From assembly GCF_024362805.1 (NCBI RefSeq), contig NZ_CP093299.1, positions 3,876,001 to 3,940,000 on the forward strand: a DNA stretch of 64,000 bases. The letters run 5' to 3'. The number at the start of each line of letters is the position of its first letter. The stretch's first letter is position 1. The DNA is from Salipaludibacillus sp. LMS25. Lineage in GTDB: Bacteria > Bacillota > Bacilli > Bacillales > Salisediminibacteriaceae. The notes beneath the pieces are model-generated. The model was not told where the DNA came from, searched no databases, and was given only the letters and a program-made list of their open reading frames with translations. Shown here in pieces: positions 1-64,000 of the stretch. The position numbers and the translations under genes are program-made.

Positions 1-314
1 GCATCTCGTTTTTTTCGAAGGATTTTAGCGGCTTGAACTGTGCGAGAACCGTTTTGACAATATAAATAAACAGGCTTGTCCGGCCGGATTTCTGTCATAC
101 GCTGCTTCATTTGAGATAATGGGATATTTCTCGCACCAAGAATATGCCCGGTTTTAAACTCCCGTTCTTCCCTCACATCGATTAACTGAGCTTTTCGATA
201 ATTTTCTTTAAATTCTTCCTGACTTAACGTTTTTAAATACTTGGGCTTTTTCAGGCGCAATAAAAGTAAAACGATAAGCGCAACAGTCATGGCTATCAGT
301 AACCAAGTTTGCAT
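1..314 (-). CDS. yqhL: Rhodanese-domain sulfurtransferase YqhL, 3' part cut by the window edge
   Basis: The reverse strand encodes about 105 residues before the window ends. It starts at an ATG (314-312) with a strong AAGGAGGGG Shine-Dalgarno upstream. Residues 1-22 form one membrane anchor; a single rhodanese domain follows with IDVREEREF and the active-site loop CQNGSRT, whose Cys carries the persulfide. YqhL of B. subtilis has the same layout (about 126 aa), so roughly the last 20 residues are missing. It is divergent from lipM, as in B. subtilis. The family role is membrane-associated sulfur transfer; the physiological acceptor is not known from sequence. Confidence 0.88.
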   Translation of the reverse strand, partial: MQTWLLIAMTVALIVLLLLRLKKPKYLKTLSQEEFKENYRKAQLIDVREEREFKTGHILGARNIPLSQMKQRMTEIRPDKPVYLYCQNGSRTVQAAKILRKKRD

Positions 315-502
315 ACAGGCCCCTCCTTTACATCTATGTATACTATTTTAAATGAAACAGCGCTCATAATCCAAATGTCACCGTCCCTCATAAATGATAA
401 ACGGAAAAACGTCTGTTGGCAACGGCAGAGTGTTTTGTTTTGTCATCATTTAGCATTTTCGTTATGATTAAAGTGCATAGAACTAATAAAGGAGGATAAG
501 TT

Positions 503-1333
503 GTGGACACATGGTTTTTTATAGATTCAAAAAACAAAGCTCCTGCTTATAACATGGCGATGGATGAAAAGCTAATGGATTGGCATCGTGCTGGTCTTAT
601 TTCTCCAGTTGTGCGGTTTTACGGATGGTTGCCAGCGACGCTTTCAGTTGGCTATTTTCAAAAGGTACATAAAGAAATTAATTTTGATGCTGTTAGAAAA
701 CATGATCTTGGTTTTGTAAGACGTCCTACTGGTGGAAGAGGTGTATTACATGATGATGAACTGACATACAGTGTCATTGTCTCTGAGGCCCATCCCGAGA
801 TGCCTGAGTCCGTTACGGAAGCGTACCGAGTCATTTCTGCTGGCTTGTTGGAAGGGTTTTGTGATCTTGGTCTTAAAGCTGAATTTTCTATTCCACAGAC
901 GAAAGCCGAGCGGGAAGTGTTGAAGAATCCCCGTTCAGCAGTTTGCTTTGATGCCCCATCGTGGTATGAAATGGTTGTTGAAGGTAGAAAAATTGCAGGT
1001 AGTGCTCAGACGAGACAAAAGGGGATTATTCTTCAGCATGGTTCTATTATTAGATCGATCGATGAAGACAAGCTGTTTGATTTATTTCTATATCCTAGTG
1101 ATAGAGTTCGAGAGCGTATGCAAAATGGGTTTAAATCAAAAGCTGCAGCTATCGACGAATTAATGTCTGAGCCTCCATCATTGACAGCGATGAAAAAAAG
1201 TTTTCGTTCTGGATTTGAAAAAGCGTTGAACGTTAAGTTTGAAGAGTTAGTGTTAACCGCTTCACAAGAAGAAGAAATTTATCATCTGGCTAAGATGAAG
1301 TATAGCCAAGATGAATGGAATTTTAAGTTATAA
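503..1333 (+). CDS. lipM: Octanoyl-[GcvH]:protein N-octanoyltransferase LipM
   Basis: 276 residues of the biotin/lipoate A/B ligase superfamily. Members move octanoate from octanoyl-ACP to the H protein of glycine cleavage, the first step of lipoate assembly in Bacillus. Visible motifs are [18 protein letters not shown] near residue 75, [11 protein letters not shown] near 147 (the Cys expected to form the acyl-thioester) and [11 protein letters not shown] with the conserved Lys. The start is GTG at 503, seven bases after GGAGG (491-495). Length matches B. subtilis LipM (about 278 aa). It would supply lipoyl groups to E2 enzymes such as BkdB encoded at 48.6-49.9 kb. No clear terminator follows. 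Confidence 0.92.
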
Positions 1334-1606
1334 ATCATAGACCGAGAAGTCCACGCTATGTCGGCTGTAAAGATTGCTTATTTCAAATCAGTGACCAAGT
1401 AGAAGGTGTATAGAGGTGTCGAATGATGTCGATATTTTTTCGGGAAGTTATAATGGCTCTAAATCAACTTTTTGAAGTACTCTCGAAGGCAAGCAACGAA
1501 ATTCGTCATTATTTTAATATTTTCTAGCAAAATGATGTTATTTCTTTCACTTTCTCTTCTTTTCTTTTATTTTTAAAGTTGACAAACACTAAAATAAATG
1601 ACCTTA

Positions 1607-1660
1607 AATCAATATATGGTGTGTAGGTTAATTTTGATGACACTACATATTGATTATAAT
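1607..1660 (+). promoter_or_regulatory. Pair of NrdR boxes over the nrdJ promoter
   Basis: Two 16-base sequences each match the NrdR box consensus acaCwAtATaTwGtgt at 13 of 16 positions: 1607-1622 (AATCAATATATGGTGT) and 1640-1655 (ACACTACATATTGATT). Their centres are 33 bases apart, about three helical turns, the phasing typical of NrdR operators. A -10 TATAAT lies at 1655-1660 with a -35-like TTTGAT at 1633-1638 (16-base spacer), so box 2 fills the spacer. NrdR is the ATP/dATP-sensing repressor of ribonucleotide reductase genes. A further TTGACA at 1579-1584 has no good partner. No cobalamin riboswitch was recognised upstream. Confidence 0.7.
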
Positions 1661-1686
1661 AAATGACTATGATATATTGAAACAAG

Positions 1687-1729
1687 CAAAGGACGAAGCA
1701 AGCCAGTGGTGGCAATGCTTCGTCCTTTG
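1687..1729 (+). promoter_or_regulatory. Long leader hairpin upstream of nrdJ
   Basis: A perfect 14-bp stem (1687-1700 with 1716-1729, arm CAAAGGACGAAGCA) closes a 15-base loop that can form a further GCC/GGC helix. It lies between the predicted promoter and the ribosome-binding site of nrdJ, so it would be in the 5' leader. No T-run follows, so it is not a standard terminator. A role in mRNA stability or translation is inference. Confidence 0.5.
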
Positions 1730-1805
1730 GATGACCAATAGTAATAGTGTTATAAAACTACAAATAATTCACTTTATTGAATTTTATAAAAAGGAGAGAA
1801 ATCAA

Positions 1806-4373
1806 GTGACAACATTTATGTCAGAAAAGAAAATAAACGTTGACGAACTTAATCGAGATATTGAGCAGTTTCCTCAAGTATTTCCTATTACACCGGAGAT
1901 GACTAGGAAACAAAGTGGTGTTTCTCGTCTCGTTATGCTTGACCGGTATACGTTTAAAGACACTGAGAAAAAAACATTAAAAGTAGGGGACTTTGTCGTT
2001 CTAACTGTGAAAGCAGATCCGAAATTTCCTGCACGAGGCTATGGATTTGTTGTTGAATTAAATTGGGAAGAGAGTAAAGCGAAAATTGCTGTTGAAGATG
2101 AGTTTCTAGGGGTGCTAGATGATCCTGAAGAAAAAGCGACAGGAGTGGTAGAGCGAACACTCGACACGATAGATAAGCCTCTTGAAGTGTATTATGAGCA
2201 AATTGCTAAGCGAAATGCTAGAGGATTAGCAAATGTTGAAACAAATCCCGAGAAACGAGAAGAATCATTTGCGACATTTTATCATGAGCTAGTTAACATG
2301 AATTTTGTACCAGCCGGTCGGGTTCTATATGGAGCAGGTGCTGAAACAGATGTTACATATTTCAATTGCTATGTGATGCCATTTCTCCAAGATTCAAGAG
2401 AAGGAATTTCTGAGCATCGCAAGCAAGTGATGGAAATTATGAGCCGTGGCGGTGGAGTGGGTACGAACGGTTCTACTTTAAGACCGAGACATACGCTAGC
2501 AAGAGGGGTGAATGGGAAATCTTCAGGCTCAGTATCGTGGCTCGATGATATTGCTAAATTAACGCATTTAGTAGAACAAGGTGGCTCTAGACGAGGGGCC
2601 CAAATGATTATGCTTGCAGATTGGCATCCTGACATATTGGAATTCATTATTTCAAAAATGCAAAATCCCCGGATTTTACGTTATCTATCAGAAAATACAG
2701 AAGATCCGCAAATTAAGCGTCTTATTCAGGAGAAACTTAAATTTACGCCTTTGTCAGAGCTTGAAGAAGCCATGTATCAAAGCATTGCCAACTATAAAAA
2801 TATAGAAGGGCAAGGCGGATTTGATCCTAAAGTGATAGCTGAAGCAGAGGAGAAGTTGCGAAGCGGGGGCACATATTCTGTTAATAATTCTGAGTTTCTT
2901 ACAGGGGCTAATATTTCTGTCTGTATTACAAAGGAATTTATGGAAGCCGTAGAAGCGGATAGTCATTATGCACTGCGTTTTCCTGATGTAGAAAATTATA
3001 CAGCAGAAGAAATGGAAGCTTACAATCGTGAATGGCAAGAGTACGGCGATGTTCGAGAGTGGGAAGCATTAGGGTTCGGTGTACGCACATATCGAAAAAT
3101 TAAAGCCCAAGAGCTATGGAATTTAATTAATATATGTGCCACTTACTCTGCAGAACCAGGCATTTTCTTTATTGATAATGCGAACGATATGACAAATGCC
3201 ACTGCATATGGTCAAAAGGTTGTAGCGACTAACCCATGTGGTGAACAACCATTAGCACCTTATTCAGTATGTAACTTAGCAGCGGTTAACTTGGCCGAGA
3301 TGGCAGATAAAGAAAAGAAAGAAGTGGATTTTGACAAGCTTGCGCAGACTGTTGCCACTGGAGTAAGGATGCAGGATAACGTTATTGATGCAACCCCATA
3401 TTTCCTTGAAGAAAATACAAAACAAGCTAAAGGAGAGCGCCGGGTAGGTTTAGGTGTGATGGGTCTTCATGATTTACTTATTTATACAGAAACAGTTTAT
3501 GGGTCTGAAGAAGGGAACAAGCTTGTAGACAAAGTGTTTGAAACAATTGCCACGACAGCCTACAGAACAAGTATTGAACTTGCTAAGGAAAAAGGAAGTT
3601 TCCCGTATTTAGAAGGTAATAATGAAGGTGAAACAGCCCATTTGCGAGAACGATTTACGCAAACAGGCTATATGAAAAAAATGCCTCAAGATATACGTGA
3701 TGGCGTTAAAGCTTTTGGTATTCGTAACTCACATTTATTAACTGTTGCACCGACTGGATCAACTGGAACAATGGTAGGGGTATCAACAGGTCTTGAGCCG
3801 TATTTTTCATTCTCTTATTTCAGAAGTGGACGTCTCGGTAAATTTATTGAAGTAAAAGCAGAAATTCTTCAAGACTATTTGAATAACCATCCTGAAGCTG
3901 ATGCTACTAAATTACCTGAATGGTTTATTTCCAGTATGGAACTAAGTCCTGAAGCGCATGCCGATGTTCAGTGTGTGATTCAACGGTGGGTAGATAGTTC
4001 ATTAAGCAAAACGGTTAATGCTCCTAAAGGGTATACGGTTGATCAAGTGAAAAGTGTGTATGAGCGTCTTTATAATGGTGGAGCTAAAGGCGGAACGGTC
4101 TACGTTGATGGTAGCCGAGATTCACAGGTTTTAACGTTAAAAGCAGAAGAAAACGATGAGTATGCAGTGGACTTAACTGGCGGAGAAACGAGTGACGAGC
4201 AAAAGACACAAGTTGTTCTTGTAGATACTATTGCTGATGTGAGATCTACATCTGTTACTTACGGAAGTGAAGTTGGTGATACATGTCCTGTATGCCGTCA
4301 AGGAACAGTGGAAGACATTGGAGGCTGTAATACGTGTACAAATTGCAGTGCGCAATTAAAGTGTGGTTTATAA
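1806..4373 (+). CDS. nrdJ: Adenosylcobalamin-dependent (class II) ribonucleotide reductase
   Basis: 855 residues. The enzyme reduces ribonucleotides to deoxyribonucleotides with a B12-derived radical. GTG 1806 is chosen because AAGGAG (1791-1796) lies nine bases upstream; the open frame extends further 5' but lacks a ribosome site and crosses the leader hairpin. The N-terminal half has TYFNCYV with Cys188, the usual redox partner. NPCGE at 476-480 gives the catalytic Cys478 and Glu480. The last 25 residues carry CPVC, CNTC and CGL, the Cys-rich tail that relays reductant. There is no NrdI/NrdF neighbour, as expected for class II. NrdR boxes precede it. The transcript would run through a dispersed repeat to the terminator near 4.6 kb. 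Confidence 0.95.
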   Translation: MTTFMSEKKINVDELNRDIEQFPQVFPITPEMTRKQSGVSRLVMLDRYTFKDTEKKTLKVGDFVVLTVKADPKFPARGYGFVVELNWEESKAKIAVEDEFLGVLDDPEEKATGVVERTLDTIDKPLEVYYEQIAKRNARGLANVETNPEKREESFATFYHELVNMNFVPAGRVLYGAGAETDVTYFNCYVMPFLQDSREGISEHRKQVMEIMSRGGGVGTNGSTLRPRHTLARGVNGKSSGSVSWLDDIAKLTHLVEQGGSRRGAQMIMLADWHPDILEFIISKMQNPRILRYLSENTEDPQIKRLIQEKLKFTPLSELEEAMYQSIANYKNIEGQGGFDPKVIAEAEEKLRSGGTYSVNNSEFLTGANISVCITKEFMEAVEADSHYALRFPDVENYTAEEMEAYNREWQEYGDVREWEALGFGVRTYRKIKAQELWNLINICATYSAEPGIFFIDNANDMTNATAYGQKVVATNPCGEQPLAPYSVCNLAAVNLAEMADKEKKEVDFDKLAQTVATGVRMQDNVIDATPYFLEENTKQAKGERRVGLGVMGLHDLLIYTETVYGSEEGNKLVDKVFETIATTAYRTSIELAKEKGSFPYLEGNNEGETAHLRERFTQTGYMKKMPQDIRDGVKAFGIRNSHLLTVAPTGSTGTMVGVSTGLEPYFSFSYFRSGRLGKFIEVKAEILQDYLNNHPEADATKLPEWFISSMELSPEAHADVQCVIQRWVDSSLSKTVNAPKGYTVDQVKSVYERLYNGGAKGGTVYVDGSRDSQVLTLKAEENDEYAVDLTGGETSDEQKTQVVLVDTIADVRSTSVTYGSEVGDTCPVCRQGTVEDIGGCNTCTNCSAQLKCGL

Positions 4374-4381
4374 AAGTATAA

Positions 4382-4540
4382 TTTATCCCACTTTTAAGGG
4401 GCAGTAAAACCCCCACCTCAAAACTTAAGAAGAGCGAAACGTTTAGGTGGGGGATAAACTGCCCCTAAAGGTCCGATAAGTTAAACGAACAATCAGTGGG
4501 GGATGAACGAAAACTCCCACTGATTGAAGCTTAGCTTTAT
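4382..4540 (+). repeat. Dispersed intergenic repeat, long form, copy 1
   Basis: A 149-base body (4387-4535) flanked on both sides by TTTAT (4382-4386 and 4536-4540). It folds as two hairpins. In the first, AGGGGCAGT (4397-4405) pairs with ACTGCCCCT (4458-4466) and CCCCCACCT (4410-4418) with AGGTGGGGG (4445-4453). In the second, AATCAGTGGG (4491-4500) pairs with CCCACTGATT (4516-4525). Close relatives are at 9668-9825 (long) and 7169-7223 and 37955-38009 (short). No protein is encoded. It begins a few bases after the nrdJ stop. Confidence 0.9.
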
Positions 4541-4593
4541 ATGAGGCGTGTAGCTTTGAAATGAAGTCATACTAAAAAAGATGTAATGTTTTT

Positions 4594-4631
4594 CCCCTTT
4601 GGATATGACTTTATCTAAAGGGGCGTTTTTT
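4594..4631 (+). terminator. Rho-independent terminator, probably of nrdJ
   Basis: A 12-bp stem (CCCCTTTGGATA with TATCTAAAGGGG, one G-T pair) with a six-base loop is followed by CGTTTTTTA. It is the first strong terminator after nrdJ, 220 bases past its stop. Confidence 0.88.
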
Positions 4632-4639
4632 AATATTTA

Positions 4640-5036
4640 TAAAGAACACGAATATCTAAAGTGAGTGGGACCGAAAAAGCGCAACATATAATTTGATCGC
4701 ATGTAAGAGGGATTCTCTACACCATTGAAAGAAATTATAATAGAAGACAGCAATTTTTGGTCGAATTTTATTCTAACTGAATAAATGAGTTTTGTGATTG
4801 ATTTACGAGAATAACTCTTTTATTGTCACTAGGAAAGTTCATATAATTAGGTTTCCACTAAAATGAGGAGGGAATATGATGGGAATGGTTTTTTATTCCT
4901 GTTGAACTTGAATTTAATTGATCTTATCTTACAAAGAAAAATTGAAGTTCTAAGCCTTGGTGCCATCTATTCTGATTTTATCACAGATAACCGTCCATGA
5001 AATACCTGTTTATTGACAGTTCATTTTATAAGTTTA
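4640..5036. other. Gene-free stretch with a fragment of a second repeat type
   Basis: No convincing coding frame on either strand. TTTTATCACAGATAACCGTCC at 4976-4995 matches the left end of the type-B repeat seen at 9425 and, degraded, at 15079. A GAGGAGG-preceded ATG near 4875 opens only a nine-codon frame. Otherwise AT-rich sequence without recognised features. Confidence 0.5.
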
Positions 5037-5129
5037 CTATTTTCTGTACTTACCATAAAATTTATATCCCAAATATATAAAGGGGAATAATACTAAAAGT
5101 ATGACTATTGGTAGTGGTAAAGTAGGCAT
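5037..5129 (-). CDS. Small hydrophobic membrane peptide, 30 aa
   Basis: An ATG at 5129-5127 on the reverse strand follows AAAAAGGAGGAAAAAGGA, an excellent ribosome site, and opens a 30-codon frame ended by TAG. The product has a Pro-rich start (MPTLPLP), one membrane segment rich in I, L, V and F, and a basic tail (YGKYRK). It starts 35 bases after the permease stop in the same direction, so it is probably the last gene of the GntR/ABC operon. I do not recognise a family. Small single-pass partners of ABC permeases are a plausible comparison, but that is inference. Confidence 0.6.
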   Translation of the reverse strand: MPTLPLPIVILLVLFPFIYLGYKFYGKYRK

Positions 5130-5163
5130 TTCCTTTTTCCTCCTTTTTGATCATCTATAATAG

Positions 5164-5805
5164 TTATAATAAATCTTTTTTTGAATAAATTTTAATTGAT
5201 AAAGTCAACGAGATAGAAAGAATAGAGATAAGGGCTATAAACACTATCAAATATTTAGCCAACATTGGCATTGCGGATAATTCACTCAAATCAAGTCTGA
5301 TATCTAAGTTTGATAATGCAGGTAAAATAAATGGTGTTGCTACAATCACAATTGAGAAAAAATACTTTGTTCTTTCATAGCCTAATTTATACTGTATGGG
5401 TGTATATATGCCAAATAGTATTGTCGAAAATAGCAAAGCAGTAAGTATGCTTAATGGGGGAAGATAATCAACTTTAGGCATCAACAGTGCTAATAAGGTA
5501 TATGCTACATAGCAGTAAACAAAAATCAAAAGAAGAAAAGTATACCTTGCCTTTATGAGCATGTTGCGAGGGTATGGTGTACCACATAGTAACGCAGTAG
5601 CTTTAGGATATTTCATTTCTGCCATCGATACATACTGATAGAGCATAAATTTTGCGAAAATCACTGAAATTAGAAAGGCATTAAAACCTAAAAATTCAGG
5701 AATACGACTCATAATAAATAGAGGAATTGCAATTACTGCAAGTAATGTAAATAGTAAGTATTTCTTGACAAGAAGAATATCCTTTTTAACGAGGTGTAAT
5801 AACAT
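5164..5805 (-). CDS. ABC transporter permease subunit (ABC-2 type)
   Basis: 213 residues with six predicted membrane segments, preceded by AAAAGGAG. It overlaps the end of the ATPase gene by 20 bases, implying translational coupling. A motif near residue 60, AEMKYPKATALLCGTPYPRN, resembles the cytoplasmic loop of BcrB/YtrC-type ABC-2 permeases. With the ATPase it would form an exporter. Similar GntR-linked sets include the ytr operon and bacitracin/lantibiotic resistance transporters, but the substrate cannot be read from sequence. Confidence 0.8.
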   Translation of the reverse strand: MLLHLVKKDILLVKKYLLFTLLAVIAIPLFIMSRIPEFLGFNAFLISVIFAKFMLYQYVSMAEMKYPKATALLCGTPYPRNMLIKARYTFLLLIFVYCYVAYTLLALLMPKVDYLPPLSILTALLFSTILFGIYTPIQYKLGYERTKYFFSIVIVATPFILPALSNLDIRLDLSELSAMPMLAKYLIVFIALISILSISLTLSIKIYSKKDLL

Positions 5806-6667
5806 TATTTTTTGTCTCCTTTTTTATGTAGCCAAGCATTATATCTTCAATTGTAGGTTTTTCAACCAGAATATCATGTATTTTTTTCTGAACTTTCGAT
5901 AGTTGATTGGTGAGCCCCGAAAAACCAAATTGTGTTTCTTGAATACACAAGAACAAATTTCTAGTTTCCTCAGTCAAATCTTTGACATCACCTTTTACCA
6001 AACGGTGAGTATCAAGCAGCATATCCTTTTCTTCCTCAAATAAAATCTTGCCCTTATTGATGAGAATTAACATATCCGCAAGCTTATCTAAATCGGAAGT
6101 GATATGTGTCGAAAAGAAAATCCCTTTCCCTTGTTGTTTCATGAAATCTTCTAAAAAACCTATAATCTCACTACGGATTAAGGGGTCTAGCCCACTTGTA
6201 GGTTCATCCATTATCAGTAAGTCTGCCTGATGGGAAAGTGCTAAAGTCAATGCATATTTCATCCGCATCCCCTTTGATAAGGTGGCAATCTTTTGATGTG
6301 GGTTTAAGGAAAAGCGATCCATAAAGTTTTTGTAATCTTGTTCACTCCATTTTGAATACGCCGGAGATATAATACTTGTCATTTCTGCCATTGATAAATC
6401 ATCATAAAAGCCTCCCCCATCCAAAACAATTCCGATACGTTCTTTTAATTCCTGTGGATGTTTGGTCATATCCTGTCCAAAAAATTTAACCTTGCCAGAT
6501 GATCTTGTTATGAGCCCCAAAATTGCACGTATTGTGGTTGTTTTCCCTGCTCCATTGATACCGATAAACCCTGTAATACACTCCTCTTTTAAGGAAAAGT
6601 TAACATTAGAAAGAGAAAAATTCCCATAAGATTTGTTTAATCCTGATATTTCTAAAATGTTATTCAT
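5786..6667 (-). CDS. ABC transporter ATP-binding protein
   Basis: 293 residues. The Walker A motif is GINGAGKTTT near residue 40, the signature LSKGMRMKYAL near 131, Walker B LLIMDEPTSGLDP near 156 and the switch His in FSTHI near 189. The C-terminal 80 residues are an accessory region typical of BcrA/YtrB-type ATPases. The ATG at 6667 is preferred because GGAGG lies six bases upstream; the ATG at 6673 abuts that site. It overlaps the gntR stop by eight bases and the permease start by 20, so the three genes are co-translated. Confidence 0.9.
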   Translation of the reverse strand: MNNILEISGLNKSYGNFSLSNVNFSLKEECITGFIGINGAGKTTTIRAILGLITRSSGKVKFFGQDMTKHPQELKERIGIVLDGGGFYDDLSMAEMTSIISPAYSKWSEQDYKNFMDRFSLNPHQKIATLSKGMRMKYALTLALSHQADLLIMDEPTSGLDPLIRSEIIGFLEDFMKQQGKGIFFSTHITSDLDKLADMLILINKGKILFEEEKDMLLDTHRLVKGDVKDLTEETRNLFLCIQETQFGFSGLTNQLSKVQKKIHDILVEKPTIEDIMLGYIKKETKNNVITPR

Positions 6668-7043
6668 TGTCATCCTCCTCGTAAAGAATAGTCATCATTG
6701 CATTTAACTCTTCTTTAGTAATTTTCAAGGTCTTTGCAGTTTGTATTAAATCTTCCATTATTTGCTCAACAAGCCGCCGTTTGGAGTCTCTAATGAGCTC
6801 AAGATTACCGGTAGAGACAAAAGTACCAATGCCTATTTGACTTGTAATAAACCCTTCTTTCTCTAATTCCTCGTAAACACGACGAATAGTAAGAACACTC
6901 ACCTTTAAGTCTTGGGCAAAATTTCGAATAGAGGGGAGAGGCTCCCCCTCACTAATCTCTCCTTTGAAAATAGCCTCTTTTATTTGGTCTTTAATTTGTT
7001 GGTAAAGAGGTTTATCTGATATGTTTGAAATCAAAATTTTCAT
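6660..7043 (-). CDS. GntR-family (YtrA-type) transcriptional regulator
   Basis: 127 residues. An N-terminal winged helix (residues 10-75) has the GntR signature: LYQQIKDQIKEAIFKGEI, then LPSIRNFAQDLKVSVLTIRRVYEELEKEGF. The C-terminus is short (about 45 residues), as in the YtrA subfamily, which usually represses its own ABC transporter operon. It is the first gene of the operon and lies directly behind a perfect palindrome overlapping the promoter. The start ATG at 7043 follows TTAGGAAA. Confidence 0.9.
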   Translation of the reverse strand: MKILISNISDKPLYQQIKDQIKEAIFKGEISEGEPLPSIRNFAQDLKVSVLTIRRVYEELEKEGFITSQIGIGTFVSTGNLELIRDSKRRLVEQIMEDLIQTAKTLKITKEELNAMMTILYEEDDNE

Positions 7044-7066
7044 ATTATTATATTTCCTAACTTAAA

Positions 7067-7100
7067 AATTATAGTGTGTATCCTTATGATACACACTATA
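7067..7100 (-). promoter_or_regulatory. Operator palindrome and -10 of the gntR-ABC operon
   Basis: TATAGTGTGTATC (7070-7082) and GATACACACTATA (7088-7100) form a perfect 13-bp inverted repeat with a five-base spacer. On the reverse strand the palindrome runs into TATAAT (7072-7067), a likely -10, about 24 bases before the gntR start. A repressor bound here would block the promoter. The nearest candidate is the GntR protein it precedes. Confidence 0.8.
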
Positions 7101-7168
7101 TACTCAATTCACTTTCCTGTCAATGTGAAGTAATGAACTTAATCAACGGGGGGCTTTTAGAAGAACGA

Positions 7169-7223
7169 TTTGTCCCACTCTTAAGGGGCAGGAAAACTCC
7201 CACTGATTGAAGCTTAGCTTTAT
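7169..7223 (+). repeat. Dispersed intergenic repeat, short form, copy 3
   Basis: A 45-base body (7174-7218) flanked by TTTGT and TTTAT. It equals the two ends of the long form joined at AAAACTCCCAC, with exactly the 104-base interior missing. It lies between the divergent gntR and mntR genes. Confidence 0.88.
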
Positions 7224-7546
7224 GTAAATGATCCCCTTTTTTAAATCTACAAGGTAATACCGCTAATAATTGACATATTATGTAAACGACTTATTGGTAT
7301 TTAGTGCGTTCACGGTTATTTGGTACCGTGAGAATAAAGTTTTTAAAAGAAACGAAAATTGAAGTATAGACTCTTTACAGGACATTCTATATCACTCCTC
7401 ATGAACTTTAGAAAAATAAAGATAAACGACAATGAATGAAGTTGTCATGTAGTGTGACGGGTTTTTTTATAGTATAATTCTAACTGTGACGTCTTAATAC
7501 TTACATACGAATAATTAGAGACGCAGACACAATTTGGGGGGACACT
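7224..7546. other. Upstream region of mntR
   Basis: About 320 bases without a gene. A TATAAT at 7473-7478 is the best -10 for mntR, but no good -35 is seen. A short inverted repeat GGTACCGTGAG/CGTTCACGG-like motif near 7310-7330 is too imperfect to call. Confidence 0.4.
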
Positions 7547-7978
7547 ATGCCAACACCAAGTATGGAAGACTATTTAGAAAGAATATATATATTGATTGAG
7601 GAAAAAGGATATGCAAGAGTATCTGATATTGCTGATGCACTAGAGGTCCATCCTTCATCTGTGACAAAAATGGTTCAGAAACTTGATACTCAAGAGTATC
7701 TCATATATGAAAAATACCGGGGGTTAATTTTAACATCTAAAGGAAAAAAAATCGGTAAGCGCCTTGTGTATCGCCACGATCTTCTTGAAGAATTTATGAG
7801 AATAATAGGGGTTAATGAAGCTGGGATATACGATGATGTTGAAGGGATTGAACATCATCTTAGTTGGGATGCGATAGATCGGATTGGAGATCTTGTCCAA
7901 TATTTTGATGAAAACCCTCAGCGTGTGAGAGAATTAAGGCTCATACAAAAACAAAATGATGACATGAGTGACTCGTAA
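7547..7978 (+). CDS. mntR: Manganese-responsive regulator MntR
   Basis: 143 residues of the DtxR family. In B. subtilis MntR represses Mn uptake genes and activates Mn efflux genes. All six metal-binding residues known for MntR are in place: Asp8, Glu11, His77, Glu99, Glu102 and His103. The N-terminal winged helix spans about 1-70 and the dimer domain follows. There is no C-terminal SH3 domain, as expected for this subfamily. The start ATG follows GGGGGG. The next gene is yqhO, as in B. subtilis. Confidence 0.96.
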
Positions 7979-8015
7979 CGGAGACATTGAATCGAAAGAT
8001 TCAATGTCTCCGTTA
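7976..8015 (+). terminator. Terminator-like hairpin after mntR
   Basis: A perfect 18-bp stem (7976-7993 with 7998-8015) is capped by GAAA. It begins at the mntR stop codon. The T-run is weak, so termination efficiency is uncertain. Confidence 0.7.
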
Positions 8016-8525
8016 ATTAATAACAATCCTAACTGAAAAATGATTTAATAGATGGACAAACTACTCTAATACGAAGTCTCGCCATTCCCCGCTATGTTGA
8101 AAAATTGAGTAAATGGGTTTGATATTAGTCTAAATGGACATCCTCATGAGGGGATTTTCCTCCGCTGCACTGATTATACAGATAATCAATTGTTGTTATT
8201 AGCATGACTAAACGATGGTTATGTAGAAGGAATATACGTTTGACTACACTAGAATGAATTTTCTACACGAACAATGATAAATAGTCTCTATCACATCGTC
8301 ATTTTTAAAAAAGGGCTGTAGTGAAAGCTCTCGCTAAAGCATCTGTCTGTAGCGAAAGAGCCAAGAATGAGGTGTTTTTTACAGGGGTATTTTAGTTATA
8401 AAATTGGTTCACTAATCTATTAAAAGAATTTCTTCTAAACACTTTTCCTCTTGCTTAATCAACAGTTAAATGTATATTTAACGAGTAGGATCAATAGACT
8501 CTTATTAATGGAAGGAGTCGGTTGA
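8016..8525. other. Gene-free interval before yqhO
   Basis: About 510 bases with no convincing frame. It contains a small palindrome GATTATACAGATAATC (8173-8188) and a hairpin near 8321-8360 (GCTCT-CGCTA with TAGCG-AAGAGC) followed after a gap by a T-run. No promoter was identified with confidence. Confidence 0.4.
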
Positions 8526-9413
8526 ATGAAGGTAGACGGTGTTTTTGCAGGCGGTGGTATGAAAGCTTTAGCATTTGTCGGGGCATTGGAAGTGCTAACT
8601 GAAAAGAATATTCATTTTGAGCGTGCTGCAGGTACAAGTGCAGGTGCACTAACTGCTGCCTTCATTAAAGCAGGCTATCATGCTGAAGACATTTATGAGC
8701 TGTTTAGTGACCTTGACACTAAGCATTTTCTTGATCCTAGACCTTTAGGTACAATTTTTCCACTGTTAAAGTGGCTATCATTATATAATCGAATGGGGCT
8801 TTATAAAGGGCATACTTTTGAAAAGTGGCTTGAGGACGTATTGGCTGCCAAAAGAATAAAAACTTTCAATGATTTACCAGATGGTTGTTTAAAAATGGTA
8901 GCTTCAGATATGACATACGGTCGATTTATTGTTTTACCGGATGATTTACCACGATATGGTCATAGTGTCGAACAGTTTTCTGTAGCTAAAGCGATTCGAA
9001 TGAGTTGTAGCTTACCGTTTTTCTTTGAGCCGGTAAGATTAAAAAATGACAAGGGAGAAGACTCCATAATAGTAGACGGAGGAGTCTTAAGTAATTTCCC
9101 ATTATGGATTTTCATGAGAAAAGAGAAAAAACGTGAGCGCCCTATTCTTGGTTTGCGCCTTTCTCCAGAATATGAGGAGATACCGCCAAGGACAATTAAG
9201 AACAGTTTGTCATTATTATTTTCCATGTTTGACACGATGAGATCCGCTCACGATCAACGATATGTAGCTAAAGGCGATGCTAAAAACATTGTTTTTATTC
9301 CTGTGGAAGGAGCAGGAGTAACTAACTTTGAAATGGACAAAATGGAGAAAAAGCAGCTTGTTAATCTCGGGAGGGAGACGACAGCTGCCTTTTTAAAAAG
9401 CTGGAGTTATTGA
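8526..9413 (+). CDS. yqhO: Patatin-like phospholipase YqhO
   Basis: 295 residues. Patatin features in order are the oxyanion loop GGGMKALAFVGAL (residues 9-21), the nucleophile elbow GTSAG (near 39-43) and the catalytic DGG in VDGGVLSNFP (near 187). Serine-aspartate dyad enzymes of this family hydrolyse acyl esters of membrane lipids; the true substrate of YqhO is unknown. The start ATG follows AAGGAG. It lies directly after mntR, as in B. subtilis, and is probably cytosolic since no signal peptide is seen. Confidence 0.9.
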   Translation: MKVDGVFAGGGMKALAFVGALEVLTEKNIHFERAAGTSAGALTAAFIKAGYHAEDIYELFSDLDTKHFLDPRPLGTIFPLLKWLSLYNRMGLYKGHTFEKWLEDVLAAKRIKTFNDLPDGCLKMVASDMTYGRFIVLPDDLPRYGHSVEQFSVAKAIRMSCSLPFFFEPVRLKNDKGEDSIIVDGGVLSNFPLWIFMRKEKKRERPILGLRLSPEYEEIPPRTIKNSLSLLFSMFDTMRSAHDQRYVAKGDAKNIVFIPVEGAGVTNFEMDKMEKKQLVNLGRETTAAFLKSWSY

Positions 9414-9424
9414 TAGCAAACAAG

Positions 9425-9583
9425 TTATCACAGATAATCGTCCGTAATACTCCCGCCTGAAAATAGAGAGCAAAAATAAATCTATTTGGGTGTGAGATAA
9501 CGGACGCTAAAGTCCTGATTTACTCCCCTAACAATCAGTAGGAGAAGAACGAATACCTCCCATTGCTTGAAGGATCGTTTTAT
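9425..9583 (+). repeat. Type-B dispersed repeat, diverged relative with the same two-hairpin plan
   Basis: It starts with TTATCACAGATAATCGTCCG and ends in TTTAT. The first hairpin pairs CGTCCGT (9439-9445) with ACGGACG (9500-9506) and CTCCCGCCT (9450-9458) with GGGTGTGAG (9488-9496), with an inner AAATAG/CTATTT. The second pairs 9532-9544 with 9557-9569. The linker CTAAAGTCCTGAT and the tail TTGAAGG match type A, but the helix arms differ on both sides. Partial relatives are at 4976-4995 and 15079-15127. Confidence 0.72.
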
Positions 9584-9667
9584 CGTAAGGGTCGCTGTAG
9601 ACCTTATTCGTTCTCCATCTAAAGTGTTAAAGTCTCACATGGTAACCAGGTAGAAAGGGAACAAAGG

Positions 9668-9825
9668 TTTATCCACTCTTAAGGGGCAGTAAAACCCCTA
9701 CCTCAAAACTTAAGAAGATCGAAAAGTTTAGGTGAGGGATAAACGGCCCCTAAAGGTCCCATAAGTTAAACGAACAATCAGTGGGGGATGAAGGAAAACG
9801 CCCACTGATTGAAGGTTAGCTTTAT
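9668..9825 (+). repeat. Dispersed intergenic repeat, long form, copy 2
   Basis: A 148-base body (9673-9820) with TTTAT at both edges, about 90% identical by eye to copy 1. The second hairpin (AATCAGTGGG with CCCACTGATT) is perfect; the first has a few mismatches. It lies between yqhO (+) and the PAP2-like gene (-), 85 bases from the type-B copy. Confidence 0.9.
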
Positions 9826-9877
9826 AAAAGACGATGTATTAACCAAATGGCAGTATCTCATATTGGTATTGTTCCTA

Positions 9878-10687
9878 TTACATTAATTCACGGCGTTTCC
9901 CGTGATTATCGTATAATTTGGTAACTCGTAAAAGGCCAGGGACAAGCAAGGAGATCCAAAGACCTGCACATATTCCAACGAGAGAAAAATAAAAAGCTGA
10001 ATCTAACCCGCTGAATGTAAACGTTAAGTATCCTACAATAAGCCCTGTGCTTCCCAACAATAAGGATAACAATTTAGCTGTCATGGTTGCTTTACGAATG
10101 AGTACTCGCACTTTAAATTGCTCAACGGTTGCCCCTGTCCCAAGCCCTAAAAGAATGCCAGGGAGTGTTAGAAAGCTGTTGACGGGAAAGATTAAGGCAG
10201 CAATAAAAAGAGGGAGTATGATGGCGAAACTAAATAAATAAGGCTCAGGCATTGCTCCCATCCAATCGAGACTCCTATAGTACATATAACTAATGAACCC
10301 ACCGACCATTATCCCTCCAACAATAGAAAAGACAGGGACACTTTGGAGAAATAAATAACTAACACAAATCACTATTGCAGGAACCAGACAAAGAATGATT
10401 TCAATGCGCCTTTTGACTAACGGAATAAAAAAAGTAAACAGTGTGACAGCGGCTTGAATATGTGGATGAGTAAGTGGGAGAAGTTTGTCTTCTGTGTACA
10501 AGTATGGGAAATACATCGTGATGATGAAACCGAAAGAAAGTGATAAGACAGTGAGATAAATGACTTGAAAGCCAAGCCGTTTGCTCATCGTCCAATATAT
10601 TATTCCAGTCAATAGCAAAAAACTTATTAATAACCATTCAGACCAGTTATTGTGTGTTAAAAAAGGGCTTTGAAAATCCATCAACAT
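9878..10687 (-). CDS. Membrane protein related to PAP2 phosphatases, catalytic residues lost
   Basis: 269 residues and about eight membrane segments. The layout resembles long PAP2 proteins of Firmicutes: IIYWTMSKRLGFQ near residue 33, a HPHIQAAVTLFTFF segment where PSGHAQ is expected, then a tail PGILLGLGTGATVEQ. The PAP2 signature KX6RP / PSGH / SRX5HX3D is not preserved: the central Ser-Gly-His and the last Arg-His-Asp set are gone. It is probably not an active phosphatase. The ATG at 10687 is chosen because GGGAG lies eight bases upstream; a GTG nine bases earlier overlaps that site. It occupies a slot not present in B. subtilis between yqhO and yqhP. Confidence 0.6.
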   Translation of the reverse strand: MLMDFQSPFLTHNNWSEWLLISFLLLTGIIYWTMSKRLGFQVIYLTVLSLSFGFIITMYFPYLYTEDKLLPLTHPHIQAAVTLFTFFIPLVKRRIEIILCLVPAIVICVSYLFLQSVPVFSIVGGIMVGGFISYMYYRSLDWMGAMPEPYLFSFAIILPLFIAALIFPVNSFLTLPGILLGLGTGATVEQFKVRVLIRKATMTAKLLSLLLGSTGLIVGYLTFTFSGLDSAFYFSLVGICAGLWISLLVPGLLRVTKLYDNHGKRRELM

Positions 10688-10688
10688 A

Positions 10689-10835
10689 CTAGTCACTCCC
10701 TTCTTCTTTAAAAGCGCTTAGCTGCCACAGTGAACGAGGCCAGCCGTTCAGTAGTATTTTCATATTTCTAATATCAATGCCAGCTTGCTTGTCATCAAAT
10801 TTTAAATTAAAATGTGAGCCTTTCTTAACACTCAT
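10689..10835 (-). CDS. Possible small protein, 48 aa, just upstream of the PAP2-like gene
   Basis: A 48-codon frame starting MSVKKGSHFNLKFDD and ending KEEGSD. Its TAG stop lies one base before the ATG of the PAP2-like gene, which would suit coupling. The ribosome site is poor (TAGGGT only two bases before ATG), so the call is weak. The product is soluble and charged; no family was recognised. Confidence 0.3.
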   Translation of the reverse strand: MSVKKGSHFNLKFDDKQAGIDIRNMKILLNGWPRSLWQLSAFKEEGSD

Positions 10836-10881
10836 ACCCTATTTTTATCTATTACATTCAATTTAATCATTTCAAGAAAAG

Positions 10882-10912
10882 AAAAAACCAAGCGTCTTAA
10901 AACAATGCTCGG
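10882..10912 (-). terminator. Bidirectional terminator at the end of yqhP
   Basis: On the reverse strand CCGAGC and GCTTGG form a six-bp stem (one G-T pair) followed by TTTTTT. It overlaps the last codons of yqhP. The forward strand also has a T-run (10914-10920). Confidence 0.65.
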
Positions 10913-11277
10913 CTTTTTTTCTTGTTCTTTTTTCCTTCAATCACTGTCAACTTAACATCAGATTGTCGCTTAATGAGTGGACGTGAAATCGCTTTTCGCT
11001 TCTCATTCTTTTTGCTTGAAAAGGAGACCGGTTTCTTTTTTTTCGGTTGCTGCCATTTGGCAAAACTTCCAGGTGCTTGACCGAAGCCGCCTTGTCGATG
11101 CATTAGCTTAGGCATAATAAATGTCTTAATGACAAAAATTAACAAGGCGACAATACCAATTGTCACAAAAATTTGGGTAAAAAAGGCGCTTGTATTAGTA
11201 AACATTTGAACCCCAACACCTAAAACGGCCAATCCGATTATTGTCAATACAATTGGATGGTAAGAACGACGGATCAT
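10897..11277 (-). CDS. yqhP: YqhP family membrane protein (SA1362 type)
   Basis: 126 residues: two membrane segments (about 8-27 and 34-53), a Gly-rich linker, then a strongly basic tail with K/R runs. This matches YqhP of B. subtilis in size, order and position between yqhO and yqhQ. Function is unknown. The basic tail may contact nucleic acid or phospholipid; that is inference. Confidence 0.75.
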   Translation of the reverse strand: MIRRSYHPIVLTIIGLAVLGVGVQMFTNTSAFFTQIFVTIGIVALLIFVIKTFIMPKLMHRQGGFGQAPGSFAKWQQPKKKKPVSFSSKKNEKRKAISRPLIKRQSDVKLTVIEGKKNKKKSRALF

Positions 11278-11363
11278 TTACACGCACCTCCATGTTTGAT
11301 AGTGATTAAAGTGGTCAAAATCACTTAAAGGCTGAGTTATAGCCACATAGTATCGCTTTACCT

Positions 11364-12326
11364 TTATACTATTCGACCTTCTGCTGATGGATTCTCACAT
11401 TCATCGTCCCTTTTTTTTAATTCATTAAAAGATGCGATTGCCACCTCAACTTGATCATTTTTTGGTTCCTTTGTCGTAAGTAGTTGTAACCATAAGCCAG
11501 GGTAACCCAACCATTTAAGGAATGGTGTTTCACGGACTTTGTTCGTTAATTGTAATACTTCATATGAAGCACCTAACACGACTGGAATTAACAGTATCCG
11601 ATATAATAAACGCTCCCATAAAGGGTCAGATGGGACAGCAAGATATAAGAACACCCCAACAATAACCGTCAATAATATATAACTACTACCACAGCGGTAA
11701 TGAAGTCGAGAGTGAGCTTGTACATTCTCCACAGTTAATTCTTTCCCATTTTCAAACGTATTAATCACTTTATGCTCAGCCCCGTGGTATTGGAAAACCC
11801 GTTTAATCAATGGTGTCATAGAGATAAGATAAATATAAGCCAAGAGGAAGATTAGCTTTATAATCCCTTCAATTAAGTTTTGTGCCACATGTCCAGGGAA
11901 AATAGGACGAAAAAATTCAGCAATAGCTGCAGGGACTGCGGTAAAAATAAGCGTACTAAACAGGAAAGATAATATTCCGATCGCTGCAACACCTAATATC
12001 ATTGTTATCTTGCTTGTTTGCTCAGCTGTTTCAATCGTATGGTCATCATCAGGATGGACGTCATATCGATCAGAGGAAAAATTTAAATGCTTTGTACCAT
12101 TTCCACTAGCTTCTACAATCGCCACTATCCCGCGAATGAAAGGGATTTTTTTTAGCTTTTGAAGAACTGGACGTTTTTTCTTTGGTACTTCGAAAAAATC
12201 TATTGAGTCATCGATTCGTCTAATAGCGGTCACTGATGTGTGACGTCCACCAAACATAACGCCTTCAATCAATGCTTGCCCACCATAAGCGGGTTTAGAA
12301 TTTTGTTCTGCCACTCGTGTCACCAA
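11364..12326 (-). CDS. yqhQ: DUF1385 membrane protein YqhQ
   Basis: About 320 residues. It has the DUF1385 opening YGGQALIEGVMFGGR (residues 14-28), then a cytoplasmic stretch, four to five membrane segments and the conserved HGAEHKVINTFE plus HSRLHYRCGSSY motifs. The family is widespread in Firmicutes without an assigned function. The start is uncertain: TTG 12326 and GTG 12314 are both possible and neither has a strong ribosome site. It is divergent from yqhR. Confidence 0.85.
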   Translation of the reverse strand: MVTRVAEQNSKPAYGGQALIEGVMFGGRHTSVTAIRRIDDSIDFFEVPKKKRPVLQKLKKIPFIRGIVAIVEASGNGTKHLNFSSDRYDVHPDDDHTIETAEQTSKITMILGVAAIGILSFLFSTLIFTAVPAAIAEFFRPIFPGHVAQNLIEGIIKLIFLLAYIYLISMTPLIKRVFQYHGAEHKVINTFENGKELTVENVQAHSRLHYRCGSSYILLTVIVGVFLYLAVPSDPLWERLLYRILLIPVVLGASYEVLQLTNKVRETPFLKWLGYPGLWLQLLTTKEPKNDQVEVAIASFNELKKRDDECENPSAEGRIV

Positions 12327-12554
12327 CCTAATAGTTTAATTGTAGAAGGAGATCTTTTTTCTCATGCGTATTCGTTTATGGTCTTATTTTCTCCCTCTAA
12401 GTACTATTATATTACTCTACATGAAAAGTGACAATCTCTCCACTTACCAGACTTAGATTACTATTCCCTGTAAAATGATACGTTACACCTGTCTAAACAA
12501 TTTTTAAAATATTTTTAGCAAATTAGGCAAAGATAGCATATGAGGTGATGAACA

Positions 12555-13049
12555 ATGGATAAAAAAAAGCAACAATCACAGGAAAGTGCATCATTTAATT
12601 CAACCACATCGATGATTGGATTTATTGGAGGGATATTTTGGGGGCTAATAGGCTATATTGCTTATTTACTGAATTTCATCTCTTTTGGTCCCTCTTTTTT
12701 ATTAATGCCGTGGGCGTTAGGAATTTGGAAATACACGGAGACTGGCCATTGGCTTGGTATTTTAGTTATCGGTATCATGTCTATAGGCATTGCCTTTATT
12801 TATCGGGCGCTATTGGCTAAAGTGAATAAATTTTGGCCTGGCCTTGTGTATGGTGGTATCTTGTGGATTCTGACGTTTCTATTACTTTATCCTCTATATG
12901 AACATGCAAAAAACGTCGTTAAATTAGACCTTAATTCTACTATCACGTCATTATCTATATATGTGTTATACGGCTTATTTATTGGCTATTCCATTTCTTA
13001 TGAATATCATGAACAGATGCTGGAGAACGAGCAAACTATTCAAGAATAA
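12555..13049 (+). CDS. yqhR: YqhR family membrane protein
   Basis: 164 residues, four predicted membrane segments (about 22-44, 62-82, 92-112 and 130-150), polar N-terminus. The motif YGGILWILTFLLLYPL resembles YqhR of B. subtilis, which has the same neighbours. ATG 12555 follows GAGGTGATGAAC. Function is unknown. The aroQ (yqhS) gene found next in B. subtilis is absent here. Confidence 0.78.
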   Translation: MDKKKQQSQESASFNSTTSMIGFIGGIFWGLIGYIAYLLNFISFGPSFLLMPWALGIWKYTETGHWLGILVIGIMSIGIAFIYRALLAKVNKFWPGLVYGGILWILTFLLLYPLYEHAKNVVKLDLNSTITSLSIYVLYGLFIGYSISYEYHEQMLENEQTIQE

Positions 13050-13333
13050 CGACCTGTGATAAAATATGGGATGGCACAATTTGTTTGTAAGTAGCTGTTG
13101 TTTTTATTAACTCCTCAATCCCGTCAACTCCTATCTAATGAACTAGCAGGAAATCATCATAATAAAGCCTTTAATTAGATCTTAAGTGTTTCTGTATAAA
13201 CGAGACATTCAGCTAACGGGAGGGCTTCAGTTTTAGGGGAGAAAAAGCATATTTAATTGATAGCAAAAGGTGGATGGTTATTTACTAAAGTGAGTTGCTT
13301 ACCTAATTGATATTGTAGAGGGAGGGGTCATGT

Positions 13334-14401
13334 ATGGACCGTTTAAATGGTTTACGTCATCAATTTAAAGAAAACGGGATCGACGGCATTCTCATAACTA
13401 ATCCTTATAATCGTCGTTATTTGACGGGGTTCACTGGTACAGCGGGCGTCGTTGTCGTGTCAGATGAAAAAGCAAAACTCATTACGGATTTCCGCTATAT
13501 AGACCAGGCGCAAGAAGAGACGACAGGGTTTGACATTATCCAGCATAAAAAAACACTTCATGAGGAAGTGGCTAACCAGGTGAAAGAGATGGGGATCACG
13601 CGGCTTGGCTTCGAGAAGGACGTTTTAACCTATAGTCATTATGATACATATAAAACAATAGTGGATGGGGAGCTAGTCCCAGTTAACCAGTTAGTTGAGA
13701 ATTTACGCTTATTTAAGTCGGATGAAGAAATCGCTATCATTCAGAAGGCGGTTGATATTGCTGATGCAGCTTTTTCTCACATTCAACCTTATTTGCGTCC
13801 TGGAGTTAAAGAAATCGATATAGCGAATGAATTGGAATTTTTTATGAGGAAAAGCGGTGCCGTCTCCTCATCATTTGATATTATCGTAGCATCGGGACCT
13901 CGCTCAGCTTTACCACATGGTGTGGCCAGTGACAAAGTGATTGAAAAAGGAGAGCTTGTCACGTTAGATTTTGGAGCGTATTATAAAGGGTATTGTTCTG
14001 ATATTACAAGAACCGTTGCAATTGGTGAACCGTCAGCACAATTAAAAGACATTTACGATACGGTTTTACAAGCCCAATTAATCGGGGTAAATCAGATAAA
14101 ACCGGGGATTACGGGTAAAGAAGCTGATGCCCTCACGCGTGATTATATTAATGAGCAAGGTTATGGTCAGTATTTTGGACATAGCACTGGCCACGGATTA
14201 GGAATGGAAGTACATGAAAGGCCCGGTCTTTCGCATCGTTCAGATAAGCGTCTGAAAGCAGGTATGGTCGTAACTGTTGAACCAGGAATATATGTAGCAG
14301 GAATAGGTGGCACACGAATTGAAGACGATATTTTAATTACCGATAATGGCAATAATATTTTATCTAAGTCGTCTAAGGAGTTACTTATTCTTGGAGAATA
14401 G
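13334..14401 (+). CDS. yqhT: Xaa-Pro aminopeptidase (M24B), YqhT
   Basis: 355 residues. The N-terminal creatinase-like domain covers about 1-130 and the pita-bread metallopeptidase domain the rest. Metal ligands are visible: Asp in LDFGAYYKGYCSDITR (two Asp), His in HSTGHGLGMEVHE, Glu in VEPGIY and Glu in GTRIEDD. These enzymes remove N-terminal residues before Pro. It is followed by efp with a 36-base gap, the usual Bacillus pairing. The start ATG follows GAGGGAGG. Confidence 0.93.
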   Translation: MDRLNGLRHQFKENGIDGILITNPYNRRYLTGFTGTAGVVVVSDEKAKLITDFRYIDQAQEETTGFDIIQHKKTLHEEVANQVKEMGITRLGFEKDVLTYSHYDTYKTIVDGELVPVNQLVENLRLFKSDEEIAIIQKAVDIADAAFSHIQPYLRPGVKEIDIANELEFFMRKSGAVSSSFDIIVASGPRSALPHGVASDKVIEKGELVTLDFGAYYKGYCSDITRTVAIGEPSAQLKDIYDTVLQAQLIGVNQIKPGITGKEADALTRDYINEQGYGQYFGHSTGHGLGMEVHERPGLSHRSDKRLKAGMVVTVEPGIYVAGIGGTRIEDDILITDNGNNILSKSSKELLILGE

Positions 14402-14437
14402 TGATTTAGTATTCATAATTTATTAGGAGGCTTTCTT

Positions 14438-14995
14438 ATGATTTCAGTTAATGAATTAAAAACAGGCTTAACAATTGAAGTAGATGGTGATATTTGGCAA
14501 GTGTTGGAGTTCCAACACGTAAAACCAGGTAAAGGAGCTGCTTTTGTCCGCTCGAAATTACGTAGCATGAGGAATGGGAGCATTCAAGAAAAAACATTTC
14601 GTGCTGGAGAAAAGGTGGCAAAAGCGCACTTAGAAAATAGTAAAATGCAATATTTATATTCAAGTGGCGATACGCATACCTTTATGAATACATCCACATA
14701 TGAACAACTTGAACTATCTACTGCTCAAATGGAAAATCAACTCAAATATTTGAAAGAAAATATGGAAGTGCATATTTTGCAGTATCAAGATGAAATCCTT
14801 GGTGTAGAAGTCTCTAACACGGTTGAATTAACAGTAACAGAGACAGAACCTGGTATTAAAGGGGATACGGCTTCAGGTGGAACGAAACCTGCCACATTGG
14901 AGACAGGTTTAACTGTTCAAGTTCCTTTTTTCGTTAATGAGGGAGACGTATTAGTTATTGATACGAGAGACGGTAAATATGTGTCACGAGCCTAA
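14438..14995 (+). CDS. efp: Translation elongation factor P
   Basis: 185 residues, the family length. The N-terminal KOW-like domain has [11 protein letters not shown] with the tip Lys32 that is modified in many bacteria; two OB domains follow, ending [16 protein letters not shown] relieves ribosome stalling at polyproline. The ribosome site is AGGAGG. It forms a likely unit with yqhT and ends at a strong terminator. Confidence 0.97.
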
Positions 14996-15012
14996 CGATG
15001 GCTCTCTATGAC

Positions 15013-15043
15013 GTTCCACAGATATAATCTGTGGGCGTTTTTT
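15013..15043 (+). terminator. Terminator of efp
   Basis: CCACAGAT and ATCTGTGG form an eight-bp stem, extended by flanking CG pairs, and are followed by CGTTTTTTAA. Confidence 0.88.
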
Positions 15044-15078
15044 AATTTCAGTAAACTAAGTAAGTTAAAACGCTTTTG

Positions 15079-15127
15079 TTTTATCACAGATAACCTTCCG
15101 AAAAACCTTGCCTCAAAATAGAGCTCT
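15079..15127 (+). repeat. Degraded left part of a type-B repeat
   Basis: TTTTATCACAGATAACCTTCC, then CTTGCCTCAAAATAGAG, aligns with the left arm of the type-B copy at 9425. The right half of the element is missing. No TTTAT flank was located. Confidence 0.6.
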
Positions 15128-15331
15128 TCAACCAACAACATGTAAATACCAAACTATTTAAGAATAGTATACGTCATTCGCTGTTCTCCTTCCTTTCACA
15201 GGTCCGCTTGTTTCAATCTTAATAGTGTTAATCACTAGTCATCTTTTAAGACTTCCATTACAGCTAACCATCGATGGTTGATAATGGTGTTCAATAATTT
15301 AATAAGATTGTAAGGTTTTCGCACGTCTATG

Positions 15332-15360
15332 GTCATAAATAGGACAGGCGAACATATAAT
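15332..15360 (+). promoter_or_regulatory. Candidate sigma-E promoter of the spoIIIA operon
   Basis: CATATAAT (15353-15360) fits the sigma-E -10 CATAYAHT. GTCATAA (15332-15338) is a partial -35 with a 14-base spacer. The spoIIIA operon is sigma-E driven in B. subtilis and this lies about 50 bases upstream of spoIIIAA. Confidence 0.5.
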
Positions 15361-15412
15361 TTCTTAGACAGCCGCGATGAGCAATTAGTCATCAGAAATG
15401 AGGTTGGTATCG

Positions 15413-16339
15413 ATGGAAGAAGTGATACGTATTGTCCCGAAATCTGTGAAAAATTTTTTGAAGGCATATACAGAGAAAGATTGGCAGTTGATAGAGGAAA
15501 TACGATTGAGAACTGGGAAGAATATTGAAGTGATAAGGACGGATGGTTTACCATCATCTGAACCCTCTCCTCTGTTTTCTGAACAAGATGCAGCGATGAT
15601 GCTCTCACTTTTAAGTCAACATTCTCTATATCGCTTAGAAGAGGAATTACGGCGAGGCTATATTACCATTTCAGGTGGCCACAGAGTAGGGATTGCGGGA
15701 CGAGTCGTCGTTGAAGCAGGTAAAGTGAAAGGTCTTAGGGAAATTGGCTCCTTTAATATTCGTATCGCTAAAGAAAAAGTCGGCGTAAGTGAGCCATATA
15801 TTAATGCCATCTTTAAACAAAATAAATGGCTAAATACTTTAATTATCGGACCCCCAAAAACAGGGAAGACCACACTGTTAAGAGATTTGGCGAGGCAAAT
15901 AAGTCAAGGTATAGAAAGGAAGGGTATTAAAGCCAGAAATGTAGCTATTATTGATGAACGTTCTGAAATTGCCGGATGTATCCGTGGTGTTCCACAGCAT
16001 CACTTTGGTTGTAAAATAGATGTGCTTGATGCCTGTCCAAAAGCTGAAGGCATGATGATGATGATACGATCAATGAGTCCTGACGTCCTCATTGTGGATG
16101 AAATAGGCAGGGAAGAAGACGTTCATGCTGTCATGGAAGCAGTATATGCGGGGGTCACTGTTATTTCAACGGTGCACGGGACGTCAGTTAGAGATGTAGT
16201 AAAGAGACCTACTTTTAAGCAGCTTATTACACATGAAGCGTTTCATTCCGCGATTGAATTGACTCATGTTGGCAAAATAGGAACTAACATATCATTAGCA
16301 CCCTCCGCCTTGAAAAATAACATGGTGATAAGAACATGA
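15413..16339 (+). CDS. spoIIIAA: Stage III sporulation protein AA, ATPase of the feeding tube
   Basis: 308 residues, a secretion-type ATPase of the mother cell that powers the SpoIIIA-SpoIIQ channel. Walker A is GPPKTGKTTLLRD near residue 146; Walker B is DVLIVDEIGREED near 225. The second ATG (15413) is preferred since GAGG (15400-15403) then sits nine bases upstream; the ATG at 15398 has no site. First gene of the eight-gene spoIIIA operon; its stop overlaps spoIIIAB as ATGA. Confidence 0.95.
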   Translation: MEEVIRIVPKSVKNFLKAYTEKDWQLIEEIRLRTGKNIEVIRTDGLPSSEPSPLFSEQDAAMMLSLLSQHSLYRLEEELRRGYITISGGHRVGIAGRVVVEAGKVKGLREIGSFNIRIAKEKVGVSEPYINAIFKQNKWLNTLIIGPPKTGKTTLLRDLARQISQGIERKGIKARNVAIIDERSEIAGCIRGVPQHHFGCKIDVLDACPKAEGMMMMIRSMSPDVLIVDEIGREEDVHAVMEAVYAGVTVISTVHGTSVRDVVKRPTFKQLITHEAFHSAIELTHVGKIGTNISLAPSALKNNMVIRT

Positions 16340-16848
16340 TGTGGTTAGGAGCGGCTATTATCATCCTTACGTCTACGGGTGCAGGATGGGAAATGTCAAA
16401 AAAGTTAGAAAGGCGAACGATCTTGCTACGTCATATGAAAGTGGCTCTTGAAACTCTCGATACAGAAGTGGCTTTTGCCATGATGCCATTATGGGAGGCG
16501 TTTGAACAAATAGCAAAGCAATTGCCTGCTCCTGCTAAAGGTTTCTTATATAGGGTTTCAACGCGTTTAAGAGAGAATGAAGAATCTGCACAACAGGCAT
16601 GGGAAGAAGAATTGAATAGGTGGAAAAACGAGGTTGACCTTGATGCAAAAGACATTGATATTCTTAAACAATTTGGGCAAACGTTAGGACGGCAAGATAT
16701 TGAAGGGCAGCGTAAACAAATTCAATTAACTCAAGCATATTTAAATACAATGGAACAGACAGCTTTGGAAACGCAAAAAAAATATGAATCTATGTACCGT
16801 AGTTTAGGCCTTTTAGGAGGTTTATTATTAGTGATTATGCTTCTTTAA
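16336..16848 (+). CDS. spoIIIAB: Stage III sporulation protein AB
   Basis: 170 residues with an N-terminal membrane segment, a helical cytoplasmic domain and a C-terminal hydrophobic segment. It resembles type II secretion F-like platform proteins. It overlaps spoIIIAA by four bases and continues into spoIIIAC, which fixes the assignment. Confidence 0.93.
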   Translation: MMWLGAAIIILTSTGAGWEMSKKLERRTILLRHMKVALETLDTEVAFAMMPLWEAFEQIAKQLPAPAKGFLYRVSTRLRENEESAQQAWEEELNRWKNEVDLDAKDIDILKQFGQTLGRQDIEGQRKQIQLTQAYLNTMEQTALETQKKYESMYRSLGLLGGLLLVIMLL

Positions 16849-16872
16849 AGGAAGGCTCAAGGAGGCGATCAA

Positions 16873-17079
16873 TTGAATTATGACGTAGGATTAATTTTTC
16901 AAATAGCCGGTGTCGGAATCGTTGTGGCGATGATCCATACTGTTTTAAAACAAATGGGAAAAGAAGAAATTGCTAATTGGGTAACACTCATTGCCTTTGT
17001 TGTTGTTTTGTACATGGTCGCGACAGTCATTGATGATCTATTTCAAAAAATTAGAAGTGTCTTTTTGTTTCAAAGCTGA
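16873..17079 (+). CDS. spoIIIAC: Stage III sporulation protein AC
   Basis: 68 residues with two membrane helices and a conserved LKQMGKEEIANWV loop. It starts at TTG (16873) behind AAGGAGGCGATCAA. It is paralogous to the first half of SpoIIIAD and part of the mother-cell channel complex. Confidence 0.95.
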   Translation: MNYDVGLIFQIAGVGIVVAMIHTVLKQMGKEEIANWVTLIAFVVVLYMVATVIDDLFQKIRSVFLFQS

Positions 17080-17093
17080 AGGAGGCAGAGGGA

Positions 17094-17501
17094 ATGGAGA
17101 TTATCCAGATTGTCGGTTTAGGAATGATTACAACGTTCCTAGCTCTTGTTATTAAAGAGCAAAAGCCGATCTTTGCCTTTCTTCTTACTATTTTTACTGG
17201 TGTTATTATTTTTGCCTTTTTAATAGATAAAATTGCTCTTTTAATTGAAATGATTGAAACATTAGCTACAGAAGCTGATATTAACCTTGTTTATGTACAG
17301 ACAATCTTTAAAATTATTGGGATTGCTTATATTGCAGAATTTGGTGCGCAAATTGCGAGAGATGCTGGGCAGGGCTCAGTAGCCTCTAAAATTGAAATGG
17401 CTGGAAAAGTTCTCATTATGATTATGGCAATCCCTATTATCTCCGTCATTATAGAGACCGTGTTAACACTCATTCCGGCTGCGATGGGGGATGTAGGATG
17501 A
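17094..17501 (+). CDS. spoIIIAD: Stage III sporulation protein AD
   Basis: 135 residues, four membrane segments. Motifs include FKIIGIAYIAEFGAQIARDAG and KIEMAGKVLIM. The site GAAGGAGG precedes ATG 17094. It overlaps spoIIIAE by four bases. Confidence 0.95.
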   Translation: MEIIQIVGLGMITTFLALVIKEQKPIFAFLLTIFTGVIIFAFLIDKIALLIEMIETLATEADINLVYVQTIFKIIGIAYIAEFGAQIARDAGQGSVASKIEMAGKVLIMIMAIPIISVIIETVLTLIPAAMGDVG

Positions 17502-18676
17502 AACGGATAACGATTGTATGCTTTTTCCTTTCTTTTTTTTTCACTTTTACAGGGACGAGCCTTGCTGAAGAGGAAGATTTATTGAGTGACGAAGGCTTAA
17601 TGGAGGAGCAAATTAATAAGTTAGATTTAGAAGAAATTGGTGATTTTTGGGATGTTGTACGTCATGAGTATGATGGTTTTCTTCCCGAAACTCAAAAAAA
17701 AGAATTTACAGAACTTTTTAGGAGCGATGGTCATTTTTCTATCACGGAATGGTTAAAAAGCTTTTTAACTTATTTTTTTCATGAAATTATTACGCACGGT
17801 CGTTTAATGGGAACATTAATTTTACTAACTGTCTTTAGCTTAATACTCGTTCACCTTCAACAAGCATTTGAAAAGCATACGATTAGTAAAGTGGCTTACG
17901 CAGTAACATATATGGTTTTAATGATTATTGCCCTTAATAGCTTTTATGTGGCCGTTGAGCTTACGGAATCAACTATTTCAACAATGAGTCATTTCATGAC
18001 AGCTCTTATTCCGTTAATACTCGTGCTGATGGCAACAGTAGGCAGTATCACCTCTGTGTCTCTTTTCCATCCTATCATTATGTTTATTGTTCATACAAGC
18101 GGGTTGTTCGTCCAATATTTTATCCTGCCTCTTTTATTACTCTCTACAATCTTATCTATCGTAAGTACGATGACGGATCATTATAAAGTATCGAAACTAG
18201 CTAATTTATTACGAACTATCGCTGTAGGCAGCTTAGGGATTTTCTTAACCGTTTTTTTAGGTGTTATGTCTGTTCAAGGGGCAGCAGCAGCAGTAACTGA
18301 TGGCATTGCGGTACGGACTGCCAAATTTGTCACAGGGAACTTTATCCCGGTAGTTGGGAGAATGTTCACAGATGCGGCTGATACCGTCATGGGTGCTTCA
18401 TTGCTTTTAAAAAATACAATCGGTATTTTAGGCTTGTTGATTTTGCTTATTGTATGTACGTTTCCTGCATTAAAAGTGTTGGCTATCTCCGTCATCTATT
18501 CGTTTGCATCAGCAATCTTGCAGCCATTAGGAGGCGGTCCTGTCATCGAGTGTTTGGCTATTATCGGTAAAAATATTTTGTTCGTCTTTGCTACTTTGGC
18601 GGCCGTTTCTCTTATGTTTTTTCTCTCGATTTCAATAATGATTATTTCTGGTAACTTGTCGATTATGCTTAGATGA
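17498..18676 (+). CDS. spoIIIAE: Stage III sporulation protein AE
   Basis: 392 residues with a signal peptide (about 1-23), an acidic periplasmic-type segment and six to seven membrane helices. GNFIPVVGRMFTDAADTVMG and LQPLGGGPV are family hallmarks. Polytopic core of the SpoIIIA complex. Confidence 0.95.
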   Translation: MKRITIVCFFLSFFFTFTGTSLAEEEDLLSDEGLMEEQINKLDLEEIGDFWDVVRHEYDGFLPETQKKEFTELFRSDGHFSITEWLKSFLTYFFHEIITHGRLMGTLILLTVFSLILVHLQQAFEKHTISKVAYAVTYMVLMIIALNSFYVAVELTESTISTMSHFMTALIPLILVLMATVGSITSVSLFHPIIMFIVHTSGLFVQYFILPLLLLSTILSIVSTMTDHYKVSKLANLLRTIAVGSLGIFLTVFLGVMSVQGAAAAVTDGIAVRTAKFVTGNFIPVVGRMFTDAADTVMGASLLLKNTIGILGLLILLIVCTFPALKVLAISVIYSFASAILQPLGGGPVIECLAIIGKNILFVFATLAAVSLMFFLSISIMIISGNLSIMLR

Positions 18677-18697
18677 TTAGATGGACGATAGAAGGGT

Positions 18698-19354
18698 GTG
18701 GCTAAAGTGGGGCTAGTGATTAGCTGGATCACAAATATTATATTGCTTATATTATTCGCCACGGTCCTTGAACTCTTATTACCTAATGCTTCAACTCACC
18801 GGTATATCAAGTTAGTTATTGGGCTCATGTTACTGCTCATTTTGCTTCAGCCAGTCCTATCACTTTTTAAAATGGATACTGAAAATGTTATCAGTCAAAT
18901 GGAAAAATGGAGTCAAACAATTAACGCGGATATGGAAAAAATAGATGACCTAGAAAAATCAGATATAGAATCCGTTTCTCTTGCATATATTTCTGAACAA
19001 GTGGCTGTCCAATTAAAAAAACAAGCCAATCCTAAGCTGATTGAGGAATATGGAAAGACGATAACCGATGTACACGTCACATTTCATTCTCTTCATGAAC
19101 CTGCAGATAAAGAGAACTTTTCAGGCATTGAAGTAACCATTGCGCCAGCTGGGACTAGTGAGGAAAGTGTTAAGGACGAAGGGGATGATGAAGATATTCA
19201 TATTGCCAAAATCGAGATTGAAAATGAGTCACCAGAAGAAATTGACACAGAAGAAGGGGAGGGAACAAGAGATATGAGGAGTCGCTTGTCATACTTATGG
19301 GAAGTCCCTGAAGATCTCATAATACTTTATGAAGAAGGTGGGGATAAGGAATGA
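18698..19354 (+). CDS. spoIIIAF: Stage III sporulation protein AF
   Basis: 218 residues (GTG start). Two N-terminal membrane helices (11-31 and 37-57) are followed by a soluble ring-building-motif domain; the C-terminal region is acidic. Slightly longer than the B. subtilis protein (about 206 aa). Its stop overlaps spoIIIAG by four bases. Confidence 0.93.
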   Translation: MAKVGLVISWITNIILLILFATVLELLLPNASTHRYIKLVIGLMLLLILLQPVLSLFKMDTENVISQMEKWSQTINADMEKIDDLEKSDIESVSLAYISEQVAVQLKKQANPKLIEEYGKTITDVHVTFHSLHEPADKENFSGIEVTIAPAGTSEESVKDEGDDEDIHIAKIEIENESPEEIDTEEGEGTRDMRSRLSYLWEVPEDLIILYEEGGDKE

Positions 19355-20013
19355 CTCGAAAACGTTGGGAGACATCTATATTCCAGACCTTTTCATTAAA
19401 AAATAAAGGAAAAAAAAACCGTTTGATATATTTACTAGGCTTATTACTTATCGGAGTCGCCTTAATGATAATAGGAAGTATTTTTAACCAAGAAGAAGCT
19501 TATGAGCCAACACTCACTATGAGCGAACCAGATGAAGAAAGAAGGGAGGAAGTCACCACCTTTAAATCGGATGAAACGAGTGAAGAATCGCCTGAAAAAG
19601 AAGAATACGAGGCGTATTATGAAAAAGAATTATCGCATGCTTTAGAAGAGATTGTCGGTGTCTCAAATGTAACGGTGATGGTAAATACCTCAGGTACAAG
19701 CAGACATATTTATCAAACAAACGATTCAAAAAAAGAACAGCTCACAGAAGAAACAGATAGTGAAGGTGGTAGTCGTAAAGTGACTGATAGTTCTAGTGAT
19801 GAAAATGTCGTGATCGTAAGAAGAGGAGAAAATGAAGAGCCATTACTCATTGAGTCACAAAAGCCGGACATAAGCGGTGTATTGGTCGTGGCAAATGGAG
19901 TTGATAACATCCAAGTGAAAACATGGGTTGTTGAGGCAGTTAGCAGGGTGCTTGATATTCCTTCACACAGAGTGTCGGTAATGCCAAGAAAACAAAAGGA
20001 GGATGCTTCATGA
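19351..20013 (+). CDS. spoIIIAG: Stage III sporulation protein AG
   Basis: 220 residues. One membrane helix (about 25-46) anchors a ring-forming domain in the intermembrane space (EIVGVSNVTVMVNTSG and the DISGVLVVANGVDN motif). SpoIIIAG makes the large mother-cell ring of the channel. An acidic low-complexity linker follows the helix. Confidence 0.94.
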   Translation: MTRKRWETSIFQTFSLKNKGKKNRLIYLLGLLLIGVALMIIGSIFNQEEAYEPTLTMSEPDEERREEVTTFKSDETSEESPEKEEYEAYYEKELSHALEEIVGVSNVTVMVNTSGTSRHIYQTNDSKKEQLTEETDSEGGSRKVTDSSSDENVVIVRRGENEEPLLIESQKPDISGVLVVANGVDNIQVKTWVVEAVSRVLDIPSHRVSVMPRKQKEDAS

Positions 20014-20615
20014 TTTTAAAAAGACAAACAGTATGGTTATTAACGATGTTAAGTTTAATTATTGTCCTTTCGGTGTATTATATTTCAATGGATCGCGTGC
20101 AAGACCCGCAAACAGCCGTTACAGATCTTGAAGAAGCAACTAATAGTGAGTCAATGGAGGAAGAATTAGAGTTCGAATGGGTGGATGGCGAAGATGTCAC
20201 GTTTGTGGAACTGGACGATGTGGAAGATGTCTTAGGGGACACTGGACTATCAGAACAAATGCCTACCGATGAAATGTTTGATACAATCCGCTTGCAACGT
20301 CAAGATGCAAGAGGACGATTAAATGAAGAGTATACGAATGTGATTGTTTCAGCTGAAACGGATCCGGAAATCCAAGTTGAAGCACTAGAAAAAATTGAAA
20401 ACCTTCAAGCGATGTCTCAACAGGAAGAAATGGTTGAAACGATCATTCGGTCAAAAGGATATGAAGATGCACTCGTCATGACAGAAGACAATCAAGTTAA
20501 TATTTACGTAAAATCAAATGAATTAACAACTGAGCAAGTAACTGAGATCAACCAACTAGCCTATGAGCATTTAGGTATTGAGTCAATTAGAGTTGGTTTT
20601 CAATCTGGTGATTAA
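20010..20615 (+). CDS. spoIIIAH: Stage III sporulation protein AH
   Basis: 201 residues: one N-terminal helix (7-27), an acidic linker and a C-terminal ring-building domain that in B. subtilis binds SpoIIQ across the septum. Last gene of the operon; it is followed by a terminator. Confidence 0.94.
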   Translation: MILKRQTVWLLTMLSLIIVLSVYYISMDRVQDPQTAVTDLEEATNSESMEEELEFEWVDGEDVTFVELDDVEDVLGDTGLSEQMPTDEMFDTIRLQRQDARGRLNEEYTNVIVSAETDPEIQVEALEKIENLQAMSQQEEMVETIIRSKGYEDALVMTEDNQVNIYVKSNELTTEQVTEINQLAYEHLGIESIRVGFQSGD

Positions 20616-20643
20616 CACATATTAATTGAAAATTGACTTAGTA

Positions 20644-20672
20644 GGCCCGCCGTTAGGTGAGGGCCTTTCTTT
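20644..20672 (+). terminator. Terminator of the spoIIIA operon
   Basis: GGCCC pairs with GGGCC around a 12-base loop, followed by TTTCTTTC. Modest stem but well placed, 28 bases after spoIIIAH. Confidence 0.65.
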
Positions 20673-20900
20673 CGTTATAAAATGTCAAAGTTACGAGTTC
20701 ATGCTAATATAAAGAAGACAGTTTTGTAAGAGCTGAATATAAGCTGAACCATTTCATTCCTAACTGTCCCTTATGATGGCGGTTGGCATACTACCTAAAA
20801 AGCAGATGTAATAAAAAATGTCGAGACATGTTTATTCCATTATTCTTCAGGCAATAAATGAAGCAGTTACGTAACGGCCAATGATTTTTATGGCTGAGGG

Positions 20901-20909
20901 TGTTATAAT
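20901..20909 (+). promoter_or_regulatory. Extended -10 promoter of the 107-aa gene
   Basis: TGTTATAAT is a perfect extended -10 (TGnTATAAT). The -35 region is poor, which an extended -10 tolerates. It lies 52 bases before the next start codon. Confidence 0.55.
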
Positions 20910-20961
20910 AGCCTATTAGAAAAATTATTTTAATCAGATTTTAGTTAAGGAGAGATTTAAT

Positions 20962-21285
20962 ATGGAGTGGTCAGAACTGACAGAAGGCGCGAAAGCAGTA
21001 CTTGAACAAACAAGGAATATTAAAAATGATAAAATTCAGATCGTTGAATTTGAAGTAGGTTACGAACAGCCGGAAGAAGACGCGGGGGACAGTGAACCTG
21101 TCAGTATTCAGGAGGAAGATTACGCAAGCTTAAAGAAATTTACGGCTGAGAACGAATACGGAGAAAAATATCATATGGCTCGTAATAAAAACATCGTTAA
21201 AATTATTTTATTAGAGAAAGATAAAATTCCTGATAATTTATCAGACTTTCCGGTATTTAGAGAGTATAAAAACACCGTTGAGTAA
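20962..21285 (+). CDS. Uncharacterised acidic protein, 107 aa
   Basis: A single gene between spoIIIAH and accB with its own promoter, a good ribosome site (AAGGAGAG) and its own terminator. The product is soluble and acidic, with no membrane segment and no Cys. It has an alternating charged pattern and ends FPVFREYKNTVE. I do not recognise a family, and the slot is empty in B. subtilis. Codon use looks like that of its neighbours. Confidence 0.75.
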   Translation: MEWSELTEGAKAVLEQTRNIKNDKIQIVEFEVGYEQPEEDAGDSEPVSIQEEDYASLKKFTAENEYGEKYHMARNKNIVKIILLEKDKIPDNLSDFPVFREYKNTVE

Positions 21286-21298
21286 TGATGGTGATGCA

Positions 21299-21342
21299 GT
21301 CTTCCTGTTTTAAACGAGTATCTCGTAGGGGAGACTTTTTTT
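21299..21342 (+). terminator. Terminator of the 107-aa gene
   Basis: GTCTTCC pairs with GGGGAGAC, with an inner ACGAG/CTCGT helix, then eight T. Confidence 0.82.
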
Positions 21343-21522
21343 AAAAGGAGATACTATGACTTGGTGCAGAGAGACAGTTATTAAATAACACTCATTGAAA
21401 CAACTAAAACTGTTTATACAATATCTGGATTAAAAAAAAGGTTCCCATTTGATAAAATTTAAGGTAGCATATTTTTAGGACTTAGTCATAAGACAAACCT
21501 AAATCCATTTTACATGTACTAC

Positions 21523-21551
21523 GTGTATAAGGCGTTCTATTGCTTATACAC
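21523..21551 (+). promoter_or_regulatory. Leader inverted repeat before accB
   Basis: GTGTATAAG (21523-21531) and CTTATACAC (21543-21551) form a nine-bp stem with an 11-base loop ending 25 bases before the accB ATG. No T-run. It could be an operator or an RNA hairpin; which one is not decided by sequence. Confidence 0.5.
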
Positions 21552-21576
21552 CTAAATTAAGAATGGGGTGTTAAAC

Positions 21577-22089
21577 ATGTTAAATATTGAAGAAATACGT
21601 GAACTAATCAAGGTAATTGATGAGACAAGTATTGATGAATTTAAATATGAACATAGCGGCGTCAAAGTAACGATGAAAAAAAATAGTGGAGCGAACGCAA
21701 GCTATTCGACTCAACCAGTAACTTCACGTGAACCTCAAGGAGTAGAGGTACTACCGCAACACAATGAGACTCCTGATGAAAAACAAAGTGAAGGTGTAAC
21801 AAGCACAAGCAATGACTCGCCAGAAGCTGAAGCTGTTTCAAGTGCAGGCTTACATACCATAACCTCACCGATGGTAGGGACATTTTACAATTCACCATCT
21901 CCAGATTCCGATCCGTATGTGAAAAAAGGAGATCGTATTGGCAGTGATTCAGTCGTGTGTATCGTTGAAGCGATGAAGTTAATGAATGAGATTGAAGCCG
22001 AAGTCAAGGGAGAAATTGTTGAAGTCCTTGTTGAAAATGGACAGTTAGTTGAATACGGCCAAGAACTTTTCTTAGTGAAGCCGGAGTAG
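21577..22089 (+). CDS. accB: Biotin carboxyl carrier protein of acetyl-CoA carboxylase
   Basis: 170 residues. The N-terminal [15 protein letters not shown] matches BCCP starts, which favours ATG 21577 over GTG 21568. A Ser/Glu/Pro-rich linker (about 45-85) precedes the biotinyl domain with [13 protein letters not shown]; its Lys is the biotin site. It works with AccC, 11 bases downstream, in the first step of fatty acid synthesis. Confidence 0.96.
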
Positions 22090-22100
22090 GAGATGAGGTT

Positions 22101-23462
22101 ATGTTAAAAAAAGTTCTGATTGCAAACCGTGGAGAAATAGCGGTTAGGATTATTAGAGCGTGTAAAGAATTAAATATTCAAACTGTTGCAGTCTATTCAG
22201 AGGCTGATAATGATGCCTTACACGTTCGTCTTGCAGATGAAGCTTACTGCATTGGTCCCGTTTCTTCCGCAGACAGTTACCTTAATTTCACAAATATAAT
22301 GAGCGTAGCCACGTTAACAGAAGTAGATGGTATTCATCCTGGATACGGCTTCTTAGCAGAAAATGCTGACTTCGCTGAGATTTGCGCTGCATGTAATATT
22401 ACCTTTATCGGACCGAGTCCATGGGCGATAAGCCAAATGGGGGCAAAAGATGTGGCAAGAACGACGATGAAAAAAGCGGGTGTTCCCGTTGTTCCTGGTT
22501 CTGAAGGAATTGTGGAAACAATAGAAGATGGCGTGTCTGTCGCTGAAACAATTGGCTATCCCGTGATTATTAAGGCAACAGCAGGTGGTGGTGGTAAAGG
22601 AATACGTGTGGCTCATAATGAAAAAGAGCTTAGGAAAGGTATTTCTATCACTCAACAAGAAGCGCAGGCAAACTTCGGAAACCCGGGAGTGTACTTGGAA
22701 AAATACATAGAAGACTTCCGCCATGTTGAAATTCAAGTACTCGCCGATAATCATGGGAACACGATTCACCTAGGTGAGCGTGACTGTACCATTCAACGGC
22801 GATTGCAAAAACTTGTGGAAGAATCTCCATCACCTGCTTTAAATGAACGTGTGAGAGCTAAAATGGGAGAAGCAGCAGTTAAAGCAGCAGAAGCTGTGAG
22901 CTATGCTGGAGCAGGAACCATTGAGTTTATATATGATCATAACACAGAAGAATTTTATTTTATGGAAATGAATACGCGCATTCAAGTGGAGCATCCTGTG
23001 ACCGAAATGGTAACAGGGATAGATCTTATTAAGGAACAACTTTTAGTTGCATCAGGTGAAAAGCTTTCCTATACTCAAGAGGAGGTTACTTTTGAAGGAT
23101 GGGCGATTGAATGCCGTATTAATGCAGAGAATCCTGACAAAAATTTCATGCCTTCCCCAGGTAAGATTGACATGTACCTTCCGCCTGGCGGACTGGGTGT
23201 TAGAGTGGATAGCGGTGCATTTCCAGGGTATACCATTACGCCCTACTATGATTCCATGGTTGCAAAAGTCATCACTTATGGCAAGGACCGTACTGAAGCT
23301 ATCTCTAAAATGAAAAGAGCTCTCGATGAATTTGTCATAGACGGCGTGCATACAACCATTCCATTCCATCGTCGCCTTTTTGAACACGACGTTTTTGTTA
23401 GTGGGAATTTTAATACGAAGTTTTTAGAAACGTATTCTTTAAAATCAGAAGATGACGAATGA
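22101..23462 (+). CDS. accC: Biotin carboxylase of acetyl-CoA carboxylase
   Basis: 453 residues, full length. ATP-grasp features include the Gly-rich loop KATAGGGGKGIR (near 159-170), EKYIEDFRHVEIQVL, HLGERDCTIQRR and the catalytic stretch MEMNTRIQVEHPVTEM. It carboxylates the biotin of AccB using bicarbonate and ATP. The ribosome site is GGAGATGAGG. Confidence 0.97.
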   Translation: MLKKVLIANRGEIAVRIIRACKELNIQTVAVYSEADNDALHVRLADEAYCIGPVSSADSYLNFTNIMSVATLTEVDGIHPGYGFLAENADFAEICAACNITFIGPSPWAISQMGAKDVARTTMKKAGVPVVPGSEGIVETIEDGVSVAETIGYPVIIKATAGGGGKGIRVAHNEKELRKGISITQQEAQANFGNPGVYLEKYIEDFRHVEIQVLADNHGNTIHLGERDCTIQRRLQKLVEESPSPALNERVRAKMGEAAVKAAEAVSYAGAGTIEFIYDHNTEEFYFMEMNTRIQVEHPVTEMVTGIDLIKEQLLVASGEKLSYTQEEVTFEGWAIECRINAENPDKNFMPSPGKIDMYLPPGGLGVRVDSGAFPGYTITPYYDSMVAKVITYGKDRTEAISKMKRALDEFVIDGVHTTIPFHRRLFEHDVFVSGNFNTKFLETYSLKSEDDE

Positions 23463-23479
23463 ATTAAAGGAGGAACATC

Positions 23480-23887
23480 ATGTCAGAAAATCATCTGATT
23501 CACATGGCTGATGATAAGAGTGATTTAGGGAAAGTGGAGATCTCTCCTGAAGTAATTGAAGTGATTACAGGTCTTGCAGCATCAGAGATAGAAGGAATTG
23601 CTATGCTCAGAGGTAACTTTGCGTCTGGAGTAGCCGAGAGGCTAGGGCGTAAAAGTGCTCATGGTAAAGGTGTTAAAGTAGACTTAAGTAGTGACGGCGT
23701 TAAGCTGGATGTCTTTGTCATAACAAATTATGGTGTATCCATTCCGGAAGTTTGTCACAAGGTACAGGAAAACATCGTTCAGACGTTAAGAAACATGACG
23801 GCAATTCAAGTTTTATCTGTTGACGTTCATGTGGTAGGTGTTCATTTCGAGACGAAAAATGAACAAGAGGCTACTAAAAAGAACTAA
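23480..23887 (+). CDS. yqhY: Asp23/Gls24 family protein YqhY
   Basis: 135 residues with the Gls24 core: GKVEISPEVIEVITGLAASEIEGI (given here as residues 17-40), then VKVDLSSDGVKLDVFV and IPEVCHKVQENI. The family is cytosolic. In B. subtilis yqhY lies next to accBC and its loss perturbs acetyl-CoA carboxylase, which fits this position 17 bases after accC. The AAAGGAGG site is strong. Confidence 0.93.
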   Translation: MSENHLIHMADDKSDLGKVEISPEVIEVITGLAASEIEGIAMLRGNFASGVAERLGRKSAHGKGVKVDLSSDGVKLDVFVITNYGVSIPEVCHKVQENIVQTLRNMTAIQVLSVDVHVVGVHFETKNEQEATKKN

Positions 23888-23890
23888 ATA

Positions 23891-23938
23891 AAAAGGGGTG
23901 TCTCAACGAGTGAATGACTTAATGGGACACCCTTTTTT
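23891..23938 (+). terminator. Terminator of accB-accC-yqhY
   Basis: GGGGTGTC and GACACCC(C-like) arms around a 24-base loop, followed by TTTTTT. First strong stop after accB. Confidence 0.82.
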
Positions 23939-24003
23939 CCGTCGGACGAGAGTCTTAATGGACGTCTGTATTCCCGCGTGAAGTTATGCTATCATCTAAT
24001 ATG

Positions 24004-24021
24004 ACATATAAAACGTTATAT
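24004..24021 (+). promoter_or_regulatory. Palindrome upstream of nusB
   Basis: CATATAAAACGTTATATG has perfect seven-bp arms around AACG, 55 bases before nusB. It could be an operator. It does not contain the paired CGAA cores of a PurBox, which might have been expected because nusB-folD is a PurR target in B. subtilis. Confidence 0.4.
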
Positions 24022-24075
24022 GTGTTTAACGTTTTAATTGATAAAGGTAAAAGGCCGAATTAAAGGAGAAATGGC

Positions 24076-24474
24076 ATGAATCGCAGATTAGCTAGAATTA
24101 GAACGGTACAAGCATTATATCAAATTGAGATGACCGACACAGACCCGTCTGAAGCGATGGCATCCGTCTTACAAGATAATGAAGTTCCAGATGATTTTTT
24201 TCAGGGGCTTGTTAATGGGACAGTGTCACACTTGCAGGAGATAGATAGTCTTTTAACTGATGCCCTTGAGCATTGGTCCATTACTCGTATTTCCCGTGTA
24301 GATCGGGCGATTTTACGCCTGGCTGTGTACGAAATGAAATACGAAACGGACATTCCTGTTAATGTTTCCATAAATGAAGCCATTGATTTAGCTAAAGGCT
24401 TTGCAGGAGAGGAAGAATCGGGGAAATTTGCCAATGGTGTCTTGTCTAAAATTGCTGAGACACTTCAACAATAA
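24076..24474 (+). CDS. nusB: Transcription antitermination factor NusB
   Basis: 132 residues, the usual length. Starts MNRRLARIRTVQALYQ and ends with DIPVNVSINEAIDLAKGFAGEESGKF(A)NGVL-type motifs at 94-125. It acts with NusE (S10) on boxA of rRNA operons. The ribosome site is AAAGGAGAA. First gene of the nusB-folD-xseA-xseB-ispA run. Confidence 0.96.
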   Translation: MNRRLARIRTVQALYQIEMTDTDPSEAMASVLQDNEVPDDFFQGLVNGTVSHLQEIDSLLTDALEHWSITRISRVDRAILRLAVYEMKYETDIPVNVSINEAIDLAKGFAGEEESGKFANGVLSKIAETLQQ

Positions 24475-24505
24475 TTTTATAGTGAAAACCTAAGGGGGAG
24501 ATCTC

Positions 24506-25366
24506 ATGAGTGCTATCATTATTTCTGGAAAAGAATTAGCTCAGGAAAAAAGACGAAGTATGAAACTAAAAACAGAGGAATTAAAACAAAAAGGAATGGT
24601 TCCTGGCTTAGCCGTCATACTTGCAGGAGAAGACCCTGCGTCCCAATCATATGTGAGAGCGAAAGAACGAGCATGCAAAGAGATCGGAATTCATTCCGAA
24701 CTTGATGAAGTACCTGCCACAATTTCTGAGAACGAGCTCTTACAAAAAATTGCTGAGTTAAACGAAGCTGATCATATTCACGGGATTCTTGTTCAATTAC
24801 CGCTACCTGACCACATCTCTGAAGAGAAAGTCATTGAAGCCATTGATCCAGCAAAAGATGTGGATGGTTTTCACCCGATTAATATAGGCCGGATGATGAT
24901 CGGTCAAGAAGCTTTTTTACCTTGTACCCCATTTGGGATCGTAGAAATGATTAAATCAAAAAATATTGAACTTCAAGGAAAGCATGTTGTGATTATTGGG
25001 CGCAGTAACATTGTTGGAAAACCGGTAGGACAATTGTTATTAAATGAACATGCCACAGTCACCTACTGTCACTCCCGTACTAAAAATATGTCAGACTATA
25101 CACAAAAAGCAGATATTTTAGTCGTGGCAGTAGGACGTCCGTTAATGATAAATGCAGACCATATGAAAGAAGGAGCAGTTGTCATTGATGTAGGTGTAAA
25201 TCGTAACGAAGAGGGAAAATTAGTGGGAGATGTGGACTTTGAATCTGCAAAAGAAAAAGCCTCATACATAACACCTGTCCCAGGGGGGGTAGGCCCCATG
25301 ACAATCACGATGTTGTTGCATAATACGATCCTTTCTGCTGAAAGACATTTAAAAGAGGGGAACTAA
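24506..25366 (+). CDS. folD: Methylenetetrahydrofolate dehydrogenase/cyclohydrolase FolD
   Basis: 286 residues. Signatures are SYVRAKERACKEIGI (catalytic Tyr and Lys), VQLPLPDHI, GRSNIVGKPVGQLLL for the nucleotide site and PVPGGVGPMT near the end. It interconverts one-carbon folates for purine, Met and formyl-Met synthesis. Three bases separate it from xseA. Confidence 0.97.
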   Translation: MSAIIISGKELAQEKRRSMKLKTEELKQKGMVPGLAVILAGEDPASQSYVRAKERACKEIGIHSELDEVPATISENELLQKIAELNEADHIHGILVQLPLPDHISEEKVIEAIDPAKDVDGFHPINIGRMMIGQEAFLPCTPFGIVEMIKSKNIELQGKHVVIIGRSNIVGKPVGQLLLNEHATVTYCHSRTKNMSDYTQKADILVVAVGRPLMINADHMKEGAVVIDVGVNRNEEGKLVGDVDFESAKEKASYITPVPGGVGPMTITMLLHNTILSAERHLKEGN

Positions 25367-25368
25367 TC

Positions 25369-26721
25369 ATGAAAGGAGATTTTCTCTCAGTTAGTGATCT
25401 AACAAAGATTATTAAACAGCGTCTTGATACAGAATCCGCTCTCCAAAATGTTTGGTTAAGAGCGGAAATTTCCAATTTTAAACGGCATAGCCGAGGACAT
25501 ATGTATTTTACGCTAAAGGATAACAACTCACGGGTTCAATCCGTTATGTTTGCAGGAAATAACCGTTATCTCAAATTTTTACCTGAAGATGGTATGCGTG
25601 TTCTTATTAGAGGGGACATCTCAGTATATGAGCCTTATGGTCAATACCAATTATACGTCAAGGAAATGCAACCTGATGGTATCGGTAATTTATATCTTGC
25701 TTTTGAAAAGTTAAAACAGAAGTTAGAGATGGCAGGCTATTTTAGAGAAACGAGAAAAAAACCGATTCCAAAAATGCCGCGGTCTATAGCTGTTATAACC
25801 TCACCAACAGGTGCAGCTGTAAGAGATATTATGACGACATTAACAAGGCGATATCCGTTAGCCAAAGTGACATTGTTACCTGTTCTTGTTCAGGGACCAG
25901 ATGCCCCAAGTTCTATAGCAAGAGCGATCAAGCAGGCGAATGAAGCATTTGACTTTGATGTGATTATTGCAGGAAGAGGCGGTGGCTCTCTAGAAGAATT
26001 ATGGGCATTTAATGAAGAACTTGTGGCTGAAGCCATCTATCAATCTGATATCCCACTTATTTCAGCCGTTGGACATGAAACAGATGTGACGATTAGTGAC
26101 TTTGTTGCCGATTTACGAGCACCTACCCCTACAGCCGCTGCTGAATTAGCGGTGCCAGATGCAGAAGATCTAACCACTAACGTTATAGAACGAAAACGGC
26201 GGTTAACAAGAGCTATGAAACATTTAATTAGTCAAGAAAAAGAGAAGCTCGCCTATTTAACACGTTCTTACGCATTTCGTTACCCTAAGCAGCTGCTTCT
26301 TCAAAAAGAGCAGGATCTAGATCGAATGAAAGAAAAGCTTGTAAGAGAATCACAGAGAGTTTTTGAAAAGAAATCTGACAGTCAACAAAAATTGAACCAA
26401 CGACTCGCTTTGCTTCACCCTCAGGAAAAAATTAAAAAAGAATCTGACAGGCTATCACAAAATAACATAGCGCTTAAACGATACATGACTGAAGTAGTGA
26501 AAGAACGACGGCACAAACTTTCTCTGCAAATGTCAAAGTTAGACTTACTCAGTCCATTAAAAATGATGGATAGAGGATACAGTCTTGTATATAGCGAAGA
26601 TAACTCCCTTGTTAAATCTATCGCTCAAGCACCTGTTTCTTCACCAATAACAGTGCAATTAAAAGATGGAAAACTGAAGTGCCAAGTGCAAAAGCAAGTA
26701 AAGGACAACAATGACGGATGA
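25369..26721 (+). CDS. xseA: Exodeoxyribonuclease VII large subunit
   Basis: 450 residues: N-terminal OB fold (about 1-100), catalytic core with ITSPTGAAVRD, GRGGGSLEELWAFN and SAVGHETDVTI, then a long coiled-coil region and a C-terminal domain with MDRGYSLVY. It pairs with XseB to degrade single-stranded DNA. Confidence 0.97.
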   Translation: MKGDFLSVSDLTKIIKQRLDTESALQNVWLRAEISNFKRHSRGHMYFTLKDNNSRVQSVMFAGNNRYLKFLPEDGMRVLIRGDISVYEPYGQYQLYVKEMQPDGIGNLYLAFEKLKQKLEMAGYFRETRKKPIPKMPRSIAVITSPTGAAVRDIMTTLTRRYPLAKVTLLPVLVQGPDAPSSIARAIKQANEAFDFDVIIAGRGGGSLEELWAFNEELVAEAIYQSDIPLISAVGHETDVTISDFVADLRAPTPTAAAELAVPDAEDLTTNVIERKRRLTRAMKHLISQEKEKLAYLTRSYAFRYPKQLLLQKEQDLDRMKEKLVRESQRVFEKKSDSQQKLNQRLALLHPQEKIKKESDRLSQNNIALKRYMTEVVKERRHKLSLQMSKLDLLSPLKMMDRGYSLVYSEDNSLVKSIAQAPVSSPITVQLKDGKLKCQVQKQVKDNNDG

Positions 26722-26736
26722 TGGAGGACTTATACC

Positions 26737-26973
26737 ATGGCGAAAAATAACGAGTCGCACACATTTGAGGAATCAATGGAAGCATTAGAAAACTTAGTGG
26801 AAAAATTAGAAAAAGGTGATGTTCCTCTCGAAGAAGCCATCACTATGTTTCAAGAAGGTATGACATTATCAAAAGAATGTCACGATCGCTTGCAAAAAGT
26901 AGAAAAGCAAATGGCTGAAGTTTTATCTGAGGATGGCGAAATTAGCAACTTCCAAGTAGAAGAGGAGTCTTGA
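26737..26973 (+). CDS. xseB: Exodeoxyribonuclease VII small subunit
   Basis: 78 residues, all helical: [21 protein letters not shown](L) then an acidic tail. It follows xseA by 15 bases, and its TGA overlaps the region just before the ispA start. Confidence 0.95.
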
Positions 26974-26975
26974 TA

Positions 26976-27860
26976 ATGGAAGCACAGATGGAGAAATTCT
27001 TAGCTCAGGAAAAAGTGGCTATCGATGAAAAACTGACTGAACACATAACCCAACTCAATGCTCCTGAATCACTAAAAGACTCGATGACTTACTCTTTGAA
27101 AGCAGGTGGTAAACGAATTCGTCCCATTTTATTACTAGCCACTCTTAAAGGATTTGGCAAAGATTTAAATAAAGGATATGATATTGCCTGTGCGATTGAG
27201 ATGATCCATACCTATTCATTAATTCATGATGACTTGCCAGCGATGGACGACGATGATTTACGACGAGGACAGCCAACAAACCATAAGGTCTTTGGAGAGG
27301 CCCTTGCTATCCTCGCAGGAGATGGGTTACTGACATACAGTTTTACAATTGTTTCTCAACTTCAAAATGTAGAAGATCACATTAAAATTGAGCTTGTTCA
27401 AAAAATATCTCAAGCGGCAGGTCCTAAAGGCATGGTTGCCGGCCAAGTTGCTGATATGGAAGCGGAGGGCCGAGATTTAGATTTAGAAGAATTACAAGAA
27501 ATTCATCATCGGAAAACGGGTGATCTTCTCTCGCTATCACTAGAGTGTGGTGCTCTATTAGCTGAAGCGTCACAAGAGGAAATGCATATATTAACACGAT
27601 TTGGGAAACATATAGGATTAGCTTTTCAAATAAAAGATGATTTACTGGACGTGGAAGGAGACGAAAATGTCTTAGGTAAACGAGTGGGTAGTGATGCCAC
27701 TAATGAAAAAAATACGTATCCTAAAATTCTTGGAGTGGAAAAGGCAAAAGAAACATTGACCTATCACTTAAACGAAGCACATAAGTTATTAGCACAGGTA
27801 GATATGGATCAAACACTTTTACGCCAATTGACGAACTATATAGGAGAAAGAATAAATTGA
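26976..27860 (+). CDS. ispA: Farnesyl diphosphate synthase (geranyltranstransferase)
   Basis: 294 residues. First Asp-rich motif in LIHDDLPAMDDDDLRRG and second in KDDLLDVEGD, with GGKRIRP upstream. It makes farnesyl diphosphate for undecaprenyl and quinone synthesis. ATG 26976 is used because AGGAG (26963-26967) is eight bases upstream; a TTG six bases earlier is less likely. The gene directly precedes OLE RNA, its conserved position. Confidence 0.96.
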   Translation: MEAQMEKFLAQEKVAIDEKLTEHITQLNAPESLKDSMTYSLKAGGKRIRPILLLATLKGFGKDLNKGYDIACAIEMIHTYSLIHDDLPAMDDDDLRRGQPTNHKVFGEALAILAGDGLLTYSFTIVSQLQNVEDHIKIELVQKISQAAGPKGMVAGQVADMEAEGRDLDLEELQEIHHRKTGDLLSLSLECGALLAEASQEEMHILTRFGKHIGLAFQIKDDLLDVEGDENVLGKRVGSDATNEKNTYPKILGVEKAKETLTYHLNEAHKLLAQVDMDQTLLRQLTNYIGERIN

Positions 27861-27901
27861 TATAATTGGTAAAAAATAGTGTTATTGTCTTAGGTTATTA
27901 G

Positions 27902-27931
27902 TTGTCTGACCTGTTTTATACGTGCTATAAT
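27902..27931 (+). promoter_or_regulatory. Likely promoter of OLE RNA
   Basis: TTGTCT (27902-27907) and TATAAT (27926-27931) are 18 bases apart. Transcription would begin within a few bases of the predicted 5' end of the RNA. OLE may also be cut from the longer operon transcript. Confidence 0.65.
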
Positions 27932-27936
27932 AGGTA

Positions 27937-28518
27937 AGGTGAGTGGTGCAGTATTCTAGTCGGTTCTCCATTCTCGAAAGCGGGCCTAAAAATCCGCTAA
28001 AGGGCACATCGATGAAGTTCCTAGTCTTGGCTTGAGGCGCCCAGCCTTGGGTCCTGACTGGGAGTAAAGGCTGGGGGGCGATCCACAATGGCATGTGGGC
28101 GATGACCCTCTAGCCGCGGAGGCCCCTATTCATGGTACCGTTAAGCAACGGCAGTTATGGCTAGGGGTATGAACCTGTGTTGCAAGTATGGGAGCTTGTG
28201 AGCAGCGTAGCCTGCCTTGAGTGGAATTTGAGGGGATTATGGATGCTAGGTTGTAGTTAAGCAATCATCCATATGAAATCATTTCTGCAAAAGAGGATAG
28301 AGAATGGTAAGAACTGTTGAGGAAAACTCCTAGACTGTTCCACCGGACATTTAGAGGGGATTATAGTGCGTTCTAAGTGGTAATCCAGTCTGACGCTTGG
28401 TGACAACGTCAAGATGAGTTTAAAGGGAAACCACCACAGTGGCGACGCTGAGGTACTTGTCTGGGAAAACCTACTGGACCTAAGGCGCAGTTTTTACTCT
28501 TTAAATGACCACTCGCCT
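27937..28518 (+). ncRNA. ole: OLE RNA (ornate large extremophilic RNA)
   Basis: About 582 bases of GC-richer, non-coding, hairpin-dense sequence between ispA and an OapA-like gene, the diagnostic OLE context. The ends are set by an 11-bp helix: AGGTGAGTGGT (27937-27947) with ACCACTCGCCT (28508-28518). Internal helices include ATGGATG/CATCCAT (28240-28274 region), GGATTA/TAATCC (28358-28384 region) and TGACG/CGTCA (near 28392-28412). GAGGGGATTAT occurs twice (28231 and 28356). OLE forms a membrane-associated ribonucleoprotein with OapA and is linked in Bacillus halodurans to ethanol, cold and magnesium tolerance. I recognise it by size, context and general look, not by alignment; the short frames inside it are not genes. 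Confidence 0.9.
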
Positions 28519-28546
28519 CATACATAGAAAAGAGATTGATGATATA

Positions 28547-29161
28547 ATGAAAGAATCTATGAAAAAATCATTAAACTGGAGTATGATTATAGCCGTTATC
28601 ACGTTTGTGCTGGCGGCTATTTTTTCCATTGTCTCCACAACGATACTAAGTGGTGTGGCATGGGGCGTTGGGATGTTGATCGTCTTTTTGATTGTCCTGT
28701 TAGGGGTTATTTCAGACACGATAGGGGTGGCTGCCACAGCTGCTGCTGAGAAACCATTTCACGCTATGGCGGCAGAAAAGGTGCCAGGAGCTAAACAAGC
28801 TGTTCTCATCGTGAGAAATGCCGATAGATTTTCTAATTTCACGAATGATGTTATTGGAGATATCGCAGGGGTAATAAGTGGTACCGCCTCTACTTATGTC
28901 GTCATCCAGCTTGCCATGCAAATGGGGCATGCAGAAGGGTCTATCCTGCAGTTTGTCATTTCTATTATTTTTACAAGTGTAGTAGCAGCGCTTACGGTTG
29001 GCGGAAAATCAGTTGGTAAAACACTGGCGATACAGTACGCCACAGAGATCATCTTTCAAGTGGGTAGATTATTTTACTTTTTAGAGGTAAAATTGAAGTT
29101 AACAATTTTTAAAGGGAAAAAGCGCAAACAAAATGGAAAGAAGAACAATAAAAGAAAGTGA
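28547..29161 (+). CDS. oapA: OLE-associated membrane protein OapA
   Basis: 204 residues from the ATG at 28547. An in-frame ATG at 28505 lies inside the terminal helix of OLE RNA and has no ribosome site, so it is rejected. Four membrane segments are predicted (about 10-30, 33-55, 104-124 and 130-150 of this product). A central soluble segment reads DTIGVAATAAAEKPFHAMAA and NADRFSNFTNDVIGDIAG, which recalls DUF21/CNNM-type transporter domains. The tail is extremely basic (KGKKRKQNGKKNNKRK), suited to RNA contact. OapA recruits OLE RNA to the membrane. It is followed by dxs nine bases later. Confidence 0.88.
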   Translation: MKESMKKSLNWSMIIAVITFVLAAIFSIVSTTILSGVAWGVGMLIVFLIVLLGVISDTIGVAATAAAEKPFHAMAAEKVPGAKQAVLIVRNADRFSNFTNDVIGDIAGVISGTASTYVVIQLAMQMGHAEGSILQFVISIIFTSVVAALTVGGKSVGKTLAIQYATEIIFQVGRLFYFLEVKLKLTIFKGKKRKQNGKKNNKRK

Positions 29162-29170
29162 GGGTTTTTC

Positions 29171-31060
29171 TTGGATTTGCTCAGTATAAAGGATCCAGTA
29201 TTTTTAAAAAAATCCAGCAATAAAGATCTAGAAGAACTTGCTCAAAAAATTCGTGAATTTCTTATTGGTAAACTGTCTGTAACAGGTGGCCATCTCGGCC
29301 CTAATCTCGGTGTCGTGGAACTTACTCTCGTCCTTCACCAATTATTTAATAGCCCGAATGATAAATTTCTTTGGGATGTTGGCCATCAAGCATATGTCCA
29401 TAAAATAGTGACAGGACGAGCGGATCAGTTTGATAAGCTTAGACAGTACCAAGGTTTATGTGGTTTTCCAAAAAGATCAGAAAGCGAACATGATGTATGG
29501 GAGACAGGTCATAGCTCTACCTCATTATCAGCAGCTATGGGCATGGCGTTAGCAAGAGACTTAAAAGGTACTGAAGAGACGATAATACCAGTTATAGGGG
29601 ACGGTGCTTTAACGGGGGGTATGGCCTTGGAAGCGCTTAACCATATTGGGCATGAGCAGACAGATATGATCGTTATTTTAAATGATAATGAAATGTCTAT
29701 TGCTCCGAATGTAGGCGCAATTAATACGATGCTAGGTAGAATGCGGACGGCGGGTAAATATCAACGGGCAAAAGATGACCTTGAAATGCTCATTAAAAAA
29801 ATCCCTGCATTTGGTGGACGCCTTGCTGCTACTGCAGAACGTGTTAAAGATAGTCTTAAATATTTACTCGTTTCTGGCATGTTTTTTGAAGAATTAGGTT
29901 TTACGTACTTAGGACCTGTGGACGGGCATGACCTTGAAGATCTAAAAAGCAATATAACGTACGCAAGAAAAACAAAAGGGCCTGTCCTTGTACATGTTAT
30001 TACAAAGAAAGGAAAAGGTTATGCACCTGCTGAAAATGATGCGAAAGGAACGTGGCATGGCCTTGGTCCTTATAAAATTGAATCTGGTGAAGTGGTAACA
30101 AAACCTGGACCGCCTAGTTACAGTGGTGTATTTGCTAATACATTAAAACGTTTAGCTAAAAAAGACGACAGGATCGTGGCCATTACAGCGGCAATGCCAG
30201 GAGGGACGAAGCTGGATTCTTTTGGGGCCGAGTTTCCTGATAGAATGTTTGACGTAGGGATCGCTGAACAGCATGCGACTACGATGGCAGCAGGTCTTGC
30301 AGCGCAAGGTATGAAGCCTGTCTTTGCTGTTTACTCAACATTTTTACAGCGCGGCTATGATCAACTTGTTCATGACGTATGCCGTCAAAATTTAAATGTT
30401 TTCTTCGCTATTGATAGGGCAGGTCTTGTAGGAGCTGATGGAGAAACACATCAAGGTGTTTTTGATATTTCTTACCTTCGTCATCTTCCAAATATGACAA
30501 TCCTTAATCCGAAAGATGAAAATGAATTACAGCACATGATTTATACAGCGACGAAATATGAGGATGGTCCAATTGCTGTCAGGTATCCTCGTGGGGGCGG
30601 CGCCGGTTTAAAAATGGATAGCGAGTTAAAAGAAATTCCAATAGGCCAATGGGAAGTCCTTCGAGAAGGATCAGACCTATCGATCCTTACATTTGGTACG
30701 ATGATTCCTGTTGCTTTGGAAGCAGCTGAACGGTTATCTAGTCAAGGGATTCATGTAGAAGTCGTTAATGCTCGTTCAATTAAGCCTTTAGACCACTCTA
30801 TGCTAAACCAATTGATCAAAGAAGAGAAACCGATTATGACTGTTGAAGAAGCAGCTCTTTTAGGTGGATTCGGCAGTGCTGTATTAGAATATTTGAATGA
30901 AAAAAATGCCCGAACAATTATTATGGAACGCCTAGGAATTCCAGACCGATATATTGAGCATGGCAGTGTACCACAATTATTGGAAGAAATTGGTTTGACG
31001 TCAGAAAATGTGGTGGCACGCATCCAGCAAATGCTACCAAAGAAACGAAAACGGGCCTGA
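29171..31060 (+). CDS. dxs: 1-deoxy-D-xylulose-5-phosphate synthase
   Basis: 629 residues, TTG start behind GTGAGGG. Thiamine diphosphate motif [20 protein letters not shown] ... [17 protein letters not shown] near residue 62; [18 protein letters not shown] in the transketolase pyrimidine-binding domain. First enzyme of the MEP isoprenoid pathway, functionally linked to IspA upstream of OLE. Confidence 0.97.
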
Positions 31061-31064
31061 ATAT

Positions 31065-31868
31065 ATGAAAAAAGAACGGATAGACGTATTATTAGTTGAA
31101 AAAGGGCTCGTTGAAACGAGAGAGAAAGCGAAACGTACTATAATGGCAGGTCTTGTGCTTGCGGACGGTGAACGGATAGACAAGCCTGGTACCAAAGTGT
31201 CTATAGAGGTGGCGTTATCTGTTAAAGGGCAAGCCATTCCTTATGTAAGTCGCGGGGGATTAAAGCTTCAAAAAGCAATAGAGACTTACCAGTTGCGGCT
31301 TTCAGATAAAATTATGCTAGATATCGGTGCTTCAACTGGTGGTTTTACGGATTGTGCCCTTCAAGCAGGCGTAAAAAAAGTATATGCTCTAGACGTTGGT
31401 TATAACCAACTTGCTTGGAAGCTTCGTCAAGATGACAGAGTGATTGTAATGGAGCGGACGAACTTTAGATACGCGACCATTGATGATTTTAAGGAAGGAC
31501 GGCCTAACTTTGCAACCATTGATGTGTCATTTATTTCTTTGAAGCTTATCCTTCCGCCTTTGAGAAAGATTATATCGAATGATGGTGAGGTAGTCGCTTT
31601 AATAAAGCCGCAGTTTGAAGCTGGAAGAGACGAAGTAGGCAAAAAAGGCATTGTAAGAGAGGCTAAGGTTCATGTGAAAGTCATTGAAGATATCATTCGC
31701 TTCTGCGAAAGTTTATCCTTTTCTGTCATGGGCTTGACCTTTTCTCCTATTCGAGGAGGCGAAGGGAATATTGAGTTCCTTGTTTACTTAAAAAACACAC
31801 AGGAAACCGCCGCACCTTTAACAGCTAGTGAGATAAAACAAGTGGTGACAGAAGCGCACCACCAATAG
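31065..31868 (+). CDS. yqxC: TlyA-family rRNA (cytidine-2'-O)-methyltransferase YqxC
   Basis: 267 residues. An N-terminal S4 RNA-binding domain (about 3-63) and an FtsJ-like methyltransferase with SAM motif MLDIGASTGGFTDCAL (near 84) and IKPQFEAG (catalytic Lys). ATG 31065 begins MKKERIDVLLVEKGL, the conserved start; the longer frame overlaps dxs. Only four bases separate it from dxs, implying coupling. Confidence 0.93.
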   Translation: MKKERIDVLLVEKGLVETREKAKRTIMAGLVLADGERIDKPGTKVSIEVALSVKGQAIPYVSRGGLKLQKAIETYQLRLSDKIMLDIGASTGGFTDCALQAGVKKVYALDVGYNQLAWKLRQDDRVIVMERTNFRYATIDDFKEGRPNFATIDVSFISLKLILPPLRKIISNDGEVVALIKPQFEAGRDEVGKKGIVREAKVHVKVIEDIIRFCESLSFSVMGLTFSPIRGGEGNIEFLVYLKNTQETAAPLTASEIKQVVTEAHHQ

Positions 31869-31878
31869 TTGTATGGTA

Positions 31879-31917
31879 CCAAAGAGAGAGGCAGATGATA
31901 ACCATGTGTCTCTTTTT
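31879..31917 (+). terminator. Terminator between yqxC and argR
   Basis: AAAGAGAG pairs with TCTCTTT around a 20-base loop, then a T-rich run. Moderate strength. Confidence 0.6.
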
Positions 31918-31942
31918 CGTCGGAATTTACTTTATTCATGAA

Positions 31943-31971
31943 TTGTATAAATATAAATATTCGTTTATAAT
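31943..31971 (+). promoter_or_regulatory. argR promoter with possible ARG-box half sites
   Basis: TTGTAT (31943-31948) and TATAAT (31966-31971) are 17 bases apart. CATGAAT at 31938-31944 matches the left half of the Bacillus ARG box and AAATATTCG follows, so autoregulation by ArgR is possible but not strongly supported. Confidence 0.5.
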
Positions 31972-32004
31972 GGCATGAGAAACTAATTACTGGAGGAACA
32001 TGTA

Positions 32005-32454
32005 ATGAATAAAGGACAGCGACACATAAAAATTAGAGATATCATTGTGAATCAGGAAGTGGAAACGCAGGATGACCTCGTAGATCAATTAAGATCAGCT
32101 GGTTTTAATGTGACACAAGCGACGGTAAGTCGGGATATTAAAGAGCTTCATCTCGTTAAAGTCCCAATGATGGATGGCAGGTACAAGTATAGCCTTCCAT
32201 CCGATCAGCGTTTTAATCCATTACAAAAGTTGAAAAGAGCTTTAATGGACAGCTTTGTTTCAATTGACCATACAAATAATTTAATCGTGATGAAAACATT
32301 GCCAGGTAATGCTAACGCGGTAGGGGCACTTATTGACAATTTAGATTGGCCGGAAATTATGGGGAACATAAGTGGAGATGACACCATCTTAATTATTTGC
32401 CGACAAAATGCGGATACAGCCCCTCTCACTGAAAAATTCCTCAACATGCTTTAA
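32005..32454 (+). CDS. argR: Arginine repressor ArgR/AhrC
   Basis: 149 residues. The N-terminal winged helix has the ArgR signature [14 protein letters not shown]. The C-terminal hexamer domain has the arginine-binding [16 protein letters not shown]. It represses arginine biosynthesis and activates catabolism. The ribosome site is TGGAGG. It precedes recN as in B. subtilis. Confidence 0.96.
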
Positions 32455-32497
32455 TTTTTTCCGGATGAGCAAACCTAGTTGAAAAGGTGGAGTAAAG

Positions 32498-34228
32498 ATG
32501 CTGATGGAATTATCGATTCGCAACTTTGCAATTATAGACGAGATATCTATTTCTTTTGAGGAAGGCTTGATAGTACTAACGGGAGAAACAGGTGCGGGAA
32601 AGTCCATTATTATTGATGCCATTGGCCTTCTCATTGGAGGACGAGGATCTGTTGATTTCGTTAGGCATGGAAGTAAACGAGCAGAAATAGAAGGGATGTT
32701 TTCAGTCGAAGCATCGATTTCTAAGGAGTTAGCTACATTATTAGAAGATATGGGGATCGCTTCTAACGAAGAGCCAACCATCGTCTTAAGAAGAGAAATG
32801 ACAACGCAAGGTAAAAGTATTTGCAGAGTAAATGGGAAGTTAACGACGTTAGCTCTTCTTCGTGAAGTGGGACAATTACTTGTTGATATACATGGTCAAC
32901 ATGAGCACCAAAAATTACTCCAAGCGGATAAACACTTAACATTTCTTGACAGGTATGCTGGTACCTCTTTAGATAAAACAAAACGTGAATATGAAAAGCT
33001 TTATGACCAATTTATTAAAAAACGAGAGCAACTTCTCCAGCTCTCAGAAAACGAACAACAAATGGCTCAGCGGCTAGATTTAATTCAATATCAATTTAAG
33101 GAAATAGAAAATGCTAAACTAGAATTGAATGAGGACAAAGAACTTGATGATGAAAGGCAAAAATTAAACAATAGTGAAGCCCTTTATAAAACGGTTCATG
33201 GCGCTTACGAGTCGCTTTACGGTGAAGGAAAAGGTCTTGAGTGGGCAATGACGGCCATGAATCAAATAGAGGAAGCAGCAAGCATGGATCCAGAATTACA
33301 GCCAGTAAAGGAGACCATTGCTAATTGCTATTACCTACTGGAAGAAGCATCATTTTCCTTAAGAGATTATTATGAAGGTATCGCATTTGACCCTGATCGA
33401 CTGAACACAATTGAAGCGCGACTAAGTGAAATTAGTCAATTAAAACGGAAATATGGTGACACAGTAAACGATATATTAGAATATGCTGCGGCAGTTGAAG
33501 AAGAAATAGATACGCTCACAAACAGAGAGCAAAGACTCGTACAATGGGAGGAAGAACTATGCTCCCTTGTAAAAGATTTAACGATTGAAGGGGAGCATTT
33601 ATCCCAATTGCGACAAAAACATGCAGTCAAATTAAAAAAAGCCATTCAGCAACAGCTAAAAGAGCTTTATATGAAAGAAACTGTGTTTGACGTTGCATTT
33701 AATAAAGTATCAGCGACTAGCGTGACTATTCAGCAGCTATTAAAATCCAGCCCATTTACTAAAACGGGGATGGATCAGGTGTCGTTTATGGTGGCAACTA
33801 ACCAAGGTGAGCCGCTAAAACCTGTTGCTAAAGTGGCTTCAGGCGGCGAAATTTCCCGGATGATTTTAGCCTTGAAAGCCATTCTTGCAAAGCACGAAGG
33901 GGTGACATCGATTATTTTTGATGAAGTGGATACTGGTGTAAGCGGACGGGTTGCCCAGGCGATAGCCGAAAAAATTTATCGCGTCTCAATTGGATCACAA
34001 GTTTTGTGTATTACTCATTTACCTCAAGTAGCAGCTATGGCAGATACACACTTGTTTATTGAAAAAAAACAGCAAAATGGAAGAACGCAAACGGTCGTTC
34101 GTCCATTAAATGAGAGAGAACAAACTGAAGAAATAAGTCGCATGATATCTGGTGTTGAAATCACTGATTTAACGAGAGAACATGCGCGAGAATTAATTAT
34201 TCAAGCAAAAGAGACAAAACTAAAATAG
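32498..34228 (+). CDS. recN: DNA repair protein RecN
   Basis: 576 residues of SMC type. Walker A is GETGAGKSIIIDAIGLL near residue 30, then a coiled coil (about 160-380), the signature VASGGEISRMILALK and Walker B SIIFDEVDTGVSGR. RecN acts early at double-strand breaks. No LexA box was found in the short gap before it. Confidence 0.96.
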   Translation: MLMELSIRNFAIIDEISISFEEGLIVLTGETGAGKSIIIDAIGLLIGGRGSVDFVRHGSKRAEIEGMFSVEASISKELATLLEDMGIASNEEPTIVLRREMTTQGKSICRVNGKLTTLALLREVGQLLVDIHGQHEHQKLLQADKHLTFLDRYAGTSLDKTKREYEKLYDQFIKKREQLLQLSENEQQMAQRLDLIQYQFKEIENAKLELNEDKELDDERQKLNNSEALYKTVHGAYESLYGEGKGLEWAMTAMNQIEEAASMDPELQPVKETIANCYYLLEEASFSLRDYYEGIAFDPDRLNTIEARLSEISQLKRKYGDTVNDILEYAAAVEEEIDTLTNREQRLVQWEEELCSLVKDLTIEGEHLSQLRQKHAVKLKKAIQQQLKELYMKETVFDVAFNKVSATSVTIQQLLKSSPFTKTGMDQVSFMVATNQGEPLKPVAKVASGGEISRMILALKAILAKHEGVTSIIFDEVDTGVSGRVAQAIAEKIYRVSIGSQVLCITHLPQVAAMADTHLFIEKKQQNGRTQTVVRPLNEREQTEEISRMISGVEITDLTREHARELIIQAKETKLK

Positions 34229-34249
34229 GTCTACTTTGACTTTAATCGT

Positions 34250-34281
34250 AAAAAAACTAACCAATAAAGGTTAGTTTTTTT
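34250..34281 (+). terminator. Terminator of recN
   Basis: A perfect stem AAAAAAACTAACC with GGTTAGTTTTTTT around a short loop; it can act in both directions. Confidence 0.93.
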
Positions 34282-34293
34282 CTGTGCAACGAG

Positions 34294-34323
34294 TTATAAA
34301 TGTCCGTTCAAAAGGCAAAATTA
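34294..34323 (+). promoter_or_regulatory. Sigma-F-type promoter of spoIVB
   Basis: GGCAAAATTA (34314-34323) fits the sigma-F -10 GGCAAMANTR at every position. TTATA (34294-34298) is a four-of-five -35 at the standard 15-base spacing. spoIVB is a forespore gene, so this fits its known expression. Confidence 0.62.
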
Positions 34324-34375
34324 GTATTACAGCCATGGTGGAGGTGAAGGTTAGAGACGAGGAGAGTGAAAAAGG

Positions 34376-35644
34376 TTGAAATTACGGATCCGAAAAATAA
34401 CGGGAATACTTCTCCTTGTTATTCTGTTCTCTGCGGCATTTTATCCACCTGTCCAAAAATATTTTCACATCCCACACAATGTGACAATATTCGAAGGACA
34501 GACATTGGAATTTCCAGAATTCACTACTATATTTACGCACGATAAATCCGCTGTTACGGTAAATAACGATAAACAGGGAGTCACAGGTTTGGCATCCTCA
34601 ACTAGCGATGTTAGTTTGCAGGCGATGGGACTTCCAATAAAGTCTACTGAGGTGACTGTGTACCCAGAATTAAAAGTCATCCCAGGAGGCCAATCAATCG
34701 GAGTTAGAGTCCATACAGACGGCGTGCTCGTAGTAGGATATCATCTTATGGAAACAGATGCAGGAAAAGTATCACCGGGAGAATCATCAGATATAAGAGT
34801 TGGTGACAGCATTATTAAAATGAATGGTAAAGCGATTAAAGAGATGAGTGACGTGCAGCCTGTCGTTCAAGAGGCGGGTAAAAACGGTAAACCCATTAAA
34901 TTTGAAATTAAACGAAATGGACGAAAAATGGAAAAGGAATTAACACCTGTAAAAGGAAAAGGTGATCAACGGTATCATCTAGGATTATACATTAGAGATT
35001 CGGCGGCAGGGGTAGGGACACTAACGTTTTATGAACCAGAGTCAAAAAAATATGGTGCGTTAGGACATGTCATTTCCGACATGGAGACGAAAGAGCCTAT
35101 CGAAATTGATAAAGGTGAAATCATCAAATCAAATGTGACCTCAATCGAAAAGGGGTTGACTGGAGAGCCTGGGGAAAAATTAGCGCGCTTTTCGAATGAT
35201 AAAAAAGTATTAGGTGACATTGTGAAAAACACACAGTTTGGAATTTTTGGTACATTAAAGGATCAATTAGAGGAACACAGAGAAATCGAACCTTTAGAAA
35301 TTGGTCTCTCACATCATATTAAGGAAGGACCAGCAGAAATACTCACTGTCGTTGAAGGGGATGAGGTAAAACGTTTTAATATTGACATTATAAGTAGTAC
35401 TCCACAACAATCCCCTGCAACAAAGGGGATGGTCATAAAAGTGACTGATAAGGAATTACTTGATAAAACGGGTGGTATTGTGCAAGGGATGAGTGGTAGT
35501 CCCATTATTCAAGATGATAAAATCATTGGAGCTGTTACCCATGTATTTGTAAATGATCCTTCTTCAGGGTATGGGTGTCATATTGAATGGATGTTAAATG
35601 ATGCAGGGATCGACTTAAAAGATAAAACAAAAGAAGCCAGTTAA
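34376..35644 (+). CDS. spoIVB: Stage IV sporulation protein B, intercompartmental signalling protease
   Basis: 422 residues (TTG start). Order: membrane anchor (about 7-27), a PDZ domain near 115-190 ([20 protein letters not shown]), then the S55 serine protease domain. The catalytic His lies in GALGHVISD and the Ser in [10 protein letters not shown]. It is secreted from the forespore and triggers SpoIVFB-dependent pro-sigma-K processing. It lies next to spo0A as in B. subtilis. Confidence 0.95.
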
Positions 35645-35660
35645 CTTAATATGTGAGTTA

Positions 35661-35692
35661 AACAAGCACCAGCGTTGGGTGCTTGTTTTATT
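35661..35692 (+). terminator. Terminator of spoIVB
   Basis: AACAAGCACC and GGTGCTTGTT form a ten-bp stem with a seven-base loop and a following T-run. Confidence 0.92.
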
Positions 35693-35756
35693 TGTTGAAA
35701 GTGGCAAGAGTTAAGAGAAAGCTATTTATAAAACAGATATGTTATAATAAAGATTA

Positions 35757-35896
35757 TTCGACAAACGGTTACGTAATTTCACAGTATAAATCGAAAGTGG
35801 TCGAATACGTGAGTATTTTTGATTAAATGAGAGGAAATCAATGATTATTTAGAAAAAAATAAAAAATTAAAAGGATTTGAATGGTGGCTGTCGAAT
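35757..35896 (+). promoter_or_regulatory. spo0A control region: sigma-H promoter and three 0A boxes
   Basis: A sigma-H promoter reads AGGATTT (35872-35878), an 11-base spacer, then GTCGAAT (35890-35896), fitting RnAGGAWWW/RnnGAAT. Perfect 0A boxes (TGTCGAA) are at 35889-35895 and, inverted, at 35757-35763; a third with core GTCGAA is at 35800-35805. A TATAAT at 35743-35748 may serve a vegetative promoter. The layout parallels the B. subtilis Pv/Ps switch with phosphorylated Spo0A feedback. Confidence 0.78.
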
Positions 35897-35940
35897 ATGA
35901 AGACTGAGCTAGTATAAAAATAATTTTGGGAGGCAATAGT

Positions 35941-36735
35941 GTGGAAAAAGTAAAAGTGTGTGTAGCAGATGACAACCGTGAATTAGTGAATCTTCTAGAA
36001 GATTATATTTTATCACAAGATGATATGGATGTGGTTGGAAAAGCTTATAACGGTCAAGAATGTCTGAATGTTGTTGAAGAAGTGCAACCTGATGTGCTTA
36101 TTCTTGATATTATAATGCCACATTTAGATGGTCTTGCGGTACTAGAGAAATTAAACGAATTAAACCTTGAAAAGCGTCCAAATATTATTATGCTAACAGC
36201 TTTTGGACAGGAAGATGTCACAAAAAAAGCAGTTGACTTAGGAGCTGCTTATTACGTTTTAAAGCCATTTGATATGGATACTTTAATGAATAAAATTCGT
36301 GATGTGTCTGGTCAAAGTCATAACACATATAGCCAGAGGCCATCAACATCTGCAGCAGAATTGCGTCGTGAGAATAAGCCGATGAATTTAGATGCGAGTA
36401 TCACAAGTATAATCCATGAAATCGGTGTCCCAGCACATATTAAAGGCTATATGTACTTAAGAGAAGCGATCACTATGGTGTACAATGATATAGAATTGCT
36501 CGGCTCTATTACAAAAGTCCTTTACCCAGACATCGCTAAAAAATTTAATACGACAGCGAGTCGTGTAGAACGGGCGATCCGCCATGCCATAGAAGTAGCT
36601 TGGAGCAGAGGAAATATCGAATCCATTTCAAAAATGTTCGGATATACAGTAAATGTCTCAAAAGCAAAGCCAACAAATTCTGAATTTATTGCCATGGTTG
36701 CAGATAAACTACGGATTGAACACAAGGTTAGTTAA
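35941..36735 (+). CDS. spo0A: Sporulation master regulator Spo0A
   Basis: 264 residues from GTG 35941, seven bases after GGGAGG. The receiver domain (1-120) has Asp10, Asp11, phosphorylation site Asp56 ([12 protein letters not shown]) and LKPFD. A variable linker (about 125-150) leads to the C-terminal DNA-binding domain with [20 protein letters not shown] (recognition region) and ends INSEF-like [19 protein letters not shown]. Full length and intact. A decayed copy of its last 55 codons lies 1.3 kb downstream. Confidence 0.98.
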
Positions 36736-36752
36736 ATTAAATCTTACGAAGT

Positions 36753-36794
36753 AACCCCCTGTTTATTGGACATGTCCGGTAGTAGGGGGTTTTT
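36753..36794 (+). terminator. Terminator of spo0A
   Basis: AACCCCCT pairs with AGGGGGTT; the loop holds GGACATGTCC. A run of five T follows. Confidence 0.88.
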
Positions 36795-36923
36795 GTATGC
36801 GTGAAAATGAGCGTCAGCTTGTCAATAATCGGGTCATTAGCGGTATCTCACCGTCTATTTAAGCTATTGACATGGCTATTTAAGAGAAATTTCTCCGTCT
36901 ATTTCTCTAATCGAGTTCTTAGC

Positions 36924-36986
36924 CTGATCCCCAACCGATGAGAGCGCATCCTCTCGATATCAAAGTTGGGAATCAGTCTCTTTTTA
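36924..36986 (+). terminator. Second, isolated terminator-like hairpin downstream of spo0A
   Basis: A 12-position stem with one mismatch (36924-36935 with 36965-36976), an inner GAGAG/CTCTC helix and a following TCTCTTTTTA. It is 130 bases past the spo0A terminator with no gene in between. It may end an unseen small transcript. The rest of 36795-37335 shows no other feature. Confidence 0.55.
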
Positions 36987-37335
36987 TCGACTAGCTGAGA
37001 AAGCGAACTCTGCTAATGGTAAACGGATCATGGTACAATTATTATTGGCTTTAGTGAATCAAAAAAGCATTAGCGTTCGCCCCTGAAAGTGTGACGATAA
37101 CTAATGTAGAGGATGATAGTGTGAAGGCTGGATATGACTGCATAAAAGAGCTGTAACGTATCTTTTGCAGGGATCCACTTATTTACCCACTTCTTGAGAA
37201 AATAAATTTGGGACAAGAAAATAGTTCTACTTTTTGGCGAAAATAAATGCGATAGCAACTACAAAAGAACAAGAAACCCGACTATTTTTCAAACTATAAT
37301 AAAGAAAACCATATAAGGAAAGGGAAGGATATATC

Positions 37336-37683
37336 ATGACTAAACATCAAATATATACAATGAGTGTCGCAAAAGTCTATCCGCATTATGTTACAAAGGC
37401 GGAGAAAAAAGGACGAACAAAAACAGAAGTGGATGAAATCATCCGTTGGTTGACAGGATATAGCCAGAAAGAGTTAGAGGATCAACTGGAAAAACAGACA
37501 AACTTTGAGACCTTTTTTGCGGAAGCTCCCCAACTGAATCCTTCCCGGACTTTGATCAAAGGAGTGATCTGCGGTATCCGTGTGGAAGACATCGAGGAAC
37601 CAACTATGCAGGAAATTCGCTATTTGGATAAATTGATAGATGAGTTAGGAAAAGGAAAAGAGATGGAAAAGATTTTGCGGTGA
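37336..37683 (+). CDS. DUF2200 family protein
   Basis: 115 residues. It starts [20 protein letters not shown] and contains [20 protein letters not shown], the DUF2200 signature that I recall from many Gram-positive genomes. Cytosolic, no signal peptide. Function unknown. It has a fair AAGGAAAGGGAAGG ribosome site. It lies between intact spo0A and a decayed spo0A fragment, a slot not used in B. subtilis, so it may have arrived by local rearrangement. Confidence 0.85.
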
Positions 37684-37874
37684 TTTCAGCTGGAAATATA
37701 AAAAATAGGTATAGCTGATTTTTGTTAAAACAACAATAACACTTTACAAATGGGTCTCTTGACGTGTATGTCATTAAATGAGAATTTTGCACAAAATATA
37801 CTTTAGTCAACAAATTCATATGAGATGTTAAAGTTTAATTGGTTAAAGCGCTAAAATTGTTGTAGGGGCTATAT

Positions 37875-38049
37875 GTGTATGGAGCCGAGTCAGTGGAATT
37901 CATTGTGTTCTCAATACAGTCACCAGTCATAAAGCAAAACCGATCAATTCCGAATTTATCCCACTCTTAAGGGGCAGTAAAACCCCCACTGATTGAAGCT
38001 TAGCTTTATTGTCATGATAAACTACGTATTAAACATAAGGTTAGTTAAG
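37875..38049 (+). pseudogene. Decayed 3' copy of spo0A, interrupted by a short repeat
   Basis: The sequence from about 37878 aligns with the last 55 codons of spo0A (from 36601). Matches include TGGAGC.GAG, GAATTCATT, ATACAGT, AAAGCAAAACC and, after the insertion, ATAAACTACG.ATT.AACA and AAGGTTAGTTAAG. The frame still reads TVTSHKAKPINSEFI against [15 protein letters not shown] in Spo0A. It is broken by the 45-base repeat element at 37960-38004 and a six-base gap. No promoter or upstream domain remains. Confidence 0.82.
37955..38009 (+). repeat. Dispersed intergenic repeat, short form, copy 4, inside the spo0A relic
   Basis: A 45-base body (37960-38004) flanked by TTTAT on both sides. Intact spo0A has a single TTTAT at the matching place (GAATTTATTGCC, 36682-36693). 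This shows the element as an insertion and gives its boundaries. Confidence 0.9.
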
Positions 38050-38374
38050 TGACAACTGTTTTAACTTATCACTCATAATTTAGCAGTTCTAGCTTTACCG
38101 CCCAATAAATCAAACTGATTTGTTGGGTTCTTCACATAGAAGAAATATTTGGAATAGATTTAAGCGTGGAAAATACAACGTCATATTTTTTACATCCTCC
38201 ACGTAATAGCAGTTAACAAAAGAAGGAAGTCAGGTAAAGTCAAATTGCTTTCTCGTTAAAAAGTAAATTGACAATAACTTATACCTCTAAAGAAAGAGAA
38301 GGGGGAAAAGCTAATTTTGAGGAGTTAAAAAGGCTACCTCAAGTAAAAAGACAGAGCATGAAAGGGGAGAGAAA
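38050..38374. other. Gene-free stretch before the DksA-like gene
   Basis: It holds a 12-bp hairpin at 38101-38127 (CCCAATAAATCA with TGATTTGTTGGG) lacking a strong T-run. TTGACA at 38268-38273 has no good -10. Nothing else recognised. Confidence 0.4.
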
Positions 38375-39031
38375 ATGGAAGATTATGCTCGCTTAAAAAA
38401 GGGGCTTGAAGAGCAGAAAAAAATCTTGAGTGAGCGTTTAAAGGCGTATGATGATTATGGACTTGACCATGGATTTGCATCGAGTATTTCGTCAGGTGAA
38501 TTATCACAATATGATAATCATCCAGCAGATAGCGCCACCGAACTTTACGAAAGAGAAAAAGATATTGCGCTTCATGAGAAAATCATTCTCGAATTAAAAG
38601 CGATTGAACATGCATTAAATAAATTCGAAAATGGCACCTACGGTATTTGTGAAGTCACTGGACAACAAATTCCTTATGAACGTTTAGAAGCGAAACCGAC
38701 GGCAAAAACGATCATCCAACATGCAAGTAATAACCATTATTTTTCTCGACCAGTTGAGGAAGATGTGCTAGAAGATTTTAGAAAATATAATTTCGATAAA
38801 GCTCAGGATGAAACGCAATTTGATGCTGAGGACTCTTGGCAAGCTGTAGCACGCTTTAATGAGCTCCCTATGGTTTTTGAGGATTCATCGCTTGATGAAA
38901 ATAGTGAATTAATTGGCTATGTAGAAGAAATTGAAGGATTTTTATCCACTGGTATTGAAGGTTATAAAGGTGAAGAGAGTGTTGAGTTCCAGCGGAATAG
39001 TCATTATGATCATTATCTCAATAATAAATAG
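38375..39031 (+). CDS. TraR/DksA-type protein, YteA-like, with a degenerate zinc finger
   Basis: 218 residues. An N-terminal helical pair contains DNHPADSATELYEREKDIAL, the YteA/YlyA/YocK hallmark, and the C4-type region reads FENGTYGICEVTGQQIPYERLEA. Only one of the four Cys is kept, so zinc binding is doubtful. The C-terminal 80 residues are acidic. In Bacillus such proteins are linked with sporulation and general stress; the target here is unknown. The ribosome site is AAAGGGGAGAG. Confidence 0.82.
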   Translation: MEDYARLKKGLEEQKKILSERLKAYDDYGLDHGFASSISSGELSQYDNHPADSATELYEREKDIALHEKIILELKAIEHALNKFENGTYGICEVTGQQIPYERLEAKPTAKTIIQHASNNHYFSRPVEEDVLEDFRKYNFDKAQDETQFDAEDSWQAVARFNELPMVFEDSSLDENSELIGYVEEIEGFLSTGIEGYKGEESVEFQRNSHYDHYLNNK

Positions 39032-39168
39032 CGTTACATTACCCCCGACGAGCACAGCTTTTCGGGGGATTCTAGTGTTGCGTGCGTTTTGATAATAACA
39101 AAAGGAACAATAAAATAACTTTAAAGCATTTGCATAAAACGGCAAGGGAATGGAATGGGTCATCTTTG

Positions 39169-39423
39169 TTATCTAAGTGTTTTTTTATTTTGAAATCTAG
39201 GCGCGACTTTATTATTTTTACGATCCCTATGTAAAATAAAGCCTCCGATAAGCCAGATCCCAACAGCGAGAGCGATGATACCGACAAAAAATTGGACATA
39301 AAGGGTCTGATAAGGGGAAATTAACTGTCCAAATAATGTGTCTCGCATTAACTTAATACCGTAGCCTGCTGTAAATATAGGGATAAGTAGAATAATCAAA
39401 GCAATAAAACGTTGAAATGTCAT
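39169..39423 (-). CDS. yqzF: DUF2627 membrane protein YqzF
   Basis: 84 residues with two membrane segments (about 4-24 and 42-66) and a basic tail. Size, hydropathy and place upstream of bkdR match YqzF of B. subtilis. The ATG follows GAAAGGACATC. Function unknown. Confidence 0.82.
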   Translation of the reverse strand: MTFQRFIALIILLIPIFTAGYGIKLMRDTLFGQLISPYQTLYVQFFVGIIALAVGIWLIGGFILHRDRKNNKVAPRFQNKKTLR

Positions 39424-39630
39424 AAAAGTGATGTCCTTTCTCTTTTCAACTTCACCGCTATTTTAACGTAAAATTGAAAGGAGGTCGAGCCGTAAACAGA
39501 CAGAAAGCTTGTTATAAAATGATCGGTAACACTTTTATTATGGAAAAAAACCTGTATAGTGGAAAGTGGTATGAAAATTATTGCAGACATGTAACCCGGG
39601 TATGAGCCTACAAGAAGGAGGAAACGTGAC

Positions 39631-41700
39631 ATGAAGAAAGCGCTCATTATAGGATCAGACAAAAACTGTACATTTCTTGTTAAAGTTCTTTCCCAAACCG
39701 ATCATCTAGAAGTCATTGGTATCGTGTGTCATGAAAAATCAGCGACGCGTTCAACATATCTGGAGCATAAGTTACATGTTTACGATAATTGGAAATCTGC
39801 TGTAGATGACTTTACGCTTAACATTATTATTGAGATGACTGGTAGCACTTATTTATATAAAGACATCCTCGCTTATGTCAAAGAACGAGATATTATTGTT
39901 ATACCTCATTCAATAGCGTGTATTCTACTCCATTTATTAGAGGAAAAAGAAGACCTTATAGATGAAATTAGTAACCATCACGAAAAAATTAAAAATATCG
40001 TTGAGGCCACACATGATGGCATGATAGCCATTGACAGTAGCGAAAAAATAACCCTCATGAATCGTCGTGCTGAACAAATTTCTTCCATTTCAGCAGCAAA
40101 TGCTATAGGGAAAAAAATTAATCATGTTATTCCATCGAGTCAACTTCCTCGTGTTTTACAAACAAAGGAAGTAGAAAGAAATAAAAAACAATTTATTTCT
40201 AAAGATAAGACAATTGTTACAACACGTGTTCCCATGATGAAAAACCAAGAATTAATCGGAGCACTTGGGGTCTTTAAAGATGTCACTGAAATCACGAAAA
40301 TGGCAGAAGAAGTGACAAATTTAAAAAGCGTTCAAACAATGCTAGAAGCAATTATTAACTCGTCAAATGATGCCATTTCTGTCGTTGATGAAAAAGGAAT
40401 TGGTATGTTAATTAATCCAGCGTACACACGACTAACGGGTCTCACTAAAGATAAAGTCCTTGGTCAGCCAGCAACGGCAGATATTTCAGAAGGTGAAAGC
40501 ATGCACCTGAAAGTACTAAAAACGAAAATGCCTGTTCGGGGTGTACGTATGAAGGTAGGACCAGCTAAAAGGGATGTCATTGTAAATGTAGCACCAGTCA
40601 TAGTTGATGACCACTTAAAAGGGAGCGTTGCTGTCATTCATGACCGATCAGAAATTGTATCGTTGTCAAAGCAACTAGAACAAGCGAAACAAATGATTCG
40701 GACACTTGAAGCTAAATATTGTTTTAAAGATATTATTGGTCATTCAGTTGGCATACAAACGGCTATTGCCCAAGCAAAAGTGGCAGCAGCTACCCCCGTT
40801 ACCATTTTATTAAGGGGAGAGTCAGGCACAGGGAAGGAATTGTTTGCCCATGCTATACATAATGAGAGTGACCGCAAGTACAATAAATTCATACGTGTTA
40901 ATTGTGCAGCCATATCAGAAACATTGCTAGAAAGTGAATTGTTTGGCTATGAAGAAGGGGCTTTTTCTGGAGCGAAGCGTGGAGGAAAAAAAGGTTTTTT
41001 TGAAGAAGCCCATAAAGGTAGTATTTTTTTGGACGAAATAGGAGAACTGTCTCCTCCTATGCAAGCGAAGCTTTTAAGAGTGCTTCAAGAACGAGAAATT
41101 GTCAGAGTTGGGAGTACGAAAGCTATAACCATTGATGTCCGTGTTATAGCAGCTACTAACGATAAAATGGAAGAAAAGATAGCGAATAATCAATTTCGCG
41201 CTGATTTGTATTATCGACTAAATCGTATGCCGATTTTTATTCCACCCCTACGGGACAGATGTGACGATTTTCGAGAACTTGCCGAGCATATGTTTCGGAA
41301 ATTAAATAAAGATTATGGGCGAAATGTCACAACTATGTCGGCTGAAGTATTGGAAGCATTACAGCGTTATAATTGGCCTGGGAATGTGAGGGAATTAGAG
41401 AATATTCTAGGGATGGCCATGATTTACATGCATTATACAGATAACGAAATGCAACTATGTCATCTCCCAGCCTTTCCCCATACACCAGAGAAAAATGTTG
41501 AGGGGCAGCCTGATTTTCAACTAGAGCAGTGTTTGAATGCTAATATGTCTTTACAGGAAATCTTAGAAAGTCAAGAGAAAAAAATTTTAAAAAAAGTTTT
41601 GGCTAACCATAATGGTAATAAGACTCAGACAGCTAAAGTATTGAAAATATCCATTAGAAACTTATATTATAAATTGAAAAAACATCACGTCATTGATTGA
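39631..41700 (+). CDS. bkdR: Sigma-54-dependent activator of the bkd operon, BkdR
   Basis: 689 residues. Residues 1-115 form a Rossmann-like sensor segment ([18 protein letters not shown]). Two PAS domains follow (about 125-225 and 245-340). The AAA+ domain (about 365-600) has Walker A GESGTGKE, the sigma-54 contact loop in the form GAFSGA instead of GAFTGA, and Walker [13 protein letters not shown] Fis-type helix-turn-helix ends the protein ([20 protein letters not shown]). It should activate the -24/-12 promoter just downstream in response to branched-chain compounds. Confidence 0.94.
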
Positions 41701-41720
41701 TAAAAATTGCATGCGATTTA

Positions 41721-41735
41721 TTGCGCAGTGTGCAA
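41721..41735 (+). promoter_or_regulatory. Candidate BkdR upstream activating sequence
   Basis: TTGCGCAGTGTGCAA is an inverted repeat with one mismatch. It lies 64 bases before the -24 element, a usual distance for an enhancer-binding protein. A related ATTGCATGCGAT lies at 41706-41717. Confidence 0.55.
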
Positions 41736-41798
41736 AATATAGCACGTAACTATGAAGGTATTTATAAAATTAAGCGTGTCATTCACATGATGTTAAAC

Positions 41799-41816
41799 TT
41801 GGCATTCTTTTTGCAT
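41799..41816 (+). promoter_or_regulatory. Sigma-54 (SigL) -24/-12 promoter of the bkd operon
   Basis: TTGGCATTCTTTTTGCAT has the invariant GG and GC dinucleotides ten bases apart and fits TGGCAc-N5-TTGCa. It is 69 bases before ptb and directly behind the gene for its activator. Confidence 0.93.
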
Positions 41817-41884
41817 CTTAATATCTATTAGAAAGTCATTATAGGTCCTATTTAGTTATTGGCGTATTTGAAAGGTGGCACATC

Positions 41885-42814
41885 ATGAATTTAGAAACGT
41901 TATTCCAAAAAGTGAAAAAGCAGCCGACAGAAACAGTTGCTGTAGCACATGCAGTAGATCCTTCTGTTTTTTTAACTGCAGAAAGGGCGATTGAAGAAGA
42001 CATCGCATCGTTTATTTTCACAGGTCCACGGGAGGAAATGGAAAAAGCAGCTAAGAAGGCAGGTTTTTCTTTTCGGCATGATCCACGGGTTCAGTGGATA
42101 AATACACCCGATGAAAATAGTTCGGCTAATAAGGCGATTGAATTAATTAAAGAGCATCATGCTAGTGTTCTTATGAAAGGCATGCTCCCAACAGCTGTGT
42201 TACTGAAAGCCGTTTTAAAAAAAGAAGGAGGGCTAAGGACGGGGAATATTCTCTCACATGTAGCAGGATTTTCCCTTCCTCACCGTAATAAGTTATTATT
42301 TATTACAGACTCGGCTATGAACATATCACCTGATTTAACAGATAAAACAGCTATTGTACAAAATGCCGTTACAGCTGTTAAGAGGATGGGCGTAAGTAAA
42401 CCGAAAGTTGCCATACTAGCAGCGGTGGAAACAGTTAATACGAATATGCCTGCTACATTAGATGCGGCTTCACTCGTACAAATGTCTAAAAGGGGCCAGA
42501 TAAACGATTGTGTCATTGATGGCCCTCTTGGTTTTGATAGTGCTGTATCCACGGAGGCAGCTGAACAAAAGAATATTCAGTCGTCCGTTGCAGGGCAAGC
42601 AGATATATTACTCGTGCCATCCATTGAGGCGGGGAACATCTTATATAAATCGCTTACCTATTTTGCAGGTGCAACTGTAGGTGGTTTATTAGTAGGTGCT
42701 AGGGCAGCCGTTGTTGTATCTTCTCGGTCAGATTCTGTTGACAGTAAGTTATTCTCATTGGCAATGGCTATAAGTACAAAAATATCAAAAAAATCTATAA
42801 CACAGGGGGAATAA
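41885..42814 (+). CDS. ptb: Phosphate butyryltransferase
   Basis: 309 residues of the phosphotransacetylase family. It converts branched-chain or butyryl-CoA to the acyl phosphate, which Buk uses to make ATP. Motifs include LMKGMLPTAVLLKAVL and IDGPLGFDSAVS. First gene of the operon; slightly longer than B. subtilis Ptb (299 aa). The ribosome site is AAAGGTGG. Confidence 0.94.
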   Translation: MNLETLFQKVKKQPTETVAVAHAVDPSVFLTAERAIEEDIASFIFTGPREEMEKAAKKAGFSFRHDPRVQWINTPDENSSANKAIELIKEHHASVLMKGMLPTAVLLKAVLKKEGGLRTGNILSHVAGFSLPHRNKLLFITDSAMNISPDLTDKTAIVQNAVTAVKRMGVSKPKVAILAAVETVNTNMPATLDAASLVQMSKRGQINDCVIDGPLGFDSAVSTEAAEQKNIQSSVAGQADILLVPSIEAGNILYKSLTYFAGATVGGLLVGARAAVVVSSRSDSVDSKLFSLAMAISTKISKKSITQGE

Positions 42815-42817
42815 AAA

Positions 42818-43918
42818 TTGGAATTATTTAAATACATGGAAACATATGATTACGAACAAACGGTTGTGTGTCAAGATAAAGAGTCAGGTTTAAAAGCGAT
42901 TATCGCTATACATGACACCACTTTAGGTCCTGCGTTAGGTGGGACTCGGATGTGGACGTATCAATCAGAGGAAGAGGCATTTGAAGATGCTTTAAGACTT
43001 GCTAAAGGCATGACATACAAAAATGCAGCTGCTGGACTGAATCTTGGAGGCGGTAAAACCGTGATTATTGGTGACCCACGTAAAGATAAAAATGAAGCTA
43101 TGTTCAGAGCCTTTGGCCGTTTCATTCAAGGTTTAAATGGTCGTTATATTACTGCTGAAGACGTGGGAACCACTGTGGAAGACATGGATCTAGTTTATTC
43201 GGAAACAGATTATGTAACAGGTATTTCACCTGCATTTGGTTCTTCTGGAAACCCCTCTCCAGTGACTGCTTATGGCGTTTATGTCGGGATGAAAGCTGCA
43301 GCAAAAGAAGCATTTGGTGACGACTCTCTTGAGGGTAAAACAATTGCAGTACAAGGAGTTGGTAACGTAGCTTTCAGTCTATGCAGGTATTTATACGAAG
43401 AAGGTGCTCGGTTAATCGTAACCGATATTAATAAAGAAGCAGTTAAACGGGCAGTAGAAGCATTCGACGCCGAAGCAGTAGATATAAATGATATATATAG
43501 TGCAGATTGTGATATTTATTCCCCGTGTGCGTTAGGTGCTACAATTAATGATGATACAATCCCACAATTAAAAGCGAAAGTGATAGCAGGAGCTGCCAAT
43601 AACCAATTGAAAGAAACCCGCCATGGGGATATCATTCAAGAAAAGGGGATTGTCTACGCACCTGATTATGTTATAAACTCTGGGGGCGTTATTAATGTTG
43701 CTGATGAGTTAGTCGGCTATAATCGCGAGCGAGCTATGAAAAAAGTTGAAACCATTTATGATAGTATTACAAAGATTTTTGACATTGCAAAACGAGATAT
43801 GATTCCTTCTTATAAAGCAGCAAATCGAATGGCTGAAGAAAGAATTGAGACTATGAAAAAATCTCGCCGACAGTTTTTACAAAATGGTATGTCAATATTA
43901 AGCCGTGGAAGAGGTTAA
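42818..43918 (+). CDS. bcd: Leucine (branched-chain amino acid) dehydrogenase
   Basis: 366 residues, TTG start three bases after ptb. The N-terminal catalytic domain has [10 protein letters not shown] and the Lys motif [20 protein letters not shown]. The Rossmann domain has [15 protein letters not shown]. It deaminates Leu, Ile and Val to keto acids, the substrates of BkdA/BkdB. Confidence 0.96.
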
Positions 43919-43990
43919 CATCTAATGTCCCTTTTCCAAGGGACTTATTTTGCGCATGTTATCATTTACTAGAGGACAGGAGGAATTGAC

Positions 43991-45091
43991 ATGAGTCATG
44001 ATGTTTATCACATTTTAGCGATTAACCCCGGCTCCACATCAACTAAAATTGCGCTCTATGAAAACGAAAATGAATTGTTTGTTGAAACATTGAGACACGA
44101 CAAGACAACGTTGACTAGATTCCATTCTATAGGAGAGCAATATAAGTTTCGAAAAAATGTCATACTTGACCTTCTAAAGGACAACAACTATAAGGTGTCA
44201 GAGCTATCTGCTGTCGTCGGAAGGGGGGGCTTGTTACGTCCAATTGAAGGGGGTACCTATCGTGTAAATCACTTAATGCTTGCTGACTTAGAAGTGGGAT
44301 ACGCTGGCCAACATGCCTCTAATTTAGGCGGTATACTGGCACATGACATCGCCCATGAATTAAACATTCAAGCCTATATTGTCGACCCGGTAGTGGTAGA
44401 CGAAATGGCAGATGTGGCTAGAATATCGGGCTTTGCTGGCTGTCAAAGAAAAAGCATTTTTCATGCATTAAATCAAAAAGCAGTTGCGAGAAAGGTGGCA
44501 TCTGATCTCAATACATCGTATGATAAACTTAATACGATCGTGGTACATATGGGTGGAGGCATTACGATCGGAGCCCATCAGCAGGGGCGTGTGATCGATG
44601 TGAATAATGGTCTACACGGTGAAGGGCCTTTTTCCCCTGAACGCGCTGGAACTGTCCAAGCAGGGGATCTTGTAGAAAAGTGTTTTTCCGGTAAATATAG
44701 CAAAGATGATATGATGAAAAAGATTGTGGGTAACGGAGGCTTAGCTGGTCACCTAGGTACAACAGATGCTATTGAAGTGGAAAGACGCATTTCAAATGGT
44801 GACAAAAAAGCAGCACTTATCTATGATGCCATGGCCTATCAAGTAGCAAAGGAAATTGGTAGTGCGGCTGTCGTTCTTTCTGGAAATATCGATGTCATCA
44901 TTTTAACTGGCGGTCTTGCTCATGCAAAAGAATTTGTCGAGAAAATCACCTCTCGTGTAAAATGGATAGCAAGGATTGTGACAGAACCAGGTGAGAATGA
45001 AATGAAAGCCCTATGTGAAGGGGCATTAAGAGTATTAAGAGGAGAAGAGGACGTAAAGGAATATGGTGTTAACACATCTGCTGACAACTAA
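43991..45091 (+). CDS. buk: Butyrate kinase
   Basis: 366 residues of the acetate/butyrate kinase family. It begins with the phosphate motif [18 protein letters not shown] and has [21 protein letters not shown] (quoted as residues 184-204) and [12 protein letters not shown]. With Ptb it gives ATP from branched acyl-CoA. AGGAGG precedes the ATG. Confidence 0.96.
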
Positions 45092-45114
45092 AATTCGAGC
45101 AGGAGGGATTTTTT

Positions 45115-46542
45115 ATGGCTAAAGAATATGATCTGGTCATATTAGGAGCTGGTACTGGTGGATACGTAGCAGCGATTAGAGCGTCGCAACTTGGAATGAC
45201 TGTTGCAGTCGTGGAAAAAGAAAAGCTTGGAGGGACGTGCTTACACAAAGGGTGTATCCCTAGTAAAGCCCTTTTAAGAAGTGCGGAAGTCTATAAAACC
45301 GTTAAAGAAGCGGGAACATTTGGAATCTCATTAGATAATCCTGTCCTTAATTTTACTGCAGTACAAAAGCGTAAAATGGCAATAGTGGATCAATTATATA
45401 AAGGTGTCCAGCACTTAATGAAAAAAGGGAAAATAGATGTATACGAGGGGTTCGGTAGGATTCTTGGTCCATCTATTTTTTCGCCGACTGCTGGTACAGT
45501 ATCAATTGAAAATAATGACGGCGCAGAAAATGAGATGCTGATTCCTAAGTATGTTTTAATTGCCACTGGGAGTAAACCTAAGGCTTTGCCTGATGTGACG
45601 TTAGATGAAGAGAAGATCCTTTCTTCAGAAGGGGCTCTACAATTAGATATGTTACCTGCTTCCATAAGCATTATCGGTGGAGGTGTGATCGGAATTGAAT
45701 GGGCCTCCATGTTAGTAGACTTTGGTGTGGAAGTAACGGTACTTGAATATGCTTCACGTATTTTACCGCTTGAAGATGTCGACGTTTCTAAAGAAATGCA
45801 GCGATCGTTAAAGAAAAAAGGTGTCAAAATTATAACAAGCGCTAAAGTACTTCCTGATCAATTAGACACAACAGAAGATACTGTCAACGTTGCTTATGAG
45901 CATAAAGGTGAAACGAAACATGTGTCATCTGAGAAAGTACTCATCTCTATAGGAAGAACGGCTAATGTGACGGATATCGGATTGGAAAATACAGATATCC
46001 AGATTAAAAACGACGTTATTCATGTTAACGAGCATTACCAAACGAAAGAAGCGCACATATATGCCATTGGGGACGTGATTGGGGGGCTACAGTTAGCACA
46101 TGTTGCGTCACACGAAGGGATTGCGGCAGTTGAGCATATGGCTGGAATGGTGACTCACCCTGTGGAAGAACTGCATGTGCCAAAATGTATTTATTCCTCG
46201 CCAGAAGCAGCAAGTGTCGGCTTATCCGAGGAGGCTGCAAAAGAACAAGGCTATTCAGTTAAAATAGGTAAATTCTTGTTTAAAGCAATAGGTAAAGCGC
46301 TTGTCTACGGTGATACATCAGGTTTTGTTAAGTTTGTGTCAGATGCAGAAACAAACGATTTGCTCGGTGTTCATATGATTGGACCGCATGTGACAGACAT
46401 GATTTCTGAAGCAGCTCTTGCAAAAGTACTTGATGCGGCTGATTGGGAAGTGGCTAGCACCATTCACCCGCACCCTAGTTTATCTGAGGCGATTGGGGAA
46501 GCTGCTCTAGCTGTTGATGGGAAAGACATTCATGGTGGTTAA
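45115..46542 (+). CDS. lpdV: Dihydrolipoyl dehydrogenase, E3 of the branched-chain complex
   Basis: 475 residues. FAD motif ILGAGTGGYVAAIRA, redox-active GGTCLHKGCIPSK, NAD motif IIGGGVIGIEWAS, and the C-terminal His-Glu pair in HPHPSLSEAIGEA. It reoxidises the lipoyl group of BkdB. Confidence 0.96.
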   Translation: MAKEYDLVILGAGTGGYVAAIRASQLGMTVAVVEKEKLGGTCLHKGCIPSKALLRSAEVYKTVKEAGTFGISLDNPVLNFTAVQKRKMAIVDQLYKGVQHLMKKGKIDVYEGFGRILGPSIFSPTAGTVSIENNDGAENEMLIPKYVLIATGSKPKALPDVTLDEEKILSSEGALQLDMLPASISIIGGGVIGIEWASMLVDFGVEVTVLEYASRILPLEDVDVSKEMQRSLKKKGVKIITSAKVLPDQLDTTEDTVNVAYEHKGETKHVSSEKVLISIGRTANVTDIGLENTDIQIKNDVIHVNEHYQTKEAHIYAIGDVIGGLQLAHVASHEGIAAVEHMAGMVTHPVEELHVPKCIYSSPEAASVGLSEEAAKEQGYSVKIGKFLFKAIGKALVYGDTSGFVKFVSDAETNDLLGVHMIGPHVTDMISEAALAKVLDAADWEVASTIHPHPSLSEAIGEAALAVDGKDIHGG

Positions 46543-46583
46543 GTAGCTTTTATTACTAATCGATTTTGAGGAGGGAAAGAAAG

Positions 46584-47579
46584 ATGAGTGAGCAACGACA
46601 TCATAAATTAGGGATGACGGATAAAGATGTTCTACAAATGTATGAAACAATGCTTGCAGCAAGAATGATTGACGAGAGAATGTGGTTGTTAAACAGAGCA
46701 GGTAAAATCGCTTTTGTTATCTCTTGCCAAGGTCAGGAAGCAGCGCAAGTAGGGGCAGCAATGGCCCTAGATAATAAACAAGATTACGTATTGCCCTACT
46801 ACAGAGATATGGGCGTTGTCCTTCATTTCGGTATGAGTATTAAAGATTTAATGCTATCTGGATTTGCAAAAGAGGAGGATCCGAATTCCGGAGGGCGACA
46901 AATGCCTGGACATTTTGGTAAAAAATCCTCTCGTATTGTAACAGGCTCTTCGCCAGTAACGACTCAAGTCCCTCATGCAGTGGGATTTGGATTAGCGGCA
47001 AAAATGAAAAAGAAGGAATTTGTTGCTTTTACAACATTTGGTGAAGGGTCATCTAACCAAGGTGACTTTCATGAGGGAATTAACTTTGCTAGTGTCCATG
47101 ATCTTCCCGTTATTTTTATGTGTGAAAATAATAAATACGCTATTTCAGTCCCATTAGACAAGCAGCTGAACATTGAAAGTGTGGCTGAGCGAGCAAAAGG
47201 ATACGGTATTCACGGCGAATCAGTTGATGGCAATGACCCGTTAGCAGTATATGAAGCTGTAATGCATGCAAGAAAGCGTGCAGTAGCTGGAGAAGGGCCT
47301 TCTCTCATTGAAACAGTATCTTATCGTCTAACCCCTCATTCTAGCGATGACGATGACAGTACCTATCGTGCTAAAGAGGAGGTAGAAGCAGCGAAGAAAA
47401 TAGATCCCGTTCATACCTTCTGTCAGTATTTAAAAGACGCTGATGTTCTAACTGAAGAAAAGGACGATGAAATACGGGCAAAACTTCGCAGAGAAATTGA
47501 TGAAGCAACCGATTATGCAGAAAACGCATCATATCCTAATGTAGAGTCATTAATGGATTATGTTTATGGAGAGGAGTGA
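46584..47579 (+). CDS. bkdAA: Branched-chain 2-oxo acid dehydrogenase E1 alpha
   Basis: 331 residues from ATG 46584, nine bases after GAGGAGG (the longer frame starts inside that site). Thiamine diphosphate region TFGEGSSNQGDFHEGINFASV; the phosphorylation-loop-like HSSDDDDSTYR is present. Its stop overlaps the ribosome site region of bkdAB. Confidence 0.95.
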   Translation: MSEQRHHKLGMTDKDVLQMYETMLAARMIDERMWLLNRAGKIAFVISCQGQEAAQVGAAMALDNKQDYVLPYYRDMGVVLHFGMSIKDLMLSGFAKEEDPNSGGRQMPGHFGKKSSRIVTGSSPVTTQVPHAVGFGLAAKMKKKEFVAFTTFGEGSSNQGDFHEGINFASVHDLPVIFMCENNKYAISVPLDKQLNIESVAERAKGYGIHGESVDGNDPLAVYEAVMHARKRAVAGEGPSLIETVSYRLTPHSSDDDDSTYRAKEEVEAAKKIDPVHTFCQYLKDADVLTEEKDDEIRAKLRREIDEATDYAENASYPNVESLMDYVYGEE

Positions 47580-47584
47580 ACAGC

Positions 47585-48568
47585 ATGCCCGTCATATCTT
47601 ATATTGAATCAATAACGAAAGCGTTAAAAGAAGAGATGGCACGAGATGAAAATGTATTTATCCTTGGTGAAGATGTTGGTAAACGAGGAGGCGTTTTCAG
47701 GGCTACTGACGGACTATATACAGAATTTGGTGAAGAAAGAGTCATTGATACCCCTCTTGCTGAATCAGCGATCGCAGGGGTTGGAATTGGTGCTGCCATG
47801 TATGGTATGAGGCCAGTAGCGGAAATGCAGTTTGCGGACTTTATTATGCCCGCTTTCAATCAAATTGTTTCTGAAGCAGCCAAAATACGTTACCGATCAA
47901 ATAATGATTGGATCTGCCCTGTTACGATCAGGGCCCCTTATGGGGGGGGTGTTCATGGCGCACTTTATCACTCACAATCGGTAGAAGCGATGTTTGCTAA
48001 CACACCAGGCTTAAAAATTGTGATGCCGTCTACTCCTTATGATGTTAAAGGCTTATTAAAAGCGGCCATTCGTTCAGATGATCCTGTGCTATTTTTTGAA
48101 CATAAACGAGCTTATCGCTTAATAAAGGGGGAAGTCCCTGATGAAGATTACACACTACCTATAGGGAAAGCCGATGTCAAGCGAGAAGGTGAGGACATCA
48201 CAGTCATTACTTACGGTCTATGCGTACATTTTGCATTACAAGCGGCTGAAGCTCTAGAAAAAGACGGGTATTCTGCCCATATCCTAGATTTACGTACCGT
48301 TTATCCCCTTGACAAGCAAGCAATCATTGAAGCAGCACAAAAAACTGGCAAAGTGCTCTTAGTCACTGAAGCTAATAAAGAAGGAAGCATTATGAGTGAA
48401 GTAGCAGCAGTGATTGCTGAGCATTGTTTATTTGATTTAGATGCTCCTGTTCAGCGCCTGGCTGGCCCTGATGTTCCTGCCATGCCTTATGCCCCGCCCC
48501 TAGAGAAGCACTTTATGGTTACGCCTGACAAAGTGGAAAAAGCGATGCGAGAGTTAGCAGAATTCTAA
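47585..48568 (+). CDS. bkdAB: Branched-chain 2-oxo acid dehydrogenase E1 beta
   Basis: 327 residues from ATG 47585 (AGGAG eight bases upstream; GTG 47576 overlaps that site). Begins MPVISYIESITKALKEEM, with FILGEDVGKRGGVFRAT and EMQFADFIMPAFNQIVSEAAK motifs (residues 82-102). Forms the alpha2beta2 E1 with BkdAA. Length equals the B. subtilis protein. Confidence 0.95.
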   Translation: MPVISYIESITKALKEEMARDENVFILGEDVGKRGGVFRATDGLYTEFGEERVIDTPLAESAIAGVGIGAAMYGMRPVAEMQFADFIMPAFNQIVSEAAKIRYRSNNDWICPVTIRAPYGGGVHGALYHSQSVEAMFANTPGLKIVMPSTPYDVKGLLKAAIRSDDPVLFFEHKRAYRLIKGEVPDEDYTLPIGKADVKREGEDITVITYGLCVHFALQAAEALEKDGYSAHILDLRTVYPLDKQAIIEAAQKTGKVLLVTEANKEGSIMSEVAAVIAEHCLFDLDAPVQRLAGPDVPAMPYAPPLEKHFMVTPDKVEKAMRELAEF

Positions 48569-48612
48569 TAATAGAGATGCGAACTGTTAAAGATTTGAAG
48601 GAGGTCCCGTGT

Positions 48613-49905
48613 ATGGCAACTGAAATAACGATGCCCCAATTAGGGGAAAGTGTCACTGAGGGCACGATTACTAAATGGCTTGTTAAACCTGGTGATCACG
48701 TTAATAAATATGATCCCATTGCAGAAGTGATGACAGATAAAGTCAACGCAGAAGTACCCTCTTCTTTTACTGGTACTATCTCAGAATTAATTGTTGATGA
48801 AGATCAAACCGTAGCTGTAGGTGAAGTTATATGTAGGTTGGATACCGAAAATAACAAGTCGTCATTAAATAGTAAAGGTTCTTCTTCTAAAGAAACAACA
48901 AAAAAAGTGACTGAAGACAGCTCTTCTTCAGGAAAAACGATGAAAAAACGCTATTCACCAGCTGTGCTTAAGTTGGCACAAGAACATCAGATTGATTTAG
49001 AGCAAGTAAACGGATCAGGACGCGGAGGACGAATTACGAGAAAGGACCTCTTAGCTCTTGTTGAAAACGGAGAAATCACCTCACAAGAAGACGATTTACC
49101 ACAAGTCCCAGCTGCTATTGACGAAGTTGGAGCTGACCAAAGGGCATCAGGCATACTTGCTAAAGAGGACTTTGAGCACACAGTTGAAAATGGGGCCCAC
49201 GACCGATTTGAGCGGATTCCTATAAGTGGTGTCCGTAAAGCGATTGCTCAGAACATGGTTAAGTCAAAGCATGAAGCCCCACATGCGTGGATGATGATTG
49301 AAGTGGATGTAACGGACCTTGTTAAATACCGTGAAAAAGTTAAAAATGAGTTTCAAGAAAAAGAAGGATTTAAATTAACCTTTTTACCTTTCTTTATGAA
49401 AGCCGTTATCGATGCATTAAAAGCCTTTCCACAAGTAAATGCGAAATGGGAAGGCGACAACATCATCCGATATAAAGATGTGCATCTATCAATGGCAGTC
49501 GCGACTGAAAACGAACTATTTGTCCCTGTTATTAAGCATGCTGATGAGAAAAACATCAAAGGACTTGCAAAAGCTTTGAATCACTTATCACGGAAAGTTC
49601 GCTCGTCCTCATTAACGCAAGCAGACATGCAAGGCGGGACTTTCACACTGAATAATACGGGTTCTTTTGGTTCGATTCAATCACAGCCTATTATAAATAC
49701 ACCCCAGGCAGCTATTTTGTCAGTGGAATCGATTGTGAAACGCCCTGTGGTATTAGAAAATGATGCTATTGCAGTGAGAAACATGGTGAATTTATGTTTG
49801 TCTTTAGATCACCGTGTGCTGGATGGACTCATCTGCGGGAACTTTATGGCTCATATTAAACAATCTCTTGAACAAATGAACGAGAATACACTATCCATTT
49901 ATTAA
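48613..49905 (+). CDS. bkdB: Branched-chain 2-oxo acid dehydrogenase E2, lipoamide acyltransferase
   Basis: 430 residues from ATG 48613, eight bases after AAGGAGGT. Order: lipoyl domain (EVMTDKVNAEVPS, lipoyl Lys near 44), Ser/Lys-rich linker, peripheral-subunit-binding domain (SPAVLKLAQEHQIDLEQV) and catalytic domain ending SLDHRVLDG with the active His. Core of the complex; last gene of the operon. Confidence 0.95.
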   Translation: MATEITMPQLGESVTEGTITKWLVKPGDHVNKYDPIAEVMTDKVNAEVPSSFTGTISELIVDEDQTVAVGEVICRLDTENNKSSLNSKGSSSKETTKKVTEDSSSSGKTMKKRYSPAVLKLAQEHQIDLEQVNGSGRGGRITRKDLLALVENGEITSQEDDLPQVPAAIDEVGADQRASGILAKEDFEHTVENGAHDRFERIPISGVRKAIAQNMVKSKHEAPHAWMMIEVDVTDLVKYREKVKNEFQEKEGFKLTFLPFFMKAVIDALKAFPQVNAKWEGDNIIRYKDVHLSMAVATENELFVPVIKHADEKNIKGLAKALNHLSRKVRSSSLTQADMQGGTFTLNNTGSFGSIQSQPIINTPQAAILSVESIVKRPVVLENDAIAVRNMVNLCLSLDHRVLDGLICGNFMAHIKQSLEQMNENTLSIY

Positions 49906-49934
49906 GTAAGAATGACTTTGAATAGGTGGAACAA

Positions 49935-49994
49935 GGGCTCTCAAATCGGTGGTAGACGCGTTTTGCGCTACTCCCTTTATTGAGGGCTTTTTAA
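49935..49994 (+). terminator. Terminator of the bkd operon
   Basis: GCTCTCAA pairs with TTGAGGGC (one G-T); inside, GTAG-CGC pairs with GCG-CTAC. Followed by TTTTTAA. Confidence 0.78.
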
Positions 49995-50097
49995 TTATTA
50001 ACTATAATGAAGAGCATTTGGCTTCATAAATCAAGTTAGACAGGACATAATAACCACAAACTAATTTTAAGAGTTTATAAATAAGGAGTGACGTGGT

Positions 50098-50556
50098 ATG
50101 TCTATATGGTGTGCGCTATTATTGACTGCGAATTTTCTAACAGCTGAGGTGAATGCTTACTCAGAAAATACGGCCTTGTATTTATTTTCAGAACAGAAAG
50201 AAGAATCAGTTGAAGACTTGCTCCAACAAGAAAGTATGAAACCGCACATAGATTATTACTTCGAATTACTTATTACGAAACATCGACCAGATTTATTGTC
50301 AGAGTGGCTAGAAGTAGAACGAGACCGTGAAGCTATTTATAAAAAAATCAAAGCTTTTTCGAACGAAGAATATGATACAGTCCATAAAAAAATAAGCAAT
50401 GAGTGGTATGATAATCATGCCAAAATGCATAACCAATTGTTAGTAGCGGTTAAAGAAAGGAATGATGAAAAGATAAAATTAAGCCTAGGTCACCTATGCT
50501 CACTAAAAAAAACGTGGAATGAAGAAATGAAAAACATCATTAAAGAAATGTCGTAG
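50098..50556 (+). CDS. Uncharacterised protein with a possible signal peptide, 152 aa
   Basis: Residues 1-20 are hydrophobic and end in ALA-like TAEVNAYS, suggesting export. The rest is helical and charged, with LLQQESMKPHIDYYFELLITK and a single Cys near 134. AAGGAG precedes ATG 50098. It stands alone between the bkd terminator and the zinc lipoprotein gene. I do not recognise a family. Confidence 0.68.
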   Translation: MSIWCALLLTANFLTAEVNAYSENTALYLFSEQKEESVEDLLQQESMKPHIDYYFELLITKHRPDLLSEWLEVERDREAIYKKIKAFSNEEYDTVHKKISNEWYDNHAKMHNQLLVAVKERNDEKIKLSLGHLCSLKKTWNEEMKNIIKEMS

Positions 50557-50575
50557 TTAATCGTAACAGTTATGG

Positions 50576-50640
50576 TTTACAAAGTAGACGATTTACGATA
50601 TAATCCCTTTTGTGATCTTAATAAAACGTAATGATTACGA
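50576..50640 (+). promoter_or_regulatory. Promoter and Zur box of the zinc lipoprotein gene
   Basis: TTTACA (50576-50581) and TATAAT (50599-50604) are 17 bases apart. ACGTAATGATTACGA (50626-50640) is one base off the perfect palindrome TCGTAATnATTACGA bound by Zur, the zinc-sensing repressor. It lies just after the expected start of transcription. Confidence 0.85.
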
Positions 50641-50658
50641 AAGGGGTAAAAGAGTGCT

Positions 50659-51762
50659 ATGCAAAAAAGTCAATACTTAAAAGCAATAGTATTAGGGGCT
50701 TTTTTATTTGTATTAGCTGCGTGTGGCGATAATACGGATAACGCCTCCACAGGAAATGGAGATAATCAGATCGAGAAGATAGAAACGATTCATGTTAAAA
50801 CCACGTTATATCCACTTGAAGACTTTACTAATCGAATTGGTGGCGAATTTGTAAAGGTTGATAACATTGTGCCGGTAGGTGCCGATGCCCATACATTTGA
50901 ACCAACTGCTAATCAAATGATTGAAGTGGCCGAAGCGGATTTATTTATTTATAACGGTGCTGATTTTGAAGGGTTTGCTGATAGTATAAAAGATACGGTT
51001 GCGTCTCATGATGTAACAGTTGTGACAGCGTCAGAAGGTATAGATCTTATTAGCTATGATCACGACCACGATGATCACGATCATTCTCACGACAATGACC
51101 ACCATCACGATCATGAAAATGACCATGATGCAGATAATCATAACCACAGTCATAATCACGATGAATCTAATGTGGAGCATCATGATCATAACGATAATGA
51201 GGAAAATCATTCTGAGGATGATCATGACCACTCACACGGTGAGGAAGATCCTCACGTTTGGTTAGATCCAATCCGTTCCATTCAATTAGCGGAGAATATT
51301 AAAGAGGCTCTCATTGATATAAATCCGGAAGAGCAAGAGACGTTTGAAGCTAACTTTGAAACCCTTAAAGAGGAGCTTGAAAAATTAGACGAAGAGCTTC
51401 AAACTATGTCAGAAAGTGCTGATCGCAGCATGATTGTCGTCTCTCACGCAGGTTACGGTTATTGGGAAGATCGCTACGGTATTGAGCAAATCGCGATTGC
51501 TGGATTGTCACCATCAAATGAGCCTTCCATACAACAAATTCAAACTACTATTTCTTTAATGGAAGATCACGATATAAATTACGTCATGTTTGAGCAAAAT
51601 ATCCCTACTAATCTTGCAGAAACAGTTAAAAATGAAGTAGGTGCTGAAGATGTCTGGCTTCATAACTTAGAAGCATTAACTGAAGAAGACATTGAAAATA
51701 ATGAAAATTATTTTAGCTTAATGCGGCGTAATATTGAAGCACTAGAAACCGTTCTAAATTAA
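50659..51762 (+). CDS. znuA: High-affinity zinc ABC transporter substrate-binding lipoprotein
   Basis: 367 residues of the cluster A-I (ZnuA/AdcA) family. The signal peptide ends in lipobox LAAC (Cys22 lipidated). Metal ligands are expected in GADAHTFEPT, DPHVWLDP and VVSHAGYGYW. Residues about 135-195 are a His/Asp-rich loop with more than 25 His, the zinc-trapping loop of this family. No permease or ATPase gene is adjacent. A Zur box precedes it, confirming zinc control. Confidence 0.93.
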   Translation: MQKSQYLKAIVLGAFLFVLAACGDNTDNASTGNGDNQIEKIETIHVKTTLYPLEDFTNRIGGEFVKVDNIVPVGADAHTFEPTANQMIEVAEADLFIYNGADFEGFADSIKDTVASHDVTVVTASEGIDLISYDHDHDDHDHSHDNDHHHDHENDHDADNHNHSHNHDESNVEHHDHNDNEENHSEDDHDHSHGEEDPHVWLDPIRSIQLAENIKEALIDINPEEQETFEANFETLKEELEKLDEELQTMSESADRSMIVVSHAGYGYWEDRYGIEQIAIAGLSPSNEPSIQQIQTTISLMEDHDINYVMFEQNIPTNLAETVKNEVGAEDVWLHNLEALTEEDIENNENYFSLMRRNIEALETVLN

Positions 51763-51769
51763 TCTAGTC

Positions 51770-51801
51770 AAGACTCGGAGAAGGTTATTCGAGTCTTTTT
51801 T
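51770..51801 (+). terminator. Terminator of znuA
   Basis: AAGACTCG and CGAGTCTT form an eight-bp stem with a 12-base loop, then a T-run. Confidence 0.92.
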
Positions 51802-51922
51802 CAATGTATAAGATTCTTTCGTTACTAACTGTTTTGCAATTGAGGTATCTTAAACATTGGTAAACAGAAACATTACGTTGTAAAATAGGGATACAGTCCA
51901 AAATAAGAAAGGATGTTTGTTT

Positions 51923-52348
51923 GTGGAATTTCAAATGTTTATGAACGATGTCGTTCAGGCGGCGCGAAACGATATGATAGAAGCAGGTTATGAACAGTTA
52001 ACGACCCCTGAAGATGTAGAGGCAGCTTTTAACAAGAAAGGGCGTACACTTGTCCTCGTCAATTCAGTTTGTGGCTGTGCAGGTGGTATTGCTCGTCCTT
52101 CAGCTGCATACATGAAAAATTATGATGTGCAGGCAGATCAATATGTGACAGTATTTGCAGGACAAGACAAGGAAGCTACTGAAAAAGCACGATCTTATTT
52201 TACAGGGTATCCACCGTCTTCACCTTCTTTTGCTCTTCTAAAAGACGGGGAAATTAAGATGATGATTGAACGCCATCAAATTGAAGGACATGAACCTATT
52301 GAAGTTGTTAAACAGCTTGAAAAAGGGTTTGACACGCACTTTAAATAG
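51923..52348 (+). CDS. brxB: Bacilliredoxin BrxB (YqiW)
   Basis: 141 residues. Thioredoxin-like fold with the active CGC motif (Cys50 and Cys52) in [13 protein letters not shown]. It removes bacillithiol from S-bacillithiolated proteins. GTG 51923 gives [11 protein letters not shown], matching known starts, and has AAGGATG eight bases upstream. Its position after bkd matches YqiW and not the YphP paralogue. Confidence 0.92.
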
Positions 52349-52516
52349 AAATTACTTGTGAGGAGGCGGTGGAAGCCTCCTTATCTTTATGCTATAATGC
52401 TTTTTGTCTTGTTTTTTAATTTTTTACGATGGTGTTGTCCAGATACTCACTTTGTATAAAGATACAAGGCATCATTCTACCTACATATAAGCAACCAATT
52501 AAAGGAGTGTTGAGCG

Positions 52517-52867
52517 GTGCAAGAGCTTTATAAAGAGATTCACGGCTACTTAAATATGGATGAAGAAATTCCTTTTGATGATTTTGAAAAGTATTATAAA
52601 AAAGTCATTGCCTATTTCAATGATAAAGCAGATCAATTTGACGAAGAAGATATTTGGAAAGCACTCTTTATTTCTGAGAATGTCATGTCTAATGCTGAAG
52701 GTCGTTCAAAAGAAGTTAAAGGTACAAAAGCAAAAAAATATACTAAAATGTCACAAAGGCTAACACTTTGGGCCCAAAATTTTGCTACACGTCTTGCTGA
52801 ACTAGGTTATAATAAAGATCAAATGAATGAGCGTTTTGAGAAAATGTTTGAAGAAAATGTGGAGTAA
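52517..52867 (+). CDS. Uncharacterised small acidic protein, 116 aa
   Basis: Helical and charged, no membrane segment or Cys. The GTG start follows AAAGGAGTGTTGAGC. Motif-like stretches are YKEIHGYLNMDEEIPFDD and LAELGYNKDQMNERFEKMFE. Codon use and ribosome site look genuine. I do not recognise the family. Confidence 0.7.
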   Translation: MQELYKEIHGYLNMDEEIPFDDFEKYYKKVIAYFNDKADQFDEEDIWKALFISENVMSNAEGRSKEVKGTKAKKYTKMSQRLTLWAQNFATRLAELGYNKDQMNERFEKMFEENVE

Positions 52868-52881
52868 TTTAAAATAAACTA

Positions 52882-52910
52882 TTGCATTTTTATCTGGTAA
52901 TTGCTATACT
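52882..52910 (+). promoter_or_regulatory. Promoter of tRNA-Arg
   Basis: TTGCAT (52882-52887) and TATACT (52905-52910) are 17 bases apart, 35 bases before the tRNA. Confidence 0.78.
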
Positions 52911-52944
52911 CATATAGTGCGGATGACAACGTTCCGCATTGTTT

Positions 52945-53019
52945 GCGCCTGTGGTGAAATGGATATCATACGAGATTTCGGCTCTCGCGTTCCGGGTTCG
53001 AATCCTGGCAGGCGCGCCA
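52945..53019 (+). tRNA. tRNA-Arg, anticodon TCG
   Basis: 75 bases including an encoded CCA. Acceptor GCGCCTG/CAGGCGC; D stem GTGA/TCAT with GG in the loop; anticodon stem CGAGA/TCTCG with loop TTTCGGC, giving anticodon TCG at 52978-52980 (reads CGA, Arg); four-base variable loop; T arm CCGGG-TTCGAAT-CCTGG. All arms close, and U33 and a purine at 37 are present. Confidence 0.95.
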
Positions 53020-53033
53020 CATATTATACATAT

Positions 53034-53063
53034 AAACCTTTAGCCGTGGCTGAAGGTTTTTTT
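53034..53063 (+). terminator. Terminator of tRNA-Arg
   Basis: AAACCTTTAGCC pairs with GGCTGAAGGTTT (12 bp, one G-T) and is followed by seven T. Confidence 0.93.
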
Positions 53064-53075
53064 ATTAATGGTTTA

Positions 53076-53806
53076 GAAAACCCCTGGCTATGCCGGGGGT
53101 TCAAAAGAGCTTATAGCGTGGTATAAAAAAAACCTCACTTCATGGTAGGATAAAGTTGGTTTCCCGACCACTTCATCTCACCATAGAAGGAGGTATGCCC
53201 TGTGAAGGACATGAATAGTTTAGCACACACAAGATGGAATTGTAAGTATCACATAGTATTTGCCCCAAAGTACAGAAGACAGATCATTTATGGGAAGTAT
53301 AAAAAGAGCATTGGACAAATCATAAGAGATTTATGTGAACGGAAAGGTGTGATTATCCATGAAGCAAATGCTTGTCGAGATCACATCCATATGTTAGTCA
53401 GTATTCCACCCAAGTTAAGTGTCTCTCAATTCATGGGTTACCTAAAAGGAAAAAGCAGTCTTATGATATTTGATCGACATGCCAATTTGAAGTATCGCTA
53501 CGGAAACCGGAAATTCTGGTGCCGGGGGTTCTATGTTGATACGGTGGGCAGAAATAAGAAACAAATACAAGAATACATTAAGAATCAGCTGAAAGAAGAC
53601 TATATGGGTGACCAGTTAACATTATTCGAAGAATATGACCCATTTACCGGTGAGAAAAATAAGAAGAAATAAAGAAATTCTTTAGAATTAGTGAGTGAAT
53701 GTGGTGCAGGCGGGAAACCTCCTCAGTGGGCCTTTTAGGCCGAGGCCGGTAAGAGAGGCTTTCAGCCGCAGAGCAAACCACCAGTTCACACTGGTGGTTT
53801 TGATTA
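53076..53806 (+). mobile_element. IS200/IS605-family insertion sequence, single-gene type
   Basis: About 730 bases. The left end has the IS200 hairpin CCCC-T-GGC/GCC-GGGG (53081-53099) and the typical GAGCTTATAGCG that follows. One transposase gene is present. The right end has a strong hairpin AAACCACCAGT/ACTGGTGGTTT (53775-53800). No tnpB, no inverted terminal repeats and no target duplication, as expected for this family. Exact ends are approximate. It sits 20 bases after the tRNA-Arg terminator. Confidence 0.85.
53202..53672 (+). CDS. tnpA: IS200-type Y1 HUH transposase TnpA
   Basis: 156 residues. The HUH motif is His61-Ile-His63 and the catalytic Tyr is Tyr125 (IQEYIKNQ), both intact. 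The family cuts and joins single-stranded DNA at hairpin ends. GTG start behind AAGGAGG. Full length and apparently functional. Confidence 0.95.
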   Translation: MKDMNSLAHTRWNCKYHIVFAPKYRRQIIYGKYKKSIGQIIRDLCERKGVIIHEANACRDHIHMLVSIPPKLSVSQFMGYLKGKSSLMIFDRHANLKYRYGNRKFWCRGFYVDTVGRNKKQIQEYIKNQLKEDYMGDQLTLFEEYDPFTGEKNKKK

Positions 53807-53935
53807 CATTCATAATGGAAACACCATCGACCGACTATTTAGCACTACAGTGTAAACCAAACGGCAAAGATACCGTTAAAAGAAATATGTTACGATGGTA
53901 AACGTACTAAAATACTCTTAATCAGGTGGCATAAC

Positions 53936-54904
53936 ATGTTTAAAATTGGATATAGAACGTTAAAAACAGCATTAGGGACTGCTGGATCAGTGGCTGTTGC
54001 TCAATGGCTTGGCCTTGACTTTTTTGCTTCGGCTGGCATTATAACCATCCTATGTGTAGAAAAAACAAAACGAAAATCTGTAAAAGACTCATGGGCGCGA
54101 TTTTCAGCCTGTCTTATAGGTATGATCTTTGCCGTCATTATTTTTGAAATGTTGGGTTACCACCCATTATCAATCGTAATATTACTTATTTTATTTATCC
54201 CTGCAACGCTCATACTTAAAGTGCAAGGTGGTATTGTAACGAGTTCGGTTATTAATTTTCATATTTATACTGTAAGTGATTTGACCGTTAATTTAATAGT
54301 CAATGAGCTAGCTCTAATTGTTATCGGGATTGGTTTTGCTTTACTAGTAAATATGTATATGCCTAGTAAGCAAAACCAGTTAGAGGAGATGCAAAATAAG
54401 CTTGAAGGTTACTTTACAAAAATATTGAATGAATTCGCTAAATATATACGAGAAGGTGACAGTCATTGGGATGGTAAAGAAATTACTGAAGCTGTTTCCT
54501 TGCTGGAAAAATCTAAAAACCAAGCAATGCAAAACTTGGAGAACCATATTTTTAGGTATGAGGATGTCTACTATCATTATTTTAAAATGAGAGAAAAGCA
54601 ATTAGATATCTTTGAACGAATGATGCCACTACTCACTTCAATTGAGCATCATGTAGAACAAGCAGACATGCTTGCTGATTACATGGAAGAATTAGCAGAG
54701 GGCATTCATCCAGAAAATACAGCTCATATTTATATTACTAAATTAGAAGCGTTAAAAGATTCTTTTAAACAAATGCCACTTCCCACAACACGTAATGAAT
54801 TCGAGGTTAGGTCTGCTCTAGCTCACCTCGTTTATGAATTGGATCAATATTTAATAATTAAACAGCAATTTAAACCAGTTAAAGAATATCAGGTATTTCG
54901 TTGA
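53936..54904 (+). CDS. yqjA: Aromatic acid exporter family protein YqjA (DUF939)
   Basis: 322 residues, the same length as B. subtilis YqjA. N-terminal half: four to six membrane segments, with CVEKTKRKSVKDSWARFSA (residues 38-56). C-terminal half: cytoplasmic helices. Related to FusC/AaeB-type exporters by domain name; no substrate is known. The ribosome site is CAGGTGG. Confidence 0.88.
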   Translation: MFKIGYRTLKTALGTAGSVAVAQWLGLDFFASAGIITILCVEKTKRKSVKDSWARFSACLIGMIFAVIIFEMLGYHPLSIVILLILFIPATLILKVQGGIVTSSVINFHIYTVSDLTVNLIVNELALIVIGIGFALLVNMYMPSKQNQLEEMQNKLEGYFTKILNEFAKYIREGDSHWDGKEITEAVSLLEKSKNQAMQNLENHIFRYEDVYYHYFKMREKQLDIFERMMPLLTSIEHHVEQADMLADYMEELAEGIHPENTAHIYITKLEALKDSFKQMPLPTTRNEFEVRSALAHLVYELDQYLIIKQQFKPVKEYQVFR

Positions 54905-54957
54905 ATAAATAACAGGGAGTTATGCAAACTGAGAAGAAAAGACCGGAGTGATCACGG

Positions 54958-55464
54958 ATGGCTTCCCTTATATTATCAATTCTACTCATCGTGTCTCCCT
55001 TGTGGCCGCTCGGTGAAAACCCGCTTGCAGGAGACCCTTATGTTATCGTTAATACTGCAACGAACGAGCTGGCTTTTATCGTTGAAGGAGAAGTAAAGCA
55101 AGAATTTCAAATAGCTACCGGCCAAGAAAACAATAAAACGCCTGAAGGTGAGTTTAATATTATAGTAAAGGCAATGAACCCCTATTACCGAAAGCATGAT
55201 ATTGAGGGAGGCGACGAAAATAATCCGTTAGGCACTAGATGGATTGGTTTTGATGCAAATGGAACAGATGGCAGAATATTTGGCCTTCATGGGACAAATC
55301 GGCCCACATCCATCGGAGCAAGAATCACAAAAGGCTGTGTTCGACTTAATAATTCAGATGTAGAGGTCCTTTATGAAGAAATACCAATCGGAACTAAAAT
55401 TCTTATTATATCTAGTGAGAAAAATTTTGAAGAGTTAGGAAGAGAACATGGTGCGATTGAATAA
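54958..55464 (+). CDS. L,D-transpeptidase (YkuD domain)
   Basis: 168 residues. N-terminal signal or anchor (1-17), then a YkuD domain with the active-site block FGLHGTNRP ... ITKGCVRLNNSDVEVL; the Cys of GCVRL is the nucleophile. Such enzymes make 3-3 peptidoglycan links or anchor proteins outside the membrane. There is no LysM domain. CCGGAGTGATCACGG precedes ATG. Confidence 0.92.
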   Translation: MASLILSILLIVSPLWPLGENPLAGDPYVIVNTATNELAFIVEGEVKQEFQIATGQENNKTPEGEFNIIVKAMNPYYRKHDIEGGDENNPLGTRWIGFDANGTDGRIFGLHGTNRPTSIGARITKGCVRLNNSDVEVLYEEIPIGTKILIISSEKNFEELGREHGAIE

Positions 55465-55527
55465 AGGGATTAAAAAGGCTCCGCAAAGTAAGAGATCTTA
55501 AAATCACCTATGGAGATAAAAAGTGTA

Positions 55528-55552
55528 AAAGCAGCCAGCTTGGCTGCTTTTA
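55528..55552 (+). terminator. Terminator after the L,D-transpeptidase gene
   Basis: AAAAGCAGCC and GGCTGCTTTT form a perfect ten-bp stem with a five-base loop. Confidence 0.88.
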
Positions 55553-55703
55553 GTGTGTGCCTGTGATCCCGTGTATAATATTGCATGAGTTAATGGGCAT
55601 TTAATCTAGAAACTAGCTCATAAGGAGGCGGTTCCTTAGTTTGTCTGTATACAAGTGTCCTTCCAATAAGGGAAGGCGTTCATTAAATACTATAAAACAG
55701 CCG

Positions 55704-55793
55704 CTAGAAATAAGCCACTCCGCTCAATACAGCACCTAAAAACATAATTCCGATCATCATATAAATAATGGCTTTCCTAAATTTACGTGGCAT
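55704..55793 (-). CDS. prli42: Prli42-like stressosome miniprotein, 29 aa
   Basis: A 29-codon reverse-strand frame starting MPRKFRKAIIYMMIG with a single membrane helix and ending GVAYF. AAGGAG lies about ten bases before the ATG. The MPRK opening, a short basic head and one hydrophobic helix match the Prli42 family, which tethers the stressosome to the membrane in Listeria. It stands alone between convergent and divergent neighbours. The identification is from memory of the family, not a search. Confidence 0.75.
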   Translation of the reverse strand: MPRKFRKAIIYMMIGIMFLGAVLSGVAYF

Positions 55794-55970
55794 TCCACTC
55801 TCACTCCTTCGGCACTCAATTCTAATCCTATTTTAATCGGTTTTACCTGGGTTTTCAAGAGCTACTCATTTCTCAAAGGTGTAACGAGATTTTAACATAG
55901 TAATTTGCTACACTTAATACGAAACACTTTTCAGGTTATAAATTTAATGATTAAAAGAGGAAGTGATTTT

Positions 55971-57092
55971 ATGGTAAACGAGCAACGACTTATTGAAGAA
56001 TTTTTAGAGCTTGTAAAAATAGACTCAGAAACAAAGTATGAGCGGAAAATAGCTGATATCCTAATAGAGAAATTTAAGAATTTAGGATTAGAAGTGAAGG
56101 AAGATTCCTCCGCAGCAGTAACGGGCCATGGTGCAGGAAATTTGCTTTGCACGTTAAAAGGCACAGTTAAGCATAGTGATACGATATATTTCACCTCTCA
56201 TATGGACACAGTAGTCCCAGGTAGAGACGTAAATCCTGTAATAGAAGACGGTTATATTGCGAGTGATGGAACGACTATACTCGGAGCTGACGATAAAGCT
56301 GGCTTAGCGGCAATGCTTGAAGCGATAAAACTGTTAAAAGAAAAAAATATCCCCCACGGAACGGTTCAATTTGTTATCACTGTGGGAGAAGAATCTGGTC
56401 TTGTAGGGGCAAAAGCATTAAATAAGCAAGATATACTTGCAGATTACGGATTTGCATTAGATAGTGATGGAACGGTTGGCCATATTATTACTGCCGCACC
56501 TAACCAATCAAAAGTAAAAGCAACCGTGTACGGAAAAACAGCTCACGCAGGTGTGGCGCCTGAGCTAGGTGTCTCTGCTATTACCATTGCTTCTAAAGCA
56601 GTCGCCAATATGCCGCTTGGTCGTATAGATGACGAGACGACAGCAAATATCGGTCGATTTGAAGGAGGTAGTCAAACGAATATTGTGTGCGACCGCGTCG
56701 ACATTTTGGCTGAAGCAAGAAGCCTTGTAACAGAAAAAATGGAAAAGCAAACACACGTAATGAAAGAAGCCTTTGAAGCAGCGGCCAAAGAAATGGGCGG
56801 ACATGTCGAAGTGACTATTGACGTGGCTTATCCAGGCTTTAAACATGCTGAGGAGGATGAGATTGTACAAAAGGTAAAGGCAGCCGTGCAATCGATTGGT
56901 CGTACACCGATTTTGAAGCAAAGTGGAGGAGGTAGTGATGCAAACATTATCTCGGGCCTCGGTATTCCTACAGTGAATCTTGGTATCGGCTATGAAAATA
57001 TCCATACAACTAATGAAAAAATACCTGTAACAGAGCTTGTAAAGACAGCTGAACTTGTCGTGACCCTTATTGAAAAAAGTGTGTCACAGTAA
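55971..57092 (+). CDS. yqjE: M20 family peptidase, PepT-like (YqjE)
   Basis: 373 residues from ATG 55971 (AGAGGAAGTG upstream; B. subtilis YqjE has about 371). Di-zinc ligands: His in TSHMDTV, bridging Asp in GADDKAG, Glu pair in GEESG, Asp in ALDSDG and the last His in ENIHTTNEKI. The dimerisation domain is inserted at about 180-290. Likely a cytosolic aminotripeptidase. Confidence 0.93.
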   Translation: MVNEQRLIEEFLELVKIDSETKYERKIADILIEKFKNLGLEVKEDSSAAVTGHGAGNLLCTLKGTVKHSDTIYFTSHMDTVVPGRDVNPVIEDGYIASDGTTILGADDKAGLAAMLEAIKLLKEKNIPHGTVQFVITVGEESGLVGAKALNKQDILADYGFALDSDGTVGHIITAAPNQSKVKATVYGKTAHAGVAPELGVSAITIASKAVANMPLGRIDDETTANIGRFEGGSQTNIVCDRVDILAEARSLVTEKMEKQTHVMKEAFEAAAKEMGGHVEVTIDVAYPGFKHAEEDEIVQKVKAAVQSIGRTPILKQSGGGSDANIISGLGIPTVNLGIGYENIHTTNEKIPVTELVKTAELVVTLIEKSVSQ

Positions 57093-57110
57093 TTAAGTTA
57101 TCATAAAAAG

Positions 57111-57154
57111 AAGAGGCGGCTCAAAATTAATAATATTTTGAGAGCCTCTTTTTT
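57111..57154 (+). terminator. Terminator of yqjE
   Basis: AAGAGGC-GCTCAAAAT pairs with ATTTTGAG-GCCTCTT and is followed by six T. Confidence 0.93.
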
Positions 57155-57336
57155 ATGTGAAGATTTCAGATCATAATGAAAAGGCGAATGGTCGATTAGT
57201 TGGCCATCATCGAGCTGTTGTGTGATTGGTGAAAGCGTAACATCCTTAGAAAAAGGATGAGATTATAATGAAGGATTGTTCGATAAAAATGTGAAAATGT
57301 GAAAATAAAACGGTTTATAGGGCTTTTAATACATTA

Positions 57337-57378
57337 AATACGAAAAATATCCGTTTAATAATAATAAATGTTCGTATT
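57337..57378 (+). promoter_or_regulatory. Candidate PurR operator (two facing PurBoxes)
   Basis: AATACGAAAAAT (57337-57348) and, inverted, AATGTTCGTATT (57367-57378, reading AATACGAACATT) face each other with an 18-base spacer. The second fits the PurBox AWWWCGAACRWT fully, the first at 11 of 12. The pair is about 105 bases upstream of the next gene. Confidence 0.6.
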
Positions 57379-57481
57379 TGTCTTGATTTTAAGTTGGCGC
57401 TTTGATAAGATAAATGCGGCCCTTGAGAGGGAATTTTATAAAACTTTTTACACATGTTTAAGGATAAAGGAGCGAGCCATT

Positions 57482-58960
57482 ATGCCACATTATGATGTGA
57501 TCGTTGTCGGTATGGGACCGGCTGGAATATTTACTGTTTATGAATTGACAAAACAACAACCTGAGTTGAAAATATTATTTATTGATAAAGGTCATGCCAT
57601 TCATCAACGACGTTGCCCTATTAATGAAAAAAAGATACAAAAGTGTCCACCTGCTGCAGGACGAAAAGAATTTGCCGGGTGCTTACCTGCCTGTTCAATT
57701 ACGAACGGGTTTGGAGGAGCAGGTGCTTACTCGGACGGTAAATTTAATATTACGACAGCTTTTGGAGGCTGGATGCAGGATTATTTACCAGCTTCAGAAG
57801 TGTTGGCGTTAATTAAGTATGTGGATAGCATTAATTTAAATCATGGAGCACCTGAGGAAATGACAGACCCTACTACTGAAGAAGTAAGAAATATTGAACG
57901 ACGTGGTTTAGGAGCAGGGCTAAAATTATTACGCGCCTCTGTCCGACATTTAGGTACAGAAGTAAACATGCAAATTCTCACCAGTATATACGAGACACTT
58001 AAAGAGCGCTGTCACATGATGCATCGCACAGAAGTTGCCGATATTCTAACTGAAAAGACAGAGGATGGCTATCGTGTAACAGGGGTGAAATTAAAGAAAA
58101 AGGAAGAAGAGATTTATGCTGATCATGTCGTTATTGTGCCAGGCCGAGATGGTTCTGAATGGCTAGGTGGATTATTGAGAAAACGCGGATACACCATGAT
58201 GAATAATCAAGTAGACATTGGTGTACGTGTGGAAACATCCGATGTAATTATGGAAGAAATAAACCGTCATCTCTATGAAGCTAAGTTTGTTTTTAATACA
58301 TCCGTAGGTACAAAAGTTCGCACATTCTGCTCAAATCCATCGGGACATGTTGTAGTCGAAAATCACAGTGGTATCATGACAGCGAATGGTCATGCCTACA
58401 AAGATCCTCAGTTAGGCAGTGAGAATACGAACTTTGCATTGCTTGTTTCCCATACGTTTACTGAGCCGTTTGATAAGCCCAACGCTTTTGCACAAGAAAT
58501 ATCTGAACGAGCCAATGATCTATCCAACGGGTCAGTTATTGTTCAGAAATACGGCGATATAATGAAAGGTAGACGCTCGACTGAAAAACGAATTAAAGAA
58601 GGCTTTCTCGAACCCACATTAAAAGAAGCTGTTCCAGGCGATTTGGGACTTGTACTGCCTTATAATACAATGAGAAGTTTAATAGAAATGATGGAAGCAC
58701 TGGATAAAGTCACACCGGGCATTGCGTCTGAGCACACGTTATTTTATGGCGTGGAAGCTAAATTTTACTCTTCTAGACCTGTATTGAGTAACGAGTTCGA
58801 AACTGAAATCAGTGGTCTCTATGCTGGTGGAGATGGCGGCGGAGTTACGAGAGGATTGGCGCAAGCTGGGGCTAATGGTGTTCACATTGCCCGAGCCATT
58901 ATGAAGAAGCAGTCTTTGACATTTGATAGTAATAAAAAAGAGCCGCACCTTGCTTATTGA
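57482..58960 (+). CDS. FAD-dependent oxidoreductase of the COG2509 type
   Basis: 492 residues from ATG 57482 (AAAGGAGCG upstream; the longer frame has no ribosome site). The N-terminal dinucleotide motif is VIVVGMGPAGIFTVYEL. A Cys-containing block follows (RRCPINEKKIQKCPP, and GCLPACSITNGFGGAGAYSDGK with residues 74-95). The C-terminal flavin motif is ISGLYAGGDGGGVTRGLAQA. Uncharacterised family; possibly nucleotide-linked given the facing PurBoxes upstream. It converges on the YqzJ-like gene with a seven-base overlap. Confidence 0.85.
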   Translation: MPHYDVIVVGMGPAGIFTVYELTKQQPELKILFIDKGHAIHQRRCPINEKKIQKCPPAAGRKEFAGCLPACSITNGFGGAGAYSDGKFNITTAFGGWMQDYLPASEVLALIKYVDSINLNHGAPEEMTDPTTEEVRNIERRGLGAGLKLLRASVRHLGTEVNMQILTSIYETLKERCHMMHRTEVADILTEKTEDGYRVTGVKLKKKEEEIYADHVVIVPGRDGSEWLGGLLRKRGYTMMNNQVDIGVRVETSDVIMEEINRHLYEAKFVFNTSVGTKVRTFCSNPSGHVVVENHSGIMTANGHAYKDPQLGSENTNFALLVSHTFTEPFDKPNAFAQEISERANDLSNGSVIVQKYGDIMKGRRSTEKRIKEGFLEPTLKEAVPGDLGLVLPYNTMRSLIEMMEALDKVTPGIASEHTLFYGVEAKFYSSRPVLSNEFETEISGLYAGGDGGGVTRGLAQAGANGVHIARAIMKKQSLTFDSNKKEPHLAY

Positions 58961-58978
58961 AGCAAGGGAACGCGCTCT
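58933..58978 (-). terminator. Terminator of the YqzJ-like gene (reverse strand)
   Basis: CCTTGCTT pairs with AAGCAAGG, extended by AGAGC/GCTCT; on the reverse strand a TTTTTT run follows. It overlaps both convergent stop codons. Confidence 0.75.
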
Positions 58979-59151
58979 ATCGTTCCAAATTCCATTGATT
59001 CAAGTATTGTTTCCTCCGAATAACCGATTTTGGAAGAAAGCTGTTTAATCGTAGGTGAGGGCCAATCATTCTTAACATAGTCATCAATGACTTTAATGAC
59101 GAGAAATAAAACGACGTTGTGGCTAGAGGTTGTACGAGTCATTTGAATCAT
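58954..59151 (-). CDS. yqzJ: YqzJ-like small protein with a sigma-region-3-like helix pair
   Basis: 65 residues from the ATG at 59151, seven bases after AAGGTGG. The second half, SPTIKQLSSKIGYSEETIL then ESMEFG, looks like region 3 of SigB/SigF/SigG factors. There is no region 2 or 4. It lies beside the Y-family polymerase gene, as yqzJ does in B. subtilis. Function unknown. Confidence 0.68.
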   Translation of the reverse strand: MIQMTRTTSSHNVVLFLVIKVIDDYVKNDWPSPTIKQLSSKIGYSEETILESMEFGTIERVPLLQ

Positions 59152-59268
59152 TTTTCGACCACCTTTCACCTTTGTATAAACTCTATTTTATCATATCATC
59201 ATGCATTTGTATGTCTTAGGTCATGTGAAAGTGTGAAAAAATGTCTCCTCTAAAGAAATTCTAAAATG

Positions 59269-59322
59269 AAATGCACTTCAATTGTTTGTTCACATAAAAC
59301 AATTGGGGTGCATTTTTTAAAA
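59269..59322 (+). terminator. Orphan terminator-like hairpin upstream of the polymerase gene
   Basis: AATGCAC-CAATTGTTT pairs with AAACAATTG-GTGCATT and is followed by six T on the forward strand. No forward gene ends nearby, so it may terminate an unseen small RNA or read-through from 58.9 kb. Confidence 0.6.
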
Positions 59323-59360
59323 GGTGTCGTAAATGGTCGTCTTATATCATTGTTTGCGAC

Positions 59361-59374
59361 AGAACGGTTGTTCG
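59361..59374 (+). promoter_or_regulatory. LexA (DinR) box upstream of the Y-family polymerase
   Basis: AGAACGGTTGTTCG keeps the core GAAC-N4-GTTC palindrome of the Bacillus LexA consensus CGAACRNRYGTTYC with mismatches at the edges and one inner position. It is 67 bases before the start codon. Confidence 0.65.
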
Positions 59375-59440
59375 TTGATTTTTTCGTGTAAAACAGGCAA
59401 GATAGAAGAAGGTGATATTGAAGAGAAGGTGGGGTTATGA

Positions 59441-60709
59441 ATGGGGAAAAGCCGAATCATTTTCCACGTCGATATGAATAGCTTTTATGCATCTGTAGAA
59501 GCGGCTTATGATCCGACGTTAGCTGGGAAGCCTTTAGCTATAGCGGGCAATGCTAAAGAGAGACGTGGTATTGTCGTAACTGCTAGCTATGAGGCACGTG
59601 CCCGAGGTGTAAAGCCACCAATGCCGTTGTGGGAAGCAAAGAGAGCCTGTCCGGAATTAGTCGTGAGACAGCCTAATTTTGATCGGTATCGGCAAGCCTC
59701 CATGCGGATGTTTCAGTTATTGTATGCATATACACCTCTTGTTGAACCCGTTTCAATTGATGAAGGTTACATGGATGTGAGTGATGTTGTGACGGATAGG
59801 ACACCTCTCCAGCTGGCTAATCATATTCAAATGCGAATTGAAAAGGAACTATCTTTACCTTGCAGCATTGGAATAGCACCCAATAAATTTTTAGCAAAAA
59901 CAGCGAGCGATATGAAAAAACCAAAAGGCATTACCGTATTAAGAAAACGAGAAGTAAGTGAAAAATTATGGCCAATGAAGACAATAGACATGCATGGGAT
60001 AGGAAGCAAAACAGCTGAAAAATTACAAAAATTAGGGATACATACCATTCAAGATATTGCAAATGCTAACAAGGACATCCTCCAACGCCAATTAGGAGTC
60101 GGAGGGTTGCGTATCTATGAACGAGCTTATGGGATAGATGATCGTCCGGTTGATCCTGATGCAGTTAATGAGTTTAAAAGTATTGGTAACTCCACCACAC
60201 TGCCTGAAGATACGACTGACCTAGCGAAAGTTAGAAAAATTTTAATGAATTTAAGTGATTCTGTTGGGCGCAGATTAAGACGCAAAAATGTCTATGCAGG
60301 AAATGTTCAATTAACGATTCGGTACTATGACCGTAAAACGGTTACTCGCTCAAGAAAACTCCCTTACCCTATTGATTTACACGATGATATTTTTGAAGCT
60401 TCTTGGAGACTGTGGGAGAAATATTGGAACGGAGAACCCATTAGACTTCTTGGCGTTACAGGTATGGAACTTGTGGAAAAAGGGCAAGCCTATAAGCAGT
60501 TAGATTTATTTTCTTATAAAAAAGAAGAAAAAGAAGTGAAGCTAAGTGACGTCGTTGACTCTCTTCGTAATAAATATGGAGAGAATATCTTACTTAAAGG
60601 CACTCAAGGTGCTTCAAAAGACCGAAGTGATGAATTAAGAGATAAAAAGCGACGTGGCACAAGTTTAGAAAAGGATTTTTTACGGAATAAATTATTTTCC
60701 GATGAGTAG
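59441..60709 (+). CDS. dinB: Y-family DNA polymerase IV (PolY1/YqjH type)
   Basis: 422 residues. Catalytic Asp in HVDMNSFYASVEAAYDP and the Asp-Glu pair in PVSIDEGYMDVSD; helix-hairpin-helix MHGIGSKTAEKL near 185; little-finger domain after 240. A near-C-terminal QLDLFSYKK is a beta-clamp binding motif. It does translesion synthesis. B. subtilis has two paralogues; the YqzJ-like neighbour points to YqjH. Confidence 0.94.
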   Translation: MGKSRIIFHVDMNSFYASVEAAYDPTLAGKPLAIAGNAKERRGIVVTASYEARARGVKPPMPLWEAKRACPELVVRQPNFDRYRQASMRMFQLLYAYTPLVEPVSIDEGYMDVSDVVTDRTPLQLANHIQMRIEKELSLPCSIGIAPNKFLAKTASDMKKPKGITVLRKREVSEKLWPMKTIDMHGIGSKTAEKLQKLGIHTIQDIANANKDILQRQLGVGGLRIYERAYGIDDRPVDPDAVNEFKSIGNSTTLPEDTTDLAKVRKILMNLSDSVGRRLRRKNVYAGNVQLTIRYYDRKTVTRSRKLPYPIDLHDDIFEASWRLWEKYWNGEPIRLLGVTGMELVEKGQAYKQLDLFSYKKEEKEVKLSDVVDSLRNKYGENILLKGTQGASKDRSDELRDKKRRGTSLEKDFLRNKLFSDE

Positions 60710-60950
60710 CTAACAAATTACTCACTTTTTTAGTCGCAGGCAATAAGGAGCTGAACTACAGCTTGAAAACGGGAATGGGACACAGCCGTGGAGGTCATTG
60801 CTAACTGTGACGTTGATAAAGTGGCACCTTTTAGATAAACTGCTACACGCAATTTAGAGATTTAAGAGGCCTAGTGGCATTAACGCCACTATCCTCGAAC
60901 TCTTGTCCCTAACCCTTTAATGGAAACAATCCTAACCTTGCGTTGCGTCT

Positions 60951-61511
60951 CTATGTTTTATCATTATCTTGTTTTAACAAAGAATACATAAACAAATCAT
61001 AAAATTTCCCACGTGTAAATTCATAATTCCTCAATAATCCTTCTTTCATAAAACCGAGCTTTTTTACTAACTTTTGTGATGATAGATTAGGTGGCTCGAT
61101 CAATGCTTCTATCCGTTGAAAGTTCATATGGACAAATCCGTAATTGATTATAGCTTCAACAGCCTCAAAAGCTATCCCTTTTCCCCACATCTCTTTACTC
61201 AATTCAAAGCCCACTTCCCCACGGAAATGCTGAGAAACAATGTTATGAAATCCGCAACTACCAATAATAACGGCTTGCTCTTTCAGTGTAATACCCCATC
61301 TAATCCCCGTTTTGTTGTTTAGGAGTGTTTGATACCATGCAATCTCATCTAAGGCATCGTTCAGTGACCTAAAAGGCTCTAAGCCATAATATTTCATAAC
61401 ATCTTCGTCAGATAAATAGTGTAAAATATTTTCTGCATCCTCATGTGTTATGTTTCTTAATCGTAATCGTTCAGTCTCAAGTATAGGGAAATTATGACTA
61501 TGTATGATCAT
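60951..61511 (-). CDS. GNAT N-acetyltransferase (RimJ/RimL type)
   Basis: 186 residues. Begins LETERLRLRNITHEDAE and has the acetyl-CoA loop near VGFELSKEMWGKGIAFEAV with FQRIEALIEPPNLSSQKLVKKLGF, both RimJ/RimL features (residues 98-160). AAGGAGAAAC precedes the ATG. The substrate, a ribosomal or other protein N-terminus or a small amine, is not known. It is convergent with dinB; a small hairpin AGTGGC/GCCACT near 60870 may separate them. Confidence 0.88.
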   Translation of the reverse strand: MIIHSHNFPILETERLRLRNITHEDAENILHYLSDEDVMKYYGLEPFRSLNDALDEIAWYQTLLNNKTGIRWGITLKEQAVIIGSCGFHNIVSQHFRGEVGFELSKEMWGKGIAFEAVEAIINYGFVHMNFQRIEALIEPPNLSSQKLVKKLGFMKEGLLRNYEFTRGKFYDLFMYSLLKQDNDKT

Positions 61512-61804
61512 AGTAGTTTCTCCTTTATCCTTATGTTAGTGGTTAATTCAGATATGCACGAGGCGCCCCGTGTGACCTATCAGTGAAAGTTTACCATAAA
61601 TACTGTTCGTGTAACTATTATAGAGTACTTTTACAAACTATAGCCTAGCCTCACTATTTCGGTCTTCCATAGAGTAGCGAGAGAACTGGCTCATATGATG
61701 GTGACATGTCCTGAATCTATGACAGTAAAGCTGCTTATCTAACCGCTATATCACAAATCCTCATTTATTAAAAAGTGACTGATAACACATTTATCAGTAA
61801 CGCT
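61512..61804. other. Gene-free interval between the acetyltransferase and the FliK-like gene
   Basis: No coding frame or known element except a seven-bp inverted repeat ACTGATA/TATCAGT at 61780-61800, just upstream of the sigma-D-like promoter. Confidence 0.45.
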
Positions 61805-61831
61805 TAAACTCAACGATATTTTGTCCGATAA
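61805..61831 (+). promoter_or_regulatory. Sigma-D-type (motility) promoter of the FliK-like gene
   Basis: TAAA (61805-61808), a 15-base spacer, then TCCGATAA (61824-61831). The sigma-D consensus is TAAA-N15-GCCGATAT, so only the first and last base of the -10 differ. Confidence 0.65.
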
Positions 61832-61868
61832 AAAAGGCAGAGAGTGCAATCGGGAGGGGACAAGACCT

Positions 61869-64000
61869 ATGGAGATTCAAGCCCAATTATTGAATGTGAA
61901 AACAAATGGTTCAAACCAATCAATGCGTCTAAAACAAGGCGATATATATAGCGCAAAAATAACGTCTCGAATATCTAGTACGGAAGCAATGGTTTCCATC
62001 CGTGGCCAAGAAGTAAAAGCAACATTTGACGGAAAGATTCCTGACCGTGATAGAGTGGCCGTTCAAGTACAAGGGCAAACGAAAGAGGGCATTAAAGTAA
62101 GGGAAGTAAAAGAGGAGAATAAGCAAAGCAATGAGGGAAATAAAACAAACCCTCGTAACAGCAGCGGACAATCAGCAGATCGTGTTTTACGAGAAATGGG
62201 CTTCAAAGAGCCCAGTAAAGAATTGCGCCAAGCCACTCAGCAATTGCTTGATCGTGGTGTGTCTTTAAATCGTGAGTCAGTAAATGACTTAAATAACTAT
62301 CTTCAATCTGGGCGAGGTAATGAAGGAGAACGTCGTCAAACGGTTCAAACGATGGCACAAAAGCGTCTTGAGCCAACAGCAGGCCAATTACGAGCTGTTC
62401 ATGAAGCGTTACACGGCCGTTCTACGGCAGATCATGTAAAAGATATAACACGTTCTGCTTCAGAACAACTCAGGGATAGTGGTTCAGGTAGAGATGTGTC
62501 TCGTGAGGTACAGCGGGCTATTGAACAGTTAAGAACGAGCTTAAAATCAGGAGGAAATGTCCGGCAAGCGGTAGAAAATTTGCAACAAACGGTGGAACGA
62601 AGCGGAAGTATTGCCTTAAAAAAAGACATTAATCACGCTTTAAGAGAGATGCTTCAAATACAAGCTGTTAATGGGCGTGAAGCTGCTGCTGAAAGAATGA
62701 TGGTGTTGTTACAGCAATTGACCAACCAAACGGCAGAAACAATTAGTACAGTGAATCAACCAATTGCTGTTAATACGAGCGAGTCTGTCGGTCAGTCCAT
62801 TTTGTCTCAATGGATCGCTTCAGTACAAAATACAGCTGATCTCTCAACGGCAATTGCTAATATAAAACAAGATATGAATCAAGCGAGTGGTCTTCCTGTT
62901 CAAACAACAGAGAAACTAACTGCGGCCCTTAATGACTCCATGGCAAGACTTGACCAAGGGCGTGAATTGAAAGCAAGGCAAGTGTTGATGGATACATTAC
63001 AACAATTACAAGCAAGCCAATCCACATCTCCAGCATCAGATTCTCTTGCGCATATGCAGGATTATATGCGGAATGAAATAATCCAAACAAGTGGACTATC
63101 ATCAAAACACATTTTAATTACGGAAGTAACTGAAAAACTGGCTCAGGCAACGGATAATTTTAAGTTACTTCAAAAAGATGTGATTAAACAACTTTCACGT
63201 ATTGATACGATGATTCAACAATTTAAGAGTCAATCTACTCAGCAAACGCGTCCAATGCTTGAGAATGTTATAAAGCAGATGGACCGGGCTATTATGAAAA
63301 GTGATTGGATGCTTTACGCGGATATGAAAACCGAGCGGAGTATGCTCGGTGCAAGCAGTCGACTAGCCGAGGCTAAACATCTTCTCTCAAAGGGGCAGTA
63401 TGTTGAGGCACGGCAAATTGTTAAAGAGGTTCAGCGTACGATGGATCAAATAAACTTCCGTCCATCTAATCAACGGGTCCAACACGTTCTTAGTCAAGAG
63501 CAAGAATGGCGGGAACCACGAACGCCTGTTCATAGATTATCACAGCAATTTGAACAGACTGCAAGACAGTTTGTGAATCAAGACGGGTCTGCTCGCCACG
63601 TATTTGAAGGCTTACGAGGATTAGGGTTAAACCGAGAAACAGAGCTAGGTCAAATGCTAGCTTCAGGGCGTGATCTCAGTCAGCAAGACCAGCACCAGCG
63701 TAATGTAAAATCTATCCTCATGCACATGGCACGGGGGGAAGAAGAAGGCGGAAGGCAGCAGCAACAAGCCCAACAAGCGTTACAAAGCCTATCTGGCCAG
63801 CAGCTTATAAACCGTTCAGACAGTCAGCAAAACTTACAAATGTTGCAGCTCTCCATACCCGTTATGCTCAAAGGTGAGGCAGAAAACTTACAAGTCTATG
63901 TCAATTCCCGTAATGAAGGGGAACAAGTGGATTGGGAAAACTGTCAACTTTATTTTCACATTGATACAAAGAAGCTAGGGCCATTAGGCATCGTGCTGCA
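61869..64000 (+). CDS. FliK-like protein of the YlqG type, 3' end cut by the window
   Basis: An open frame of more than 710 codons with no stop before the window ends. ATG 61869 follows GGGAGGGG. An N-terminal beta-rich module (about 20-75) precedes a very long Gln/Arg/Ser-rich helical region that includes LRAVHEALHGRS. The last residues, LSIPVMLKGEAENLQVYVNS then FHIDTKKLGPLGIVL, match the opening of the flagellar hook-length control C-terminal domain. YlqG in B. subtilis is linked to the FlhB-tail protein YlqH; here the locus is different. A role in export gating or hook length is inference. Confidence 0.78.
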   Translation, partial: MEIQAQLLNVKTNGSNQSMRLKQGDIYSAKITSRISSTEAMVSIRGQEVKATFDGKIPDRDRVAVQVQGQTKEGIKVREVKEENKQSNEGNKTNPRNSSGQSADRVLREMGFKEPSKELRQATQQLLDRGVSLNRESVNDLNNYLQSGRGNEGERRQTVQTMAQKRLEPTAGQLRAVHEALHGRSTADHVKDITRSASEQLRDSGSGRDVSREVQRAIEQLRTSLKSGGNVRQAVENLQQTVERSGSIALKKDINHALREMLQIQAVNGREAAAERMMVLLQQLTNQTAETISTVNQPIAVNTSESVGQSILSQWIASVQNTADLSTAIANIKQDMNQASGLPVQTTEKLTAALNDSMARLDQGRELKARQVLMDTLQQLQASQSTSPASDSLAHMQDYMRNEIIQTSGLSSKHILITEVTEKLAQATDNFKLLQKDVIKQLSRIDTMIQQFKSQSTQQTRPMLENVIKQMDRAIMKSDWMLYADMKTERSMLGASSRLAEAKHLLSKGQYVEARQIVKEVQRTMDQINFRPSNQRVQHVLSQEQEWREPRTPVHRLSQQFEQTARQFVNQDGSARHVFEGLRGLGLNRETELGQMLASGRDLSQQDQHQRNVKSILMHMARGEEEGGRQQQQAQQALQSLSGQQLINRSDSQQNLQMLQLSIPVMLKGEAENLQVYVNSRNEGEQVDWENCQLYFHIDTKKLGPLGIVL

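Follow-up and report, generated by a model that had tools for sequence, protein, structure and literature searches.

Is the long non-coding region between ispA and dxs of Salipaludibacillus sp. LMS25 an OLE RNA, and which of the contacts that join OLE RNAs into dimers does it keep? We analysed this locus in a stretch of 64,000 nucleotides (the window), where a preliminary description made from the letters alone had placed an OLE RNA of about 582 bases followed by the gene of OapA. According to published work on Halalkalibacterium halodurans, OapA anchors the OLE RNA in the membrane, and OapB and OapC bind it, with bS21 joining for some stresses; the particle is required in the cold, with alcohol, at high Mg2+ and on a poor carbon source.

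The OLE RNA locus

Window positions 27927-28528 on the + strand match the Rfam OLE model RF01071 with 495.6 bits (cmscan, E 1.3e-143, gathering score 50) over positions 1-616 of 616, which is the full model. The covariance-model search thus bears out the OLE RNA of the preliminary description, and model matches of the neighbouring genes bear out its position between ispA and dxs. The features of the locus are:

26970-27860, + strand, ispA, farnesyl diphosphate synthase, upstream neighbour (NF045485)
27938-28518, + strand, OLE RNA, predicted mature extent of ~581 nt
27938-27947, + strand, closing helix, 5' strand, pairing with 28508-28517 in the minimum-free-energy fold
28508-28517, + strand, closing helix, 3' strand, pairing with 27938-27947 in the same fold
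28547-29161, + strand, oapA, a 204-aa protein (open frame 28505-29161) with DxxxD at residues 101-105
29171-31060, + strand, dxs, 1-deoxy-D-xylulose-5-phosphate synthase, downstream neighbour (TIGR00204)

The predicted length agrees with that proposed before, the 5' end being placed from the promoter position and the 3' end from the closing helix. The sequence of this extent folds 5.3 s.d. below dinucleotide shuffles, none of 100 being as stable. The closing helix of 10 bp unites both RNA ends in the minimum-energy fold; the same bases are unpaired in the Rfam model. At Rfam gathering scores, the only RNA families matched in the 64 kb window are OLE and one tRNA, and the Rfam model search finds a single OLE copy in the whole genome (4.53 Mb). 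On the 3' side of the RNA lie oapA, dxs, tlyA and argR; the frames further upstream are presumably nusB, folD, xseA and xseB-like.

OLE is present in 35/35 genomes of the window's GTDB family (Rfam model), and in 98 of 150 genomes sampled across the order, a scan run with stricter Infernal filters that lost some weak matches. The named loci place OLE anchors upstream of oapA in 80/80 cases, including one (L035) that the stricter anchors missed and Rfam confirmed; together with the relatives found for the protein, this supports the earlier identification of OapA. The OLE of L218, from a genome (G152) that is 83% complete, scores much lower, at 253 bits, and its P9 region does not resemble those of its neighbours; this copy may be degenerate or a variant. 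The distance from the Rfam 3' end of OLE to the oapA start is 18 nt in the window (28529-28546) and 186 nt in L008 (3815-4000).

The preliminary description had also suggested looking for oapB and oapC elsewhere in the genome, and both were found. The oapB gene (L007:1474-1776) encodes a KOW protein matching the OLE-bound crystal structure 7k9b with E 4.1e-32; its flanking frames are, we assume, map and infA-like. The putative oapC/YbxF (L003:1489-1737), flanked by frames that we take to be rpoC and rpsL-like, encodes a predicted L7Ae-like k-turn protein by its sequence match to 3v7e (E 1.4e-24), and its product also matches 4lck, 'Ribosomal protein YbxF' (E 2e-24). The genome encodes bS21 as well. 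The locus as such is an ordinary, well-published OLE RNP gene pair.

Loss of the GGCC kissing loop from the P9 arm

The cryo-EM structure of the Clostridium acetobutylicum OLE RNA is a dimer with three bridges: B1 (L4-L4), B2 (L5, L6, L7) and B3 (L9.3-L9.3), the last formed by a GGCC kissing loop at the P9.3 tip, with GAUC or AGCU as covarying alternatives (PMC12286853). The GGCC loop is a feature of most OLE members and lies outside Rfam's definition. At its usual place the window has a different element, an alteration that the preliminary description does not mention:

28238-28273, + strand, shortened apical P9 hairpin in place of P9.3 and its GGCC loop (B3), with loop AGUUAA and bulge CUAG

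We measured the P9 arm as the distance between two conserved anchors. It spans 67-103 nt (median 87) in the window's family, where all 35 arms could be measured, versus 96-113 nt (median 106) in other families of the order, where all 94 were measured and 89 contain GGCC. The five OLEs without GGCC outside the family are L135, with the loop palindrome ACCGGU, and the four genomes of its sister family, f28 (96-100 nt). When f28 is set aside, 89 of 90 arms contain GGCC, 85 of them wholly in a predicted hairpin loop, two partly, and two elsewhere in the minimum-energy fold. Among the 35 family OLEs there is no GGCC that lies entirely within a predicted hairpin loop; in L102 the letters are present but fall mainly in a stem. 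A GGCC hairpin loop is likewise missing from 4/4 OLEs of f28. RNAalifold gave no useful consensus for the apical part of the clade's P9, the alignment being gappy.

To place the loss, we used an OLE core tree of 129 sequences and 560 columns from which P9 had been removed. The window's family (0.995) and f28 (0.993) are each monophyletic and jointly form one clade (0.928). The P9 of f28 resembles that of the window's family, so a single loss is the simplest account. The named loci display the same division: the 11 loci nearest by OapA sequence, at 75-83% identity before a drop to 67%, have P9 arms of 69-91 nt, with GGCC letters in L009 only, mostly in a stem, and the remaining 69 of 80 all have GGCC and arms of 99-136 nt. 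This split, at L018, was set by OapA identity once the arms were known, and the named and family-wide counts are not independent because some genomes are probably of the same species.

In a search of the main text of open-access papers we found no published description of a P9-only loss in OLE RNA. A soda-lake metagenome study mentions OLE RNA and genus names (PMC6704655). What the present analysis adds is the clade-wide, P9-only loss of the B3-forming loop.

Palindromes in the remaining arms

A kissing loop that pairs with its own copy is palindromic, and the contact might have been exchanged instead of lost. The ancestor would then have traded GGCC for a GUAUAC-type palindrome (up to UUGUAUACAA) on a shorter self-pairing arm, which decayed in the window's genus. 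GUAUAC occurs in the P9 arm of 15/39 clade OLEs versus 4/90 others of the order, which makes a swapped kissing loop possible in part of the clade: it is found in 4/4 sister-family arms and in 11/35 of the family (g3 3/3, g5 7/9, g8 1/1). Palindromes of at least 8 nt are present in the central 20 nt of 10/39 clade arms against 7% of shuffles, and those of at least 6 in 19/39 (26% in shuffles). The clade's P9 could therefore form another contact. However, the rows are related, so that these counts, which ignore kinship, stand for few independent events. GUAUAC occurs in 0/8 arms of the window's genus and in 0/2 of g4, and the remaining family genera have none either. The predicted folds of the sister-family arms put part of the palindrome in a stem. 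Palindromes of at least 4 nt occur in the central 20 nt of only 31/39 clade arms (72% in shuffles), leaving eight without even that, versus 90/90 arms outside the clade (72% in shuffles), 61 of which reach at least 6 (24%). We consider the exchange rather unlikely. The window's own arm, with its CUAG bulge and AGUUAA loop, has only short palindromes such as shuffles give. The CUAG bulge was considered as a new self-kissing site and dropped, its palindrome being broken in several members.

Retained bridge loops and helices

The preferred reading, outright loss of B3, leaves the question of what remained. The elements concerned are:

27985-27995, + strand, A-rich L4 loop and flanks, conserved, bridge B1 according to PMC12286853
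28039-28044, + strand, L5 loop GCCCAG, conserved, one side of bridge B2
28086-28095, + strand, L6 loop CAAUGGCAUG, conserved but for one U/A position, the other side of B2
27962-27975, + strand, P3/P3.1, 5' strand, of fixed length and with covariation
28300-28315, + strand, P3/P3.1, 3' strand, 8 bp, UA bulge, 6 bp

In the family, the columns of L4, L5 (GCCCAG) and L6 are at least 95% conserved save for the one U/A position of L6; outside it these columns are likewise conserved, with one more exception at the first base of the L4 stretch. L7, which one cryo-EM model also includes in B2, is unconserved in sequence. Compared with the C. acetobutylicum homodimer (PMC12286853), the L4 and L5/L6 contact loops are alike, and the L9.3 bridge B3 is missing in the window's lineage. 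An OLE that is monomeric in this lineage, the published dimer being peculiar to other lineages or to preparations of RNA alone, would agree with the missing B3 loop in 39/39 clade genomes. The essentially unchanged B1 loops and L5-L6 part of B2 would then be hard to explain, unless they make intramolecular or protein contacts, and we regard a monomer as distinctly improbable.

The loss is confined to P9. The median lengths of P7 and P8 are 48 and 27 nt in 35/35 family OLEs versus 50 and 29 nt in the other OLEs, of which 81 of 90 were measurable, and P13 of the window's OLE can be aligned with the Rfam consensus. Fernando and Breaker (2024, PMC11332333) describe a variant 1 (TANB77), in which P7, P8 and P9 are short and the OapB site is often absent, and a variant 2 (RF39) without P7 and P8. 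The window's OLE has the shortening of P9 in common with variant 1, but in its lineage the shortening is limited to P9: P7 and P8 are normal, P13 is aligned and OapB is encoded; unlike variant 2, it keeps P7 and P8 at normal length. Normal P7 and P8 thus set this lineage apart from both variants. Since the variants were binned there by their bit scores (390, 310, 235) under a model that differs from the one used here, a P9-only loss would probably fall in its full-length class.

The P3/P3.1 helix is fixed in length and free in sequence. The distance from CUAGUC to CUAAAAAUCC in L4 is exactly 24 nt in 128/129 OLEs, and across 116 distinct strand pairs, standard pairing holds in 1354 of 1508 cells, against 545-876 (36-58%) with slid partners and a mean of 1164 (maximum 1195) in 500 shuffles, which ignore kinship. 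P3/P3.1 has been proposed to cross the membrane (2025 review, PMC12265935). The fixed length with free sequence change fits a membrane-spanning helix and would fit any rigid spacer equally well; it is no proof of either.

An anti-Shine-Dalgarno mimic, CCUCCU, has been noted in P6 for H. halodurans and bS21 (PMC12054373). The exact letters occur in P6 (about 28060-28125; loci L001, L091-L218) of 3 of the 128 measurable among 129 OLEs, and in 0/35 of the family. This rarity agrees with mutants in the same paper that still bound bS21 when the letters of the mimic were changed and its pairing was kept.

A promoter signature upstream of ole

Upstream of the RNA we found a signature of the sigma-A type:

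27902-27931, + strand, ole promoter, with -35 TTGTCT at 27902-27907, an 18-nt spacer and extended -10 TGC-TATAAT at 27926-27931

The site has 10/12 consensus positions and TG before the -10 element. In the 1.7 kb scanned, three such sites were found versus 3.9 expected, so the lone match is not significant. Support for the promoter comes from the recurrence of the TATAAT element across OLEs and not from the single match in the window. An exact TATAAT lies within the 40 nt that precede the RNA in 27/35 family OLEs versus 3.7% of base-shuffled upstream sequences, and in 43/90 other OLEs versus 5.1% of shuffled sequences. At TATAAT sites with at most one mismatch, the TGn extension is present in 28/32 family OLEs and 68/88 others. 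The distance from site to RNA is 11 nt in 22/32 family sites; it varies, and its spread is wider outside the family. For H. halodurans, ole has already been reported to have its own promoter (PMC9723947). That the region is only a long cis-acting leader of oapA, as the oapA start ~30 nt past the closing helix and a simple scan finding no terminator on the + strand there might suggest, is hardly credible against this promoter signature, the variable spacing to oapA in named relatives, and published genetics and binding in which the RF01071 RNA acts in trans as part of an RNP (PMC9723947, PMC11332333).

OapA and its CNNM-like fold

The start of oapA at 28547, as given in the preliminary description, is supported: in six close relatives (L008, L009, L010, L011, L015, L018) the frame before the aligned ATG stays open for no more than one codon (0 or 1). 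A start at 28505 was rejected as unconserved in the six relatives examined. The nearest named OapA relatives belong to Salipaludibacillus, Alkalicoccus and Evansella. D101 and D105 of the DxxxD motif are invariant in 42/42 proteins. The strongly basic tail remarked on earlier is real, OapA of the clade (relatives L008-L018) ending in a long Lys/Arg-rich tail (29110-29161 in the window); many of the 42 listed relatives have a short tail or a different one, so that it does not define OapA.

None of the NCBIfam models matches OapA, and a sequence search of solved structures gave no OapA match, the best (E 0.78) being an unrelated protein. The CNNM profile PF01595 scores 12.2 bits (E 0.15) or, in the genome-wide search, 16.8 bits against the window's OapA, below the Pfam gathering cut-off of 28.4; 26 of the 42 OapA proteins match it at E <=0.1 (best 1.4e-6), the window's not being among them. 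The structure model predicts four helices of 27-34 residues besides shorter ones, and the best match of the predicted fold is to CNNM/CorB Mg2+ transporters. The resemblance to CNNM noted before thus finds support in weak profile matches and in the predicted fold. By its model OapA is related in fold to CNNM, yet it is no PF01595 member by the gathering cut-off rule. It shares the predicted transmembrane fold of CNNM/CorB/MpfA proteins and differs from them in being too short, at 204 aa, to hold CBS or CorC domains, and in carrying the DxxxD motif, which CNNM domains are without according to PMC11332333.

The window's genome (G000) has no CNNM match above the Pfam cut-off, OapA being its best. 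Counted as presence or absence of above-cut-off matches, whether or not CBS/CorC domains are attached, CNNM occurs in 145 of the 150 genomes of the order: 93/98 OLE-positive and 52/52 OLE-negative. OLE and MpfA-type proteins thus commonly coexist in the order. The five genomes without such a match are all OLE-positive (G000, G001, G118 and G139, all four lacking a match, and G165, taken as the fifth from a weak E of 5.5e-4). With 5/98 versus 0/52, this is a poor sign of mutual exclusion; the published anticorrelation is invisible as presence/absence in this order, and MpfA exclusion was dropped as local support.

A proposed dimer without its third bridge

The locus belongs to the same RNA family as that of H. 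halodurans and, like it, is followed directly by oapA, has oapB and oapC in separate places and has a promoter signature of its own; it differs from the published description in the shortened P9 and in lacking the GGCC loop and the exact CCUCCU of P6. The best reading is a working OLE particle whose dimer would no longer use B3. The host is a member of the Bacillales, with named relatives that are salt- or alkali-loving genera. Following the H. halodurans literature, OapA may supply a CNNM-type path or sensor for divalent ions, and OLE RNA would be the regulatory part, in place of the CBS/CorC domains of MpfA-type transporters. The RNA of this lineage would still dimerise via L4-L4 (B1) and L5-L6 (B2), and the P9.3 kissing arm (B3) would have disappeared a single time, in the ancestor shared by the two families. 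If so, B3 would not be essential for the particle. We infer that this particle is still a dimer and that losing the arm was functionally neutral. Taken as a whole, this account (an OLE RNP locus, a dimer on B1 and B2, a single loss of the P9.3 arm and an inessential B3) is likely to be right. The broader proposal, that two sister Bacillales families have an otherwise full-length OLE which lost the arch once and dimerises on B1 and B2 alone, so that the arch is a separable module, is evenly balanced in our judgement.

A lineage that has lost one bridge and holds the others shows which dimer contacts evolution keeps. Its OLEs offer natural RNAs, ready to hand, with which a need for the P9 arch in dimerisation or stress tolerance can be probed. 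If the proposal is true, the P9 arch may serve, for example, the joining or clustering of particles, and in this lineage nature would have carried out a deletion experiment on the quaternary structure of OLE.
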